A stretch of DNA of 57,197 nt from Candidatus Moraniibacteriota bacterium (GTDB lineage Bacteria; Patescibacteriota; Minisyncoccia; Moranbacterales; UBA1568). Made by a program: the position numbers and the translations under genes. Under the pieces are notes generated by a model that searched no databases, had not been told where the DNA came from, and was given only the letters and a program-made list of their open reading frames with translations. Shown here piece after piece: positions 1 to 57,197 of this stretch (its first letter is position 1; each line of letters starts with the position of its first letter). The stretch is taken from NCBI GenBank assembly GCA_018061645.1, contig JAGOTT010000007.1, positions 1 through 57,197 of the forward strand, read 5' to 3'.

Positions 1-345
1 GACGGTGACGGTATAGCTCCCGCTCTGGGTGATGGTACCGGTGTAACCGGTATTGATATCGATGCCCGCGACGCTTATGTTCGCATTGATGGTGGCATTC
101 TTGGTCGAGGTACCGTCGAAAAGAGCGGTGTCGCTACCCGTCGGAGCGGTATCGCCGGACCAGTTGGCGGCACAGCTCCAGTTGTTCGCGGTGCCCGCTC
201 CGCCGCAGGTGCCGTCGACGCCGCCGCCGTCCCAGGTCCGCGTGACACCGTAGGCGACTTTCCAATAGAGAAGTCCGCTGCCGATAAGGATGAGCGCGAA
301 AGCTGTTATGGCGAAGCGATATTTTTTGGGCTTGAGAAACGACAT
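1..345 (-). CDS. Secreted beta-strand-repeat surface protein, 5' part (partial)
   Basis: The reading frame opens at an ATG and stays open for 115 codons to the window edge, so the C-terminal part is missing. It starts with a basic stretch (SFLKPKKYR) and one hydrophobic helix (about residues 10-28), typical of a signal peptide or signal anchor. The rest is rich in Gly, Thr, Asn, Ser and Trp, with WDGGG, NWSCAANWSGD and alternating T/V/I motifs. This is the usual start of large secreted proteins with parallel beta-helix repeats. No catalytic motif is visible. Cysteines near residues 49 and 60 could form a disulfide. Function is unknown; adhesion is an inference from the family type. Confidence 0.7.
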   Translation of the reverse strand, partial: MSFLKPKKYRFAITAFALILIGSGLLYWKVAYGVTRTWDGGGVDGTCGGAGTANNWSCAANWSGDTAPTGSDTALFDGTSTKNATINANISVAGIDINTGYTGTITQSGSYTVTV

Positions 346-382
346 GAATACAAGTTCTAAGTTCTCATTCCTAATTTCTAAT

Positions 383-417
383 CCTGGATCCCGGATCAAG
401 TCCGGGACGACAGAAGG
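383..417. repeat. Palindromic dispersed repeat (GGATCCCGGA type)
   Basis: GATCCCGGA and TCCGGGA-like arms flank a short centre. It is the first of two short palindromes in this spacer and belongs to the same style of extragenic repeat seen elsewhere in the window. No coding potential is visible. Confidence 0.5.
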
Positions 418-434
418 CGCTGGATTTTTTTGTT

Positions 435-460
435 GTCATTCCCGCGAAGGCGGGAATGAC
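435..460. repeat. Palindromic dispersed repeat (GTCATTCCCG type)
   Basis: This is a perfect inverted repeat with arms GTCATTCCCGC and GCGGGAATGAC around a four-base centre. Related copies lie at 14088-14112 and 44861-44884. Such extragenic palindromes can act as weak terminators or mobile miniature elements; which applies here cannot be told from one window. Confidence 0.75.
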
Positions 461-498
461 AGAGAAAATAGGATGGATGTGGGCGCGAATTTTCCAGC

Positions 499-527
499 TT
501 GACAACCAGCCTGTTTCCCCCTATACT
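499..527 (+). promoter_or_regulatory. Strong sigma70-type promoter of an orphan short transcript
   Basis: TTGACA, a 17-bp spacer and TATACT. No plausible plus-strand coding region follows; a hairpin and T-rich tract come within about 60 bp, so the unit probably encodes a small RNA. Confidence 0.6.
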
Positions 528-533
528 TCCGTC

Positions 534-592
534 AGTATTCCGATTGAAGAGCACCTCCGTGGGTTCCGTCCCTAAGCGGTGCTTTTCTTTTT
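534..592 (+). ncRNA. Candidate small RNA of about 55 nt
   Basis: The region lies directly downstream of a near-consensus promoter. It forms a hairpin with outer stem AGCACC/GGTGCT and an inner GGG/CCC stem, followed by TTTTCTTTTT, which looks like an intrinsic terminator. The last bases run antisense to the final codons of the NYN gene, so it may act in cis on that mRNA. No start codon with a ribosome binding site is present. It could also be only a convergent terminator with a chance promoter; expression data are lacking. Confidence 0.4.
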
Positions 593-1078
593 CCCTTTGA
601 ATTCGAGCTTCTTTCGGAGGTTGCCGATGAAAACGATCTTTTCTCTCGCCGCTTTGCGGAGAAGAACCGAACAGGTATGCTCGTGCGGACTGATCACTCG
701 CTCGATTTTCCTTTTTCCATAGAGATAATTTACGAGACAGGCGAAGTCGCCGTCGCTCGTGACGATAACCGCCTTTTCATATTCGGCAATATCGATCATC
801 GCCTGGAGCACGAGTTCCGCATCGACATTCCCCTTGACTGTGCCGTCCGGCTTCTTGAGCGCGACCTTGAAAACGAGCCGATAGCCGTATTCCTGCAACC
901 GTGTGTACAGCCACTGGTTTTCGGGAAGGAAGCCGATGAAAAGATATGCCGTTTCGACGCGATACTTTTCCTTGAGATACACCCGGAAGCGCCGGAAATC
1001 AAGCGGCCATCCGAGGCACTTGACGCCGAGATTAAGATTCTGTCCGTCGATGAACGCGAAATTTTTTCCTGTCGACAT
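572..1078 (-). CDS. NYN domain (LabA/DUF88-like) putative ribonuclease
   Basis: The 168-residue protein matches the NYN/PIN-fold family of RNA-processing nucleases. The acidic metal-binding positions are visible: the first Asp in FIDGQNL near the N-terminus, Asp in NVDAELVLQA in the middle, and the Asp pair in VTSDGDF about 30 residues later. The C-terminus is a Lys-rich tail. The protein has no signal peptide, so it should be cytoplasmic. It follows mraY on the same strand with a 33-nt gap and may share its transcript. The RNA target is unknown. Confidence 0.85.
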   Translation of the reverse strand: MSTGKNFAFIDGQNLNLGVKCLGWPLDFRRFRVYLKEKYRVETAYLFIGFLPENQWLYTRLQEYGYRLVFKVALKKPDGTVKGNVDAELVLQAMIDIAEYEKAVIVTSDGDFACLVNYLYGKRKIERVISPHEHTCSVLLRKAAREKIVFIGNLRKKLEFKGKKKSTA

Positions 1079-1111
1079 ATCAGCAATCGTTTCTGATCGT
1101 TTTTTCTTCGT

Positions 1112-2233
1112 TTATTTCCCCATCCCGATGATGCCGACGATCACGCCGAGGAGCGCGGTGATCGAAGTGAAGATCCAGGCGCGCATGACGACTTTCGGCT
1201 CAGGCCACCCCTTCGCCTCGAAATGATGATGGAGCGGCGCCGCGAGGAAGATTTTCCGTCCGAAAAACCGCTTCGAAAGGAGCTGGATCGCGGCACTCCC
1301 CGATTCGAGAACGTAGATGAAGACGATGAGGAACAGGATGAGCGCGGAGTCGGTCAGCATCGCGACCACGCCAAGCGTCGTCCCGAGCGCCATCGCACCC
1401 GTATCCCCCATGAAAAAGCGTGCCGGATAGACATTGAACCAAAGGAAAGCGAGCAATGCTCCAGATACCGCCGCGCAGAACGCGGCGAGATCCATCCGGT
1501 TCTGGAAAAACGCGATGAGAGCGAAGGAGCCGAACGCCATGAGGAGTACGCCGCCGTTGAGCCCGTCGAGTCCGTCGGTCTCGTTCGACGATATCGCCGA
1601 AAAGATGATGACGAAGATGAACAGAGGGATATACCACCATCCGATCGTGAAGTCTCCGAGTGCCGGAACATGGATCTCGTTCCAGCCGAGCTTCACATAA
1701 AACCACCAGGCGCCGACGGAAGCGATCGTTATGAGCCACCAGAACCTTTTGGCGAATCGCATCCCACCCCCTTTGTTCGTCCCGCAGCCGCGCACACTCA
1801 TCCAGTCATCGAAAAGTCCGAGCACGCCGGCCATGACGAGCACGAAGAGCGGCAGCCAGGTCTGCGATCGGCGGAGGAAGTCGAGCCGCGCGAGAAAATC
1901 CGTATCCGTCAACCGCGCCAGGAGAGGAAAAACATATTCCGAGGCGAATGCGAGGATAAGAACGGTCGCCCAGACGATGACGCCGCCCATGGTCGGGGTT
2001 CCCGCTTTGCAGGCATGCAGTTTTGAAACGAACGTCAATTTTTCGCCGTTCACGTCCGCGCTCTTGATCTTGATACCGATCCTGTGCCTGTACAGGATAT
2101 GCGTCCAGAGCGGTGTCAACGCGAAGGCGAGCAGAAACGCCAAAAGACCCGTCGAGAGAACCTTGAGCGTGTTCATCACCACGGGAATATTCTGTATCTG
2201 CGCAACTTCCATGACCGGTACCGCTTCGTTCAT
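1112..2233 (-). CDS. mraY: Phospho-N-acetylmuramoyl-pentapeptide-transferase
   Basis: MraY transfers phospho-MurNAc-pentapeptide to undecaprenyl phosphate, giving lipid I on the inner face of the membrane. The 373 residues are close to the usual length of about 360. Signatures include KAGTPTMGG near the N-terminus, the LFDD motif of the first aspartate pair, NETDGLDGLNGG in the middle and MGDTGAMALG. The C-terminal cytoplasmic HHHFEAKGW loop, diagnostic for the family, is present. About ten membrane helices are visible. It sits 16 nt after the D,D-carboxypeptidase gene, a sensible cell-wall pairing, but apart from the mur cluster at the right of the window. Confidence 0.97.
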   Translation of the reverse strand: MNEAVPVMEVAQIQNIPVVMNTLKVLSTGLLAFLLAFALTPLWTHILYRHRIGIKIKSADVNGEKLTFVSKLHACKAGTPTMGGVIVWATVLILAFASEYVFPLLARLTDTDFLARLDFLRRSQTWLPLFVLVMAGVLGLFDDWMSVRGCGTNKGGGMRFAKRFWWLITIASVGAWWFYVKLGWNEIHVPALGDFTIGWWYIPLFIFVIIFSAISSNETDGLDGLNGGVLLMAFGSFALIAFFQNRMDLAAFCAAVSGALLAFLWFNVYPARFFMGDTGAMALGTTLGVVAMLTDSALILFLIVFIYVLESGSAAIQLLSKRFFGRKIFLAAPLHHHFEAKGWPEPKVVMRAWIFTSITALLGVIVGIIGMGK

Positions 2234-2249
2234 ACGCTTCGGAAAAGGA

Positions 2250-3290
2250 TTAACGCCATTCGAAAGAATCGAATCCCCACGAGAACATATCCTGGATGCT
2301 CCGCCACCGGTACACGTCGTCGAGTACCACCGCGATCAGCCGATGCTTGCGTTCGACCGGGTCACCGGCGACCGCAAGGAGCGAATAGCCGGCTCGCGGC
2401 GTAAATCCGGTCTTCGTCCCGACGAGTGTGGGATACTGTCCCAGAAGCTCGTTCGTGTTGAATATCTCGTGCACGTACTTGCCGTCGGCGGAAGCGATAT
2501 TCGTCTTCTCGAGAAGCATGATCTTCCAGAGGATATCGTACTTGAGCGCGGCCGCGGCGATCCTGGCAATGTCCCGCGCGGAAGAGTAGCACTCCTCTTC
2601 GCGTCCGTCGAGCTCAAGCCCGGAAGGCGTGCAGAAATGCGAATTCGTGAGACCGAGTTCCTTTGCCCGAACATTCATTTTTTCCGCGAACCGTTCCTGG
2701 CTTCCGGCGACATGCTTGGCAAGCGCGACCGCCGCATCGTTCGCGCTGTTCATAAGCGCGGCCTTGAGGAGCTCCTGTACGGCGATTCTTTCGCCGACAT
2801 GGAGCCGCTCGCCGATACAATACCCGCTTCGCGGGCAGCCGACCTTCGTTCCTTCGGTATATACCGTTTCCTCGTCGATCGTCACAAGTTCGCCGAGATT
2901 GTCGGCTTCCTCCACGACGATCATCGCGGTAAACAGTTTCGTGATGGAAGCGATGGAACGATGTTCGTCCGCGTCCTTCTCATAGAGCGGTATCTCCGTC
3001 GCGGCATCGAGCAGGATGGCCGCATGCGCGGTCGGGGCAGCGAACCCCGTCGCCTCCGCCAGACGTATGGGACGGAATTCCGAAGCGATCGACCGTTGCT
3101 CTTCGATAAGCGGACGGTCGATTCCGACTGAGACTCCGGCGACGCGTTCCGGAAAACGCTCTTCCGGATGGGAAAAGAGGGATAACCCGGCAAAAACGGT
3201 ATGCTCTCCGAGCAGGACGGCTGCGCCGACTCCGAGCAATCCGAATACGATCATACCGGCGAAAGAGAAGAGAAGGGCTATCTTGCGCAT
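2250..3290 (-). CDS. D-alanyl-D-alanine carboxypeptidase (penicillin-binding protein 5/6 family)
   Basis: This is a serine peptidase S11 enzyme that trims the terminal D-Ala of peptidoglycan stem peptides outside the membrane. An N-terminal hydrophobic helix serves as signal or anchor. The three active-site motifs are in order: SITK (SxxK, in SIASITKLFTAM), SAN (in MNSANDAAVALAK) and KTG (in GTKTGFTPRAGYS). The 346-residue length is slightly shorter than E. coli DacA, and no C-terminal amphipathic anchor is obvious. It lies between scpB and mraY on the same strand. Confidence 0.93.
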   Translation of the reverse strand: MRKIALLFSFAGMIVFGLLGVGAAVLLGEHTVFAGLSLFSHPEERFPERVAGVSVGIDRPLIEEQRSIASEFRPIRLAEATGFAAPTAHAAILLDAATEIPLYEKDADEHRSIASITKLFTAMIVVEEADNLGELVTIDEETVYTEGTKVGCPRSGYCIGERLHVGERIAVQELLKAALMNSANDAAVALAKHVAGSQERFAEKMNVRAKELGLTNSHFCTPSGLELDGREEECYSSARDIARIAAAALKYDILWKIMLLEKTNIASADGKYVHEIFNTNELLGQYPTLVGTKTGFTPRAGYSLLAVAGDPVERKHRLIAVVLDDVYRWRSIQDMFSWGFDSFEWR

Positions 3291-3320
3291 ATCGTTTCCA
3301 TTTTCATTTTCGCGTTCATA

Positions 3321-3911
3321 TTATTTCGCCGCATCGTCGCCTTTCTGTTCCACAGCGGGAGATTCTTCCGGAAGATCCCCGACACGGATGTCCCGGGACA
3401 GGTCGGCATACCCGGGAAGCTCGAAAAGGGAGCCGATTCCGAGCAGTTCGAGCAGTCGGAACGACGGCGAATATTCGTATTCCCGGTTGTCGAGAGGGTT
3501 CGGATGACGGTCGACGAGTCCGCGCAACGAGAGATTCCGGAGCGCGAAGGAGCAGTTCACCCCGCGGATCGCGTCAATCTTCGCGCGCGTCACCGGACCG
3601 CGGTACGCGACGATCGCGAGCACCTCGAGCGTCGCCTTGCCGAGACTCTCCTCCCGATCCGCGACGATAAGCCGTTCGACGGAATCGGCGTTCTCCGGCT
3701 TGGTGACGATTTCCGCCTCCTCCTTTTTTCGGATCAGCATGAGTCCGGACGAAGGGTCTTCGTATCGCGATTCGAGGGCGTCAAGAGCGCCATCGGCCTC
3801 CTTTTCGGAAATTCCGAGCAGCTTGGCGATCCGGGAAACGGCAAGCGGCTCCCCGTTCATGAAGAGAAGGGATTCGATCGACGAGATTATGCCCGGTTTC
3901 GTTTCGGTCAT
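3321..3911 (-). CDS. scpB: Segregation and condensation protein B
   Basis: ScpB forms the SMC-ScpAB condensin complex with ScpA and helps segregate the chromosome. The 196 residues show the two winged-helix domains expected, with characteristic phrases SIESLLFMNGEPL at the start, LEVLAIVAYRGPVTRAKIDAIRGV and LVDRHPNPLDNREYEYSPSF (interrupted here for length). It begins 12 nt after the scpA stop, the classic scpAB order. Confidence 0.95.
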   Translation of the reverse strand: MTETKPGIISSIESLLFMNGEPLAVSRIAKLLGISEKEADGALDALESRYEDPSSGLMLIRKKEEAEIVTKPENADSVERLIVADREESLGKATLEVLAIVAYRGPVTRAKIDAIRGVNCSFALRNLSLRGLVDRHPNPLDNREYEYSPSFRLLELLGIGSLFELPGYADLSRDIRVGDLPEESPAVEQKGDDAAK

Positions 3912-3923
3912 GGCAGTATCCGA

Positions 3924-4652
3924 TTAAAAGGCTTGGGTTCGGATCGTTTCCGATACCGAGATACGGATATCACCCCAAGCGTCGCGCTGGTCGACGACGA
4001 CATATCGTTGTTTCACGAGTTCGAGCACGGCAAGAAACGAGACGATCACCTCCATGCGATCCGCAGCCGATCGTGACAGTTCATGGAAGCTGTACTCGGC
4101 GCGATCACGGAGCGATGCCTGAAGGTCGGCGATCCGCTCCTCGAGACTCATGATTTCCTCGACCGTCTCCTCAATGATCTTTTCATGGACGGGGATCTCG
4201 CCAAGCACCGACTCGAAATGCTTTCGGAGTGATTCCGGAGTGACTCCTTTCGGGGGTATGAACACATCCATGGCGCGGAGGAACTTCTCTCTCGGAAACG
4301 AGCGCCGTTTCGGATCGAGCACTCTTTCCATTTCCTGTGCCGCCTCGCGGAACCGCCGGTATTCGATGAGCCGGATTTCGAGGTCCTCCATCGCTTCCTC
4401 CTCCTCGTCGGTGAATTCGAGGACCGGGAGGAGCATCTTCGATTTGATGAGGATGAGTCGCGCGGCGATCACGAGAAAACTCGAAAGATTCTCGAGTGAA
4501 ATCGCGTCCTTGTCGGCGGCGAGCCGTTCCAGATACTGATCCGCGACGGAACCGAGGCTCACTTTCGTGATATCGAGTTTCCGATCCTCGATGAGCGAGA
4601 GTAGAAGCTCGAGCGGACCTTCGAATTGGGCAAGTTTTATGTGGCAAGGCAT
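3924..4652 (-). CDS. scpA: Segregation and condensation protein A
   Basis: ScpA is the kleisin subunit bridging SMC heads. The family signature FEGPLELLLSLIEDRKLDI is near the N-terminus, followed by the helical domain (ENLSSFLVIAARLILIKSKMLLP) and a C-terminal winged helix (VIVSFLAVLELVKQRYV). The frame is open further upstream to a GTG at 4721, four bases from the MFS stop. The ATG at 4652 is preferred because ScpA proteins usually begin only a few residues before the FEGPL motif. Length is then 242 residues. No strong ribosome binding site decides between the two starts. Confidence 0.9.
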   Translation of the reverse strand: MPCHIKLAQFEGPLELLLSLIEDRKLDITKVSLGSVADQYLERLAADKDAISLENLSSFLVIAARLILIKSKMLLPVLEFTDEEEEAMEDLEIRLIEYRRFREAAQEMERVLDPKRRSFPREKFLRAMDVFIPPKGVTPESLRKHFESVLGEIPVHEKIIEETVEEIMSLEERIADLQASLRDRAEYSFHELSRSAADRMEVIVSFLAVLELVKQRYVVVDQRDAWGDIRISVSETIRTQAF

Positions 4653-4724
4653 AACGAAAAGAAACGGGAAAGTGTCGCATCTCTCCGTCCCAATATAGCA
4701 TGTTTCGACGGGAAATTCCACCTG

Positions 4725-5960
4725 TCACGCCCCACTTGTCTCGTGTTCGCCCGGAGTGTCTTCGAGTACAAGCGCCGGAATGATGGCGAGAGCCAGCACC
4801 AGCGCCGCAAGGAAGAATATGCCCTGGATCGGAAATACTGAAAGGAACGGAATCGCGACCAGCGCAGCAAGGATATTCGCGGCCGGACGCGTGGTTCGGA
4901 AAAACGCTATGAGATCGTCGTCTCCCCCGTCGATCTGCTTGTAAAAATATGCGTCGCGCAGGACTTCGATGCCGGCTGCGCCGACACGAGTGAGAAAGAG
5001 GATGATACCGAGCAGGAGCAGGCTTACAGATGAGACGAGCCCCATGAAAAAAACGCTCACGGCTCCGATGGCGAGACTCGCGACGAGAAATTCCTTTTCA
5101 CCGAAGCGCTTGTCGGCAAGGACACCGAGCGGGTATTGGAGGAACACGAACGGCAGGAGCATGACCGTGAAAAGAAGCCCGATATCTTCCCATGATATGC
5201 CGATCGACCGGAGATAGATCGGCGAGTAGATGATCATGATCACGTAGAAAAATTCGAGCGCGAAGGATATCCCGTAGATACGGAGAAGATTCTTTTCATG
5301 AATCATTTTTCGGAGCGCGTCGGTGGCGTCCATTCTTGCCGAGGAATACGCTTGTCCGTTCCGGAGGAAGAGGATGGCCGCCGCGAAGAGCACCGCGTAC
5401 CCGAGCGTGATTCCGAAGAATACCCCGCCGAATCCGTATGACTCGATCACGTGCGTCGAGAGAAGCGGGGCGAGCAGGAAGCCGGCGTTCGTGATCGTCA
5501 GATGCAGTCCGCGGACCCGTCCCGTCGCCGCATCCGAGGAATGTTCTTCGAGGATCACGTCGAGTACCACCCAGGCGGCGTTGGAAACGATGAGCAGGAG
5601 CACGATACAGAGCGCTCCGGGCCATCCGACCGGGAGCGAAGAGGTCATCACCCCGAGTACGACCGCGGCGAGGATGAACAGGAAGAACGTGCGGATGCTT
5701 CCGCCGACCCTCCGGATGATCCTATGGAGCCCCCAGAGCATCCCGAAGACCACCAGAAATGCGCCAAGATAGAAACCGCCGACATTATCCGACCCGATGA
5801 CCTTGGAAAAATAGGATGAGAGGATATAAACGAAAAATGCGTCGGTAAATCCGAAGATGAAGGAAAGGAGACTGATGAATTTTACCTTTCGTTCATCAAG
5901 CCGCTCCCGGTGCCGACGAGCCTCCGTTTCCGAAAGAGTCATATTTTTTATTTCAGACAT
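4725..5960 (-). CDS. Major facilitator superfamily transporter
   Basis: The 411-residue protein has about twelve hydrophobic helices in two halves with a central cytoplasmic stretch (residues about 205-230, [19 protein letters not shown]). A loop [14 protein letters not shown] in the second half resembles the MFS signature G-x3-D-R/K. The substrate cannot be predicted. The first 25 residues are charged and cytoplasmic. Its start overlaps the end of the upstream Zn-ribbon gene by 13 nt, and its stop lies just before scpA, so it probably belongs to one long transcript. Confidence 0.85.
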
Positions 5961-6355
5961 CCTGGTTTATATCCTCTTGCCACGGCATCTTCCACCGATA
6001 CGAAACAGACGATGTTTTCCGGCTTGATCCGCTTCGCCGAAGCGCAGGTCGGGAGATGATACAAGGTGGAATTCCTGCTTCCGACGAACGCGCAATCCTT
6101 CTTTTCTGGCGTCACGGCCGCGGCGGATTTCGGGTCGCCTGCGGGCGACGCATCCGATACGCCCGCGACCCTCCCTGGATTCGATGTGGCGACAGCCGGC
6201 TTTTCTATCACGAGCGGCAGAGCGACCGACGAGCCTCCCGCGAGGAACCCGGCCTGAAACGAAAGCACTCCGACGAGAACCAGTGCCGAAAACAGGACCA
6301 ATCTTTCCCGTTCCCTCCGGAAAAAATCGAAATATCTCAAAAAAACGCCTCTCAT
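5948..6355 (-). CDS. Membrane-anchored protein with Ada-like zinc-binding C-terminal domain
   Basis: The 135-residue protein has an N-terminal membrane helix (about residues 18-40), a linker rich in Ala, Val and Pro, and a C-terminal module. The module has CAFVGSRNS, then [12 protein letters not shown], then YKPGCLK. The pattern Cys, His-x3-Cys, Cys matches the small zinc-binding fold seen in Ada N-terminal domains and in thermonuclease-associated domains, which often reads S-x-K-Y-H-x-P-x-C. The module should be extracytoplasmic. Function is unknown. It is the first gene before MFS and scpAB. Confidence 0.7.
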
Positions 6356-6365
6356 AGGGAGCAGG

Positions 6366-6394
6366 TTGACATGTGCCCGGTTTTGTTCTACTCT
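6366..6394 (+). promoter_or_regulatory. Promoter of rpmA
   Basis: TTGACA, 17 bp and TACTCT, with a TAGTATATA tract just downstream that could also serve as -10. It is placed 34 bp before the rpmA start and lies back to back with the minus-strand gene starting at 6355. Confidence 0.6.
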
Positions 6395-6427
6395 AGTATA
6401 TACTTATTCCGGATTAAAGAGAATACT

Positions 6428-6718
6428 ATGGCGCATAGAAAAGCAGGCGGTTCTACCAGTCTCGGCCGTGACTCACGGGCACAGCGCCTCGGCGTGAAGC
6501 TTTTCGGCGGCCAGATCGCGGAACCGGGGAACATCCTCATCCGCCAGCGCGGAACCAAGTTCCATCCCGGTAAGAATGTCAAGAAGACCGGCGACGACAC
6601 GCTCATCTCGCTCATCGAGGGTGCGGTTTCCTTTCAGACCAAGAAGATGCTCGCCTTCACCGGCAAGCTCGCGAAGCGCACCTTCGTCAACGTCCTTCCG
6701 ATCGAGAAGAAGAAATAG
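6428..6718 (+). CDS. rpmA: 50S ribosomal protein L27
   Basis: The start is fixed by the conserved N-terminus [11 protein letters not shown], as in E. coli, so there is no cleaved N-terminal extension of the Firmicutes type. The 96 residues carry the usual GVKLFGGQ and [15 protein letters not shown] motifs. L27 reaches the peptidyl-transferase centre of the large subunit. It is a single-gene transcript with its own promoter and terminator; rplU, its common neighbour, is not here. A weak AGAG ribosome binding site precedes the ATG. Confidence 0.98.
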
Positions 6719-6740
6719 CTCGGAAATTCCGAAAAGAAAA

Positions 6741-6768
6741 AGGCCGCTCCATTCCGGAGCGGCTTTTC
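6741..6768. terminator. Bidirectional intrinsic terminator between rpmA and pyrG
   Basis: The stem GCCGCTCC/GGAGCGGC has a five-base loop, an A-tract on the left and TTTT on the right, so it can end both the rpmA and the convergent pyrG transcripts. Confidence 0.85.
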
Positions 6769-6799
6769 ATGTCCTCTTTTGCAATTATACCACAAAATT

Positions 6800-8443
6800 C
6801 TATTTAATGCAAGCCTTCAGGAACGCGCGAAAAAGCGGATGCGGACGCTCGAGCGATGACTGGAACTCCGGATGGAACTGCGTCGCAAGGAAAAAAGGAT
6901 GAACCGATTTCGGAAGCTCGGCTATTTCCATGAGCACCCCGTCCGGCGACGTCCCGGAGAAGACGAGCCCTGCCTTGCGAAGTTTCTCCACATACTCCGG
7001 ATTCACTTCGTACCGGTGGCGGTGGCGTTCGGTGATCTGATCGGTTCCATACGCCGCGGACGCAGCCGTCCTTGGTGCGAGAAGGGCGGAGTAGCTGCCG
7101 AGACGCATACTGCCACCGTAGTCTTTCCTTTTGAGCTTCTCACGCTGTTCGGGCATGATGTCGATGACCGGCGAAGCCGTTTTCGGGTCGATCTCGGTCG
7201 TGTGCGCATCCTTGATACCCGCGACGTGTCGCGCATACTCGATGACGAGGAGCTGCATACCGTAGCAGAGACCGAAGTATGGGATCTTGTTTTTCCGACA
7301 GAACTCGATCGCCTTGATCTTCCCCTCCACACCACGGGAACCGAACCCGCCCGGGATGAGCACTCCGTCGTACTGTTTCAGCTCAGCGAGCGCCTTCGAA
7401 TCCTTCTCATATTCCTCGGAATCGAGCCAGGCGATTTCCGGTTTGCGCCCGACCGAAAATGAGGCGTGCTTGAGCGCCTCGAGCACGCTGATATATACGT
7501 CCGAGAGCACGAACGCGCCCGTCTTGAAGTATTTCCCAACCACGGCGATTCTGACCGGCTTCTCGGCCTTCTTGGCACGCTCGACGGTCTTTCCCCATTC
7601 ACCGATCCGACTCTTCTTCGCGCGGAGCGACAGTTTCCGGAGGAGCACGTCGGAGAGCTTGTCCTTCTCGAAATTGAGCGGTACGTCGTAGATGCTCTCC
7701 ACGTCCGGTGCGGACACGATGGAATCCTTCCGGAGACTGCAGAACACCGCGAGTTTCTCCTTGCGCTTCTCATCGAGCGGCATATCACTGCGCGCGATGA
7801 TGATGTCCGCTTGGAGTCCTGCCGAGTTGAGTGTCCGCGAGGCATACTGCGTCGGCTTCGTCTTCATCTCGCCGATCTTGGAAGGAACCGGGAGGTAGCT
7901 CACGAGCACCACGAGCACGTCTTCCGGATGTTCGATCTTCATCATACGGGCCGCCTCGAGGAAGAGGATATTCTGGTATTCCCCGATCGTCCCACCGATC
8001 TCGATGATGACCACGTCGGCCGACGCCTTCTTTCCCGCCTTCTTGATCCGCCCGATCACTTCCTGCGGAATGTGCGGAACCACCTCGACGCACTTGCCGC
8101 CGTATTCGAGGTTGCGCTCCCGGTCGATGACGCTCTTATAGACCGACCCGGTCGTCATGTAGTTGCCGCGATCGAGCGTGATCCCGAGGAACCGCTCGTA
8201 GTTGCCCATATCCTGATCGCACTCGTATCCGTCGCCGAGCACGAACACTTCCCCGTGTTCCGTCGGGTTCATCGTTCCCGCGTCGACATTTATATACGGA
8301 TCGATCTTGATCGCCGTGACGACGAGCCCTCTTGCCTGGAGGATCTTTCCGATCGAAGACGATGCGATTCCCTTGCCGACACCGCTCATCACCCCGCCGA
8401 CCACGAAGATAAACTTCGTCCGCGCACCTTTCGTCTTTGCCAT
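6800..8443 (-). CDS. pyrG: CTP synthase (glutamine hydrolysing)
   Basis: PyrG converts UTP to CTP with ATP and glutamine. The 547 residues match the usual size. The N-terminal synthetase domain shows VVGGVMSGVGKGIASSSIG and the DPYINVDAGTM motif. The C-terminal class I glutamine amidotransferase domain has IPGGFGSRGVEGK (the lid loop region), the nucleophile in FGLCYGMQ and the His-Glu pair in TQFHPEFQ. It lies downstream of rplI on the same strand and may be read from the rplI promoter. Confidence 0.98.
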   Translation of the reverse strand: MAKTKGARTKFIFVVGGVMSGVGKGIASSSIGKILQARGLVVTAIKIDPYINVDAGTMNPTEHGEVFVLGDGYECDQDMGNYERFLGITLDRGNYMTTGSVYKSVIDRERNLEYGGKCVEVVPHIPQEVIGRIKKAGKKASADVVIIEIGGTIGEYQNILFLEAARMMKIEHPEDVLVVLVSYLPVPSKIGEMKTKPTQYASRTLNSAGLQADIIIARSDMPLDEKRKEKLAVFCSLRKDSIVSAPDVESIYDVPLNFEKDKLSDVLLRKLSLRAKKSRIGEWGKTVERAKKAEKPVRIAVVGKYFKTGAFVLSDVYISVLEALKHASFSVGRKPEIAWLDSEEYEKDSKALAELKQYDGVLIPGGFGSRGVEGKIKAIEFCRKNKIPYFGLCYGMQLLVIEYARHVAGIKDAHTTEIDPKTASPVIDIMPEQREKLKRKDYGGSMRLGSYSALLAPRTAASAAYGTDQITERHRHRYEVNPEYVEKLRKAGLVFSGTSPDGVLMEIAELPKSVHPFFLATQFHPEFQSSLERPHPLFRAFLKACIK

Positions 8444-8521
8444 ATGATTTTTTCCGCCCCTCCCGCGGCATGAAAAAATGTTTGATTATGAAATATGGTA
8501 CCTGACACAAAAAAAGAGGGA

Positions 8522-8986
8522 CTATTCCCCCTTCGCCATTTCTTTCTCCTCCGCCCGGATATCGACTCTGAACTCCGCCTTCGCGGAACCGAGACGGACC
8601 TTGACCGGAAATTCCCCTATCTCTCTGATCGGCTTTTCCATGATGATCGACTTTTCCGAAAGCCCCTGAATACCGGCGGCCGCACATGCCGAAACGATAT
8701 CTCTTGGGTGCACCGAACCGAAGAGCTTTCCCCCGTGCGCTTTCACAAGGATAATAACACGTTTCCCGGATATCGCCGAGAGAGCAGCTCGCTCCCGGGC
8801 ACGCTCAGCATCCGAGGCCTTCTTCCGATGCTCGTCTTCGTGCTTGAGCCGGTTGAGCGCATCCTTCCCCGCCGGTATGGCAAACCCTTTCGGGATGAGA
8901 AAATTCGAGGCATACCCCGGGGAAACTTCTTTCACCTCGCCCGGTTTCCCGACGTTTTTCACCGCCTTCAGAAAGACGACCTTCAT
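8522..8986 (-). CDS. rplI: 50S ribosomal protein L9
   Basis: The protein starts MKVVFLKAVKNVGKPGEVKEV and continues GYASNFLIPKGFAIPA, the invariant N-terminal domain. A long connecting helix and a C-terminal domain follow (154 residues, family about 149). L9 is reported missing from some CPR lineages, so its presence here is taxonomically informative. It has its own promoter, divergent from phoH. Confidence 0.97.
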   Translation of the reverse strand: MKVVFLKAVKNVGKPGEVKEVSPGYASNFLIPKGFAIPAGKDALNRLKHEDEHRKKASDAERARERAALSAISGKRVIILVKAHGGKLFGSVHPRDIVSACAAAGIQGLSEKSIIMEKPIREIGEFPVKVRLGSAKAEFRVDIRAEEKEMAKGE

Positions 8987-9015
8987 ACGTGTTCCCGCTC
9001 AAAAGCATCCATGGA

Positions 9016-9044
9016 AGTATAGATTTCCCGACATGTTTTTGCAA
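9016..9044 (-). promoter_or_regulatory. Promoter of rplI (and probably pyrG)
   Basis: TTGCAA, 17 bp and TATACT on the minus strand, with the start codon about 25 nt beyond the expected transcription start. Confidence 0.65.
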
Positions 9045-9057
9045 GAAGCCGTGACAC

Positions 9058-9086
9058 TTGCAAAAAACCCGGAAATATGGGATTCT
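9058..9086 (+). promoter_or_regulatory. Possible phoH promoter
   Basis: TTGCAA, 17 bp and GATTCT on the plus strand, divergent from the rplI promoter. The -10 is a moderate match, so this is tentative. Confidence 0.35.
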
Positions 9087-9134
9087 CTACTGTCGCACCT
9101 TTACAACCTCCGCAACCAACCGCAAGGAGCCGTC

Positions 9135-10709
9135 ATGAACGACCGACAACGCCCGAAACCGACCATCGGAAGCGAAACGAAACCCCGTCTGAAACCGACG
9201 GAGCTCGTCACCAAACTCGTCGAGAGCCTCAAGCCATTGAAACTCATCATTCTCGATACGAACGTACTCATTCACAACCCACAGGCGCTTTTCAGTTTCA
9301 AGGAAAACCACGTCTTTATCCCGAATGGGGTTATCAGGGAACTCGACAACAACAAGAAAGGTGTTTCGGATAAGGCAAGGAACGCACGGGCTGCGTCAAA
9401 CCTCATCAAGAGGATAATCTCCGGAAAAATGGAAAAACCCGAGGAAAAACTCAAAGTACTCGGCAACGCCTTTTCTCTGGGAGAAAATCTCGGGCACTTA
9501 TTCGTAGAAAACCCGTTGAATAAGGATCTCTCGCGCCTGCTGGACACATACCCGAAAAAAATCGGCGATAAGGTCGACCATGAAATTCTCCTTTTGGCAT
9601 ACGCCATAGATGATCGTTTCGGGAAAAATCAGATCGGCAGCCCATACAGCGCGGTAATACTCGTGTCGAAAGATACGAACGTATTCATCCTCGGAAAGGC
9701 CCTCGAGCTTTCCGTCGAAGACTACGAGAGTGACATGGTAACCCGCGATACGGACTATATGCCGTCCGGAATGCAGCTTATCCCGAATGTCGGAAAACTT
9801 GCGAAACCGCTCCAAGGGAAAGAGGGAGGCGGAGAGGAAGCCATGCTTGAGATGTCACGACCGACGAGGACCGTCTTTTATCGGAATATGTTCGTTTATG
9901 ACGGGAATGGCTTTCAGGCGATGGTCGTCGGTGAAGAATCGAGAATCATTACTCTCCGGAAATTACGGAATTACAAGGAGAAACACATGGTCGTAGGGAT
10001 TCGTGCACGGGACGAATGGCAGAACGCCGCCATAAACGCCCTTACGAATCCTGAAATCCATTGCGTGACACTGGTAGGGAATGCCGGAACCGGAAAGACG
10101 CTGCTCGCGGTCGCGTCAGCAATACAACAGCACGTCTTCTTCGGAGGAAGGTACGAAGCAATCACGTTTACGCGATCTCCTATTCCCATCGGCGAGGACG
10201 AAGGATTTCTCCCAGGAACCGCCGAAGAGAAATTGGATCCGTGGATGGGAGCGCTCCACGACAATCTGCAGATCATCGAACGAACCAGCCAAAAGCAGAA
10301 AAGTGGCGAGCCGTTCAATCCGCCACGAGTCAAAAGAAGCGACCGGAATCCCGTCGGTCACGAAGACAGGCGGGAGAGCGATCATTCGAACTCACTGGAA
10401 GCGTTTGTCGAGATAAAGTCGATGAATTTCATGAGGGGCAGGACCCTGGAAAGTCATTTCCTCATCATCGACGAAGCACAGAACCTCACGGCAAAACAAG
10501 TGAAGACGCTCGTCTCGCGCGCCGGAAACGGAACAAAAGTGGTGCTTCTCGGAAACATGGCACAGATAGACACGCCATATCTGACTGAGTACACATCCGG
10601 TCTTCCGTTTATCGTTTCGCGATTTCTCGGGAAGGCCCGTTTCGCTCACGTAAGCCTTGAAAAAGTTCATCGTTCAGAACTGGCTGAAATGGCCGAAGAG
10701 CTCCTCTGA
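9135..10709 (+). CDS. PIN domain-PhoH fusion ATPase (YlaK/PhoH2-like)
   Basis: The frame is open from 8844, but the ATG at 9135 is preceded at good spacing by AAGGAG, so the protein has 524 residues. The N-terminal PIN ribonuclease domain shows LIILDTNVLIHNP, a central NARAASNLI and late acidic positions in VSKDTNV. The C-terminal PhoH ATPase has a Walker A GNAGTGKTLLAVA and Walker B LIIDEAQNLT, with VVLLGNMAQID following. PIN-PhoH proteins are implicated in RNA unwinding and cleavage. It is a single-gene unit closed by a terminator. Confidence 0.93.
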   Translation: MNDRQRPKPTIGSETKPRLKPTELVTKLVESLKPLKLIILDTNVLIHNPQALFSFKENHVFIPNGVIRELDNNKKGVSDKARNARAASNLIKRIISGKMEKPEEKLKVLGNAFSLGENLGHLFVENPLNKDLSRLLDTYPKKIGDKVDHEILLLAYAIDDRFGKNQIGSPYSAVILVSKDTNVFILGKALELSVEDYESDMVTRDTDYMPSGMQLIPNVGKLAKPLQGKEGGGEEAMLEMSRPTRTVFYRNMFVYDGNGFQAMVVGEESRIITLRKLRNYKEKHMVVGIRARDEWQNAAINALTNPEIHCVTLVGNAGTGKTLLAVASAIQQHVFFGGRYEAITFTRSPIPIGEDEGFLPGTAEEKLDPWMGALHDNLQIIERTSQKQKSGEPFNPPRVKRSDRNPVGHEDRRESDHSNSLEAFVEIKSMNFMRGRTLESHFLIIDEAQNLTAKQVKTLVSRAGNGTKVVLLGNMAQIDTPYLTEYTSGLPFIVSRFLGKARFAHVSLEKVHRSELAEMAEELL

Positions 10710-10726
10710 TGGATCTGTTCGGAAAA

Positions 10727-10762
10727 ACCGCCCTGGCGCAATGCCAGCGGCGGTCTTTTTTT
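10727..10762. terminator. Intrinsic terminator between phoH and the DUF1003 gene
   Basis: The stem ACCGCC-CTGGC/GCCAG-GGCGGT has one bulged base and is followed by TCTTTTTTT. It can serve both convergent genes. Confidence 0.85.
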
Positions 10763-10768
10763 ACTACC

Positions 10769-11146
10769 CTATTCCTTCCCCTCTTTCGAAAGTTTCCGGA
10801 TCATCCGCTTGATCTCCTCGAGATCCTCCTGCATGTCGCGGATTTCGGACTCGGCCTTCTTGTCGACCGCGAAATCCTGCGCCGCCTTGGCGCGGTCGCG
10901 CTCGGCGACACGGTTCTGGCTCATAAGGATGATCGGCGCCTGGAACGCGGCCATTGTCGACAGGAAGAGATTGAGCAGAATGAAGGGATACGGATCCCAT
11001 TTCCCGATGATGGCGACGACGTTCGCCGCGATCCAGATCGCAAGCAGCAGAAGCAGCGTGATGATGAACGTCCAGCTTCCCGCCCATTTCGTCAGCGCAT
11101 CGGCCGCTTTTTGCCCGAGTGTCGCATGATTGTTTCCGTTCGGCAT
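10769..11146 (-). CDS. DUF1003 family membrane protein
   Basis: The 125-residue protein has two membrane helices separated by the conserved WDPYPFILLN segment, followed by LSTMAAFQAPIILMSQNR, which is the family signature. A charged coiled-coil tail of about 45 residues follows. The role of DUF1003 proteins is not established. Its gene follows the EamA-type gene on the same strand. Confidence 0.9.
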   Translation of the reverse strand: MPNGNNHATLGQKAADALTKWAGSWTFIITLLLLLAIWIAANVVAIIGKWDPYPFILLNLFLSTMAAFQAPIILMSQNRVAERDRAKAAQDFAVDKKAESEIRDMQEDLEEIKRMIRKLSKEGKE

Positions 11147-11186
11147 AGTTTCGTCTTATGAAAGTCATTCCCCAGTCACCATCATA

Positions 11187-11645
11187 TCATATCCACCCGA
11201 AAAACTGTCGGATCTGTTCCGGTTTGAAGCTCACGAAGATGGTGCCGACGACGATCATGACCGCTCCGAAGAGTTTCGCCCACGTGAATTCCTCCCCGAG
11301 GAACATGACCGCGAAGACCACGACAAGAAGCAGACTCAACTTATCAAGTGCATTGACCGCCGTTACCTCACCGCCCGCCTTGAGCGCCATGAATCCCCAA
11401 AGCCAGGACAACCCGCCGGCGATCGCGGCAAGAAAAATGAAGAGGAACGCCTTAGGCGGCGTCTCCATGACGGTATCCCACTTGCCGAGAAAAAGTGCCG
11501 CCGCTCCCATGAAAACGCCGATAATGAGCCCCCGCAGGCTTGTCGCGAGCGTCGAGTCGATCCCGACGATGCCGACCTTGCTGAAAATCCCGACGAGCGC
11601 CGCCGAGACCGCAGCCAAAAGCGCATAGATGACCCAGCTTGCCAT
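11187..11645 (-). CDS. Half-size EamA family transporter
   Basis: The 152 residues form about five membrane helices and correspond to a single EamA repeat, half the size of the usual ten-helix drug/metabolite transporters. The last segment, FLGEEFTWAKLFGAVMIVVGTIFV, is the classical EamA ending. Such half-size proteins probably work as dimers. The substrate is unknown. Confidence 0.85.
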   Translation of the reverse strand: MASWVIYALLAAVSAALVGIFSKVGIVGIDSTLATSLRGLIIGVFMGAAALFLGKWDTVMETPPKAFLFIFLAAIAGGLSWLWGFMALKAGGEVTAVNALDKLSLLLVVVFAVMFLGEEFTWAKLFGAVMIVVGTIFVSFKPEQIRQFFGWI

Positions 11646-11684
11646 AGCGTTCGTTTCCTAAAAATAACCCGCACGATAGGAATC

Positions 11685-12779
11685 CTATTCGTACCACTCA
11701 AGCACCTCGTCTTCGGATTCCGGCTCGCTCTGACGGATCGGGTCCGGTAGGATATCCCGTTCCTTCTCCTCATACTGCCAATCGACGATGTGCTGATCCG
11801 GGCGGATCCCGTGTTGCTCCAGAACCATTTCGGCATAACGGTCCGATCGCAGATAGGAGAGCTCTATCGTCGTGAAGCTGCCGAGCGCCGGCTCATTGAC
11901 CAACGTATCCACGACGAAGTAGTGGATGCCGTTCCGCTCCTCATAGTAGTTCCGCGGGTTGTGTCCGGAGACAACCGCGACGACATTCCCCCGCTCTTCG
12001 AGGATCGAACGCAACGCCTCCTCGTTCGTGATATTGCGAACCCAGGACGTTCCAGCGATATCCGGGACGGAGAGCGGACTATGATGCGAGAAGACGATTA
12101 CCGGTCGATCCGTATCCAAAGCCTGCCTGAGCCACGAGAGCTCCGCTCCGCTGACATACCCGGTGACATAGCTCTTCTCCGATCGATCCGAACCGTCTTC
12201 CTTGTTGAAATTCGTATCCAGGACAACGATCCTCCAATCTCCCATATCCGAAACGGCGTGATTGTCCGGCATCTCCAGAATCTCCCGGACTTCCGCCTTG
12301 GTGAGCGAACGCATGTCATGATTCCCGAGTGCGTAGAGTCGCGGCGCGGCAAGCGTCTTGAAGATATCGTTCACCTCCCGCAGCTGATCCTTGGCCTTCT
12401 CCTTCTTGACCGCCGAACTCTCGATATAGTCACCCCCACCGACGACGAGATCCGGCTTGAATTCATTGTTCAGGTAATCGACCGCTTTTCGAAGTTCCAC
12501 CGAAGCCTGGCTCGTCAGCTTGTGATTCACGCGCTTCCGCGAACCGTATTCCCAATCGTTCACGAATCCGATTTTCAGGAATGTCGGGGGCAGCACGACC
12601 GTTTCCCTCGCGAACGGATTCCTGAATCCCTCATCCCAGACCAGCGGTCGAAGCAGAAAAAAGAGGGAGACGATCATGCCGAGGCCGAGAACCGCCACGC
12701 CCCACAAAAGAACGCACTTCCTGTTTTTCCGGATGAATTTTCGTGCAGCAACGAGGCTCTTTTTCAGCGTCGAATCCAT
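11685..12779 (-). CDS. Membrane-anchored calcineurin-like metallophosphoesterase
   Basis: One N-terminal membrane helix (about residues 22-44) is followed by an extracytoplasmic calcineurin-like domain. Visible metal motifs are GGGDYIES, YALGNHDMRS, VIVFSHHSPL and VVSGHNP, in the family order. The first motif, normally D-x-H, reads N-D-W-E (FVNDWEYG), so the usual first-site His is missing and metal binding may be altered. The 364-residue length is normal for the group. The substrate is unknown; cell-wall or nucleotide esters are possible. Confidence 0.8.
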   Translation of the reverse strand: MDSTLKKSLVAARKFIRKNRKCVLLWGVAVLGLGMIVSLFFLLRPLVWDEGFRNPFARETVVLPPTFLKIGFVNDWEYGSRKRVNHKLTSQASVELRKAVDYLNNEFKPDLVVGGGDYIESSAVKKEKAKDQLREVNDIFKTLAAPRLYALGNHDMRSLTKAEVREILEMPDNHAVSDMGDWRIVVLDTNFNKEDGSDRSEKSYVTGYVSGAELSWLRQALDTDRPVIVFSHHSPLSVPDIAGTSWVRNITNEEALRSILEERGNVVAVVSGHNPRNYYEERNGIHYFVVDTLVNEPALGSFTTIELSYLRSDRYAEMVLEQHGIRPDQHIVDWQYEEKERDILPDPIRQSEPESEDEVLEWYE

Positions 12780-12854
12780 ACCGGTATTTCAGAAAATGTC
12801 ATGTCTGCAAACTTTCGAAAACACGTTCCCAGTATACACCATGCCGTCCGAAGA

Positions 12855-12885
12855 GAAAAAAGGAGCCTTCCCTGAAGAAGGCTCC
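12855..12885 (-). terminator. Intrinsic terminator of the capA-like gene
   Basis: On the minus strand GGAGCCTT and AAGGCTCC form the stem with an eight-base loop, followed by seven T. It lies immediately after the stop codon. Confidence 0.85.
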
Positions 12886-12895
12886 GAATCCGGAA

Positions 12896-13840
12896 TCATT
12901 TCGCTCTACCATCGGCGAGTCGGACTTCCTGATCGATGAGATACGGCTGATATCTCGTCTCCGCCGTGTCGATACGTATCGGCAGCATCCGATGGACTAT
13001 ATCGCCCGACGGCGCGACGAGAACCTCAAGGAGCGCGCTGTCTTTTCCTGCTCTCCTGTTTCCGCCGAACACGAAGTTGCCGAGCGAATACGCGATCACT
13101 TTGCCCTTGTAAATCTCGACCGGCTGAAGTACGTGCGGGTGATGCCCGACGATCACATCCGCGCCGCTGTCGATCGCGATATAGGCGAGTGTGCGATCGC
13201 GTTCGGTCGGCTCGGTCGCCCGTTCGAGTCCCCAATGGAAATTGACGATCACGATATCGGCGCCGGATTCCTTGGCGAGTCGGATATCGGAAGCGACATG
13301 CTCCGGATACCGATACGCCGTTCCAGGACCGTTTTCGGTTGCCGGAGAATAGTTTCCGTATCCGAGAAAAGCCAGTCGCTTTCCCTTGATATCACGGAAA
13401 ACGGGCAGTCTTGCCTCGGCAAGCGTCATACCGGCACCAACATGTTTCACGCCGGCTTCGTCGAGATAGGCAAGCGTGTCGCGCAGCTCCTCGGCGCCAT
13501 AATCATAGACATGGTTGTTCGCGAGCGTCACGATCGATATGCCTCCCTTCGGAAATATCGGGACGAGGTCTGGATCCATCTTGAAATTGAACTGCTTGGA
13601 TTCCCGTTTCTCCGAACGCGTGATCGCCGTCTCGCAATTGACCATCACGACATCCGCGGAGCGGAACAGCCCCTGCAGCCGTGCGAACGGCCACTCATGG
13701 TCGTAGACATCCGGAACGACTTCCCCATACCACGCGGCAAGCGTCACATCGCCGCCGAACACGAGGCGGATATCCTCTTCCGCAGCTCTCCCGAAGGAAA
13801 ACGGCAGACACAAAAGCACAATCATCAAAAATCGGCTCAT
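12896..13840 (-). CDS. CapA/YwtB family poly-gamma-glutamate-type metallophosphatase-like protein
   Basis: The start at 13840 is chosen over an upstream in-frame codon because AAGGAGA precedes it at the right distance and the N-terminus (MSRFLMIVLLCLPFSFGRA) is then a clean signal peptide. The 314-residue protein has CapA motifs: LVFGGDVTLA, VMVNCETAIT, LANNHVYDYG, and the pair VIVNFHWGLE and VIVGHHPHVLQP. CapA proteins are linked to capsule polyglutamate, but many homologues have other, unknown roles. It stands alone with its own promoter, leader hairpin and terminator. Confidence 0.88.
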   Translation of the reverse strand: MSRFLMIVLLCLPFSFGRAAEEDIRLVFGGDVTLAAWYGEVVPDVYDHEWPFARLQGLFRSADVVMVNCETAITRSEKRESKQFNFKMDPDLVPIFPKGGISIVTLANNHVYDYGAEELRDTLAYLDEAGVKHVGAGMTLAEARLPVFRDIKGKRLAFLGYGNYSPATENGPGTAYRYPEHVASDIRLAKESGADIVIVNFHWGLERATEPTERDRTLAYIAIDSGADVIVGHHPHVLQPVEIYKGKVIAYSLGNFVFGGNRRAGKDSALLEVLVAPSGDIVHRMLPIRIDTAETRYQPYLIDQEVRLADGRAK

Positions 13841-13868
13841 TTCGCTCTCCTTCAGGTGAACATGTTGT

Positions 13869-13896
13869 AAAAAAAACGCCGACTCCCCTTCCGGGG
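13869..13896 (-). terminator. Leader hairpin and T-tract (possible attenuator) before capA-like gene
   Basis: Between promoter and start codon the RNA has CCCC-GGAA-GGGG, a GNRA-capped stem extended by flanking pairs, then GCG and eight T. This has the shape of an intrinsic terminator inside a leader of about 85 nt. Confidence 0.55.
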
Positions 13897-13926
13897 ACCG
13901 ATCCGGTTTCCCGTCTCGGTAGAGAC

Positions 13927-13955
13927 ATCCTAGTAAATTAGGCCACATTTGTCAA
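13927..13955 (-). promoter_or_regulatory. Promoter of capA-like gene
   Basis: TTGACA, 17 bp and TAGGAT. It sits directly after the tRNA terminator, so capA-like has an independent transcript. Confidence 0.75.
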
Positions 13956-13968
13956 ATAACCGCAAGAG

Positions 13969-13994
13969 CAAAAATCCGCCCTCGCGAGCGGATT
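13969..13994 (-). terminator. Terminator of the tRNA gene
   Basis: The stem AATCCGC/GCGGATT around an eight-base loop is followed by five T on the minus strand, 10 bases after the tRNA 3' end. Confidence 0.75.
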
Positions 13995-14003
13995 TTCATG
14001 ATG

Positions 14004-14074
14004 TGGACCTGGGGAGAATCGGACTCCCGACTCAGCAATGCGAATGCTGCGTAATACCACTTTACTACAGGCCC
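14004..14074 (-). tRNA. tRNA-Ala (anticodon CGC)
   Basis: A full cloverleaf of 71 nt folds by hand. The acceptor stem GGGCCTG/CAGGTCC has seven pairs and includes the G3-U70 wobble that identifies alanine tRNAs. The D stem is GTAA/TTAC with GG in the loop. The anticodon stem CAGCA/TGCTG carries loop TTCGCAT, so the anticodon is CGC, reading GCG. The T stem is GGGAG/CTCCC. The discriminator base is A and CCA is not encoded. The T loop reads TCCGATT instead of TTCGATT, an unusual C at position 55. Confidence 0.88.
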
Positions 14075-14087
14075 CTCTATCTATCCT

Positions 14088-14112
14088 GGATTCCCGTTTT
14101 CACGGGAATGAC
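14088..14112. repeat. Palindromic dispersed repeat (ATTCCCG type)
   Basis: Arms ATTCCCG and CGGGAAT surround a six-base centre and the right flank is GAC, as in the copies at 435-460 and 44861-44884. It lies just upstream of the tRNA. Confidence 0.65.
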
Positions 14113-14191
14113 AAAAAGTCATGCCATCCGGAACTTCATTACCGTACCAAAAAAACCGGAATAAGGCAAGAATACCGTTTTCGCCAAGGAC

Positions 14192-14220
14192 TTGACCGGA
14201 AGCCCGTTTCCCCTCATACT
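14192..14220 (+). promoter_or_regulatory. Promoter of the cation efflux gene
   Basis: TTGACC, 17 bp and CATACT, followed 48 bp later by the start codon with ribosome binding site AAAAGGAG. Confidence 0.6.
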
Positions 14221-14268
14221 GCGGCGTATCGTTTTTTTCACAACCTCACGCCGAAAAGGAGTCCTGCC

Positions 14269-14934
14269 ATGCCCAACGGACATATCGATGCCTGCCCCCA
14301 CCTCACGACCGGCATCTGCACCTGCAAGAAGGAAAGCGACCGGTACCAGAGGCTCTCGCTCTTCTCCCTCTCGCTTTTCTGTATAGAACTCGCCGGCGGG
14401 CTCTTTACCAACAGCCTCGCGCTTCTCTCCGATGCGTTCCACACGCTCTTCGACGGAGCCGAGAATATCCTCTCCGCCTTCATCGCGCATCGAGCCCGAT
14501 TCACCGAAAACGAAGCACACCTCCGAAAAGTGGGCGGTCTCATCAGTGCCGTCCTCATCTTCATCATCTCGTGGCTCATACTGGACGAGGCATTCACGAG
14601 GCTTCACGACGAGACGCACCTCGTCAGCGGATGGGCGATACCCTTCGCAGCTATCGCGCTCTTCATCAACTGGAAGCAGCTGTGGATACTCGAAGGCGCC
14701 CCGGCCGAACACCGCAACGTGACCCATAACTGGCAGCGGCTCCACATCGTCACCGACATCGGCGCAAGCATCGCCGCACTCCTCGGTACGGCGCTCGCCT
14801 ACGCCGGCATCCCGCTCGCCGACGTGATCGTCTCGATCGGTATCGTGATCGTCATCTGGATCCGCATCACGAAATCTGTTCTCGACATCGTCTTCGGAAA
14901 CCCGGACGAAGGTACGCGTCACCGTCACCACTGA
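14269..14934 (+). CDS. Cation diffusion facilitator, short form
   Basis: The ATG at 14269 follows AAAAGGAG and gives 221 residues. Six membrane helices are visible. The two metal-binding HxxxD motifs of the CDF family are present: HTLFD in SDAFHTLFDGAEN (second helix) and HIVTD in LHIVTDIGAS (fifth helix). The N-terminus has a Cys- and His-bearing stretch (HIDACPHLTTGICTC), and the C-terminus ends in RHRHH. The usual C-terminal cytoplasmic domain of about 90 residues is absent. Export of zinc or a similar ion is the likely role. Confidence 0.88.
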   Translation: MPNGHIDACPHLTTGICTCKKESDRYQRLSLFSLSLFCIELAGGLFTNSLALLSDAFHTLFDGAENILSAFIAHRARFTENEAHLRKVGGLISAVLIFIISWLILDEAFTRLHDETHLVSGWAIPFAAIALFINWKQLWILEGAPAEHRNVTHNWQRLHIVTDIGASIAALLGTALAYAGIPLADVIVSIGIVIVIWIRITKSVLDIVFGNPDEGTRHRHH

Positions 14935-14951
14935 CAACAGCAGAACCACCC

Positions 14952-14985
14952 ATCGCTCCGATACATCGTATCGGGGCGATTTTTT
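14952..14985 (+). terminator. Terminator of the cation efflux gene
   Basis: A long stem, ATCGC-CCGATAC with GTATCGG-GCGAT around a three-base loop, is followed by five or six T. Confidence 0.9.
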
Positions 14986-14997
14986 CATACACGGACA

Positions 14998-15026
14998 TTC
15001 ACAGGACCGGTACTTTCCCGTATAGT
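14998..15026 (+). promoter_or_regulatory. Promoter of the 58-residue small protein
   Basis: TTCACA, 17 bp and TATAGT, with the ribosome binding site about 37 bp downstream. Confidence 0.7.
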
Positions 15027-15074
15027 GAAGACAGTTCTTTCCCGGCAGAAAAACACATACGAAAGGAGCCGCCG

Positions 15075-15251
15075 ATGACCGCACGAATCCTCCCCTTCCC
15101 AAAAGAAAGACCGCCACGCAAGAATCCACCGAACCCACGACTGATCGACCTTCTTTTCGGCAACGTCGACCTGTTCCGACTCTTCGGCTCCATGCCGGAC
15201 GGATACGACCACAGCACCACAGGCAGACGAAAGCCAGGGCGACAAAAATAA
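15075..15251 (+). CDS. Small basic protein of unknown function (58 residues)
   Basis: This short gene has a complete expression unit: promoter, AAGGAG seven bases before ATG, stop, and a strong terminator. The protein is rich in Pro, Arg and Lys, with a central hydrophobic patch (LIDLLFGNVDLFRLFGS) between two basic ends. No cysteine, signal peptide or known domain is visible. It lies between the cation efflux gene and the surface-protein region without sharing a transcript with either. No function is proposed. Confidence 0.65.
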   Translation: MTARILPFPKERPPRKNPPNPRLIDLLFGNVDLFRLFGSMPDGYDHSTTGRRKPGRQK

Positions 15252-15252
15252 A

Positions 15253-15289
15253 CCCCGGAACGCATATGATACGCTCCGGGGATTTTTTT
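15253..15289 (+). terminator. Terminator of the small protein gene
   Basis: CCCCGGA/TCCGGGG with a partly paired centre is followed by seven T. It may also serve the convergent surface-protein gene. Confidence 0.85.
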
Positions 15290-15312
15290 ATTCTGCAGGA
15301 TACGTACGCGCC

Positions 15313-17427
15313 CTACTTCTTCCAGTGTCGGAAGAGAAGGAGCGACGCGACACTGACGAACACTATCGCGACCGGGACATACGGCCAGTATTCACGACAG
15401 GTGTCGAACAGGTACCAGACGACGAGCGCGACGAGCGCGCTTGCGAGCTGCATCGGAATCCCCCATTTCTGAACCACGGGCTTCCGGACAACGCGCTTCA
15501 GCGTCGACGCCGCGGTATGCACGATGACGAGCAGGATCCACGCCCAGAGCGGCCATCCGCCGACGCAGTCACTGACACCCTCGACGATACCCGACTCGAT
15601 TTCTTCGACCGGACCGTCCTCCGCAACCGTCTCAGCCGCTCCGGCTGCGACAGTGCCGGAAATCACGACCGGACCGGCTGCCAAGGCAGTCGCAGCGAAC
15701 CCGCCGCCCGTCGTTCCATCGCGGCCATCATTGCCACCATTCCCCCCATTTCCATCCCACGGATCATCGCTCCGCTTGGTGTCCTTGTTCGTGAACGTGC
15801 AGAGAACGTCACCGCCGGCGGCGAGCTGTATCCCTGCGGTCATGCCGTTCTTGTCGACGGATACAGTCGAAACACCCGCACGATCGACACAGGTGAGCGC
15901 CGAAAGATCCCATCCGTACAGCTCCGCCTCCCGAACGCTGTAGAACCCGGGCACAAGGGAATCACTCACCTGGAACCCTCCGTTCGAAAGCAGGAAATTT
16001 CCGGAATAGCTCGGGATAAAGGAGAACAACTGATCGCTCCCGGCGTTCTTGGTTCGCTTCTCGACGGTGATTTTCCCCGTCTCCGGAACCACGACCGGCT
16101 CGTCTTTCGTATTCGTGAACGTGCAAGTGACCGTCTCTCCGTCCGAAAGATCGATATCCAGGGCGGATTCCTCACCGGTACAGACCGCGCTCGTCAACTC
16201 CCACCCTTCGGGAACGGTTTCCGAAACGGAATATTTCCCGGGGAGAAGCACCGCCTCGTATGATTGCCCGTCGGAAAGCGAGAACTCCTCATCGTTCAAG
16301 ACGAAATCGAAAGCCGTCTCATCGCGATCGGGAACCGTCTCTTTTTTCACGATTATCCTTCCTTCGGCTGGATCTTCCGACCCGAGGCATTCCAAACCGA
16401 CATTATCGAGGAACATGCCGAGCGAATCGGATCTGCCGGTTTCCGTGAAGCTGATCGTCGTGAAATCATCCGAAGCGGTGAACGCATACGATTCCGTGAT
16501 CCAATGGATGCTTCCGCCACCGGCAATCTTGCCGCTCTCGAAAATACTGTCGCCGTCCACCTCCACCTTCAGCTTGTTATCGGCATGATTCGGACGCGCG
16601 GAATAATCCCAGGTGAGGACATACCCGTACCCCGGTACCGTCGGGATCGTCTGCTTGAGCGAAATCGAAGCCGGCTCGCCGCTTACCGACCCGTTCGGAC
16701 CGTCCCAATCGGAATCGAGTTCGGCATACTGCTCCGATTCGGATGCCCACCCATACAATCCGGCCTGGATTTCGATTTTCGGCTGCGGACGATTCAGATT
16801 CTGGAACGAAGATGATCCACCATACCACTCCGCTTCCCATCCGGAAACCTCGTTATTATCAAAATAGTCCCATACGTACCCGTTTTTCACATCAGGCGAA
16901 GCGAACGAACCGTTCACGACGGAATCCTCCGAACAGACCGGCTCAGCGCATCGCGCGTCACCATCACAATCACCATCCTCCTCTGTTTTTTCGGGCTCGG
17001 AAGTCCTTTCGACGCTGGTTTGTTTCGCGGGTGCTTCGATGAACGATTCGCCCTCCGCCTCGACTCTCCCTTCTTCCACAGGAGCCTCGATGGACGCATC
17101 GCCCTCCGCTTCGACGATTCCCTCCTCGGTCTCATCTTCAACGGGAACCAACGTCGGTTCCACATCAGAAGCAGCTTCCGCTTCCTCCTGACTTTCGTCC
17201 GCAGGGAGCTCCCCCTCTTGTGTGACCGGAGCCGGTTCCTCTTCGGTAGTCTCGGCTTCGGCAAGGGTCTCCTCGACAGGAGCAGTTACGTCGTCCGCGA
17301 CCGCCACATACGGTGCAAAAAACACCGGCGCGCTCACCGGCTGAAATATCAACGCGAGGATGACCACGGCATCGAAGGCGCGGATCAACCGGAAAGATGA
17401 ACGCTTTTTCATGATGATGTGCATCAT
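15313..17427 (-). CDS. Acidic surface protein with SpaA-like domains and C-terminal three-helix anchor
   Basis: The 704-residue protein has a signal peptide (about residues 6-45), an acidic Glu/Ala-rich stretch to about residue 175, and a jelly-roll-like domain (residues about 175-350). Two prealbumin-like SpaA/Cna-B type repeats follow, each with a basic start (GRIIVKKETVP, GKITVEKRTKN), GKYSVSE or GFYSVRE, and CTFTN. After a Gly/Asn linker comes a C-terminal domain with three membrane helices, starting CVGGWPLWAWILL and ending RHWKK. This domain is shared with the neighbouring gene. The start could be 17427 or the ATG at 17412; neither has a good ribosome binding site. Adhesion is inferred. 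Confidence 0.8.
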   Translation of the reverse strand: MMHIIMKKRSSFRLIRAFDAVVILALIFQPVSAPVFFAPYVAVADDVTAPVEETLAEAETTEEEPAPVTQEGELPADESQEEAEAASDVEPTLVPVEDETEEGIVEAEGDASIEAPVEEGRVEAEGESFIEAPAKQTSVERTSEPEKTEEDGDCDGDARCAEPVCSEDSVVNGSFASPDVKNGYVWDYFDNNEVSGWEAEWYGGSSSFQNLNRPQPKIEIQAGLYGWASESEQYAELDSDWDGPNGSVSGEPASISLKQTIPTVPGYGYVLTWDYSARPNHADNKLKVEVDGDSIFESGKIAGGGSIHWITESYAFTASDDFTTISFTETGRSDSLGMFLDNVGLECLGSEDPAEGRIIVKKETVPDRDETAFDFVLNDEEFSLSDGQSYEAVLLPGKYSVSETVPEGWELTSAVCTGEESALDIDLSDGETVTCTFTNTKDEPVVVPETGKITVEKRTKNAGSDQLFSFIPSYSGNFLLSNGGFQVSDSLVPGFYSVREAELYGWDLSALTCVDRAGVSTVSVDKNGMTAGIQLAAGGDVLCTFTNKDTKRSDDPWDGNGGNGGNDGRDGTTGGGFAATALAAGPVVISGTVAAGAAETVAEDGPVEEIESGIVEGVSDCVGGWPLWAWILLVIVHTAASTLKRVVRKPVVQKWGIPMQLASALVALVVWYLFDTCREYWPYVPVAIVFVSVASLLLFRHWKK

Positions 17428-17473
17428 AGTGACGATCGATTACTTATCAACGTTAAAAAAATGGAAAACAAAA

Positions 17474-17524
17474 TAAAAAAACCAACCAGGACACGGGGAG
17501 AATGCGTATGTGTTTCGGCCGGTT
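17474..17524 (-). terminator. Leader hairpin with T-tract before the surface-protein gene
   Basis: Within the 145-nt leader AACCGGCC pairs with GGTTGGTT (with G-U pairs), an ACAC/GTGT stem lies inside, and a TTTTTTATTTT tract follows. The start codon is 47 nt further on, so this could work as an attenuator. Confidence 0.5.
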
Positions 17525-17579
17525 TTTGATTTTCGATGTCGATTTTTTCCCTTGTTTCCGCTATTTCACTTAACAGTAT

Positions 17580-17608
17580 ATTATACTCTTTTTCTGCCAC
17601 CCCGTCAA
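17580..17608 (-). promoter_or_regulatory. Promoter of the SpaA-like surface gene
   Basis: TTGACG, 17 bp and a perfect TATAAT on the minus strand, between the two surface-protein genes. The SpaA-like gene is therefore not dependent on the sipW transcript. Confidence 0.8.
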
Positions 17609-17626
17609 GACGCGAAACCGTAGCGT

Positions 17627-18547
17627 CTATTCGCCGGGAACGCCACGCCAACGGAAAGAAAGGAGCGATGAAGCGGCGCTTATGACCATTATAGCGATAG
17701 GGATTTCCGGAGAATACGAACGACAACCGTCGTAAAGATACCAGGACAGAAGTGCTCCAGCGGCGGACCCGGCCTGGAGAGCCGATCCCCACTGTCGTAT
17801 CACCAGCCCATGGAAAAGCTGTTTCACGTTCGTGATACCGGTATGAGCGACAAGGAGCAGGATCCACGCCCAAAGCGGCCAGCTCGTACATGCCGCGGTT
17901 CCGGCCGCCCCGGCGACTTCACCCTCTTCAGCGGTTTCCGCTCCGGCAACAGCGGGGAAATCCTCCGCGATTTCTTCCGGAGTCGGTTCGACGCCGCCCT
18001 CGGGAACCCCGAGACGAAAGGGCGGCGTTACACCCGCTGCGACCTCGGACACAAGAGTGAAGTTGAAATCGAAAGTCACTTCGCGGTCCTGAAAATCATC
18101 CCCTGCGTCTTCGTCGAACTTTATCTTCATGCTATAGCAGTTCTCCTCGCCCGGTTCGAGTCGTTCGATGAAGACATCCCCCGCACTGTTCATTTCGTCC
18201 ACCGTGAACCGATCACCGGATCCGCCGATGAGGTATTTCCCAGAGCTTTTGTCGCGAAGATAGAATTTGAGCCGATTCGCCAGATCACCGTCCGCCACAT
18301 CGTCGATATTGAGAAAGTAATCCCCGGCCTCGGTCGCGTGATCGTTCTGTGCGCAGAATTCCTCGGTCGCCGACTCGCCCGGCATCATATTTTCCACACC
18401 AAACCACTCGTCATCGTTCCGATCGAGATCAAGCTCATCCGCCGCCAGGACCGGAGACACCAAGAACAGCCCTGCTGCAAAAAATATCAAAACAGGCAGC
18501 GCCGCGAATGCTCTCATTGTGTATCCAATCATACGTCGTTTATTCAT
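17627..18547 (-). CDS. TasA-like secreted protein with the shared three-helix C-terminal anchor
   Basis: The start is placed at the ATG of MNKRRM, within the stop region of the upstream gene (8-nt overlap); the longer frame upstream is a basic shadow. The 306-residue protein has a signal peptide ending VLAAD, then a domain like TasA/camelysin (ENMMPGESATEEFCAQN, GDYFLNIDDVADGDLANRL). An acidic linker follows. The C-terminal 90 residues match those of the SpaA-like protein: WPLWAWILL, HT, QWG, WYL-x-D-x-CR, then a third helix. It is probably a cell-anchored partner of the fibre proteins encoded upstream. Confidence 0.75.
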   Translation of the reverse strand: MNKRRMIGYTMRAFAALPVLIFFAAGLFLVSPVLAADELDLDRNDDEWFGVENMMPGESATEEFCAQNDHATEAGDYFLNIDDVADGDLANRLKFYLRDKSSGKYLIGGSGDRFTVDEMNSAGDVFIERLEPGEENCYSMKIKFDEDAGDDFQDREVTFDFNFTLVSEVAAGVTPPFRLGVPEGGVEPTPEEIAEDFPAVAGAETAEEGEVAGAAGTAACTSWPLWAWILLLVAHTGITNVKQLFHGLVIRQWGSALQAGSAAGALLSWYLYDGCRSYSPEIPIAIMVISAASSLLSFRWRGVPGE

Positions 18548-20075
18548 CATCCGCATCCGAAATATCCTCATCTTCATTCTTTCCGTCGCTACCCTCATCA
18601 TTCGAATCCTCATTATCTTCTTTTGCGTCCTCTTCGCCTGCGTCTTCCTCCTCGACGTCCTCCTGTTTCGCCTCTTCCTGCGTCGGGGTATCCTCGCTCT
18701 TCGTATCGGATTCGCTCGTTGGTTCCGAACCGGTAACATCATCGGAAACCGCCACATCCTTCAGGATGTCTTCCACATGAACAGCGTCGACCGGAAAGGG
18801 AATCAACACATCCGCTTCGCTGACAACCGGAAACACCTCGACGGGCTGTTCCTCGACTTCTTCGCCATCGGAAGATTTCTCATCATTCTCATCCGATTCT
18901 TTCCCCTCATCGGTCGGCTCCTCTTTCACCGGATCGAAGATCTCCTGAAGGATTTCCGTCGGGGGAAGTTCCATCTCGGTATCCTCGTGTGACACCCCAC
19001 TGAAATCATGATTCGATCCTTCGTTTTCCGAAAGATTTTCAGCCTTCGGCGTCCCATAGTCCCCTGCGGTTTCGGATTTCCAGAAATCATCATCCGTACA
19101 GCCGGAATCTTCGCAGGTGTGCCAGTCATTCGCATCCGTCCCGTCTCCCGGATCCGCATTGCGTTCCATCGATTTCTTGAAGGACGAATCGTTATATCCG
19201 GCGGGCCAGTTCAAATTCACCGGCGTCGGTGTCTTGTCGATCGTATCACCGTTTTCATCCTTCAGTATAAGTGATCCGTTCGTCGAATAGGTGTTATGAA
19301 GCAAGAGATTCGATTTCACGAGGTCGGGATCCACGGCGAGCGCGGAGTTTGAGTGATCATCGTCGTAATGGGCGATAAGGAAATATCTATGAGCGGGAAT
19401 GACGATATCATCCGACGGACCACCGGAGCCGCCCGAAATCTCGAGGTGCCCACCGGAACCCGTAACCGCTCCTTCGATATTCCAGTTCTTGATACTGATA
19501 TCATGCCCGGTCGTGTTGTAGAGCTCGATCCATTCATCCGACGTACTTTCCGACGACCCCATCCACATCACTTCGTTTATGAGCACATCACCCGGCGATA
19601 CCGAAGAGGTGTCCACCTTGAAGTCCTCCGAAACGACGGCACTCGTCCACCCGGTGTTCACATCGCTCACGGCGATCGCCTGAAAATGAGTCGGATCAGC
19701 ATCGGGAATCGGAATGCACGTACCGGAATATCGCGTGCCGCCGGAAACCGGATCACCGTCATCCGAAAGTTCATACCAGATCGTCGCCGTACCGGAAGAA
19801 AGACCGGCATACGAAAGCGTCACGCATGGGGTCGTTTCATAAAAGCCACCGTCGCCGTCCGGGGACACCGGAGTCACGGACATCGAAAGCATCGGAATCC
19901 AGTACCCGGCGGAAAAAGCGTTTCCCGAAACAGCTTCTTCGCCCGAGAACGATGCGTTCGTCCCGGGAATGAGCGATATGTGTACGCCCGCCCACACGGC
20001 GAAACCGGCGAACGCGAGCCTCCCTAGGCTCCGCGCCATATTCCGCAATGCGAGTTGTGCGTACCGATTCAACAT
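18540..20075 (-). CDS. Lamin-tail domain surface protein with acidic C-terminus
   Basis: The N-terminus has a hydrophobic helix and then TNASFSGEEAVSGNAFSAGYW, the pattern typical of proteins cleaved by SipW peptidases. A chitobiase-like beta domain follows (residues about 50-150), then a lamin tail domain starting VLINEVMWMGS and including DEWIELYNTTG and the HRYFLIAH segment. The last 150 residues are almost purely Glu, Asp, Ser and Lys. The 511-residue protein is encoded four bases after the sipW stop, so it is probably a client of that peptidase. The role of the acidic tail is unknown; calcium or surface binding is possible. Confidence 0.78.
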   Translation of the reverse strand: MLNRYAQLALRNMARSLGRLAFAGFAVWAGVHISLIPGTNASFSGEEAVSGNAFSAGYWIPMLSMSVTPVSPDGDGGFYETTPCVTLSYAGLSSGTATIWYELSDDGDPVSGGTRYSGTCIPIPDADPTHFQAIAVSDVNTGWTSAVVSEDFKVDTSSVSPGDVLINEVMWMGSSESTSDEWIELYNTTGHDISIKNWNIEGAVTGSGGHLEISGGSGGPSDDIVIPAHRYFLIAHYDDDHSNSALAVDPDLVKSNLLLHNTYSTNGSLILKDENGDTIDKTPTPVNLNWPAGYNDSSFKKSMERNADPGDGTDANDWHTCEDSGCTDDDFWKSETAGDYGTPKAENLSENEGSNHDFSGVSHEDTEMELPPTEILQEIFDPVKEEPTDEGKESDENDEKSSDGEEVEEQPVEVFPVVSEADVLIPFPVDAVHVEDILKDVAVSDDVTGSEPTSESDTKSEDTPTQEEAKQEDVEEEDAGEEDAKEDNEDSNDEGSDGKNEDEDISDADDE

Positions 20076-20079
20076 ATGT

Positions 20080-20706
20080 TCACACTATTTTCCGCTTTTT
20101 CTTCACGGGTTCAGGATACGGGTCGCTTGCTTCTTCGAAAAAAATCGACTTGATCTCAGGCTTTTCTTCTTCCGGTTCGACCGGATTCTGCGCGGCCGCG
20201 CGTTTCTTCCAGAGAAGAACAGCCTCGCGCCGCATCCTGCCGAGTTCCTCGTATATGATGATGACCGCCGGAATGACGATAAGCAGAATGAATCCGACCG
20301 GCTTTTTCACATACTCGACCACGAATCCGAGATACGGGATGCTAAAAAATACCCGCCCGATGATGTCGCTCTCCGGTGTCAGTCCCGCGTCCTGCGCTTC
20401 GTTCGCATCTCCCTTCAGCACGAACGATTTCCCGTTCTCGCCGATCTCCTCACGGATGATCCGGTGCGTTATCGTCACACCCTCATCGCTCGTCCGCTTC
20501 GTTACGATATCCCCGACACCGTATTCGGCAAGCGGTCGGACAAGCGCGATGCTTCCCGTGTGCACCGCCGGTTCCATCGATCCGGACAGCACCACGAAAG
20601 ACCGCAGACCGAAGAGCGAAAAAGTCGAAAGTGCCAAAAGTCCCGCCACGACCAGGAATCCTGTCACGACGACATTAAGCATGAGGGAAACGATTCGTTT
20701 CAGCAT
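20080..20706 (-). CDS. sipW: SipW-type signal peptidase I
   Basis: The 208-residue protein belongs to the ER/archaeal type of signal peptidase, using Ser and His. The catalytic Ser is in VLSGSMEPAVHTGS, the His in GVTITHRII, and the later conserved Asp/Gly box in VLKGDANEAQD. There is an N-terminal membrane helix and another near residue 140, then a charged cytoplasmic tail. In Bacillus this enzyme matures TasA for biofilm fibres. Here it is encoded between two TasA-like genes and a lamin-tail gene, all with matching signal sequences. Confidence 0.9.
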   Translation of the reverse strand: MLKRIVSLMLNVVVTGFLVVAGLLALSTFSLFGLRSFVVLSGSMEPAVHTGSIALVRPLAEYGVGDIVTKRTSDEGVTITHRIIREEIGENGKSFVLKGDANEAQDAGLTPESDIIGRVFFSIPYLGFVVEYVKKPVGFILLIVIPAVIIIYEELGRMRREAVLLWKKRAAAQNPVEPEEEKPEIKSIFFEEASDPYPEPVKKKRKIV

Positions 20707-20720
20707 ATGGTTCCGATTAT

Positions 20721-20771
20721 CCTCGCTCCCTCCACCCCATGATATTCACGGGGTGAGAGGAGATCGGACTA
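20721..20771 (-). repeat. 51-bp element at the 3' end of TasA-like gene 1
   Basis: It matches the copy at 21455-21505 at 50 of 51 positions and begins with the stop codon. The RNA forms CACCCC/GGGGTG with an 11-base loop. It also supplies a GGAGG upstream of sipW, so it may affect coupling between genes. Confidence 0.85.
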
Positions 20772-21380
20772 GAATCCGGTCGTCAAGCTTGTTGGCCACT
20801 CGCCCGGACCCGCTCCGAGCTGACGCGCCTGCACCGCGAGGGATGCGTTGTATACTTGGCTCTTGTATGCATCACCAGCGGTCGTATCGAGCTTAACTGT
20901 CACTTGGAACTGCGATTTTCCTCCAGCAGGAATAGTGTAGTTCCCAACATCATCCCCCAACGGGCTGTCATAGAAAATTCCCGTGATAGGATCGACGGAA
21001 GCGAGCGTTGCCCAGACACTCCCATCCCATCGCTCAACCTTCGTTACCTTGATCTTCGTGGCATCAAGACCAGGGGTCACCCAACTCCCGAACGCCGCGC
21101 CGCGAATTTGCACACCCGTCGTACTCGTGTTCTTCACATCGAAATTAACCAATGTGGTTTCTCCCGGCATAAGACCGGTGACAGTAAATGACGTCATAAC
21201 CGCATCCGTATTTTGTCCCTGGATGTCGATCGAAAGTGTCCCCGTCGTGATGGTGTTTCCGCCCGCTGTTTTGTTCGCGCTGAAATACGCATAGGTACCT
21301 CCGACCACTGCGACCGCAGCCGCGATCACAAAGAGGCTTCGCAAGATATTAAACATAGTTTTTTTATAATGATTATCCAA
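20769..21380 (-). CDS. TasA/camelysin-like secreted protein 1
   Basis: A TTG start at 21380 is preferred because AGGAGGGG lies eight bases before it; the next in-frame ATG is eight codons later without a site. The 203-residue protein has a signal peptide of the SipW type, with YFSANKTAGGNTITTGTL after the helix. The beta-sandwich domain shows the TasA-like phrase GLMPGETTLVNFDVKNT. No catalytic residues are expected. It is probably a fibre or matrix subunit matured by the SipW enzyme encoded 63 nt downstream. Confidence 0.85.
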   Translation of the reverse strand: MDNHYKKTMFNILRSLFVIAAAVAVVGGTYAYFSANKTAGGNTITTGTLSIDIQGQNTDAVMTSFTVTGLMPGETTLVNFDVKNTSTTGVQIRGAAFGSWVTPGLDATKIKVTKVERWDGSVWATLASVDPITGIFYDSPLGDDVGNYTIPAGGKSQFQVTVKLDTTAGDAYKSQVYNASLAVQARQLGAGPGEWPTSLTTGF

Positions 21381-21393
21381 TTATTTCCCCTCC

Positions 21394-21431
21394 TGCCGCA
21401 TCGACACTTCCGGGTGGGGTACCCAACGGCA
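21394..21431 (-). promoter_or_regulatory. Structured 38-nt leader element, copy 2
   Basis: The outer stem TGCCG/CGGCA encloses a GGGTACCC-type hairpin and the conserved CCCGGAAGTGTCGA. The gene's AGGAGGGG lies right after the stem. Thirty of 38 positions match copy 1 and one outer pair shows a compensatory change. It is not a riboswitch class I recognise. Confidence 0.6.
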
Positions 21432-21454
21432 GTCTTCTCCCCTTAAGAGCGTTT

Positions 21455-21505
21455 CCTCGCTCCCTCCACCCCATGATATTCACGGAGTGAGAGGAGATCG
21501 GACTA
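21455..21505 (-). repeat. 51-bp element at the 3' end of TasA-like gene 2
   Basis: This is the second copy of the 51-bp element, differing at one base from 20721-20771 and again beginning at the stop codon. Confidence 0.85.
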
Positions 21506-22087
21506 CTCTGCCCAACCTGGGTTGTTCACCTGCGTCCCATCTACGACGATATTGGCGACCGCGCTTCCACCCTGAAGCGCGTTTCCGGCCGACGGGTCAA
21601 GCTGGAACGAGAGCTTGAAACAATGCGAGATGTTCGTCCCGAGCGACCCCCCTGTCGAAGATGTGATCGAACCGGACGGCGATTCGAACAGCATGTTCCT
21701 GAGCGTGTGGATCTGCTCGTAGGTCTCATTGATGTACTCGGTCCCACCGATACAGTAGCCGTGCTCCACTTTCACATTGAGCTTGTCATAGAACCCCGGG
21801 ACACTCTCGCTCACGGGACCGTCCTGGAACCGATACTTGATCGGCATGGTGGAAAGCTGGTTATACACTTCCATCTTATACGGACCATACCACTCTCCCG
21901 GAATCATATTCCCGAGATTCACGGAATTGGATGCCGTCAGATCCCCGTTCAATTTGAAATCAAGCGTCCCCGCCGCGAACGTGTTTCCGCTCACGGTTTC
22001 CGTATCGGTGAAATACGCCCACGTCGCTCCACCCGCCACCGCCGCGACCGCGACGACGACGAAAAGGCTCTTCAATATATTCGTCAT
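21503..22087 (-). CDS. TasA/camelysin-like secreted protein 2
   Basis: The 194-residue protein starts MTNILKSLFVVVAV, with a signal helix followed by TWAYFTDTETVSGNTFAAGTLDF, the standard SipW-dependent signature. The mature part has NMIPGEWYGPYKMEVYN, matching the TasA core strand. Two cysteines (CIGG and HCFKL regions) might pair. It is the first gene of the tasA-sipW transcript. The ribosome binding site GGAGGG lies unusually far, about 31 nt before the ATG; no alternative in-frame start of a usual type is seen between them. Confidence 0.85.
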   Translation of the reverse strand: MTNILKSLFVVVAVAAVAGGATWAYFTDTETVSGNTFAAGTLDFKLNGDLTASNSVNLGNMIPGEWYGPYKMEVYNQLSTMPIKYRFQDGPVSESVPGFYDKLNVKVEHGYCIGGTEYINETYEQIHTLRNMLFESPSGSITSSTGGSLGTNISHCFKLSFQLDPSAGNALQGGSAVANIVVDGTQVNNPGWAE

Positions 22088-22126
22088 AGCATTACATGAA
22101 AAACAGATTACAGTCCCTCCATGACT

Positions 22127-22164
22127 TGTCGCATCGACGCTTCCGGGCGGGACACCCTGCGACA
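22127..22164 (-). promoter_or_regulatory. Structured 38-nt leader element, copy 1
   Basis: The stem TGTCGCA/TGCGACA encloses GGGTGTCCC and the conserved CCCGGAAGCGTCGA, with GGAGGG shortly after. It is the same length and layout as copy 2; the third pair is U-A here and C-G there. Confidence 0.6.
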
Positions 22165-22206
22165 GACTCCGATTCCCGAAATCACACAAAGAACTTTTCG
22201 GCCATC

Positions 22207-22256
22207 AAAAAAGCCGATGGAAGTTACACAGAAAAATCTGTCGAACTTCCATCGGC
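22207..22256 (-). terminator. Strong terminator-like hairpin in the tasA leader
   Basis: GCCGATGGAAGTT pairs with AACTTCCATCGGC (13 bp) and six T follow. It lies downstream of the tasA promoter and upstream of the 38-nt element. It could be an attenuator of the tasA-sipW transcript, or simply end read-through from the GH81 operon. Confidence 0.8.
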
Positions 22257-22358
22257 TCTCTTTCGAGAAAGCGGCAATTTTCCACCTTCACCCATAGGGA
22301 GGAAATAACCTGAATTGAATTGTTTGTTTTCCAAAAAGAAACACCCGTTTCTTCTTAA

Positions 22359-22388
22359 ATTGTACACTTTGACCGACGCTTCGGTCAA
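22359..22388 (-). promoter_or_regulatory. Promoter of the tasA-sipW transcript with overlapping operator
   Basis: TTGACC, 18 bp and TACAAT. The -35 is part of a perfect inverted repeat, TTGACCGA-N4-TCGGTCAA, at 22369-22388. This is a good candidate binding site for a dimeric repressor. The leader from here to the start codon is about 265 nt. Confidence 0.7.
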
Positions 22389-22409
22389 TTTTCTGTCAAG
22401 TCTTCACCA

Positions 22410-24419
22410 CTAGCGCCCACCATTCCGTGAAATTTCGATATTCCGATAGGTTGTCTGATAGAGAAGTGCGCGGGACTTGATCGCAACCTTGTCCGAAACC
22501 GCCGCAAGCGAACCGGCTACAGCCCAGGGATCGGTATACGACCGGTACGCGAGAAAGAGGTCGCCCCATTCGTGCGTGGTCGGGTTCGGGTGGGTTCGCA
22601 AAACTTCCGCGACACGTTCGCCGGTATTCGGAAGCGTCGAAAGATACCGCGACGCGGGCGTGATTGGGAGCCACTGGATGCCATGGATATGCATCGGGTC
22701 CCCACTGAACCATGTCGCGAAATCGCGCTTACCTCCCCAGACGAGAGACGCCATCGCGTGCGCGTACCCGGCGGGAAAGGGATTGTCTTTTCCGAACCAA
22801 TACGCCTTCGTTCCGGCAAGCTCGACTGCGAAAAGTTCGGCTCCTGTTTTTTTGAAAGTGTCGTTTCCGGTCACTTCACCCCACATCCACACCCCGTACC
22901 AGGCGTTCAGCGCTTCGGATGTCGATTCCTGGTTGTTTCCGTCATTAAAGAGCGCGAAGCCATCCGCCCAGGAATGTCCATCGTAGGGGGCGAAGTTTCG
23001 CACATACGGGTACCGTGTACTGGTGCGGTCGGTATTCGCGATATCGAGAGCCAGTTCGTTCATGATCTGCTCCACCTTCGGGCGCAGCTCGGGGCGGAGT
23101 GAGACAAGCACGGCGGACGCCCGCAGATAATATCCATAGTGAAAATGATGGTCGTTTCCCTCCTTATTCCCGAATTCGTCGTTCTTCGCGGCAAGGATGG
23201 ATAGCTTTTCGTCGTAGGTGAAATTCCCAAGACTGGAAAGCGTTTCCTTTTCCAGGATATCGAGTAACGCATCCTTCTCCGATTTCATCCCGTACGTATC
23301 GGCAAGCTGTGCCACGCTCGCAAGACCGCCGAGCCAGGTTCCACGGAAATAGACGCCCCCGGGCGGAGTCTCTGCCGAGAGCCGCTTCACATCCTCGCGG
23401 ATCATCTCCTCTATCTTCGCTTTGGCGGACGGATCACTCACCGGATCGAAGGAAAAGAAAAAATCCGGATCGTCGTAGGCGATGGAAAATCCCTTCGTCC
23501 GAACGAGCCGGAAATCACCGATCGAAGTGCGATAGGTCCCGAGGGCATCGATCATATCCGCTCCCATCCCGGACCGGTGATGCGGCCAGAGAGTAGAGAG
23601 AATCGATTCATCGTTTTCCCGCGAAAAGGAATAGTCCGCGAAGATCTTTCCATCGGCATGGCGATACTCCACGCGTGTATCAAGAATCCGGTTCCACGGG
23701 AGTTCCGCAAAGAATGAAATCGGCTGGTCCGTTTCCTGCGGGACAAGAATGATGCGATAAGTCTTTTCCGACGAAAGCAGTTCCGCCGTGCCGGAAGAAA
23801 GCCCGTCACCCCCAAGCGAGAAAGCGCCGCGCCCCTGGACGATGACTACCGATTGACCCCGCTTGAGTACGACGCCGTTTTCGATAGGACTTCGTTCGAC
23901 CCCGTCCGCGCAGGAGAGGATCATCGGTCCGTCGAATGCATGTATGGAAACGATCGGGGACCCCTGGGACAGGTGGACCCGCCACGGCGATACACCGCTC
24001 CGGACGAAAAAAGAGGCATCCCAATCCCCATATCGGTCGATATCGACTCCGGTCGTTTCGGATCGCATACCCACCGAACACAAGGGGTCGAAGCTTCCGA
24101 AAACGGCGTTTTCCGTCGCCGAAACGGACGGGATACCGAGAGAAAGACCCTTCTCGTCGAAACGATAGGATCCCGGCAGGACGAACATCGGTGCCGTGGG
24201 AAATTTCTTATACACGCTCGAAAACCAGCTGTTCGTTTTCATCACGACGCTCCGCTGCTTCGTCTCGTTTTTTTCGATCGGATCCGCGGTCGGATTCTTC
24301 CCGATATCCGACACGACGACGTCTTCGTGCGGCGTCATCCGCCAAAAGACGGCTCCGGCGATGATCACTACGATCACGAGGAGGTGCCACCTGAACCAAT
24401 ATTTATTTTTCTGTTTCAT
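22410..24419 (-). CDS. Glycoside hydrolase family 81 endo-beta-1,3-glucanase, membrane-anchored
   Basis: The 669-residue protein has an N-terminal signal anchor (about residues 12-28) and a full GH81 body. Family motifs include NSWFSSVYKKFPTAPMFVLP near the start, NDHHFHYGYY, YDGHSWADGF with NDGNNQESTSEALNAWYG after it, and WFSGDPMHIHGIQWLP near the end. The Glu residues in the ESTSEA segment are in the position of the inverting-enzyme catalytic base. GH81 enzymes cleave beta-1,3-glucans. Its start overlaps the HlyD gene by 17 nt, so it is translationally tied to a synthase operon, which suggests editing or release of a self-made glucan. Confidence 0.9.
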   Translation of the reverse strand: MKQKNKYWFRWHLLVIVVIIAGAVFWRMTPHEDVVVSDIGKNPTADPIEKNETKQRSVVMKTNSWFSSVYKKFPTAPMFVLPGSYRFDEKGLSLGIPSVSATENAVFGSFDPLCSVGMRSETTGVDIDRYGDWDASFFVRSGVSPWRVHLSQGSPIVSIHAFDGPMILSCADGVERSPIENGVVLKRGQSVVIVQGRGAFSLGGDGLSSGTAELLSSEKTYRIILVPQETDQPISFFAELPWNRILDTRVEYRHADGKIFADYSFSRENDESILSTLWPHHRSGMGADMIDALGTYRTSIGDFRLVRTKGFSIAYDDPDFFFSFDPVSDPSAKAKIEEMIREDVKRLSAETPPGGVYFRGTWLGGLASVAQLADTYGMKSEKDALLDILEKETLSSLGNFTYDEKLSILAAKNDEFGNKEGNDHHFHYGYYLRASAVLVSLRPELRPKVEQIMNELALDIANTDRTSTRYPYVRNFAPYDGHSWADGFALFNDGNNQESTSEALNAWYGVWMWGEVTGNDTFKKTGAELFAVELAGTKAYWFGKDNPFPAGYAHAMASLVWGGKRDFATWFSGDPMHIHGIQWLPITPASRYLSTLPNTGERVAEVLRTHPNPTTHEWGDLFLAYRSYTDPWAVAGSLAAVSDKVAIKSRALLYQTTYRNIEISRNGGR

Positions 24420-25251
24420 TCCGTTCGAGAATGGAGTTCGGATCGACTCCGAGAATAAGACTGTTCCAGATAAGGGTCAACCGCTCCACCGGTCTGAGAT
24501 GCTCCCCGGCCCGATCGTCCGGTATCACATCCAGGCGCTCACCTTCGATAAAGGATGCGCCCGCTTCTTCATCACGGAGCGTGAACAGTATCTCATATTT
24601 TTCCTGCGCGACCTGCGGCTGCCCGTTCGCATCGATGATCGGAGCATCTTCTTTCACCTTGCCGACTCCCTCGAAGGAAGCGATATACGCCTGCCCGAGA
24701 CGCGCACTGAAGACCGTGATACCACGGCGCTTCTCAATGAGCGCATACTGTTCCGGGCGGATCGATCCGACAAGCTTCACATCCTCATCCGCGAACAGTG
24801 TCGCTATCGCGCTGCCACCGAGCACATACGACCCCTTGGTGACAGGGATTTCATAGAGGATCCCGCTGCGCGTCGCCCTCACATCATACTCCGTCGCGCG
24901 CGATTTGATGAGTTCGAGCTCGGTTCTCGCTGAAAGATTGTCGTCGGCAACGTCCTCGAGCGCCTCTACGCGGGCGGTGACGCTTTCATCGGACAGACGG
25001 ACGATGATATCGCCCTCCTTCACGTGATCCCCAGGTTTGAAGCGGACTTCCTCGACCTTTCCCGCGATGGTGGTCGAAATATTGACATCCTGCTTGTCCA
25101 CAGTCAGAAATAACAGCTTCTCCGCGAGATTGTAGGTATTGATCTTCCGTACGAGCGCCTGCGTCGCGACCAGGAAGACCGCCGCGAACACGACCGTCAG
25201 ATAGAGGGCGTTCACGATATATTTCCGAAAGGGCATATTCTTCGATTCCAT
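24403..25251 (-). CDS. HlyD/membrane-fusion family protein
   Basis: The start is placed at the ATG after the upstream stop; a GTG further up lies inside the synthase gene. The 282-residue protein has one membrane helix near the N-terminus. Split lipoyl/barrel-sandwich halves follow (ISTTIAGKVEEVRFKPGDHVKEGDIIVRL and VRATRSGILYEIPVTKGSYVLGG, cut here for length), with a short helical hairpin between and a beta-barrel tail. In Alg44- and HlyD-like proteins this part lines a polymer export path. Its position between a processive synthase and a glucanase fits a role in glucan secretion. Confidence 0.85.
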   Translation of the reverse strand: MESKNMPFRKYIVNALYLTVVFAAVFLVATQALVRKINTYNLAEKLLFLTVDKQDVNISTTIAGKVEEVRFKPGDHVKEGDIIVRLSDESVTARVEALEDVADDNLSARTELELIKSRATEYDVRATRSGILYEIPVTKGSYVLGGSAIATLFADEDVKLVGSIRPEQYALIEKRRGITVFSARLGQAYIASFEGVGKVKEDAPIIDANGQPQVAQEKYEILFTLRDEEAGASFIEGERLDVIPDDRAGEHLRPVERLTLIWNSLILGVDPNSILERNETEK

Positions 25252-25270
25252 AGGTTCCGAATGATTATAG

Positions 25271-26800
25271 TTATGCTTCCTGCGGCTTTTCCATCTCCTC
25301 CGGGAGACGATACTCGACACCGAACCGGCGTTCTCCGGTCAGGAACAATCCGAGAAGATACATATTTACGAGCGCCCAGACGCTGTACATGACCGTGGAC
25401 CAGAAATCGTAGGCATTATACCATCCGACGATGATGGCGAACGGCGTCAGGATGATGATCACCATATGCGGCCATATCCATTCCATGAGATACCCCTGCG
25501 AACTTTTCTTCGAAGTCGTCGCCGTCCATTCCTGCTCACGATTGAATATGACCGAGAGAAGCGCGAGAACGTACGGATAAAAGGTGGCGAGTGCGGTCGC
25601 GACCGTCGCGATACTCAGTCGTCCCGTAAGGAGCCAGGTGAGCGAATAATACAGGAAGAAGAACGGGAGATAATGGACGGCCCAATAGAGCGTGCTGTCC
25701 GCCTGGAGCGGCTTTATCCCATACAGGAGATACAGGAGCGGAAAGAGGAGATACACGACCATCGACATCCCGACGAGGAAGAACGCGTTCGACATGACAT
25801 ACTGGATGCGCTGATCGAGATGGAGCGAGCTTGATCGCATCGGATTGTAGTGAAAAAGCATCTTGAGACCGCCGCTCGCCCACCGGAGCTGCTGTTTGAA
25901 ATAGACGACGACCTTGTCCGGGGCCTGTCCACGAGCCAAGACGCGGTTCACAAAAATAGTGTTCCATCCGCCCTCATGCAGCTTGAGCGAAGTCCAGATA
26001 TCCTCCGACTTATTGAGCGCTATCCCACCGATACCCTCTATGGCCGCGCGTCGGAAAATCATGTTCGTTCCGACGCAAAAAGCCGAGTTCGAGATATTTT
26101 TCGACGGACAGACGTATTTGTAGAACACTTCCTGCGCCTGCGCGGCTCCCGCAGCGATGAAGCGCTCGGTATTGGTGTAGTGCTGGGGCGACTGGACCAT
26201 CGCTATCTTCGCTTCGACCATGAACGGGAGGAGCGTATCGATGAATTCCGGCTCGACGACCTGATCGGCATCGAACACCGCGAAGAATTCCCCCGTGCAA
26301 TACTTCAACCCATGATTGAGGTTCCCGGATTTGGCATGCGCCCGATCTTTCCGTGAAACATAATTCGTTCCGAGCTCGTCCGCGAGCTCCTTCACCTCCA
26401 CGGAGCGCCCGTCATCGAAGATATACGTTTCATGCGGATAGCGGAGCGCGACGACGGAAGCGATCGTTTCACGGATGACCTCGATCGGTTCTCCGGCGGT
26501 CGTGACGATGATATCGAGCGTCGGCTGTTCACGGTCCATCCATTCCTTGTCCCATTTCCGAGTCATCCGATGATGCGTGTCCACGATGACATCGAGCAGC
26601 ACTGTCGCCCAGAGCCCCATCAAAACGACGACACTGATAGAGTCGGCCATCACCTGGAACGCATACAGGATCAGGTGGTCGGCGTTCGTGGGATTGAAGA
26701 CGAACGTCCCATACAACGCGACCACGAACGGGGCCGCGAGCAGGAAAAATATCGTCATGTTGCTGATCCGCGTCGCGGAAAGCTGTCTCTGATGTTCCAT
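25271..26800 (-). CDS. BcsA-like processive GT2 polysaccharide synthase
   Basis: The 509-residue membrane glycosyltransferase has two N-terminal helices, a cytoplasmic GT-A domain and about five C-terminal helices. All processive GT2 motifs are present: DDG (YIFDDGRS), DAD (VFDADQVVEP), the S/TED box as NKSEDIW, and QxxRW as KQQLRWASG. There is no PilZ domain, so c-di-GMP control of the cellulose-synthase kind is not indicated. Cellulose, curdlan-like beta-1,3-glucan or a mixed polymer are all possible; the operon glucanase favours beta-1,3 links. Start chosen at MEHQRQL, 14 nt after the upstream gene. Confidence 0.9.
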   Translation of the reverse strand: MEHQRQLSATRISNMTIFFLLAAPFVVALYGTFVFNPTNADHLILYAFQVMADSISVVVLMGLWATVLLDVIVDTHHRMTRKWDKEWMDREQPTLDIIVTTAGEPIEVIRETIASVVALRYPHETYIFDDGRSVEVKELADELGTNYVSRKDRAHAKSGNLNHGLKYCTGEFFAVFDADQVVEPEFIDTLLPFMVEAKIAMVQSPQHYTNTERFIAAGAAQAQEVFYKYVCPSKNISNSAFCVGTNMIFRRAAIEGIGGIALNKSEDIWTSLKLHEGGWNTIFVNRVLARGQAPDKVVVYFKQQLRWASGGLKMLFHYNPMRSSSLHLDQRIQYVMSNAFFLVGMSMVVYLLFPLLYLLYGIKPLQADSTLYWAVHYLPFFFLYYSLTWLLTGRLSIATVATALATFYPYVLALLSVIFNREQEWTATTSKKSSQGYLMEWIWPHMVIIILTPFAIIVGWYNAYDFWSTVMYSVWALVNMYLLGLFLTGERRFGVEYRLPEEMEKPQEA

Positions 26801-26814
26801 AGGTTGTTTCCCGT

Positions 26815-29622
26815 TTATTGAACCTTGCGCTTCCGACTGAAATAATATGCCGCAGAAGTCGCTCCTATCATGATGAGGCCGACGGACTGCGCAGGCCAGT
26901 GCCACCACGGCCAACTATTCTTGAGCGATACCAGGTCCCGCTCTTCGGGGATTTCGGAGAGGTCGATACGCATGAATCGGAGCGGGGTCGGCGATATCCC
27001 GACGCCCTCGCCCCCCTCGACACTCCAGGCATCATCGAAGCTCTGCATGATCAACAATACCGGCTGTTCGAAACCGGAAAGATCACGATATGACGAAATA
27101 TCGACATCGAGCCCGTCCGGACCGACGAACGAAAGCGGAAGAGGGGTACCCTTGTCCGATCGGAGCAGATCGGCCATCGTGCCGATCGGCACATCCCAGC
27201 GCTGATACGTGGACGCATGAAGCGTCGGAAGAGGGATATCGCCGGAAAACAGTTCTTCGGGAATATCGCGACGATCGAACACATATGCATAGCGTATCGG
27301 ACCGGTATATCTCAGGACCGTGACCGTATCAAGGAGGTGGACGCTTTCGATTTCTTCAAGCCTCTCGAAATACGGATTCTCTTTCTCCGTCAGTCCGGAA
27401 ATAAGCGGCGAAGTCGTGGGGAGGAAGAGATATTCGATTCCGAGCACCGCGGCATAATTCTCGACGGTTCGGATATGATTCTCTGAAACGCCGGTATAGG
27501 CGACACTCTGCCGCATGAGCATGCGGAGGCGGGTCGAGTACGGATGCGGTTGCGCGTGCTCGTTGTATGAAGTCGCGAACCGGATCCCCTGCGGAGCGAA
27601 ATAGCTCGCCTCGGAAACATTGTCGTAGTAGACGCTTCCGGTCGGAAGCGCGCGGTCCTTGAAATAGACTGCCACCGGATTCTCAATGGCGTTCACCACC
27701 GGCGGAACATAGAACCCGGAAGCCGTATTGATCGCACCGGAAATGGAAATCGCCATGAATCCGACCGCGAGCGACATCGCGGAACGTGAGCGGATATCCC
27801 CGAGAGTCTGACTGAAGATCGCGGCGAAAGAATAGACGAGCGTGAACCCGATGATCGGCAGGCCGCGCGAGAATTGGAATTGTGAAAGGAACCCGGGGAG
27901 GAAGCCGTTCTGACCGAGGGAAATGAGAAGGAGATAGAACGAAGAAAAGGAAAAGAGTGCCTTCACCCAAGGCGCGATGCGATCGGACCTGATGATCAAA
28001 AGAAGCCACGAAACGACGAAGACGGCCCAATAGAGGAAGCTGAGTCCGCCGGACACCGGGATGAGCGACAACGAGAGATATATCGACGATTTGAATATCG
28101 GGTTCGTGAAGAGATATCCTGAAGTGAAGTACTGGGACAAGAACGGCGTCGCGCTGACAAGGTAGATCACCGCAAGCATGAAGAGTTTCCGGGAATCATT
28201 CTTGATTGGCGAAAACAGGACGAAAAAACCGAGAAGTATGCTCAGGCTGAAACCGAGCACCGGATGCACCGTCCATATAGCGCCGGTTATGGCGGTAAGG
28301 ATTGAAGCAAGAGCGAGATTATCGAACGACCGTATCCACAAAAGAACATACAAGGGAAGTACGGCGAACGAAAGATAGATGGAATAATCCTGCATGGAAC
28401 CCCACTCCTGTACCATGGTATAGGAAAGCAGGACGGCTGCTGCTGCGAAGACGCGGTTCACTCCCAGAAGACGCAGCGAAGCATAGAGCGCGATGCGAAG
28501 ACCGACAAACACGCCGACCATGAGATAGATGAGTACAGTAGTGATCGGCAGCCCGGTGGCGCTCGCGATACCGAGGATCAGATGATGCTGGAGATACTGG
28601 TACAGCCTCCAGATATTCATCCCGTTCGCCCAGACATGGTTCCACGACGGCATACCGTACTGTTCAAGGGACTGCGCCCGGAAAGCATGATAGATCCAAT
28701 CCTCGTAACCGGTATAGATGAACGGATATCCGGTGAAATACCCGACAAGCAGCCATCCGACAGCGATCACAAGAGCGATGATAGGGATGTCATGCAGATC
28801 CAATCTCCCGGACATCGTGTCGGAGGTTTTCTTTTCGGACAGGGAACGATTCAGATATTCACGCTCCTGTCGCCGTTCCTCGCGGACAAGTTCTATGGTC
28901 TGTTTGCGAAGATGCAGGAGGTGAAGAATGTATTGATATCCCTGTTCGAGCGTCGCCTTACTCGTCTCATTCTCCCGCTTCCGGAATACATACGGCACTT
29001 CATCGACTTGTGACCACGGCGTCCGGGACAGGACGTCTATCAATATCTTGAACCCACGAAGACCGCCGAAAGAAACGTCTTTCACGAGGTCACGTTGCAT
29101 GATGAAAAAACCGCTTCCCGGATCGGTCGTCTTTCGCGTCTGCGGAAGAAATATCCAGGCAAGCACCCGGCAGACATGCGACGCGAATTTCCGATACGCG
29201 GTACCAAGCCCGTCGGCACCTCCTCCGGGGACATAGCGGCTCGCCACGACGATATCTTTTTTCGAGGAAATGATGGTCCGAATGAGCTCCGGAGCGACTT
29301 CCGGGGGATGCTGAAGGTCCGAATCCATGCACAGGATGTAGTTCCCTTTCGCTTCCTGAAATCCGTCGACGAATGCCATCGCGAGTCCGTTCCGCTTCGC
29401 CTTCGGACGATGCAACATCCTAACATTCGGATAGAGCTTCATCGCCTTCGTTATCCGTTTCGGCGTATCGTCCGAACTGTCGTCGATGAAAAGGATCTCG
29501 GTGGAATACTTCACGCCGTCAAGCGCCGCATCAAGAGCCCGTATCAACGGCATGACATTGTCAGCCTCGTTGAAAGTCGGGAGGAGTATCGTGACATCTA
29601 TTGTTTCAGTTCTTTTTTCCAT
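26815..29622 (-). CDS. Fused DPM1-like GT2 and multispan GT-C-like membrane protein
   Basis: The 935-residue protein joins two parts. Residues 1-240 are a polyprenol-phosphate glycosyltransferase: TILLPTFNEADNV, LFIDDSSDDTP, MDSDLQHPPEV and the DPGSGFFI region. From about residue 270 there are about eleven membrane helices, with a first-loop acidic motif (YTGYEDWIYHAFR) like GT-C enzymes, then an extracytoplasmic C-terminal domain and a final helix ending RKRK. The protein could charge a lipid carrier and use it in the same polypeptide. The start follows the FAD gene by 7 nt. Confidence 0.8.
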   Translation of the reverse strand: MEKRTETIDVTILLPTFNEADNVMPLIRALDAALDGVKYSTEILFIDDSSDDTPKRITKAMKLYPNVRMLHRPKAKRNGLAMAFVDGFQEAKGNYILCMDSDLQHPPEVAPELIRTIISSKKDIVVASRYVPGGGADGLGTAYRKFASHVCRVLAWIFLPQTRKTTDPGSGFFIMQRDLVKDVSFGGLRGFKILIDVLSRTPWSQVDEVPYVFRKRENETSKATLEQGYQYILHLLHLRKQTIELVREERRQEREYLNRSLSEKKTSDTMSGRLDLHDIPIIALVIAVGWLLVGYFTGYPFIYTGYEDWIYHAFRAQSLEQYGMPSWNHVWANGMNIWRLYQYLQHHLILGIASATGLPITTVLIYLMVGVFVGLRIALYASLRLLGVNRVFAAAAVLLSYTMVQEWGSMQDYSIYLSFAVLPLYVLLWIRSFDNLALASILTAITGAIWTVHPVLGFSLSILLGFFVLFSPIKNDSRKLFMLAVIYLVSATPFLSQYFTSGYLFTNPIFKSSIYLSLSLIPVSGGLSFLYWAVFVVSWLLLIIRSDRIAPWVKALFSFSSFYLLLISLGQNGFLPGFLSQFQFSRGLPIIGFTLVYSFAAIFSQTLGDIRSRSAMSLAVGFMAISISGAINTASGFYVPPVVNAIENPVAVYFKDRALPTGSVYYDNVSEASYFAPQGIRFATSYNEHAQPHPYSTRLRMLMRQSVAYTGVSENHIRTVENYAAVLGIEYLFLPTTSPLISGLTEKENPYFERLEEIESVHLLDTVTVLRYTGPIRYAYVFDRRDIPEELFSGDIPLPTLHASTYQRWDVPIGTMADLLRSDKGTPLPLSFVGPDGLDVDISSYRDLSGFEQPVLLIMQSFDDAWSVEGGEGVGISPTPLRFMRIDLSEIPEERDLVSLKNSWPWWHWPAQSVGLIMIGATSAAYYFSRKRKVQ

Positions 29623-29629
29623 TGCCGTT

Positions 29630-30952
29630 TCAATTCGTGAGGGAACCGAATGACTCCAAGACAAGCTTCGATACCTTTTTTCCCTCTTCGATAGCGTAGT
29701 TCGTACCGCGGTCATCGGGAAAGATCTGTGAGAAGTTCGAAAGGAAAACATGAGGCACCGGTGATTGGTAAGCCGGGATTTTGTCGATGTAGTCAGTGCC
29801 GACGATATGCTGGGCGTCCTTGAAGCGGAAAAGTTTCTCTTCGAGGATTTGCGCCTCGTCAAAGTGCGGGAACATCTTCTTCAGACCGTCCTTCCATTCC
29901 CGAGCGATCTCTTCTTCACTTTGCGCGAAGTAACGATGTTCGACCGGCACGTAGGCACCGATGTAATAAATATGCTTGCCGTTAAAAGCCTCCGTACCGG
30001 TCAGTGCTGAAGTCGAGAGCAGTACCAAAAATGGAATCTCCGAGTCGTTGATATTGTGCCAGAAGTACGGGCTGATCAGCTGATCGGTAGCGAACACCAT
30101 GATGACGGCACCGAGGTAATCGATACTCTTCAATTTGTCCGTGTATTCTTTTGTCACGCCGTCATTGCCATCCATCAGACGAGCGAAGACCGGCGACGGC
30201 ACCGTGGCAACGACCGCATCAAACTCTTGGCGCTGTCCATTGACGATGGCCACCGCTCCCTCTCCGTTCTTTTCGATCCGATCGATCCCCTGTTCCAAAA
30301 TGATCGTCCCACCGAAGCCCTTGATTTTCTCCGCCATCGCATCGACAATCGCCACGAACCCCCCGTGAAAGTAGCCGAGTTTTTCGCCCCCTTTGTCCTT
30401 GGACACGGCGCGGATCTGAATGCGACGCCACAACCATGACATAGCGATCTCTTTGTAGTATTTGTTGAACTTGCCACGAAGGAGTGGCTCCCAGATCACC
30501 TCTGTCACCTTGGGACCGGCCCACTTCTTGAGCCATTCATACGCCGTGATCCTGGAAAGTGGCTTCCAGTTTTTCAGGAACTGCAGATAGAGCGCGCTCG
30601 CCCCGAAACGAATCCGATCAAAAAATGGCAGCGGTGAAAACGTCAGAAGATCCTTGGCGCTCATGAACGGATAGAGCTTGCCGCCGTAGTAGGTTGAGAC
30701 CGAACTGGTATAGAAAGAGGCTTTGTCACCGATGCCGAGCTCCTTGGTCAAACCCAAGAGATGCTGGTCACCCTTATAGAAAAAGTGGTACGCCTTTTCG
30801 AGCGGCATACCGAGGAGCGAAAACCCGCCCGCCAAACCACCGAGGGTCTTTTCGCGTTCGAACACGGTCACTGCAACGCCAGCCTTACCCAGGTGATAGG
30901 CGGCGGACAACCCCGCAAACCCTCCTCCGATGATCGCTACTTTTTTCTTCAT
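29630..30952 (-). CDS. FAD/NAD-dependent amine-oxidase-like oxidoreductase
   Basis: The 440-residue protein starts with a Rossmann dinucleotide motif (VAIIGGGFAGLSAAYHLG), then FEREKTLGGLAGG. The C-terminal FAD segment includes VFLSNFSQIFPDDRGTNYAIEEGKK. It resembles the group of UDP-galactopyranose mutase- and phytoene-desaturase-like enzymes often found in polysaccharide gene clusters, but the exact UGM signature is not seen. It is the second gene of the glycan operon, so a sugar or lipid-carrier substrate is plausible. Confidence 0.82.
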   Translation of the reverse strand: MKKKVAIIGGGFAGLSAAYHLGKAGVAVTVFEREKTLGGLAGGFSLLGMPLEKAYHFFYKGDQHLLGLTKELGIGDKASFYTSSVSTYYGGKLYPFMSAKDLLTFSPLPFFDRIRFGASALYLQFLKNWKPLSRITAYEWLKKWAGPKVTEVIWEPLLRGKFNKYYKEIAMSWLWRRIQIRAVSKDKGGEKLGYFHGGFVAIVDAMAEKIKGFGGTIILEQGIDRIEKNGEGAVAIVNGQRQEFDAVVATVPSPVFARLMDGNDGVTKEYTDKLKSIDYLGAVIMVFATDQLISPYFWHNINDSEIPFLVLLSTSALTGTEAFNGKHIYYIGAYVPVEHRYFAQSEEEIAREWKDGLKKMFPHFDEAQILEEKLFRFKDAQHIVGTDYIDKIPAYQSPVPHVFLSNFSQIFPDDRGTNYAIEEGKKVSKLVLESFGSLTN

Positions 30953-30979
30953 ACTCCGTTCGTTACGATGTATTACTTC

Positions 30980-31393
30980 TTATTGGGCTGTTTTCTTGAA
31001 CGTGATCGCCTTATTTATCGAATACTGGATGACGAAAATGAACGGGAGCGAGAGAAGCTTCATCACGTTTCCATCGTATCCGAGCCGGACGTTGAACACA
31101 TAGAGAAACGCCACGCTGAACAGCATGCCGATTCCGCTTACGATCGAATAGGAAACGAAACGGAACATGATACGGTCACCGGTCTTGAAGTTATACTTCA
31201 CATTCAGGAGAAACCCGTACAAAGTCGCGGTGCCTATGGAAAGCGCCGTCGAAAGAACCGAAGGGATATCGAAGATGTTGAAACACACGAGAAAAATCCC
31301 GTAGTCGACCACCGCAGCGGAAACGCCGATAAAAAAATAAAGCACGATATTCCTATGCTTCGCGAAGAGATGGGAAATTTTTTCGGATACCAT
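30980..31393 (-). CDS. GtrA-family membrane protein
   Basis: The 137-residue protein has four membrane helices. The GtrA hallmark is visible as FFIGVSAAVVDYGIFLV at the start and the GFLLNVKYNF segment in the middle. GtrA proteins help move polyprenol-linked sugars across membranes. The start at 31393 is preferred to an upstream frame extension of atypical composition. It is the first gene after a promoter and leads the six-gene glycan operon, a fitting neighbour for the DPM1-like enzyme. Confidence 0.88.
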   Translation of the reverse strand: MVSEKISHLFAKHRNIVLYFFIGVSAAVVDYGIFLVCFNIFDIPSVLSTALSIGTATLYGFLLNVKYNFKTGDRIMFRFVSYSIVSGIGMLFSVAFLYVFNVRLGYDGNVMKLLSLPFIFVIQYSINKAITFKKTAQ

Positions 31394-31440
31394 AAAAATC
31401 CATAAAAAAATACAACTGCGCATACAATTGCAAGTCATTT

Positions 31441-31469
31441 AGTAAATCAAATTTCCGATGATTTGTCAA
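31441..31469 (-). promoter_or_regulatory. Promoter of the six-gene glycan operon
   Basis: TTGACA, 17 bp and TTTACT on the minus strand, 48 bp before the GtrA start codon. No other good promoter is seen within the operon. Confidence 0.55.
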
Positions 31470-31605
31470 CCAGGGGGTTCAGATATCCACCTTTCCCCGG
31501 CTTTTCTCGGAAGCAGTATTCCCTGGCTTTTTAGTAATCTACTGAAATTAAACACCAGTTCACACAAAAGTCAACTCAACCAGATTTCTGGGAGGAAACA
31601 GCTGA

Positions 31606-31815
31606 TCAGTTCCTCTGGATATTCCCCTCTCCGCGGCTTTTCACCGTATATCGGGCGTAGTGCGCCGCCCAGATGGCAAAAAGGACGGCTGGCCACCAGC
31701 CGATGCTACCGTAGTATTCCATCCAAAAAGCGACCGCGACGAAGGTGACGAGAATCGGAACACCGACCAACCGCCATGCAGGCACAGGGATCGTATTTTC
31801 TTGAATCTCGTTCAT
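31606..31815 (-). CDS. Small two-helix membrane protein (69 residues)
   Basis: The start ATG overlaps the stop of the large TGGN-repeat protein by four bases (ATGA), showing translational coupling. Two membrane helices occupy most of the length (VGVPILVTFVAVAFWM and WWPAVLFAIWAAHYA), and the ends are charged. No known domain is recognised. It could help insert or anchor the large upstream protein, which ends in a single helix. Confidence 0.7.
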   Translation of the reverse strand: MNEIQENTIPVPAWRLVGVPILVTFVAVAFWMEYYGSIGWWPAVLFAIWAAHYARYTVKSRGEGNIQRN

Positions 31816-34382
31816 AGGTCTCTCCGATTACCGGATGGAAAAAACGACCAGTTCAGCATGAGCGCATAGGCGACGCCGGAAAGGAGCAACATCCAGAGCG
31901 GGAATTCTTTTCTCTCGACGATATCCGCGATGTCCACGACTTCCGCGCCGCGCACCTCGCCCGGAATCGACAGGTCCTCCGGAGCGGCTGCTTCGACCGT
32001 TTCCGCGCCGAAAGACGACGCGAAGGCGGATCCGGCTACGCTAAGGATAGCGTATGCTTTCTTCGATCGTATCTCTTCATCATCGCGTTGGCGCCCCTCG
32101 GCTTTCGCGATATAGCGATACTGCCCCGCTCCCACCTGATCCGGAATCACGATGGTGTATTCGACACGCACACCCTTGCCGGACTCGATATCGCCCACGA
32201 GCCACAAAGGGGTCGCGATCGTCGTTCCGTCCGGCGAATTGAAGGCATCGGACACGACGACCTCGTATGCATCATGTTTCCCGGTGTTTTCGACCGTGAT
32301 CCAGTGCGTGATCGCCTCGCCACCGCGATAGGCTCCCTCGGGCTTGCTCCGACGTACGCGGAGCCCGGTATGATATGGGTCGTCGTCCGCATCGATAGAG
32401 GTGATGCGGGCATCCGGGATATCGATCCTCGTTTCATCTTCGGAACCGTTATTCTCCTGGTGTTTCTCGGCAGTTCCGGTTTCCGCCTGCGCGTACGCGA
32501 GAAGCTCCTCCCCGTCCGACGCATCCCCGCCGATGGAAACCTTCACGGAAAATCCCATCGATTCGCCTTTTTTCAGGTCATCGATTATCCAAGAAACCGT
32601 GTCTCCGTCCCGATGTGCTCCATCGCCCGCGGAGCGGAACTCGGACGCGTCCGGAACCCGGAACAACACCTTCACGTTTTCCGCATCAGCCTTGCCACCG
32701 TTTTCGACACGCACCTCGTATTCGAGCGTATCACCGGGAAGCGCGGCCTCGCGACCGTCGCTGACGGAGGTGGCGAGGTCGGGATAAGCGAAGACGAGGT
32801 CGCCGCCCCACGAGCCGAACACGTTGACGATGCCGAGAAGCCAGTTGCTGCCGACGATGTTGTTGTTCACAAAATTGAAGGCTGCGGCGGTCGCGGAGGC
32901 GTTGCCGGTCGCGATAGTTGCGTCGTCCGCTCCGGTGATCGTGTTCCCGCCGGTATCGGCAGTCGCCGTGACGGCATTCTTTATATACGCGACATTCTTG
33001 CCCGAGACCGACACGATATCGCCGCACTCCGCCTCACAGCCCTCCCCGTCCTCTCCGCCGCCGAAGAAATATCCCATCACTCCGTCCCCGTCCGCATCCT
33101 CACTGTCGACGACCCCGCCAAGCCACTCGCCGAACACGTTGATCACGACGATAAGCCAGTTGTCACCGACGAAGTTCGTGTTGGCGACCGTTTCGCTTGC
33201 AGCGGAGGCAGTCGCGTCGCCCGTCTCAATAGTCGCCGTTCCGGAATCTTCGATCGCGTTCCCGCCGGTATCGGCAGTCGCCACGACGGTATTTTCGATG
33301 GTTGCCTCGTTGCCGTTTTCGACCGTTTCCAGGTTGCCCGTATTCCCATCATCGAAAGAGAGCAGCCCCTCGCCCGGAACGATGACATCACCAGCATAGT
33401 CTCCGACGATATTGACGATGGCAAAAAGTCCGTTCGATCCGACAAGCGTCGTGTTCACGATATTGATCGCCGCCGCAAGTGCGGAAGCGTCGCCGGTGCC
33501 GATAGCGGCATCGCCGCCGCCTTCGATCGTGTTGTTGCCGGTCTCTGCGCCTGCGGTCACGGCATTTTCGACCGTCGCGACGTTTCCGTTTTCGATAGTG
33601 AGTCCGCCGGATCCTCCGTCCGAAGCGGCTTCGATATCGACCGGCTCTTCGTCACCCGCGACGAACGTCCCGAGGAGATCGATATCCTCATCGTCCGATC
33701 CGTCCTTGATCACGACCTCCTTCTCCACGTCCGCCCCGACGATGTTCGTGTTCACGTCGTTCACCGAAATCGCGGTCGCGCCGGCGTCGCCGGTGCCGAT
33801 AGCGGATCCGGATCCGTCCGGAATATCAGTCGGTTCGATGGTCGCACTTTCCGTCTCTTCGGGCTCCTCGTTCATGACGGAGTTTTCACCGGTATCGGAC
33901 GCGGCCTCCACGTCGGTTTCCGCCTCGGCCTCGTTGCAACTCTTTATGGTCGATCCGCCGTCTTCATCGCCGGATTCATCTTCCTCGCACGGAGATTCCT
34001 GCGACAGCTCCGATATTTCTTCCGGAACCGGGGATTTATCCACGGCGGCTGCCGGCTCGGCAACCATTTCCGATTCCTCTTCCGGAACCGCTTCCTCCTC
34101 CGCCGGTTCTTCCTCGGGCTCCGGTTCGGCGGATTCGGCGACCGGTTCCTCGGCCGGAGCCGTGTCGTCCGCGACGACGAACGCCGGTGCGACCGGATAG
34201 AAAGCGAGACTCAAGGAAAGGCCGATGATAAAGGTTTTTTTCAGAAAAATCGCCCGTGCGTACGCAGGAAGAATCCAAGAAACGTGGCGTGGCGCAACCG
34301 GACGCGACCAGCGCGGAGAGAAGTATATCTTCTGCTCTCCGTTTTTCGCGCACCCGTTCATGTAGTCTCGCTCGTGCGACAT
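31812..34382 (-). CDS. Large acidic secreted protein with four TGGN-type repeats and DUF11-like domains
   Basis: The start at 34382 lies after the upstream stop; the 856-residue protein then has an atypical basic lead of about 45 residues before a signal helix (FIIGLSLSLAFYPVAPAFVVA). An acidic Glu/Ala-rich region follows to about residue 190. Then come four repeats of about 80 residues, each with a TG-x-N turn, I-x-TG-x-A-x-A and V-N-x-N-x-V-G, ending in hydrophobic NVFGxW segments. Two DUF11-like beta domains (EYEVRVENGGKADAENV, THWITVENTGKHDAYEV) and one C-terminal helix complete it. A cell-attached stalk or fibre is a reasonable inference. Confidence 0.78.
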   Translation of the reverse strand: MSHERDYMNGCAKNGEQKIYFSPRWSRPVAPRHVSWILPAYARAIFLKKTFIIGLSLSLAFYPVAPAFVVADDTAPAEEPVAESAEPEPEEEPAEEEAVPEEESEMVAEPAAAVDKSPVPEEISELSQESPCEEDESGDEDGGSTIKSCNEAEAETDVEAASDTGENSVMNEEPEETESATIEPTDIPDGSGSAIGTGDAGATAISVNDVNTNIVGADVEKEVVIKDGSDDEDIDLLGTFVAGDEEPVDIEAASDGGSGGLTIENGNVATVENAVTAGAETGNNTIEGGGDAAIGTGDASALAAAINIVNTTLVGSNGLFAIVNIVGDYAGDVIVPGEGLLSFDDGNTGNLETVENGNEATIENTVVATADTGGNAIEDSGTATIETGDATASAASETVANTNFVGDNWLIVVINVFGEWLGGVVDSEDADGDGVMGYFFGGGEDGEGCEAECGDIVSVSGKNVAYIKNAVTATADTGGNTITGADDATIATGNASATAAAFNFVNNNIVGSNWLLGIVNVFGSWGGDLVFAYPDLATSVSDGREAALPGDTLEYEVRVENGGKADAENVKVLFRVPDASEFRSAGDGAHRDGDTVSWIIDDLKKGESMGFSVKVSIGGDASDGEELLAYAQAETGTAEKHQENNGSEDETRIDIPDARITSIDADDDPYHTGLRVRRSKPEGAYRGGEAITHWITVENTGKHDAYEVVVSDAFNSPDGTTIATPLWLVGDIESGKGVRVEYTIVIPDQVGAGQYRYIAKAEGRQRDDEEIRSKKAYAILSVAGSAFASSFGAETVEAAAPEDLSIPGEVRGAEVVDIADIVERKEFPLWMLLLSGVAYALMLNWSFFPSGNRRDL

Positions 34383-34408
34383 AGCGGTATGTCTTTTCCA
34401 TGAAAACA

Positions 34409-34897
34409 TCATTCGAATATCGACCGAAAAAACCGCATCACGCCTGGAAACAATCCGTCCGAATCCGGGAGGAGGCACATTGCCGGAACATCACGAATAT
34501 CGGATACCGATATCTCCACCTCCGTTTCCGTACCGCCGTCCTTTTCCTGCACGGAAACCGTTCCCGAACCATCCTGCCCGACACTGACGGATGATTTCCC
34601 CTCGTCCGTTTCCGCTGTCGCTTCCACCTTCACTTCCGTCTTGTTGCCGGATGACCGTATAACCGTCCTGCTGCCCGCCGTGGCTGAACCGGTCGTGATA
34701 TTCCCTGATCCGCTGTTACCGCCGGTGTCCGCTGTCGCCGACACGTCCGATCGTATGACCACACCCTTTCCGCTGCTTTCAATGGTGGTTGCGGCATATG
34801 CGCCGCTCGAAAACAGGAGAAAGAACATGAAGGAAACCGATGAGATGATCTTGAATGTCATACTCGGGATACTTTTCGATTTCAACGGACGCCTCAT
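34409..34897 (-). CDS. Secreted protein with one TGGN-type repeat
   Basis: The 162-residue protein has a signal peptide (FMFFLLFSSGAYA), and then one repeat (VSATADTGGNSGSGNITTG followed by SATAG) related to those in the large protein downstream. A Thr/Val/Glu-alternating beta-rich segment and a short C-terminal amphipathic stretch (MRFFRSIFE) complete it. An internal ATG 12 codons in may be the true start. No enzymatic motif is seen. It probably assembles with its neighbours. Confidence 0.7.
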   Translation of the reverse strand: MRRPLKSKSIPSMTFKIISSVSFMFFLLFSSGAYAATTIESSGKGVVIRSDVSATADTGGNSGSGNITTGSATAGSRTVIRSSGNKTEVKVEATAETDEGKSSVSVGQDGSGTVSVQEKDGGTETEVEISVSDIRDVPAMCLLPDSDGLFPGVMRFFRSIFE

Positions 34898-34903
34898 GCG
34901 CCC

Positions 34904-34950
34904 CCCCAGGGAGAGCGGAGCGTTACCGCGGCCGCCCCCTCTCCCTTCGT
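34904..34950 (-). other. Strong hairpin before the 162-residue gene
   Basis: The RNA has GGGAGAG and GGGGCG pairing with CGCTCC and CTCTCCC around a ten-base loop, just before the start codon. There is no T-tract, so it is not a terminator. It could set mRNA stability or translation. Confidence 0.45.
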
Positions 34951-34969
34951 CGCTTTTTGCGCTATTCCG

Positions 34970-35470
34970 CTAATTTCCTCCACCAAGACTGGTGATATTG
35001 GAATTCACCACCAGCCACGATCCGGCAGCCGAGTCGGCTGCGCCGCTCGCGACATTGCCGCTCCCTCCACCGAAGACATACCCACCGTTGCCGATGGTCT
35101 TGTTGCCGCCAGTCATCGATGTCGCATTCGTCGTGTTCATCACGAACGCGTTGTTCTTGCTCTTGACGACAACATCGTCATAGCAGTTGCATGGTGCGCC
35201 GATTCCGGTCGCATTACCGTTCAGCGTAAGGTGTGACTCGGCAATCGATCCGGCATTTCCGGTCGATATGTTCCCGGACATCATCCCTTTGTTGAAAAGG
35301 GTCATATTGCCACCGGTCTTACTCGTCGCGGTCGTGTTATTGAACACGGACGCGCTGTTTGAGCTGGATACCTCAAGCTCATCGTTCGACGGCATCCACC
35401 AAGCCGACACCGGAGCCGCGAGCGCCAAAGCGAGCGCGAACGCCGGTAGAGACAAAAGAATCTTTTTCAT
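34970..35470 (-). CDS. Secreted protein with two TGGN-type repeats
   Basis: The start at 35470 follows AAGGAAGG and gives a clean signal peptide (MKKILLSLPAFALALALAAPVSA). The 166-residue protein contains two repeats with SKTGGNMTLFN and SMTGGNKTIGN, each followed by a Gly/Asn/Ser-rich strand and an N-x-N ending. CNCYDD supplies two close cysteines between them. The repeats belong to the same family as the two genes downstream, so the three probably form one surface structure. Confidence 0.75.
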   Translation of the reverse strand: MKKILLSLPAFALALALAAPVSAWWMPSNDELEVSSSNSASVFNNTTATSKTGGNMTLFNKGMMSGNISTGNAGSIAESHLTLNGNATGIGAPCNCYDDVVVKSKNNAFVMNTTNATSMTGGNKTIGNGGYVFGGGSGNVASGAADSAAGSWLVVNSNITSLGGGN

Positions 35471-35611
35471 AGTCTGTTCACCTTCCTTTCCAGTTTCCTG
35501 CCATATGCGCCGCGACGCGTATGGCAGTGATGATTTCCAGACGGAATGCCCGAGGCGATTGCACCTCCTTGCCTCAAGCATTCGTCCGACCGACCCGACT
35601 CCCCCTGTTGG

Positions 35612-35800
35612 AGCCTGTCTACAATCTCACCGCGCAAGAAGAGAAGACAAGAAATGCGCTTGCCGGCGAACATTCCAGAATTTTGGCTGCAAATCATTTA
35701 TCGCTCGTCGGCTTATCCCGATAGGCCTCCTCACGATGCATGATTTTCGCTCAAAATTCTGAAACGTTCACTCGACATGAGATTCTAGACAGGCTCCAAG
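35612..35800. repeat. Inverted pair of an 80-90-bp element
   Basis: One copy begins GAGCCTGTCTACAATCTCA on the plus strand at 35612. The other begins GAGCCTGTCTAGAATCTCA on the minus strand near 35797. Both continue to GAAC-N5-CAGAATTTTG and a GATTT/AAATC end near the centre, where they face each other. Confidence 0.6.
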
Positions 35801-35960
35801 CCTGTCGGGAACCGCCGATCGTTTCGGCATCCTCCCGACAGCCACCATCGAAAAATCAAAAGACAAGGCACCGGAATAGTGTGCACTCCGATGCCCCGCC
35901 CTTCGATCGAAAGGGTACAAATGAAACCGCATTCCACGACTCATGTATCCGGCCATCGAA

Positions 35961-36010
35961 AAGACCGACGGTCATCACCCGAAAACGGGTCGACGATCGT
36001 CGGTCTTTTT
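35961..36010. terminator. Large hairpin with flanking A and T tracts
   Basis: AAGACCGACG pairs perfectly with CGTCGGTCTT, and ACCCG/CGGGT stack inside. TTTTT follows on the plus side and CTTTTC on the minus side. It may end the L,D-transpeptidase transcript, about 320 nt after its stop. Confidence 0.6.
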
Positions 36011-36175
36011 GGGCACTTCCAAAAATCCTGATTCCTACCTGGCTCATAGTTCCCCCTGTGAGCGAGTTATGGAAACGACACTGCGATATTCTGTTGTGGA
36101 ACCGACCGTACCGTGCAAGATTTTCCCCCTTGCACCGGTTAGTACAACATCACTTCCGGAATCTTCCACTTGCAT

Positions 36176-36276
36176 GTCATTGTGAGCGGAGCGTGGCAAT
36201 CCGGAGCATGATTTCTGGATCCTTCACTTCGTTCAGGATGACGGAGAGAGCCGGGCCCTTCGTTACACTCAGAATG
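36176..36276. repeat. Composite dispersed repeat (GTCATTG and GTCATTC types)
   Basis: It starts with GTCATTGTGAGCG, passes CGTTCAGGATGAC and ends with CACTCAGAATGAC. It therefore looks like one element of each subtype joined or nested. Confidence 0.6.
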
Positions 36277-36330
36277 ACAAAAAATACACCCGGGATGACA
36301 GCGATTGGTGGCTCGTGGTGAAAAACGGAT

Positions 36331-37458
36331 TCAGTGTACGATGACCGGCGTTCCGATCTCCGCCCAGTCGAAGACGCGCTTGGCCGGACCGACCCCGAGC
36401 CGCACGCACCCGTGGCTGACCGGGATACCGAGATGATTCGCGCCCTCCTTGTATCCGCCCGGCCATTCGGGCAGTTCGTGGATGCCGTACTTGCCGTCGG
36501 AGGTGATCGCCATCCAGTTCGGCATGTAGAGCTCATACTTCTTCGACCACGGTTTGTTCGCCTTGTTATGGATCCGATACTCGCCCTTCGGCGTATCCAT
36601 GCCGCGCAGACCGGACGAGACGAGATAGGCGTCAAGCAGTTTCCCGTTCTCGAAGATCGTCATGACCTGGCTCCCGATATCGATATCGATATACTTTCCC
36701 GTCGTGACCCGCGCCCGGGCGAAACGCCTCGCCTCCTCGAGCCTGGTCGCAAGGTCGCGGCTCCATTCCTTCGGTTTTTCGGGAAGCGTGGAAAACCGTG
36801 TCGAGCCGAGTTTCACATACGTATCGTCGCCCTCTCCGCGCCACTTCACATGGACCGAAAGTTCATATGTCGTTCCCGCCTTGATCGATTCGCCTGGAAG
36901 AAGCTTGAATTCTGTTTTTTCCACGTCGTTCTCGTAAACGACCGGAAGCGCGGGAGTGAGACGGAAGTCGACGAAAAAATCCTTGACCGACCGGTCGAAT
37001 CGGACGAGTATCGGATTCTCGATACCGAGAAGCACGTCGATCGCGCCGTCACGGGGCGCTATGGAAACGATTTCCGGATATCCCGGTGCACGGAACGTCG
37101 ACGAGGAGATGGGGATGGTTTTCCCGAATCCCGCCTTTCCTTCGCCGACGAAGATACGATACTGTCCGTCCGGAGTCCAGCCTTCCTGTGGCTTTATGGA
37201 AAGCGTCTTCCGATCGTCACTCCACGCATAGAGGAGCGGGAGTTCCGGCGTGACGGAAATCTTCCCGCGGAAGCTCTCCGTATCGACAGGCTCGGAAAAC
37301 CGGATGCTGATCGGATCCTTCAGCGTGCGGATGTCGTCCGTCCCGAAGGATACCGAGACATCGGCGAACACGCGCTCGGTTCCATAGACAAGCAGAACGG
37401 CCGGAACAAGCCCGAGAAGAAACGCGGCGGAAAATGAGAGTATCTTGAGAGTTTTCAT
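36331..37458 (-). CDS. L,D-transpeptidase (YkuD) with N-terminal Ig-like domains
   Basis: The 375-residue protein has an N-terminal membrane helix, two bacterial Ig-like domains of the SbsA kind (DPISIRFSEPVD and NPILVRFDRSV mark their starts) and a C-terminal YkuD domain. The catalytic motif is complete: IHELPEWPGG with the conserved His, then HLGIPVSHGCVRLG with the catalytic Cys. It makes 3-3 cross-links in, or attaches proteins to, peptidoglycan. It is encoded 30 nt after the CoA-binding gene. Confidence 0.93.
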   Translation of the reverse strand: MKTLKILSFSAAFLLGLVPAVLLVYGTERVFADVSVSFGTDDIRTLKDPISIRFSEPVDTESFRGKISVTPELPLLYAWSDDRKTLSIKPQEGWTPDGQYRIFVGEGKAGFGKTIPISSSTFRAPGYPEIVSIAPRDGAIDVLLGIENPILVRFDRSVKDFFVDFRLTPALPVVYENDVEKTEFKLLPGESIKAGTTYELSVHVKWRGEGDDTYVKLGSTRFSTLPEKPKEWSRDLATRLEEARRFARARVTTGKYIDIDIGSQVMTIFENGKLLDAYLVSSGLRGMDTPKGEYRIHNKANKPWSKKYELYMPNWMAITSDGKYGIHELPEWPGGYKEGANHLGIPVSHGCVRLGVGPAKRVFDWAEIGTPVIVH

Positions 37459-37488
37459 CTTTTATTTCCGTTTTTCCGACTCCGTCCC

Positions 37489-37872
37489 TCACGCAGTCAC
37501 TTCTTCGAAACGACCCGTCGTAAGCAACACGACCGAACAGGCATTCAAGGTCTTGATACCGACTTCGCGGAGTCTCCGGTCGAGTTCGGAGTTCTCCGCG
37601 CCGGGGTTGAAGATGACGGTCCTCGGCGCAAGCGCAAGGATATCGCTTGAAAGTTCCGTACTTCGGATTGCGTTCACATAGACCGTGAGCACATTCGGAT
37701 TCCTCGGCGCTTCGGACAGCGAATGCGCGACCCGGACCCCTTCAAGCGTGTCGAGTGACGGGTTCACCGGAACGACATCATGATTTTTCTCCCTGAGGAT
37801 CCGGAATGCCTTATTCGAATATCGATCAGGGTTGTCGCTCGCTCCGAGCATGACCACCGTTTTCATAATCAT
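37489..37872 (-). CDS. CoA-binding domain protein (YccU-like)
   Basis: The 127-residue Rossmann-fold protein has VVMLGASDNPDRYSNKAFRIL, a VVPVNPS turn and FNPGAENSEL, the signature of the stand-alone CoA_binding_2 family. It corresponds to the N-terminal domain of acyl-CoA synthetases (NDP-forming) but lacks the catalytic parts. Biological role unknown. It lies between the class A penicillin-binding protein and the L,D-transpeptidase. Confidence 0.88.
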   Translation of the reverse strand: MIMKTVVMLGASDNPDRYSNKAFRILREKNHDVVPVNPSLDTLEGVRVAHSLSEAPRNPNVLTVYVNAIRSTELSSDILALAPRTVIFNPGAENSELDRRLREVGIKTLNACSVVLLTTGRFEEVTA

Positions 37873-37909
37873 GCGTTATCCATAATCACACGATAAATCA
37901 TATCATATC

Positions 37910-39937
37910 CTAGCCCTTTTTCTTCTTTCCGCCCTTTTTCTTCTTTTCAGGTTTTTTTTCCGGATCATCCGCCTGTGCGTACGTGCGGAGCTCGCCTCCT
38001 ACGATAAGCTTGTCCCCACCGCCCTCCTTCATCGTGTAGACAGGGAACGGTTCGGCCGGATATTTCACAAGCATCCGGTCCATGAAATCCCGCCAGATCG
38101 GTGCCGCGACGAACACTCCGTCCGCACCCTGACGCATCGGACGGTTATCATTGTTTCCCGCCCACACGCCGGCCGCGACCGCCCGCGTGAAACCGATCGT
38201 CCATGCGTCACGGAATCCTTGCGTCGTCCCGGTTTTCGCGGCGACACCGCCCGCCGGGTATGCGAGCGGACTCCGCGCCCCGAAAACCGGCGTTCGTGCG
38301 GCGTTATCGGAAAGGATGGAGTCGATCCGTCGCGCTACTTCCGGATCAAGCACGTTTTCCTCGCGCAGTGTCGCCTTATGGAGAACCCGCCCCTCGCGCT
38401 CGATCCGAAGGACAGGATCCGATACGCGCCTCGTTCCGTCCGCCGCGAACACGGAATAAGCGGATACCATGTCGAAAAGATGAACATCCGCGCCGCCGAG
38501 CACGAGCGAGAGCCCGTACCGTTTCCGATCCGTGAGTGTCGTGATGCCGAGACGCTCCGAAAGATCGATAGCATCGTCCACGCCGACGACCTTGAGCGCC
38601 TGTACCGCAGGCACGTTGAGCGACATCGAAAGCGCCTGCCGCAAAGTGAGCATACCGTACGATTGCCCGCTGTAGTTCCGGGGGATGTAGTCGCGACCGC
38701 CTCCATCCGGTCCGAAATTCACCGGCTCGTCAAGGACATGGGATTCCGGCTCCAAGCCTTCCTCGAATGCGCGCGCGTAGACGAACGGTTTGAAAGCCGA
38801 TCCCGGTTGCCTGGGACGGAACGCGATGTTGACTTCACCGTCGATGGTTTCGTCGAAATAGTCCCGGCTGCCGACCATCGCGAGGATTTCTCCGGTCGAG
38901 ACGTCTTTTGCCACGAGCGCGGCGTTTTCGGCGCCATACGACGCATTCTTGGCAGCTCCGCGCGCGACCACGTCCTCGGCGATCTTCTGGATATCGGCAT
39001 CGAGTGACGTATAGATCCGAAGTCCTCCCTGATCGAGAAATTTCTCCCCGTATCCGTTCCGGATTTCGTCGAGCACATGGAACACGAAATGCGGTGCGGA
39101 TATCGAGTCGCGTCTCGGAAGGACTTTGGCGAGCGTCTCGGCCGTGAGTGCATTTTTCTCCTCGTCCCCGGACATGAGACCGAGTTCGGCCATACGGCGG
39201 ATGATACCCCGTTGTCGCGCGATGAGCTCCGCCTCGCGTCCGCGATACGGCGAATAGTAAGTCGTCGCCTTCGGGAGCGCCGCAAGGAGCGCGGCCTCGT
39301 CCACCGACAGGAACGAAGCTTTTTTTCCGAAGAACGCCTGCGAGGCGGCCTCGATCCCGTACGCATTCGCTCCATACGGGATGCTGTTGAGATAGAGGTC
39401 GAGAATATCGTCCTTGGGATACTTCCGTTCGATCTTGAACGCGATCACGATCTCGTTGAGTTTTCTCGCGACCGTCCGCTCCGAATCGAGATAAAAGATG
39501 CGCGCGACCTGCTGGGTGATGGTCGACCCGCCTTGCACGACTCGCCCGCTTTCGAGATTCTTCCGGAGCGCCCGCGCCATCGAGAACGGATCGAATCCGT
39601 AGTGACGATAGAACGAGTCATCCTCGGCGGCGATAGTCGCGTGTCGTATGACATCCGGGATGTCTTCGTGCGCAAGAATCCTCCGGTCCTCCTCGCCATG
39701 CAGTTCATAGAGGACGTGCGTCCCCGTCCGATCGTAGATGATCGAAGTCTCCTGCAGCTTCTTCTCGAACAGATCGTCCACTCCCGGCGTACGGAAAAAA
39801 AAGATGAGCGCGAACCCGATCACGCCGCCGAAAAAGAAAAGGAGGCACAGAAACAGCGCCTCCCGGAAAATACCGCATACAAGCCTCGTAAAACCGATTT
39901 TTCTCCATGATTTCTCCCTCATTCGTTCGGTCATCAT
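37910..39937 (-). CDS. Class A penicillin-binding protein (bifunctional PBP1)
   Basis: The protein makes glycan strands and cross-links them outside the membrane. After one membrane helix, the GT51 domain shows AAEDDSFYRHYGFDP, QGGSTITQQVAR and RKLNEIVIAFKIER. The transpeptidase domain shows GSAFKPF (SxxK), SMSLN (SxN) and AAKTGTTQGFRDAW (KTG). A Lys-rich tail ends it. The frame opens at a TTG at 39988, but a promoter -10 lies inside that stretch, so the ATG at 39937 (or 39922) is more likely. Length is then 675 residues. Confidence 0.95.
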   Translation of the reverse strand: MMTERMREKSWRKIGFTRLVCGIFREALFLCLLFFFGGVIGFALIFFFRTPGVDDLFEKKLQETSIIYDRTGTHVLYELHGEEDRRILAHEDIPDVIRHATIAAEDDSFYRHYGFDPFSMARALRKNLESGRVVQGGSTITQQVARIFYLDSERTVARKLNEIVIAFKIERKYPKDDILDLYLNSIPYGANAYGIEAASQAFFGKKASFLSVDEAALLAALPKATTYYSPYRGREAELIARQRGIIRRMAELGLMSGDEEKNALTAETLAKVLPRRDSISAPHFVFHVLDEIRNGYGEKFLDQGGLRIYTSLDADIQKIAEDVVARGAAKNASYGAENAALVAKDVSTGEILAMVGSRDYFDETIDGEVNIAFRPRQPGSAFKPFVYARAFEEGLEPESHVLDEPVNFGPDGGGRDYIPRNYSGQSYGMLTLRQALSMSLNVPAVQALKVVGVDDAIDLSERLGITTLTDRKRYGLSLVLGGADVHLFDMVSAYSVFAADGTRRVSDPVLRIEREGRVLHKATLREENVLDPEVARRIDSILSDNAARTPVFGARSPLAYPAGGVAAKTGTTQGFRDAWTIGFTRAVAAGVWAGNNDNRPMRQGADGVFVAAPIWRDFMDRMLVKYPAEPFPVYTMKEGGGDKLIVGGELRTYAQADDPEKKPEKKKKGGKKKKG

Positions 39938-39958
39938 GCGGATTTCGGAAACGTTTCC

Positions 39959-39988
39959 AGTATAGGGGCTTTCCCTTGTTTCGCGCAA
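39959..39988 (-). promoter_or_regulatory. Probable promoter of the penicillin-binding protein gene
   Basis: TTGCGC, 18 bp and TATACT on the minus strand, between the queA stop and the chosen start codon. Confidence 0.45.
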
Positions 39989-39991
39989 ATT

Positions 39992-41344
39992 TCATCGAAT
40001 GAGCATCGAGTCGCCGAAGGAATAGAACGCATATTTTTCCATGATCGCTTCCTCGTAGAGCGGCATGATCCGCCGCTTCGCGCCCTTGTGCCCGAGAAAC
40101 GCATCGACGAGGAGCATGAGCGACGTTTTCGGCAGATGGAAATTCGTGACGAGGATATCCGCCGACCGGAACTCGTGCGGCGGATAGATGAAAATGTCCG
40201 TCGACCCGGAGTAGGTACAAAAAATACGATTGCACTCTCTTTTGTCATTGCGAGCGCAAGCGAAGCAATCCACTCCCTCCAAGCCCGGATTGCCACGCTC
40301 CATGCGGTCGCTCGCAATGACGACACTCTCTAATGTCCGGAGTGCGGTCGTCCCGACGGCGATAATCGATTTCCCGCTCCGCTTCGCCTCGCTCAATTGC
40401 GCCGCCGCATCCGGACAAACATCTATCCGTTCGCGATGGAGTCTTTTTGTCACGAAATTCTCCTCGCGGAGCGGCGCGAACGTTCCCTGTCCGACATCAA
40501 GCGTCACCTTCGCGATATCGATCCCCTTCGCGTCAAGCGACTCGAATACACGGTCGGTGAAATGGAGTGACGCGGTCGGCGCCGCGACCGACGCGCCGGT
40601 CTTCGCGAACACGGTCTGATATCTCCTCCGCAATTCATTCTCCTTTTCCTTGTCTTTGCCATTCCCGCGCCCGCCCGCAACGATTCGCGTAGCGATTCGG
40701 GCAGGAAGGTGGGAATCCGGTTCTTCCAAATAATGCGGTACCGGCGTCTCCCCATACCGATCCAGCAGCGCAAAGAGATATTCACTTAGTGGCTTAGCCT
40801 CTAAGTCACGACCAGTTCTCAAAATCACGTAAAACTTGTTTTCTTCCTGCCGGACAACCTCGAAATATTCTCCGTTCGGAAAGAAAAGCTTCTGTCCGAT
40901 GGAAACTTTCCGATCGACAAGCACCGGAATTTCAAGATTGTCATCCTGAGCGGAAGCGAAGGATCCAGGGACTTTCTTTTTTTTTCTGGATTCTTCGTTG
41001 CACTCAGAATGACAAACGGGGCTGGATGTTTCTCCCGCCAAGGCGGAATCAGAATGACGGAAGGACATTTCATTCGCGAGTACGAACACCTCGATCTTGC
41101 CCCCGGTCTCCTTGCGGAGCCAAAGCCTCGCCGGGACGACCCGCGTCTCGTTGAGCACGAGAAGCGACCTCTCTGGCAGATACTTCGCAAGGTTGTAAAA
41201 AAAATCATGCGTGACCGTGTCCGTCTTCGTGTCATAGACGAACAGCCGCGCACTATCGCGCGGTTCCACGCCTTTCTTCCGGATCAGCTCCGGAGAAAGC
41301 CCATAGTCATACAGGTTCAGTTCCTCGAAACGCATATTTGTCAT
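39992..41344 (-). CDS. queA: S-adenosylmethionine:tRNA ribosyltransferase-isomerase with repeat insertions
   Basis: QueA adds the epoxy-cyclopentanediol part of queuosine to tRNA. The core is intact: LVLNETRVVPARLW, GGKIEVFVL, FAKTGASVAAPTASLHFT, KVTLDVGQGTFAPL, VGTTALRTLES and ILVTNFHLPKTSLMLLVDAF. The protein has 450 residues against about 350 usual. The extra length matches three places where dispersed palindromic repeats lie in frame: 40244-40321, 40661-40716 and 40941-41058. The reading frame stays open through all of them, so the gene may still work with surface loops added. Its start overlaps the hemerythrin stop (ATGA). Confidence 0.93.
   Translation of the reverse strand: MTNMRFEELNLYDYGLSPELIRKKGVEPRDSARLFVYDTKTDTVTHDFFYNLAKYLPERSLLVLNETRVVPARLWLRKETGGKIEVFVLANEMSFRHSDSALAGETSSPVCHSECNEESRKKKKVPGSFASAQDDNLEIPVLVDRKVSIGQKLFFPNGEYFEVVRQEENKFYVILRTGRDLEAKPLSEYLFALLDRYGETPVPHYLEEPDSHLPARIATRIVAGGRGNGKDKEKENELRRRYQTVFAKTGASVAAPTASLHFTDRVFESLDAKGIDIAKVTLDVGQGTFAPLREENFVTKRLHRERIDVCPDAAAQLSEAKRSGKSIIAVGTTALRTLESVVIASDRMERGNPGLEGVDCFACARNDKRECNRIFCTYSGSTDIFIYPPHEFRSADILVTNFHLPKTSLMLLVDAFLGHKGAKRRIMPLYEEAIMEKYAFYSFGDSMLIR
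40244..40321. repeat. 78-bp palindromic repeat inside queA
   Basis: Perfect 13-bp ends, GTCATTGCGAGCG and CGCTCGCAATGAC, bound a 78-bp element, exactly 26 codons. It lies between the RTLES and FIYPPHEF segments of QueA, where other QueA proteins have only about 15 residues. Confidence 0.85.
40661..40716. repeat. Imperfect palindrome inside queA
   Basis: Outer arms ATTCCC and GGGAAT with imperfect GC-rich inner arms fill the region coding for an Arg/Gly-rich loop just before the FAKTGASVAAPT motif. Confidence 0.55.
40941..41058. repeat. Composite palindromic repeat inside queA
   Basis: A 73-bp unit runs from GTCATCCTGAGCG to CACTCAGAATGAC, followed by a partial ATTCC-type unit ending ATCAGAATGAC. 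It codes for about 40 residues after the GGKIEVFVL motif that are absent from typical QueA. Confidence 0.75.
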
Positions 41345-41745
41345 CGCACACCATATGAGTTGAATGTCTCGACATATTTCCTATCCGAAACAAGGATATG
41401 CCCGAGAAGCCAATCCTCAAGATACCCGAGCAACTCGATCGCGACGATCGGATTATTCGCTCTCATCCGCTCGCGGAATTCCGCGATCGTTTCCCGGAAC
41501 GTATCATGCTCCTCCCGGTGATCGTCTGTCTCCGCATATCCGCATTCCTCGAAAAGCCGCTCTTCATACGCAAGGTGCTCTTCGGCATAGCGATGCATCC
41601 CTTCGATCGTCCGCGCGACATCTTCCGAAGAAGCATCCTGTTTCATGAATTTCGCGAGACCGTTGATGATATCGATGATCTTCCGGTGCTGGGCATCGAT
41701 CGACGCGATGCCGAGATCGTATTCATCCTTCCAGGCGATTTGCAT
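41341..41745 (-). CDS. Bacteriohemerythrin
   Basis: The 134-residue protein has the di-iron ligand pattern of the family: DAQHRKI in helix one, MHRYAEEHLAYEERLF in helix two, DDHREEHDTF in helix three, and LEDWLLGHILVSDRKY in helix four. It should bind oxygen reversibly in the cytoplasm, for storage, sensing or protection. It is the first gene of a short queA transcript with its own promoter. Confidence 0.94.
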   Translation of the reverse strand: MQIAWKDEYDLGIASIDAQHRKIIDIINGLAKFMKQDASSEDVARTIEGMHRYAEEHLAYEERLFEECGYAETDDHREEHDTFRETIAEFRERMRANNPIVAIELLGYLEDWLLGHILVSDRKYVETFNSYGVR

Positions 41746-41786
41746 AGATTTTTGTTATTTCCATTTATCACCGACCACAAAAATCC

Positions 41787-41815
41787 ATTCTAATCGAAAA
41801 ATAATATTCTGTGAA
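41787..41815 (-). promoter_or_regulatory. Promoter of the hemerythrin-queA transcript
   Basis: TTCACA, 17 bp and TAGAAT on the minus strand in an AT-rich spacer. Confidence 0.7.
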
Positions 41816-41907
41816 GAAACAAAAAATACTACGAAAAAATCCCTTATTCACGACGAAAGAAAAAGGAGATCGAAAATCATATACGAACCCCGTGCATAAG
41901 TTCACAT

Positions 41908-42961
41908 ACATATGGCAGTCCTTAGAAACCTAAGGGCATGCGCCAATTCAACAAATTCAGAGGAACGAAAGGCTTTGTTTCCATCTGGTATCAGGCGCTA
42001 CGCTTCCGGTATATGATTACCGAACAAGCCAAGAATCGATGCCACATCCTCGCGTTCTGGGAGAAGCATGGCATCGAGGCGACCGCCGAAGCCTTCGATA
42101 TCTCAGAACGCACGCTCTTCCGTTGGCAGCGAGCCCTCCATCAGTCGGAAGGAAAGCTCGACGGACTCAATCCGAAAAGCACGGCGCCGCACAAGAGAAA
42201 CAAGCGCGTCATTCCGAGGGCGTTGGAAGAGGACATCATCCGTCTCAGAACAGAACATCCGGGACTCGGAAAGAGCAAGCTCTTCCCGCTCCTCTCATCG
42301 CTCGGACACGAGACGTCCGCCACCACCGTCGGAAGGATCCTCTCCGATCTCAAGAAGAAACAGAAACTTCCCGATTCGAAGAAACTCTCCCTCTCCGGAA
42401 ACACAGGGATATTGAGGGAATCGAAGCCGAAGAAACGGAAAAAGAAGCTGCGACGACCGAAAGGATACCGTGTGCTTGAAGTCGATACGGTCGTCCGCTT
42501 CATCCATGGAGTGAAACGATATGTCGTGACAGGTATCGATACGGAAACACGGACGGCGTTCGCGGCCTGCTATACCAATCACGGATCATACTCGGCTGCG
42601 GACTTCCTGAAAAAAGCGATGCGGGTTCTTCCGGATTGTCCGACGCATATCCAAACCGACAACGGCAGTGAGTTCGCTCTCCATTTCGAGCATGCCTGCG
42701 AGCAACTCGGTCTCACCCACTACCATACCTATCCGAAGTCTCCCAAGATGAATGCGCACGTCGAGCGATTCAACAGAACCATTGATAGTGAGTTCCTTGT
42801 TTTCAACAAACCGCTCATGCGGGATGATGTATCCGCCTTCAACGAAAAGCTCGTCGATTGGCTTCTCTGGTATAATGAAGAAAGACCACACTTTTCATTG
42901 GGTCAGAAATCACCGTTTCAGGCGATGATGGAGAAGATTAACCCGCCGGACTGCCATATGT
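41908..42961 (+). mobile_element. IS481/IS3-like insertion sequence
   Basis: Perfect 14-bp terminal inverted repeats, ACATATGGCAGTCC on the left and its complement on the right, bound a 1054-bp element. It holds one DDE transposase gene whose 3' end runs across the right repeat. No clear direct target duplication is seen. The element may be older or the true ends slightly different. Confidence 0.8.
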
Positions 42962-43056
42962 GGTGGACGCATACACCCCGTTTGCATCCGTTCCTCTTTC
43001 TGATATACTGCCTTCGCGAGGAGGAAAGGGCCTTGGGATTGTCGGGTTCGCAATGA
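41938..43056 (+). CDS. DDE transposase, single-frame IS481-type
   Basis: The 372-residue protein has an N-terminal helix-turn-helix (HGIEATAEAFDISERTLFRWQRAL) and an integrase-core rve domain. The catalytic triad is visible as D183 (EVDTVV), D241 (QTDNGSEF) and E276 (HVERFNR), with 34 residues between the last two. The last 35 residues, from DCHMW on, are encoded by and beyond the right terminal repeat. The MWWTHT ending resembles related transposases, so the tail may be partly native. No programmed frameshift is needed. Confidence 0.9.
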   Translation: MRQFNKFRGTKGFVSIWYQALRFRYMITEQAKNRCHILAFWEKHGIEATAEAFDISERTLFRWQRALHQSEGKLDGLNPKSTAPHKRNKRVIPRALEEDIIRLRTEHPGLGKSKLFPLLSSLGHETSATTVGRILSDLKKKQKLPDSKKLSLSGNTGILRESKPKKRKKKLRRPKGYRVLEVDTVVRFIHGVKRYVVTGIDTETRTAFAACYTNHGSYSAADFLKKAMRVLPDCPTHIQTDNGSEFALHFEHACEQLGLTHYHTYPKSPKMNAHVERFNRTIDSEFLVFNKPLMRDDVSAFNEKLVDWLLWYNEERPHFSLGQKSPFQAMMEKINPPDCHMWWTHTPRLHPFLFLIYCLREEERALGLSGSQ

Positions 43057-43181
43057 ACCTATCAACCAACCACCATCAACCCTTCCCCTATACCCTCTCC
43101 CTCCTCGCCCCAGCCCCGTACTCAATGCGCCCATCTTTCGCCGCGGCAACGTCCCGGCAGAAGTTGAGAGTCCGGGGTTTT

Positions 43182-43784
43182 TCATTTGCCTTTCCCGAAC
43201 AACCGATTCTCATTTTCCTTCAAAAGCGCGATCAGTTCGTCGAAATACGGTTTCACTTCCGGCGAGAGCGCGACCTTGTCCTTCTTGTGGTCATGGAGCA
43301 TCGCGATCGTTACGTTCTTTTCCCTCCAAATCCGCCCATCATCAAGAAACGCGTGCAAAACCGGCTGGATCTTGTCGAGCGCGTACACGAACCGGCTCTC
43401 ACGGTCTTTCCGACTCTCATACTGATCGACAAGCTCATGAAAATCGGTAAAGCCCGGAAATTCCATTTCCAACCGCTCGAGTGCCGCGTGTTCTCTCGCC
43501 GCTTTGCTGTCGAGGTGACCCTGATCTTCGGAATAGATATAGGTGTCACCGGCATACACCTCGGCAAGATCATGGATAAGCGCATATTTCACGACGAGAT
43601 TCCGATCGAGATCAAGCTTCTCCGAATCGGCGACGTACCACGCGAGCATCGCGAGGTTGTAGCTGTGCTCGGTGTCGTTCTCCATCCGGTCGGTGCCATT
43701 CGCATACGTCACGCGCTCGACCAGCCGGAACGCGTTCTGCATCCGGACGAATTCGAGCAGTTTTTCGATTCCGTGTTTTTCCAT
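43182..43784 (-). CDS. HD-domain phosphohydrolase (5'-nucleotidase-like)
   Basis: The 200-residue protein has the HD metal motifs: ENDTEHSYNLAML with the first His, ALIHDLAEVYAGD with the HD pair, and ALDKIQPV with the last Asp. It resembles the YfbR/HDDC2 group that removes phosphate from deoxynucleoside monophosphates. Its position after a dCMP-deaminase-like gene and near a MazG-like gene supports nucleotide-pool clean-up. Confidence 0.88.
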   Translation of the reverse strand: MEKHGIEKLLEFVRMQNAFRLVERVTYANGTDRMENDTEHSYNLAMLAWYVADSEKLDLDRNLVVKYALIHDLAEVYAGDTYIYSEDQGHLDSKAAREHAALERLEMEFPGFTDFHELVDQYESRKDRESRFVYALDKIQPVLHAFLDDGRIWREKNVTIAMLHDHKKDKVALSPEVKPYFDELIALLKENENRLFGKGK

Positions 43785-43798
43785 ATATCCATGTAAGA

Positions 43799-44311
43799 TT
43801 ACTTTTCTCCCCGAATCCTCTCTTCCTGCTCCTCGAAAAATCGATACGAAAGATCATTATATTCGTCGGTCGGATAGGCGGTGATGCCGCTCTCGTGCCA
43901 AAGAACGAATTCCGCGATGCCCACATCAATCGCGAGCCGACTACAGACGGTGCAATAAGGCTTACCGGACTTGCGCATCTCCCCATCTTCGTCCAGACCA
44001 GCGAAGAACAACTGCGACCCGACGATTTTGTCCGGATGATTCCGAAGCGCGCCCATGATCGCACGCCACTCCGCGTGCATGCAGCAGGTCCGATCCGATT
44101 TCTGTTTCAGCTTCGGGTGCCGAGGCATCTCGAGATGGCACTTCCGATTCCTTTCATCATCGCACGGCGGCGCATTGTACCCGCGACCGATAATCTCGCC
44201 ATCCATAACGATAACGGCACCGCCTTTGCCGCGCCGACACGTCGCCTGCTTCGCGACCTCCGCCGCGGCACGCATCCACTTTTCGCCCTCCTTGTTGTCG
44301 AGTATCCGCAT
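43799..44311 (-). CDS. dCMP/cytidine deaminase family protein
   Basis: The 170-residue zinc deaminase has the HAE motif in CCMHAEWRAI and the second zinc motif in KPYCTVCSRLA, although the usual Pro-Cys pair reads Tyr-Cys. An additional Cys/His-rich insert (PPCDDERNRKCHLEMPRHP) is typical of deoxycytidylate deaminases. It should convert dCMP to dUMP, but a related substrate is possible. It is 14 nt before the HD gene. Confidence 0.87.
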   Translation of the reverse strand: MRILDNKEGEKWMRAAAEVAKQATCRRGKGGAVIVMDGEIIGRGYNAPPCDDERNRKCHLEMPRHPKLKQKSDRTCCMHAEWRAIMGALRNHPDKIVGSQLFFAGLDEDGEMRKSGKPYCTVCSRLAIDVGIAEFVLWHESGITAYPTDEYNDLSYRFFEEQEERIRGEK

Positions 44312-44321
44312 ATTTTATACT

Positions 44322-44417
44322 GTCATTGCGCCTACCAACCCTGGGATGGAGGCTGTTTCAGACCGTGGCAATCCCGGAATCCAACAGCATGGATCGCCGC
44401 GCTTCGCTCGCGATGAC
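44322..44417. repeat. GTCATTG-type repeat that breaks the Nudix gene
   Basis: The 96-bp element has imperfect ends GTCATTGCG and CGCGATGAC. It supplies the whole 3' part of the remaining Nudix reading frame. Confidence 0.7.
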
Positions 44418-44529
44418 AATGGAAACGATGCCTTAAAAAATGGCCTGTTTTTTTAAACCCGCGCTTCTTCATCCCGAGCAGCACCTTCCCGTCCCGCGTC
44501 GCCAGACACAATGTGAGAATTTTTTTCAT
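44332..44529 (-). pseudogene. Truncated MutT/MTH1-like Nudix hydrolase
   Basis: The first 28 residues (MKKILTLCLATRDGKVLLG, then MKKRGFKKTG) match the N-terminus of 8-oxo-dGTP diphosphatases, including the LLGMKKRGF segment. The homology then stops and the frame enters the dispersed repeat (RERSAAIHAV region). The Nudix box G-x5-E-x7-REUxEE is missing. The gene is thus broken by the repeat insertion, with loss of the distal part. It is next to three other nucleotide-pool genes. Confidence 0.8.
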
Positions 44530-44530
44530 A

Positions 44531-44833
44531 CTACGACTCTTCCAATATAATCCGCCCGTCGAACCCGCCGCGCTTGAGGCGCTTTTCTTGTTGGGCTTTC
44601 AAGACATCCTCTCTTTTCCAACCTTTCAGAGTGAGCAACGCATCGATCACTTCGAATACGTCCGCCATTTCCTCGACACTTTCGGCTGCGAGAAATTCCT
44701 CCACTTCCTCAAGGAGTTTTCTCCGGAGTTTCATACGATACTCCGCATCATCGGCGACGTGCCACTTAGCTACCTCTCCCTTCGCCTCGATGATCTCGAT
44801 TATCCTGTCCCGGACAAGTTTGTCGTATTTCAT
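44531..44833 (-). CDS. MazG-like nucleotide pyrophosphohydrolase
   Basis: The 100-residue all-alpha protein starts KYDKLVRDRIIEII and has KLLEEVEEFLAA and EEMADVFEVIDAL. These give the E-x2-E and E-x2-D metal-binding pattern of the MazG/phosphoribosyl-ATP pyrophosphatase fold. It belongs to the group annotated as house-cleaning NTP pyrophosphatases. It precedes the broken Nudix gene by one base. Confidence 0.88.
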   Translation of the reverse strand: MKYDKLVRDRIIEIIEAKGEVAKWHVADDAEYRMKLRRKLLEEVEEFLAAESVEEMADVFEVIDALLTLKGWKREDVLKAQQEKRLKRGGFDGRIILEES

Positions 44834-44860
44834 AGATTATTCCCGCATTGCATAATCCTG

Positions 44861-44884
44861 GATTCCCGTCTGCGCGGGAATGAC
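44861..44884. repeat. Palindromic dispersed repeat (ATTCCCG type)
   Basis: ATTCCCG and CGGGAAT arms end with TGAC. It lies just beyond the secA stop and might serve as its terminator hairpin, although no T-tract follows. Confidence 0.65.
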
Positions 44885-44912
44885 AAGTTAAACCATGAGA
44901 ATCGACCAAAAG

Positions 44913-47582
<2,670 letters not shown>

Positions 47583-47607
47583 AATTTTCCCTTAAAAAAG
47601 CCGCTTC

Positions 47608-47636
47608 AGTGTACCAAACAAAAAGACCCCCGTCAA
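47608..47636 (-). promoter_or_regulatory. Promoter of secA
   Basis: TTGACG, 17 bp and TACACT on the minus strand, about 20 nt before the secA start region. Confidence 0.7.
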
Positions 47637-47671
47637 AGATAGGGATCTTTCAGGCACGAACGACCCGGTCT

Positions 47672-47941
47672 TTACTCGGCCATCCGGATATTTTCGAATG
47701 CGAGGGCTTTCAGCTCGTTATGTCGATCCACCAGAAGCCGTTCCGCCGACGTGAGCTCCGCATCCACGATTCTTCCGCCGTGTGAATCGGCGATATCCTT
47801 GACCTGCTCGGATAGACGGGCGAACTCCTCCCGATTCTCCTCAGGCAGAGCGTCCGCAATCGTCTCAAAACCCGGGGCAACAGACTTCGGCTCTTCAGTA
47901 GGCATGCTTCCTGGAAATTTTTCAGACATAGCCGTCTCCAT
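47672..47941 (-). CDS. Hypothetical short acidic protein
   Basis: The 89-residue protein (or 85 if the second Met, MSEKFPG, is the start) is soluble, acidic and mostly helical from residue 30 on, with two amphipathic helices (EEFARLSEQVKDIADSHG and AERLLVDRHNELKAL). No known family is recognised. It lies upstream of the secA promoter on the same strand. Confidence 0.6.
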   Translation of the reverse strand: METAMSEKFPGSMPTEEPKSVAPGFETIADALPEENREEFARLSEQVKDIADSHGGRIVDAELTSAERLLVDRHNELKALAFENIRMAE

Positions 47942-47957
47942 TACCGATTATCTGCGA

Positions 47958-48053
47958 CTACAGCGTGAATACGAACATGAGTGCCGACACCGCCACGCCT
48001 CCGACGACGAACAGCGCGAGTACCGCGTCTTTCTTCCTCTCGTCCTTTTTCAT
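47958..48053 (-). CDS. 31-residue single-helix membrane peptide
   Basis: An ATG preceded by AAAAAGGTG opens a 31-codon frame ending TAG. The peptide has a strongly charged head (KKDERKKD) and one membrane helix (AVLALFVVGGVAVSALMFVF), so the expected topology is head inside. The pattern is that of many real small membrane proteins, but length alone does not prove expression. It sits between the hibernation factor and the acidic hypothetical gene. Confidence 0.5.
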   Translation of the reverse strand: MKKDERKKDAVLALFVVGGVAVSALMFVFTL

Positions 48054-48088
48054 AGACACCTTTTTATTTTTCTTACAACGGAATCCTA

Positions 48089-48439
48089 TCAGAACCGCGC
48101 CGATTCGTCGAGGACGGTCTTTTTCTTGAGTGAACGCGCGCCGCGTTCCTCGAGTTCGCGTTCCTTATCCTTGGTCCGGGTGATCTGGCTCCGGAGCTTC
48201 TCTATCACCATATCGATCGATCCCTCGATGCTCTTGGATGTCTCTTCCGCACGGTGCAGCTCCTTCGGCTCATGGACGTTCACCTCGACCCGGAAAAATC
48301 CCCTCTTATCACGGCTGGTCTCCACCTCGTAAAGCGACACCCTGTCGAACAGATCGGACACCTCTCCGAGCCGCTTCAGGATGTATTCCTGCGCCCTCCC
48401 GCTCGCCTCCATATCCTTCCACAGGAATCGCGTCTTCAT
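48089..48439 (-). CDS. Ribosome hibernation-promoting factor family (short form)
   Basis: The 116-residue protein follows the HPF/RaiA beta-alpha-beta pattern: an amphipathic helix ending KRLGEVSDLFD, strands with YEVETSRDKRG and FRVEVNVHEP, and the second helix SIEGSIDMVIEKLRSQITRTKDKERE. The long dimerising C-terminal domain is absent. These factors bind the 30S decoding site and silence ribosomes in slow growth. The gene lies downstream of the Zn-ribbon gene on the same strand. Confidence 0.85.
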   Translation of the reverse strand: MKTRFLWKDMEASGRAQEYILKRLGEVSDLFDRVSLYEVETSRDKRGFFRVEVNVHEPKELHRAEETSKSIEGSIDMVIEKLRSQITRTKDKERELEERGARSLKKKTVLDESARF

Positions 48440-48537
48440 AGCGTTTTCCTTAAAGACTTAGCCATATCTTTAATACAAACGTAGTATACCCTTTCTTTCT
48501 TTCACTGAAAAGCGTGGGAAATCAGCTTTTCGACAAA

Positions 48538-48568
48538 TAAAAATGGGCAAGAACCTTTGTCTTGCCCA
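48538..48568 (-). terminator. Terminator of the Zn-ribbon gene
   Basis: TGGGCAAG/CTTGCCCA around a nine-base loop followed by TTTTTATTT on the minus strand. Confidence 0.85.
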
Positions 48569-48603
48569 TCGAATCTTCTGCGTCTCCATTTCGATTCTCC
48601 TTT

Positions 48604-48942
48604 TCATGCTACCGGATGCAGTGTGCTCAATTGGATCATAAGGGCGGCGTAACGATCATTAGTCATTTCGACCGCACGATCACCCACATAAGAACCATCC
48701 TTAAAGTTGAAACTGATATTCGGACTTCCAGTTGCGAGGATGGCATGATTCCCGCAGCAGAAACGAATCCGAACAGATTTCTTGATCTCACCAGCTTCCT
48801 TCAACAGAATTTCCACAAAGTGTGGATAACTCGAATCCGGAGTTCCGCACACGGGACAATTCGGAACATCCACTTTGTCGAATTTCTCCCCGCATGCTGG
48901 GCAAGTGACTCCATGAGAATGATGAACATAAACACTGTCCAT
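48604..48942 (-). CDS. Zn-ribbon protein of unknown function
   Basis: The start at 48942 follows AGGAGG at six bases. The 112-residue protein has a zinc ribbon with CPACGEKFD and CPVCGTPD, preceded by MDSVYVHHSHGV. A beta-rich domain follows with CCGNHAIL and a terminal helix. No family name is certain. It has a consensus promoter and a leader hairpin, so it is probably well expressed and regulated. Confidence 0.75.
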   Translation of the reverse strand: MDSVYVHHSHGVTCPACGEKFDKVDVPNCPVCGTPDSSYPHFVEILLKEAGEIKKSVRIRFCCGNHAILATGSPNISFNFKDGSYVGDRAVEMTNDRYAALMIQLSTLHPVA

Positions 48943-48976
48943 GATAACCTCCTGAAAAGCTGTCAAAAAACGAAAA

Positions 48977-49001
48977 GGGACGAAGGCAAACACCTTCACC
49001 C
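48977..49001 (-). terminator. Leader hairpin with T-tract before the Zn-ribbon gene
   Basis: GGGTGAAGG pairs with CCTTCGTCCC (one bulge) around a six-base loop, then TTTTCGTTTTTT follows. It lies between promoter and ribosome binding site, in attenuator position. Confidence 0.55.
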
Positions 49002-49041
49002 CCTGAAGAATACGTATGGCGCACCTCGCCATCACACCCCC

Positions 49042-49070
49042 ATTATACAGCAGAAAAACGTTTCTGTCAA
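49042..49070 (-). promoter_or_regulatory. Perfect-consensus promoter of the Zn-ribbon gene
   Basis: TTGACA, 17 bp and TATAAT, all twelve consensus bases matched, on the minus strand. The leader is about 90 nt. Confidence 0.9.
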
Positions 49071-49098
49071 GAGTGCGGATATATTCCTGGAAAAACCA

Positions 49099-49446
49099 TC
49101 ATATACCCATCCCCCTCGCTTCCCTGAGATGATCCGGAGTGCAATAATACGGACCGTCCTCGCTTCCGTATTCCACGACTCCATACTGGCTTCCAAGGAG
49201 ATCTCCGCATTTCGCACAGAAAGAGGCCTCGCTCACGGGAAGCCGTTCCCACTTGATGCTTCCGATATAACCGACGCTCCCGGGAACCGTTTCATTCTCC
49301 TGTCTTCGGATACGCTCCGTCCCGCCCCGTATCATTTCCAGGTGCCGGTCGGTTTTCTCCCTTTCCGAAGGAGGAATGGAGTCTATCGTTCCCCGCTCCG
49401 GCTTCCGTATCCCGAGCCCCGTCACTTCTTCCATGGTTTCCGGCAT
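49099..49446 (-). CDS. Small Zn-finger protein of unknown function
   Basis: The frame is open upstream into murB, but composition there is that of a shadow; the ATG at 49446, 18 bases after the murB stop, gives 115 residues. The N-terminal half is charged and helical. The C-terminal half has FCAKCGDLL and later YYCTPDHL, a possible Cys-x2-Cys plus Cys-x3-His zinc site. No family is recognised. Confidence 0.55.
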   Translation of the reverse strand: MPETMEEVTGLGIRKPERGTIDSIPPSEREKTDRHLEMIRGGTERIRRQENETVPGSVGYIGSIKWERLPVSEASFCAKCGDLLGSQYGVVEYGSEDGPYYCTPDHLREARGMGI

Positions 49447-49463
49447 ATGTTCCGAATCATTTG

Positions 49464-50405
49464 TTATTTCCTCCCGAATCCGACGAGCTGTACCTCCTCC
49501 TGAAGCTGTACGCCGAGCTCGTCGCGCACCCGCTGTTTCACGATGGATGCGAGCGTGATGACATCTTCGGCCGTCGCGCCGCCCGTGTTGATGAGGTAGT
49601 TCGGATGGATCTCGCTTATCTTCGCGTGACCGATCACCTTCCCTCGAAGTCCGACGGAGTCGATCAGCCACCCGGCCGGAAGCTTATCATCCTTCGGCTC
49701 CTTTCCGCAATCGGCGGTGAATTCCCGACGCAGCTTCTCATCGTTGACGACCGGATTCGTGAAGAACGATCCGGCACAGAACGCCTCCTGCGGATGCTTC
49801 TCCTCCCTCTTGTCACGTATCTCTTCCGCCTCCGAAAGAAGCGCGCCCGGATTCATGGTCGGGAACAGTTGGAACTCGGCGGACAGGACGACATACTCCG
49901 GATGCAGCTTGAACGTGCTGAAACGGTATCCGAATCCGCATTCGGTCTGCACGTATTCCCTCACCATCCCGGTTTCCGAATGGAGCGCTTTCACGGAGGT
50001 GACCAGATCCCCTATTTCCACACCGAAAGCACCCGCATTCCCCCGTATCGCTCCACCGACCGATCCGGGAATGCCCGAAAGCCGTTCGAGCCCGGAAAAA
50101 CCTGCTTCGCAGGCGGCCAACACCACCTCGGAAAGAGTCTTTCCCGCCCCGACGGACATCCGTCCCTTCGAATGAAATTGAAGTCCCCCGTCGATCAATC
50201 GGACCACGAGTCCGGAGAATCCGTCGTCGGAGAAAAGGATATTGCTTCCACCGGAAAAGACGAACACCGGAAGACCGTCCTTCTGCGCGCGCTCATAACA
50301 TTCCGCGAGTTCTATCGCGTTCGAAACTTCCGCAAACAGCTTCGCCGGACCGCCGATACGGAAGGTCGTAAACTGTGCAAGCGGCACATTGCTCCGGAAA
50401 GTCAT
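49464..50405 (-). CDS. murB: UDP-N-acetylenolpyruvoylglucosamine reductase
   Basis: MurB makes UDP-MurNAc with FAD and NADPH. The 313-residue protein shows the FAD motifs TTFRIGGPAKLF, FSGGSNILFSD and GIPGSVGGAIRGNAGAFG. The active-site serine segment is CAGSFFTNP and the late glutamate lies in LQEEVQLVG. It is the last of four cell-wall genes read in the order ftsW, murG, murC, murB. Confidence 0.96.
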   Translation of the reverse strand: MTFRSNVPLAQFTTFRIGGPAKLFAEVSNAIELAECYERAQKDGLPVFVFSGGSNILFSDDGFSGLVVRLIDGGLQFHSKGRMSVGAGKTLSEVVLAACEAGFSGLERLSGIPGSVGGAIRGNAGAFGVEIGDLVTSVKALHSETGMVREYVQTECGFGYRFSTFKLHPEYVVLSAEFQLFPTMNPGALLSEAEEIRDKREEKHPQEAFCAGSFFTNPVVNDEKLRREFTADCGKEPKDDKLPAGWLIDSVGLRGKVIGHAKISEIHPNYLINTGGATAEDVITLASIVKQRVRDELGVQLQEEVQLVGFGRK

Positions 50406-50554
50406 ATCGTTTTAATATCAAAATCAAAATGCCAAATACCGAATGAAATCTGAATTATCAAAATCTGAAAGCGTACTTGCGACGATTGGATTTTCCCATT
50501 TTTTAATTTCTCTATTTGCGCTTGACTTGATATTTGACATTCGGCATTTGGAAT
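50406..50554. repeat. AT-rich imperfect inverted repeat between murC and murB
   Basis: Words such as AAATGCCAAATACCGAATG on the left and CATTCGGCATTTGGA on the right are imperfect complements. The composition is far more AT-rich than the neighbouring genes. Similar spacers lie at 54296-54394 and 55061-55170. Confidence 0.6.
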
Positions 50555-51976
50555 TCAGCTTGTTTCAACGAGCTGCTTCGCCACTTCCCAGACGTTCCCG
50601 GCGCCGAAGGTCACGACGAGATCGTCCTTCCCGACCGTTTTCAGGAGTTCGGCGACAGCCTCGTCGATGGTACCGACATATTCCGCCTTTCCGGGCGCGT
50701 AACGGTTGATTTCCCGGACGAGATCCGAAGAGGACACCGACCCGCCTTTCTCCCGCGCACTCCCATAAACGTCGAGTACGACGACCCGATCCACCCCATC
50801 GAAGCTTTGGGAAAACTCGGAAAGAAGCGCTTCCGTACGACTGAACGTATGAGGATGGAACACCGCCGTGAGCCGACGATCCGGATACAGGTCGCGGAAC
50901 GCTTCGATCGTCGCCATGAGTTCCTCCGGATGGTGCGCATAGTCATCGTAGACGACCGCGCCGTTCTTCGTCCCGACATATTCGAATCTCCTTTCCGTTC
51001 CGGAGAACGAGGCGAGTCCCTCCCGGACGCGCTCCATGTCGATCTTGAGGAATGATGCGAGTGCGACGACCGCGGCGGCATTCTGCGCATTGTGCCGACC
51101 GGCGAGTCGGAGCGGAAAGCGCCCGAGCGAGCTCCAGCCGGAAAGAACCTCGAATTCCTGCCTGATACCGTCAGGAGCCGAACCTTCTGGCGGTTTCGGC
51201 ATATAATCCTTCACGAGAAAATCGGACTGTTCATGAAACCCGTAGCTCCGTTTCTCGCAAGTCGCCTCCGCGGCTATCTCTGCCACCGCCGCCGAATCAT
51301 TGCAATACACGAGAACGCCGTGACGCGGTATGCGGCGCACGAACTCCTTGAACGCATTCTTGTAACTCTCGAAATCCGGGAAAAAATCCGGATGATCCCA
51401 GTCGATACTCGTCAGAATGACCGCGAACGGCTCATAGAACCTGAGTTTATTCTGGTATTCGTCCGCCTCGAGAACGAAGAATTCCCCGCTTCCGGAAAGC
51501 GCGTTTCCTTCCCAGCTCCGGACGCGGCTCCCGATGATCGCCGTCGGATCAAGCCCGGCCACACGAAGCGTTTCCGCGAGAAGCGCCGATGTCGTCGTCT
51601 TCCCGTGCGTTCCCGTCACGAGGAGGCTCATCTTTTCCTTCGTGAACTCACCCACGGCCTCGGGGTAGGAAAGCACCGGAATATTCCTCGAAAACGCCGC
51701 TTCAAGCTCGGGATTCGTTTCGCGCATATAGGCGGTGGAGTGGACGACGAAATCCGCATCGGCAGGGATGTTTTCCGCGCGAAAACCCGACTCGGGAACG
51801 ATTCCGATGCGCTCAAGCACCTTGTCCGTGAAAAACGGCTCTCCCGTATCGGACCCGGTCACCGTCGCGCCGTTTCGGACGAATATCTCGGCAAGGGCGG
51901 CCATGCCGGCGCCCTTCACGCCTATCATATGGACCCGTTTTCCGGAAAGAAGCGTCGACTTCAATGTTTCGGACAT
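50555..51976 (-). CDS. murC: UDP-N-acetylmuramate-L-alanine ligase
   Basis: MurC adds L-Ala to UDP-MurNAc with ATP. The 473-residue protein has the nucleotide-binding start HMIGVKGAGMAALAEI (family GIGGxGM with Lys here), the ATP loop TGTHGKTTTSALL at about residue 120, EADEYQNKL, and GRHNAQNAAAVVALA. The C-terminal domain has VVYDDYAHHPEE and VFHPHTFSRTE. All signature residues are present. Confidence 0.97.
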   Translation of the reverse strand: MSETLKSTLLSGKRVHMIGVKGAGMAALAEIFVRNGATVTGSDTGEPFFTDKVLERIGIVPESGFRAENIPADADFVVHSTAYMRETNPELEAAFSRNIPVLSYPEAVGEFTKEKMSLLVTGTHGKTTTSALLAETLRVAGLDPTAIIGSRVRSWEGNALSGSGEFFVLEADEYQNKLRFYEPFAVILTSIDWDHPDFFPDFESYKNAFKEFVRRIPRHGVLVYCNDSAAVAEIAAEATCEKRSYGFHEQSDFLVKDYMPKPPEGSAPDGIRQEFEVLSGWSSLGRFPLRLAGRHNAQNAAAVVALASFLKIDMERVREGLASFSGTERRFEYVGTKNGAVVYDDYAHHPEELMATIEAFRDLYPDRRLTAVFHPHTFSRTEALLSEFSQSFDGVDRVVVLDVYGSAREKGGSVSSSDLVREINRYAPGKAEYVGTIDEAVAELLKTVGKDDLVVTFGAGNVWEVAKQLVETS

Positions 51977-51996
51977 AGTGGATTCAGTTACGGATA

Positions 51997-53121
51997 TTAT
52001 TCGGATACAAGCGAAAGCACCCCGTCCGCGATCATATTCGCCGCCTCCGGATTATGGAATGAGCCGATCTTCCCGGCCATATCGGCACGGAGCGATGGAT
52101 TCTTAAGCAGAGAATCGATCTCCGAGAAGAAAAGGTGTTCACCGAGATTCCCTTCCTCGAGGACGAGCGCGCCACCGAACCGGGCGACATCGTAGGCATT
52201 CCTACGTTGCTCATCGTTTGCCGCCGTCGGGAGCGGGACCAATATCACGGGTTTCCCGCACGCGGCGAGTTCCGCTATCGATCCGGCGCCGGCGCGGGAA
52301 ACGACGAGATCGGCGCGGGCGATGATATCCGCGAGATCTTCCGGGCCGAGGAACGGAATCGGAATATATCCGCCATATCCCGCCTTTACACCAACCTCAC
52401 CGGCCAACGCGACGGAGTCCCCGTAATTGGCTTCACCGGTCTGATGTACCACCTGGACTCCGCGAAGGAGCTCGGGCAACGCCAGAATCACGGCCTTGTT
52501 GAGCGACTGGGCACCCTGACTCCCGCCGAGCACGAGCACGAGCGGCCGTTCCGGAGAAAGTCCGAATCGTTGGTTCGCGCGACCGGAATCCCCCGAAATA
52601 ATCTCCTGCCTGACCGGGTTTCCGGTAAGCGCGGTCTTTCCAGCAGGAAAGAATTCCTGTGCCGACGGATATGCGATGGCAATGCGATCCGCGAACCGGG
52701 CGAGAAAACGGTTCGCGCGGCCGGCGACGGCGTCGGAATCGTGTATGACCACGGGGATACGAAGTACCCATGAGGCGAGACACACAGGAACGGAAACCGA
52801 CCCTCCCTTGGCAAACACCGCATCCGGCATGTAGGTAAAGAGATGAAACAGCGACTGGATGAATCCGATCGGCACCTTGAACGGATCGACGAAGTTCATG
52901 ATGGAAAAATACCGACGGATCTTTCCCGAAAGGACACCCTTCATCGGGATTCCCTCGGCGGACATGGACGATCCCTCGAATTGCCCGCGGGATCCGAGAT
53001 AGAGAAACGATGCCGGAACACCCGCGCGCGCGCGTATCGCCCGAGCGACCGCTATGAGCGGAAACGTGTGACCACCGGACAGACCGCCGGTCAAAACGAT
53101 ACGGATTTCATTGCCGAGCAT
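51997..53121 (-). CDS. murG: UDP-GlcNAc-undecaprenyl-pyrophosphoryl-MurNAc-pentapeptide transferase
   Basis: MurG turns lipid I into lipid II. The ATG at 53121, after the ftsW stop, gives 374 residues; the frame runs further upstream only as a shadow of ftsW. The N-terminal glycine loop reads TGGLSGGHTFP, one residue longer than the usual GGTGGH. Other motifs are standard: GGSQGAQSLN, FLGPEDLADIIARADLVVSRAG (split here) and PLPTAANDEQRRNA. Confidence 0.95.
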   Translation of the reverse strand: MLGNEIRIVLTGGLSGGHTFPLIAVARAIRARAGVPASFLYLGSRGQFEGSSMSAEGIPMKGVLSGKIRRYFSIMNFVDPFKVPIGFIQSLFHLFTYMPDAVFAKGGSVSVPVCLASWVLRIPVVIHDSDAVAGRANRFLARFADRIAIAYPSAQEFFPAGKTALTGNPVRQEIISGDSGRANQRFGLSPERPLVLVLGGSQGAQSLNKAVILALPELLRGVQVVHQTGEANYGDSVALAGEVGVKAGYGGYIPIPFLGPEDLADIIARADLVVSRAGAGSIAELAACGKPVILVPLPTAANDEQRRNAYDVARFGGALVLEEGNLGEHLFFSEIDSLLKNPSLRADMAGKIGSFHNPEAANMIADGVLSLVSE

Positions 53122-53156
53122 AATTCCTGATTCATCATTCTTGGTTCCTCCGTATT

Positions 53157-54290
53157 CTACCCCGTTTTCGCCTGTTTGGAAACATTGAGAAGGATTCCGA
53201 TGGCGCCGAGAAGCGCGGCAAGCGATGTTCCTCCATAAGAAAGGAACGGCAACGGCACGCCGGTAAGCGGCATGACACCGGTGATGGCGAAGATGTTCAT
53301 GAATGCCTGAAAAACGACCCATGCGACGATGCCGACAGCGAGATATCGCCCGAAATCGTCCGCAGCCCTCCCGGCGATCCGCAGTCCCCGGTACGCGAAA
53401 AATACGAAGAGCGCTATGACGACCACGCACCCGAAAATCCCGAATTCTTCCCCGAGCACCGCGAATATCGAATCCGTCATCGGCTCCGGAAGATACGAGA
53501 ATTTCTGCCGGCTATGCCCGAGGCCGAGCCCGAACGCGCCGCCTGATCCGAGCGCGATGAGCGCCTGGCGTATCTGATACCCGGCACCGCTCGGATCGTG
53601 TTCCGGGTCGAGAAAGACGAGCAATCGTTTGAGCCGATACGGCGCAAGCCAGATGAGGATGAGTACGGCGGACACGCCGGATCCGACGAGAAATCCGATA
53701 TGGGACAGGCGGGCACCGGACGCGAACAAGATCGAGAACGCTATCACGGACAAGACACCGAGTGTCCCCATATCCGGCTGCTTGAGGATGAGGAAGCCGA
53801 CCAGGACGAGCACGATGGCAAACGGGATGATTCCTTCATGGAAATCCGTTTTTCGTTTCGTATCCTTCCCGGAAAGCCACGCCGCGAAATAGACGATGAG
53901 GGCAAGCTTCATGACCTCCGACGGCTGGAAGGAGACCGGACCGAAATCCAGCCACCGAGACGCGCCATAGGCTTCCGTCCCGAATCCCGGGATGAGCACG
54001 AGCACGAGCAGCGCCACCGAGGAGAAGAAGAGCGGTATCGAGATCCTCTTCCAGAACCGGTACGAGATTTTCTGGAACAGCCACAGGAAGAACAGCCCGA
54101 CCGACAGACCGATGAGTTGCCGTTTCAGGAAGTAGTATTCGTCACCGAATCGGATGTTTCCATAGGATACGCCGGAACTCGTCACCATGAGCAACCCGAT
54201 GCCGAGCAGGATGAAGACGGTGAAAAGAAGCGGGCGGTCACCCGAAATCGCCGGCATCGATGTTTTGGTTGTCTTTTTCTGTTTGACCAC
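53157..54290 (-). CDS. ftsW: SEDS-family glycosyltransferase FtsW
   Basis: SEDS proteins polymerise lipid II with a partner penicillin-binding protein. The 377-residue protein has ten helices and the signatures LIPGFGTEAYGASRWLDFG, FQPSEVMKLALIVY, KQPDMGTLGV, and GVPLPFLSYGGTS near the C-terminus. Position next to murG fits the division protein FtsW rather than RodA. It begins the transcript ftsW-murG-murC-murB. Confidence 0.94.
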   Translation of the reverse strand: MVKQKKTTKTSMPAISGDRPLLFTVFILLGIGLLMVTSSGVSYGNIRFGDEYYFLKRQLIGLSVGLFFLWLFQKISYRFWKRISIPLFFSSVALLVLVLIPGFGTEAYGASRWLDFGPVSFQPSEVMKLALIVYFAAWLSGKDTKRKTDFHEGIIPFAIVLVLVGFLILKQPDMGTLGVLSVIAFSILFASGARLSHIGFLVGSGVSAVLILIWLAPYRLKRLLVFLDPEHDPSGAGYQIRQALIALGSGGAFGLGLGHSRQKFSYLPEPMTDSIFAVLGEEFGIFGCVVVIALFVFFAYRGLRIAGRAADDFGRYLAVGIVAWVVFQAFMNIFAITGVMPLTGVPLPFLSYGGTSLAALLGAIGILLNVSKQAKTG

Positions 54291-54295
54291 AATGA

Positions 54296-54394
54296 AAATG
54301 TCAAAACCAAAATATCAAATATCAAATCAAATCCAAAAGCACAATGCCAAATTTCGGCTTTAGGTTTTGGAATTCATTTGTCATTTGAAATTTT
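54296..54394. repeat. AT-rich imperfect repeat between trmD and ftsW
   Basis: CAAAATATCAAATATCAAATC on the left faces GGAATTCATTTGTCATTTG words on the right (each cut for length), the same style as the murC-murB spacer. No open frame or ribosome binding site is present. Confidence 0.5.
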
Positions 54395-55060
54395 TCATTT
54401 GGATTTCCCGGAATGTTCTCTCCGCCATTTGTCGATTTCCGCATGGTGTCCGGAGAGCAGCACTTCCGGCACGCGGTACCCGCGGTATTCTTCGGGTTTC
54501 GTATACTGGGGACACTCGAGCACGCCTTCCTCAGAGTGCGATTCGGTCACGACGCTCTCCGCATTCCCGAGCACTCCGGGGATGAGCCGCGCCACCGCGT
54601 CCGTCACGATCATCGCCGGCAGCTCACCGCCGGTCAACACATATTCCCCGACCGAAAGCTCCTCGTCGACGAGATGCTCCGCCACCCGCTCGTCCACGCC
54701 CTCGTACCGGCCACAGATGAGAATCATACGGTCATACTCTTCCGCGAATCGACGGGCATCCGCCTGCGTAAACGGTTTTCCCTTGGCGGAGAAGAGGATG
54801 ATCCGCGTTTTCTCACGGGGAACGCCGCCTTCCGCAAGCGCCGCTTCGACGCATTCGAAGATCGGCTCCGGTTTCATCACCATCCCGGCACCGCCGCCAT
54901 AGGGCGTGTCGTCGGTCGTCTTATGCTTGTCATAAGCAAAGTCCCGGATATTCCATGTCTCCACCCCGATTTTCCCATCCTCCCGCGCGCGCTTCAAAAT
55001 GGAGGCGTCAAAGTATGACGCGAAACTTTCGGGAAACAGGGAGAGGAGATCGAAACGCAT
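54395..55060 (-). CDS. trmD: tRNA (guanine37-N1)-methyltransferase
   Basis: TrmD methylates G37 next to the anticodon. The 221-residue SPOUT enzyme starts MRFDLLSLFPESF and has DDTPYGGGAGMVMKPEP, ILICGRYEGVDERV and SVGEYVLTGGELPAMIV, the trefoil-knot S-adenosylmethionine site, plus EVLLSGHHAEIDKWRRE at the C-terminus. It lies ahead of ftsW on the same strand, apart from its usual partners rpsP and rplS. Confidence 0.97.
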   Translation of the reverse strand: MRFDLLSLFPESFASYFDASILKRAREDGKIGVETWNIRDFAYDKHKTTDDTPYGGGAGMVMKPEPIFECVEAALAEGGVPREKTRIILFSAKGKPFTQADARRFAEEYDRMILICGRYEGVDERVAEHLVDEELSVGEYVLTGGELPAMIVTDAVARLIPGVLGNAESVVTESHSEEGVLECPQYTKPEEYRGYRVPEVLLSGHHAEIDKWRREHSGKSK

Positions 55061-55170
55061 TTGATTGCAGATTTATGATTGACGATTGTAGATTGAAAAC
55101 AAATGATCCAAGATTTCGCGCTGAAAATCTGCAATCTGAAATCTTCATTCTTCAATCTCCCACGATTGTA
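55061..55170. repeat. AT-rich imperfect repeat upstream of trmD
   Basis: Words like GCAGATTTATGATTGACGAT and AATCTGCAATCTGAAATCTT repeat and partly pair. This is the third AT-rich spacer in the cell-wall region. Confidence 0.5.
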
Positions 55171-55193
55171 GCTCAGAAAAAGCAAAAACGGAA
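55165..55193 (-). promoter_or_regulatory. Possible promoter of trmD
   Basis: TTCCGT, 17 bp and TACAAT on the minus strand, with the -35 inside the preceding terminator stem. Tentative. Confidence 0.35.
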
Positions 55194-55216
55194 GGCGCGC
55201 GATACGCACCTCCCGT
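55183..55216 (-). terminator. Terminator after the 193-residue membrane protein gene
   Basis: ACGGGAGGTGCG pairs with CGCGCCTTCCGT, including G-U pairs, and is followed by TTTTTGCTTTTT. Confidence 0.85.
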
Positions 55217-55227
55217 CATGACATCGT

Positions 55228-55809
55228 TCACTCCTTCGGATCAAGCCAGCCGATGAACACGATTCTCGGATTACAGTTGTCCAGCTCCGCATAGAAGAGC
55301 TGGACTCTGCGCTTATCGCCCCTCTCCCCGATATTGCCGAGGCTGTCTCTCAACGACTCCTCGCTTATCGCGAACTCCCTGTATTCTCCGTCGATATCCA
55401 CGACAATAGTCGAGAGACCATGGCTTCTGATGAGTGCGCTTTCAAACATGCCGACGACACCCGGGTGACTCTGGATACCGAACGCGGCCCGCATCTCGTC
55501 GAACAACGCCACGATCCTCATGACCACTACGAAGACGCCTCCGACGATCGCCAGATACCCGACGCCCATCCACCGCCCATACAAAGGGTCGTCAGGCGTC
55601 CCGATACGGAAAACAGCTGAAGCCGGAAAGAGCACCGACGCACAAAGAAGGACCCCCAACGTCCACGGAAACTTCTTCCGATACGCCTTGCTCATCCTCT
55701 CCAGGAGGAGCGGGTGGAACCACCTGAGAGTCGACACCGCAAAGCCGAGAAAGGCATAAAAACCGTAGACGATACTGCTGCACATCAGATACGGAACGAG
55801 TTGCCCCAT
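55228..55809 (-). CDS. Membrane protein of unknown function
   Basis: The start at 55809 follows AAGGAGC at six bases and removes an unlikely polar lead. The 193-residue protein has about three membrane helices in the first 115 residues, then a soluble domain of about 75 residues with alternating strands (STIVVDIDGEYREFAI and RRVQLFYAELDN). No family is recognised. It is downstream of the DUF4012 gene on the same strand. Confidence 0.7.
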   Translation of the reverse strand: MGQLVPYLMCSSIVYGFYAFLGFAVSTLRWFHPLLLERMSKAYRKKFPWTLGVLLCASVLFPASAVFRIGTPDDPLYGRWMGVGYLAIVGGVFVVVMRIVALFDEMRAAFGIQSHPGVVGMFESALIRSHGLSTIVVDIDGEYREFAISEESLRDSLGNIGERGDKRRVQLFYAELDNCNPRIVFIGWLDPKE

Positions 55810-55849
55810 GATATAGCTCCTTGGTTGTAAACGGACGGAACAGCCCGGA

Positions 55850-57197
55850 TCACGAGCCGCTTTCTCGAGAATACACGTAATCCCGATCCAATGTGGACGA
55901 TGTTTGTGTTTTCGCTCCATCTTTCCCGACGATAGAAATATTCACCGGGACACCGGGAAGTCCCGGCTGCTTCTGTATCTTGAGGTCATAGAAATCCCGT
56001 TCGAGATCTTTCGGAAGATCATATTCGAAAGAAACATCCTTCGACGTGCCCAGTGGGACATGCACGAGCACGCCGAAGAATTTCTTTCCCATGAAAGTCC
56101 CGAACACCGGGTCTTTCGCATTGCCGGAAACGCTCCCGAGCCAGCTCCCGTCGGGAACATAGACACGGAGGAAGGTCTGATAATCCTTCGTCATGAAGTT
56201 TCTCTCCTTCCCGGTATGCTCGTAATGGATGGTGACTTTCGCCTTCGGTGTTTCCTGCGAGAGATCGACGACATAGTGCATCGAACGCTTCATCACGTAG
56301 TCGGTCTTCCAGGAGTTGAGATTGGCATCGACCGCCATAAGATAATCATCCGACCATTTCCCGTCGAAACTCCCCGCCCAACCGGCCGCGACCGCCTGTG
56401 TCTGGAGATCCTCGTCCGCGAACCAGAGCTGGATATCCTTCCGGTTCAGATCCTCAAGCACCACCTGGAACAACCGGAAGAGATCCTGCGGAGGAAGTTC
56501 CCGCACCCGTTCGAGAATCCTCTCGCCGAGAAGGCTCATCACCGATTTCCGTTCGCCGAAGTCGACATCCTGCTCGAGAAATCCCTGTTCCACTTGGTAT
56601 TCGAGATCGATGACCGCATTCTTCTCGTCATAGGTTCCGGGAAAACCGGGAATCTCCACCGGACCGGTCACCGACAGGAACGAGGAAAGCACGTCCGTCG
56701 TGATACCGATCACGCCGTCGAACTTCTCCGCGCCCTGTCCCATCTCGTAAAAAGCGACCGCCTGTTTCGCATTCGTCGAAAAATCGGGTTCCCAGTTCGA
56801 ATCACGGAGTTTCCACGACGGGATATCGAGCGTTTCCCTCATCGGATAGGGCGGCTCGACCGTGTCCGGGATGCGTCCGTCGAAATTTCCCGTGTCATGC
56901 ACGCCGAACCCGACGACCTTTCCGTCACGGAGCGTCAGGATACCGAACGAGCCGAGGAATCCGCCACCGGGACGGAGCTCGAGGTTGTTCTGAAACAAGA
57001 CGAGATACGTCCGATCGGCACCGTCCGTCCGCATGACCGCATCGGCGAAAAACCCGACCGCGGATGCACCGACGCGCAGATCCTTCGTCACCGGAAGCTT
57101 ATCCACGAGCGAGCCGATCCCCTGATGCTTCACTTCCCAATACGCGAACCAGCCGAACAGAAACAGCGCGGAAAAAACCGCGAATATGGTCCAGAAA
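55850..57197 (-). CDS. DUF4012 domain protein (partial, N-terminus beyond the edge)
   Basis: The frame continues through the right edge. A GTG at 57133 is not taken as the start because the codons beyond it encode a clear membrane helix (FAVFSALFLFGWFAYW). The extracytoplasmic part has YLVLFQNNLELRPGGGFLGSFG, the DUF4012 hallmark, and DGVIGITTDVLSSFLSVTG. The family is frequent in CPR and Actinobacteria and is found with surface-polysaccharide genes; some relatives resemble LytR-type proteins in context. The activity is unknown. Confidence 0.88.
   Translation of the reverse strand, partial: FWTIFAVFSALFLFGWFAYWEVKHQGIGSLVDKLPVTKDLRVGASAVGFFADAVMRTDGADRTYLVLFQNNLELRPGGGFLGSFGILTLRDGKVVGFGVHDTGNFDGRIPDTVEPPYPMRETLDIPSWKLRDSNWEPDFSTNAKQAVAFYEMGQGAEKFDGVIGITTDVLSSFLSVTGPVEIPGFPGTYDEKNAVIDLEYQVEQGFLEQDVDFGERKSVMSLLGERILERVRELPPQDLFRLFQVVLEDLNRKDIQLWFADEDLQTQAVAAGWAGSFDGKWSDDYLMAVDANLNSWKTDYVMKRSMHYVVDLSQETPKAKVTIHYEHTGKERNFMTKDYQTFLRVYVPDGSWLGSVSGNAKDPVFGTFMGKKFFGVLVHVPLGTSKDVSFEYDLPKDLERDFYDLKIQKQPGLPGVPVNISIVGKDGAKTQTSSTLDRDYVYSRESGS

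Follow-up and report, generated by a model that had tools for sequence, protein, structure and literature searches.

The c-di-GMP-II and c-di-GMP-II-GAG riboswitches (RF01786 and RF03169), like the GGUCGA element that we report here, occur in TasA leaders within the same order. Their aptamers lie upstream of a terminator, whereas the GGUCGA element lies downstream and is of other sequence and structure. The preQ1-I, SAM-II/V and SAM/SAH riboswitches have a short H-type pseudoknot in the 5' leader, as does the form of the element found in sister lineages. However, no Rfam match to these riboswitches was obtained here, and the copies of the window are bulged stems that capture no start-proximal Shine-Dalgarno sequence. 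CsrA-type and autogenous ribosomal-protein-type leaders likewise carry a short, invariant and unpaired motif on helices of free sequence; to our knowledge, GGUCGA is not a motif of either system. Attachment to host cells through surface structures is the presumed way of life of Patescibacteria, and we know of almost nothing on how these structures are controlled. No paper on TasA/SipW leader RNAs in these bacteria was found in the literature. A leader RNA of TasA/SipW genes with covarying structure and no Rfam entry is a concrete handle on this control of the cell surface.

Two conserved copies ahead of diverged TasA genes

The window (i.e., the whole stretch of DNA analysed) comprises 57,197 nt of contig JAGOTT010000007.1 of Candidatus Moraniibacteriota bacterium (GCA_018061645.1). 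Two elements, C1 and C2, each precede one of the two TasA-like genes of its TasA/SipW operon. The features of this region, from upstream to downstream, are:

22359..22388, minus strand: promoter-like TTGACC-18-TACAAT upstream of the leader (10/12 match; a similar number of such sites is expected by chance)
22207..22256, minus strand: leader hairpin upstream of C1 that resembles an intrinsic terminator and has a T-run (from sequence; long stem visible in the cmscan alignment)
22127..22164, minus strand: element C1 (from sequence, fold and relatives)
22115..22120, minus strand: GGAGGG behind C1, at a distance of 27 nt to the ATG; an alternative fold would have GGGAC paired with the P2 loop (GUCCC)
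21503..22087, minus strand: TasA-like gene 1, downstream of C1, with a SipW-type signal peptide, Peptidase_M73/TasA family
21454..21505, minus strand: copy 1 of a second element, R, a hairpin after the TasA1 stop (from covariation)
21394..21431, minus strand: element C2 (from sequence, fold and relatives)
21387..21393, minus strand: GGAGGGG behind C2, at a distance of 30 nt to the ATG; an alternative fold would have it paired with CCC(C) of P2
20769..21356, minus strand: TasA-like gene 2, downstream of C2; its ATG at 21356 corresponds to the start of the ortholog behind leader L015
20720..20771, minus strand: copy 2 of R, between the TasA2 stop and the SipW-like signal peptidase (from covariation)
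20080..20706, minus strand: SipW-like signal peptidase I of the operon

The hairpin at 22207..22256 is absent from the list of the consensus scan, and its loop exceeds the limit of that scan.

An earlier note on this DNA had described C1 and C2 at these coordinates as two 38-nt copies with 30 of 38 positions identical and a common core, and it was correct in each of these points. The core CCCGGAAG-Y-GTCGATGCG is exact in both copies. When the 150-nt leaders of C1 and C2 were dinucleotide-shuffled 1000 times, the best match averaged 19.6/38 and did not exceed 24/38. The flanks of C1 and C2 are at chance identity (16/60 upstream and 9/39 downstream), and the TasA-like proteins behind the copies, also recognized earlier as diverged, are ~28% identical to each other. 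In the 1.0-Mb genome, the core is found at only these two places, even with up to 2 mismatches allowed. Given the 30/38 match, the chance-level flanks, the diverged proteins and the lack of a third copy, C1 and C2 are a sharply bounded conserved island between diverged paralogs and not the remnant of a recent duplication of the whole region.

GGAGG(G) follows each copy, as had been claimed, but it is not the adjacent ribosome binding site that it had been taken for. The distance from its end to the start codon is 27 nt for C1 (start at 22087) and 30 nt for C2 (start at 21356), which is too long for ordinary Shine-Dalgarno use. Only a TTG at 21380 behind C2 would be normally spaced as a start; it is unsupported as the start of TasA2, as the start of the L015 ortholog aligns with the ATG at 21356. 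At most TasA starts of the order, no Shine-Dalgarno sequence of this type is found. Rfam 15 at the gathering threshold identified only a tRNA in the window, and a permissive Rfam search of 21300-22460 returned chance-level matches only, in agreement with the earlier view that the element fits no known riboswitch class.

Fold of the copies and of their relatives in the same family

When folded alone, C1 and C2 have the same predicted structure, in which a hairpin (P2) is stacked on an outer stem (P1) and a one-sided bulge of 11 nt between P2 and the 3' strand of P1 contains the box GUCGA. P1 is 7 bp long in C1 and 6 bp in C2, while P2 has 5 bp in both. As first read, C1 has U-A and C2 has C-G as the third P1 pair. 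The predicted parts are:

22164-22158 with 22133-22127, minus strand: P1 of C1
22157-22153 with 22149-22145, minus strand: P2 hairpin of C1
22144-22134, minus strand: bulge of C1, ending in the box GUCGA at 22138-22134
21431-21426 with 21399-21394, minus strand: P1 of C2
21425-21421 with 21415-21411, minus strand: P2 hairpin of C2
21410-21400, minus strand: bulge of C2, with the box GUCGA at 21405-21401

The fold energies are not below those of shuffled sequences (z of -0.8 for C1 and -0.1 for C2). In longer context, the minimum-energy fold of both copies differs from the P1/P2 structure: the C-rich strand of P2 is paired to the GGAGGG further downstream, and the sequence around GUCG-AUG-CGRC folds into a small hairpin. 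The former pairing, GUCCC/GGGAC in C1 versus CCCC/GGGG in C2, includes one compensatory change. From these modeled folds, a two-state RNA is possible.

TasA leaders from the same GTDB family (given L numbers here) were found via the protein family; L013 and L021 belong to the two TasA genes of one genome. GTCGA ends 49, 45, 47 and 55 nt before the TasA start in L013, L021, L014a and L015, respectively, and 46 and 44 nt before it in C1 and C2, with a chance expectation of 0.12 occurrences per 60 nt. L014a, L021 and L013 each have a hairpin directly 5' of the box, and the 5' side of this hairpin has a pairing partner in the strand 3' of the box. Compared with shuffled flanks, the template P1-P2-box-P1' gave p = 0.003 (C1), 0.007 (C2), 0.009 (L014a), 0.047 (L021) and 0.070 (L013). 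The unconstrained minimum-energy fold is this template in C1, C2, L014a and L013, and L021 comes close to it. All 40 of 40 cells pair in a spliced alignment of five leaders, and 4/8 pairs are changed on both sides; the register of this alignment was chosen by hand, so these counts lean towards structure. The pairs were counted on the spliced alignment because the MAFFT alignments of the family misplaced the box, and no covariance model was built from them. It should also be noted that the family structure is based on five or six leaders, that C1 and C2 are paralogs and that the template was suggested partly by the same sequences.

L015, which belongs to the TasA2 ortholog of a Candidatus Moraniibacteriota MAG, has retained AAG-N-GTCGATGCGGCAG and a P1 but no P2. 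It does not fit the P1-P2 template, and neither do L014b, in which the box lies at another distance, and L017, which is without the box. A genome scan for close TasA2 orthologs returned solely the Moraniibacteriota MAG already seen as G013. As judged from these alignments, P1, P2 and the box of the C1/C2 type appear to be kept with compensatory changes in other TasA leaders of the family. A lack of covarying copies in related genomes, or copies at random positions, had been named as outcomes that would speak against a regulatory RNA; what was found instead are diverged relatives at the same place.

GGUCGA leaders in the order and the class

A TasA-family gene was identified in 32/131 genomes of the order. 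In 31 TasA leaders of the order, GGTCGA was found 18 times on the sense strand and 0 times on the antisense strand, with a mean of 1.2 after shuffling, while GTCGA was present on the sense strand of 22/31 and on the antisense strand of 2/31. These leaders often have AAAGGUCGA, which is followed by a short H-type pseudoknot. Among 8 hand-picked members of this pseudoknot form, 88.8% of the cells pair and 12 are doubly changed, compared to 4.0 after shuffling; for 18 members, in an alignment fitted to the first helix only, 86.1% pair and 27 cells are doubly changed versus 9.7. A covariance-model search of the order genomes matched 13 places, 12 of which are upstream of TasA or other secreted-protein genes. 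The order-wide GGUCGA pseudoknot element had no match in Rfam. At the class level, the pseudoknot form is rare, and many TasA leaders still have AAAGGUCG followed by A or G.

A few genes for secreted proteins other than TasA have the box as well. In L052, L059 and L058, the GGUCGA pseudoknot precedes genes for secreted proteins that are not TasA-like, i.e., one secreted protein family in two genomes and a repeat-rich secreted protein in the third. In the class-level TasA leaders L071 and L077, the box precedes a long-range helix (GUGGCUU ... AAGCCAC) that encloses an inserted stretch, which is possibly an enlarged pseudoknot form. Another class-level TasA leader, L065, contains three box-like repeats.

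C1 and C2 share the box, its strand, its place and the gene with the leaders of the pseudoknot form, and they have the feature by which the GGUCGA class is recognized here, namely that the leader of a TasA/SipW-exported gene has the GUCGA box in sense orientation. As members of the order-wide pseudoknot itself, they were rejected, as the models R1 and R2 gave no match above chance. The best match to CCNNAAG, the strand that comes after the first pseudoknot helix, adjoins the box in C1 (p = 0.14), C2 (p = 0.059) and L015 (p = 0.02), and CCNNAAG adjoining the box is absent in L014a, L021 and L013. As a lead, this position suggests that the same core may be connected with its strands permuted. 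The kinship of C1 and C2 with the pseudoknot form would thus rest on the box, its place and this possible permutation. We regard C1 and C2 as a new candidate leader RNA within a wider GGUCGA theme on Patescibacterial surface-fibre genes. Tentatively, and with more doubt than confidence, this theme could represent an undescribed class of regulatory RNA on TasA genes in the Patescibacteria class around Moranbacteria, which would have an invariant GGUCGA box and two topologies (one an H-type pseudoknot, the other a bulged stem with permuted strands), would sense or bind a partner, and would lie downstream of c-di-GMP-II-type riboswitches in some lineages.

Those riboswitches were predicted in TasA leaders from other families of the order, as c-di-GMP-II-GAG or c-di-GMP-II type aptamers:

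L031, 1211-1303, plus strand
L045, 1870-1965, minus strand
L026, 1962-2070, minus strand

The c-di-GMP-II-GAG aptamer of L031 lies upstream of a terminator and scores 43.1 bits against a gathering score of 40, while the c-di-GMP-II-type matches in L045 and L026 are weaker and below gathering. Neither the leader nor the element of the window has a match to the c-di-GMP-II aptamer. Two regulatory RNAs, one after the other, are probably present in some sister leaders. The genomes G128 (L031) and G097 (L026) are not listed among those with a GGDEF match. The window's own genome has a GGDEF match. As a universal ligand of the box, c-di-GMP was rejected, as G001, G002, G013, G101, G106, G111, G095 and G120, all of which have the box, are not among the GGDEF-positive genomes. 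Given that so many genomes with the box have no GGDEF match, c-di-GMP is unlikely to be the general ligand of box leaders.

Proposed function and alternative explanations

We propose that C1 and C2 are a structured cis-acting leader in which P1 and P2 display GUCGA ~45 nt before the TasA start, that they are the local form of the wider GGUCGA class on Moranbacteria-type Patescibacteria and that a trans-acting factor tunes the TasA message, a proposal whose chances of being right we put at about even. It starts from what was observed in the leader: that the element exists, how it folds in relatives, where it lies and that its box is conserved in a strand-specific manner. P1 and P2, as stacked helices of free sequence, would hold the bulge that presents GUCGA. 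We infer that a trans-acting factor recognizes GGUCGA in the leader and that this recognition would tune the translation or the lifetime of the TasA message, with the direction of the effect likewise conjectural; such regulation would act after the start of transcription. We favour a protein or an RNA over a small metabolite as the partner, since lineages differ in how the helices are arranged around the box. Of the earlier reading as a cis-regulatory RNA acting on translation, the structured cis element is supported by relatives at the same place and by covariation, while action on an adjacent ribosome binding site is not, given the 27-30 nt between GGAGGG and the start and the lack of such a site at most TasA starts in the order.

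If GGUCGA and its neighbouring helices instead formed the pocket of a small-ligand riboswitch, the ligand could switch the leader between the P1/P2 fold and the alternative one, i.e., the GUCG-AUG-CGRC hairpin together with pairing of the P2 loop with the downstream GGGAC or GGGG. That both copies in longer context pair the C-rich strand of P2 with the GGAGGG region, that this pairing has a compensatory change and that sister leaders have an H-type pseudoknot, a shape used by known riboswitches, beside the box would all be consistent with such a switch. However, the paired GGAGGG is not at Shine-Dalgarno distance, complementarity between the loop and the downstream region is lacking in L014a, L021 and L013, and the helix architecture around the box varies between lineages, unlike that of most aptamers. 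We consider a small-ligand riboswitch unlikely. Sequestration of a Shine-Dalgarno sequence by pairing of the P2 loop with GGAGGG was rejected as well: it could form in C1 and C2 but lacks conservation, and GGAGGG is too distant from the start, so that the switching region of C1 and C2 has no Shine-Dalgarno sequence at normal distance. An AUG overlaps the box at 22134 (C1) and 21401 (C2), and GGAAG-YGUCG-AUG-CGR-CAR could be a small upstream ORF that has a ribosome site of its own and through which tasA translation is coupled or attenuated. The putative products are MRQVMEGL (C1) and MRQEGK (C2), each followed by a stop, and MRQ... in L015 (20 codons, overlapping the tasA start). M-R-Q is kept in these three leaders with synonymous changes, GGAAG is ~5 nt before the AUG in C1 and C2, and the ORF of L015 ends over the tasA start. 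Such a leader peptide should have a conserved start codon and frame in relatives, but L013, L021 and most leaders of the pseudoknot form have no AUG at the box though GUCGA is kept, L014a reads in frame into TasA, and the 5' strand of P1, which is outside the ORF, changes in compensation. The C1/C2 element is not generally coding, and a leader peptide is in our judgement quite improbable.

The stems might also be passive and, with no regulator involved, just shield an abundant mRNA at its 5' end or in an intercistronic region. The element is indeed intercistronic in C2 and L013, and each tasA stop is followed by R, another strong hairpin, but passive protection leaves a strand-specific, invariant and mostly unpaired box unexplained, and we give it little weight. 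The arrangement of two tandem copies beside the 52-nt R repeat, which is 98% identical between its copies, could further be taken for a mobile or tandem-duplicated repeat without function. Both copies are, however, before tasA, the genome has no other one, their flanks do not match and their relatives are at the same place. In viral contigs, all six exact matches to the core are within long open frames; in 28 genomes of the family, the matches with 2 mismatches, tried as near-exact cores in relatives, occur as by chance in unrelated sequence. We hold a functionless repeat to be very improbable.

A second RNA element and the surrounding locus

R is a 52-nt hairpin. In six copies from four genomes, 96.7% of its cells are paired and 14 are doubly changed, compared to 5.1 after shuffling. 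Its flanks are near-invariant (AUCUC.U.UC and GGGAGCGAGGA, with ATCTCCTCTC as the 5' flank). The R model matches 8/124 genomes of the order, mostly directly after TasA; the loci, before SipW or a second TasA gene, are those of the window, L013, L014, L037, L107, L108 and L109. No Rfam match to R was obtained in the loci searched. Based on this strong covariation in the sequences, R is a separate RNA element in the same operon as C1 and C2. The c-di-GMP-II-type riboswitch in some sister operons, together with R in several, suggests layered RNA control of surface fibres.

Upstream of C1, the long leader at 22200-22360 on the minus strand lies between the promoter-like site and the strong terminator-like hairpin. 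It has no Rfam match and may contain a further attenuator or aptamer. Ahead of the TasA/SipW operon, 22410-26914 on the minus strand encodes a cellulose-synthase-like glycosyltransferase, an HlyD-like protein and a GH81-type glucanase, which together with the operon suggests a joint matrix or exopolysaccharide locus. The gene order HlyD-TasA-SipW is also kept in L015.
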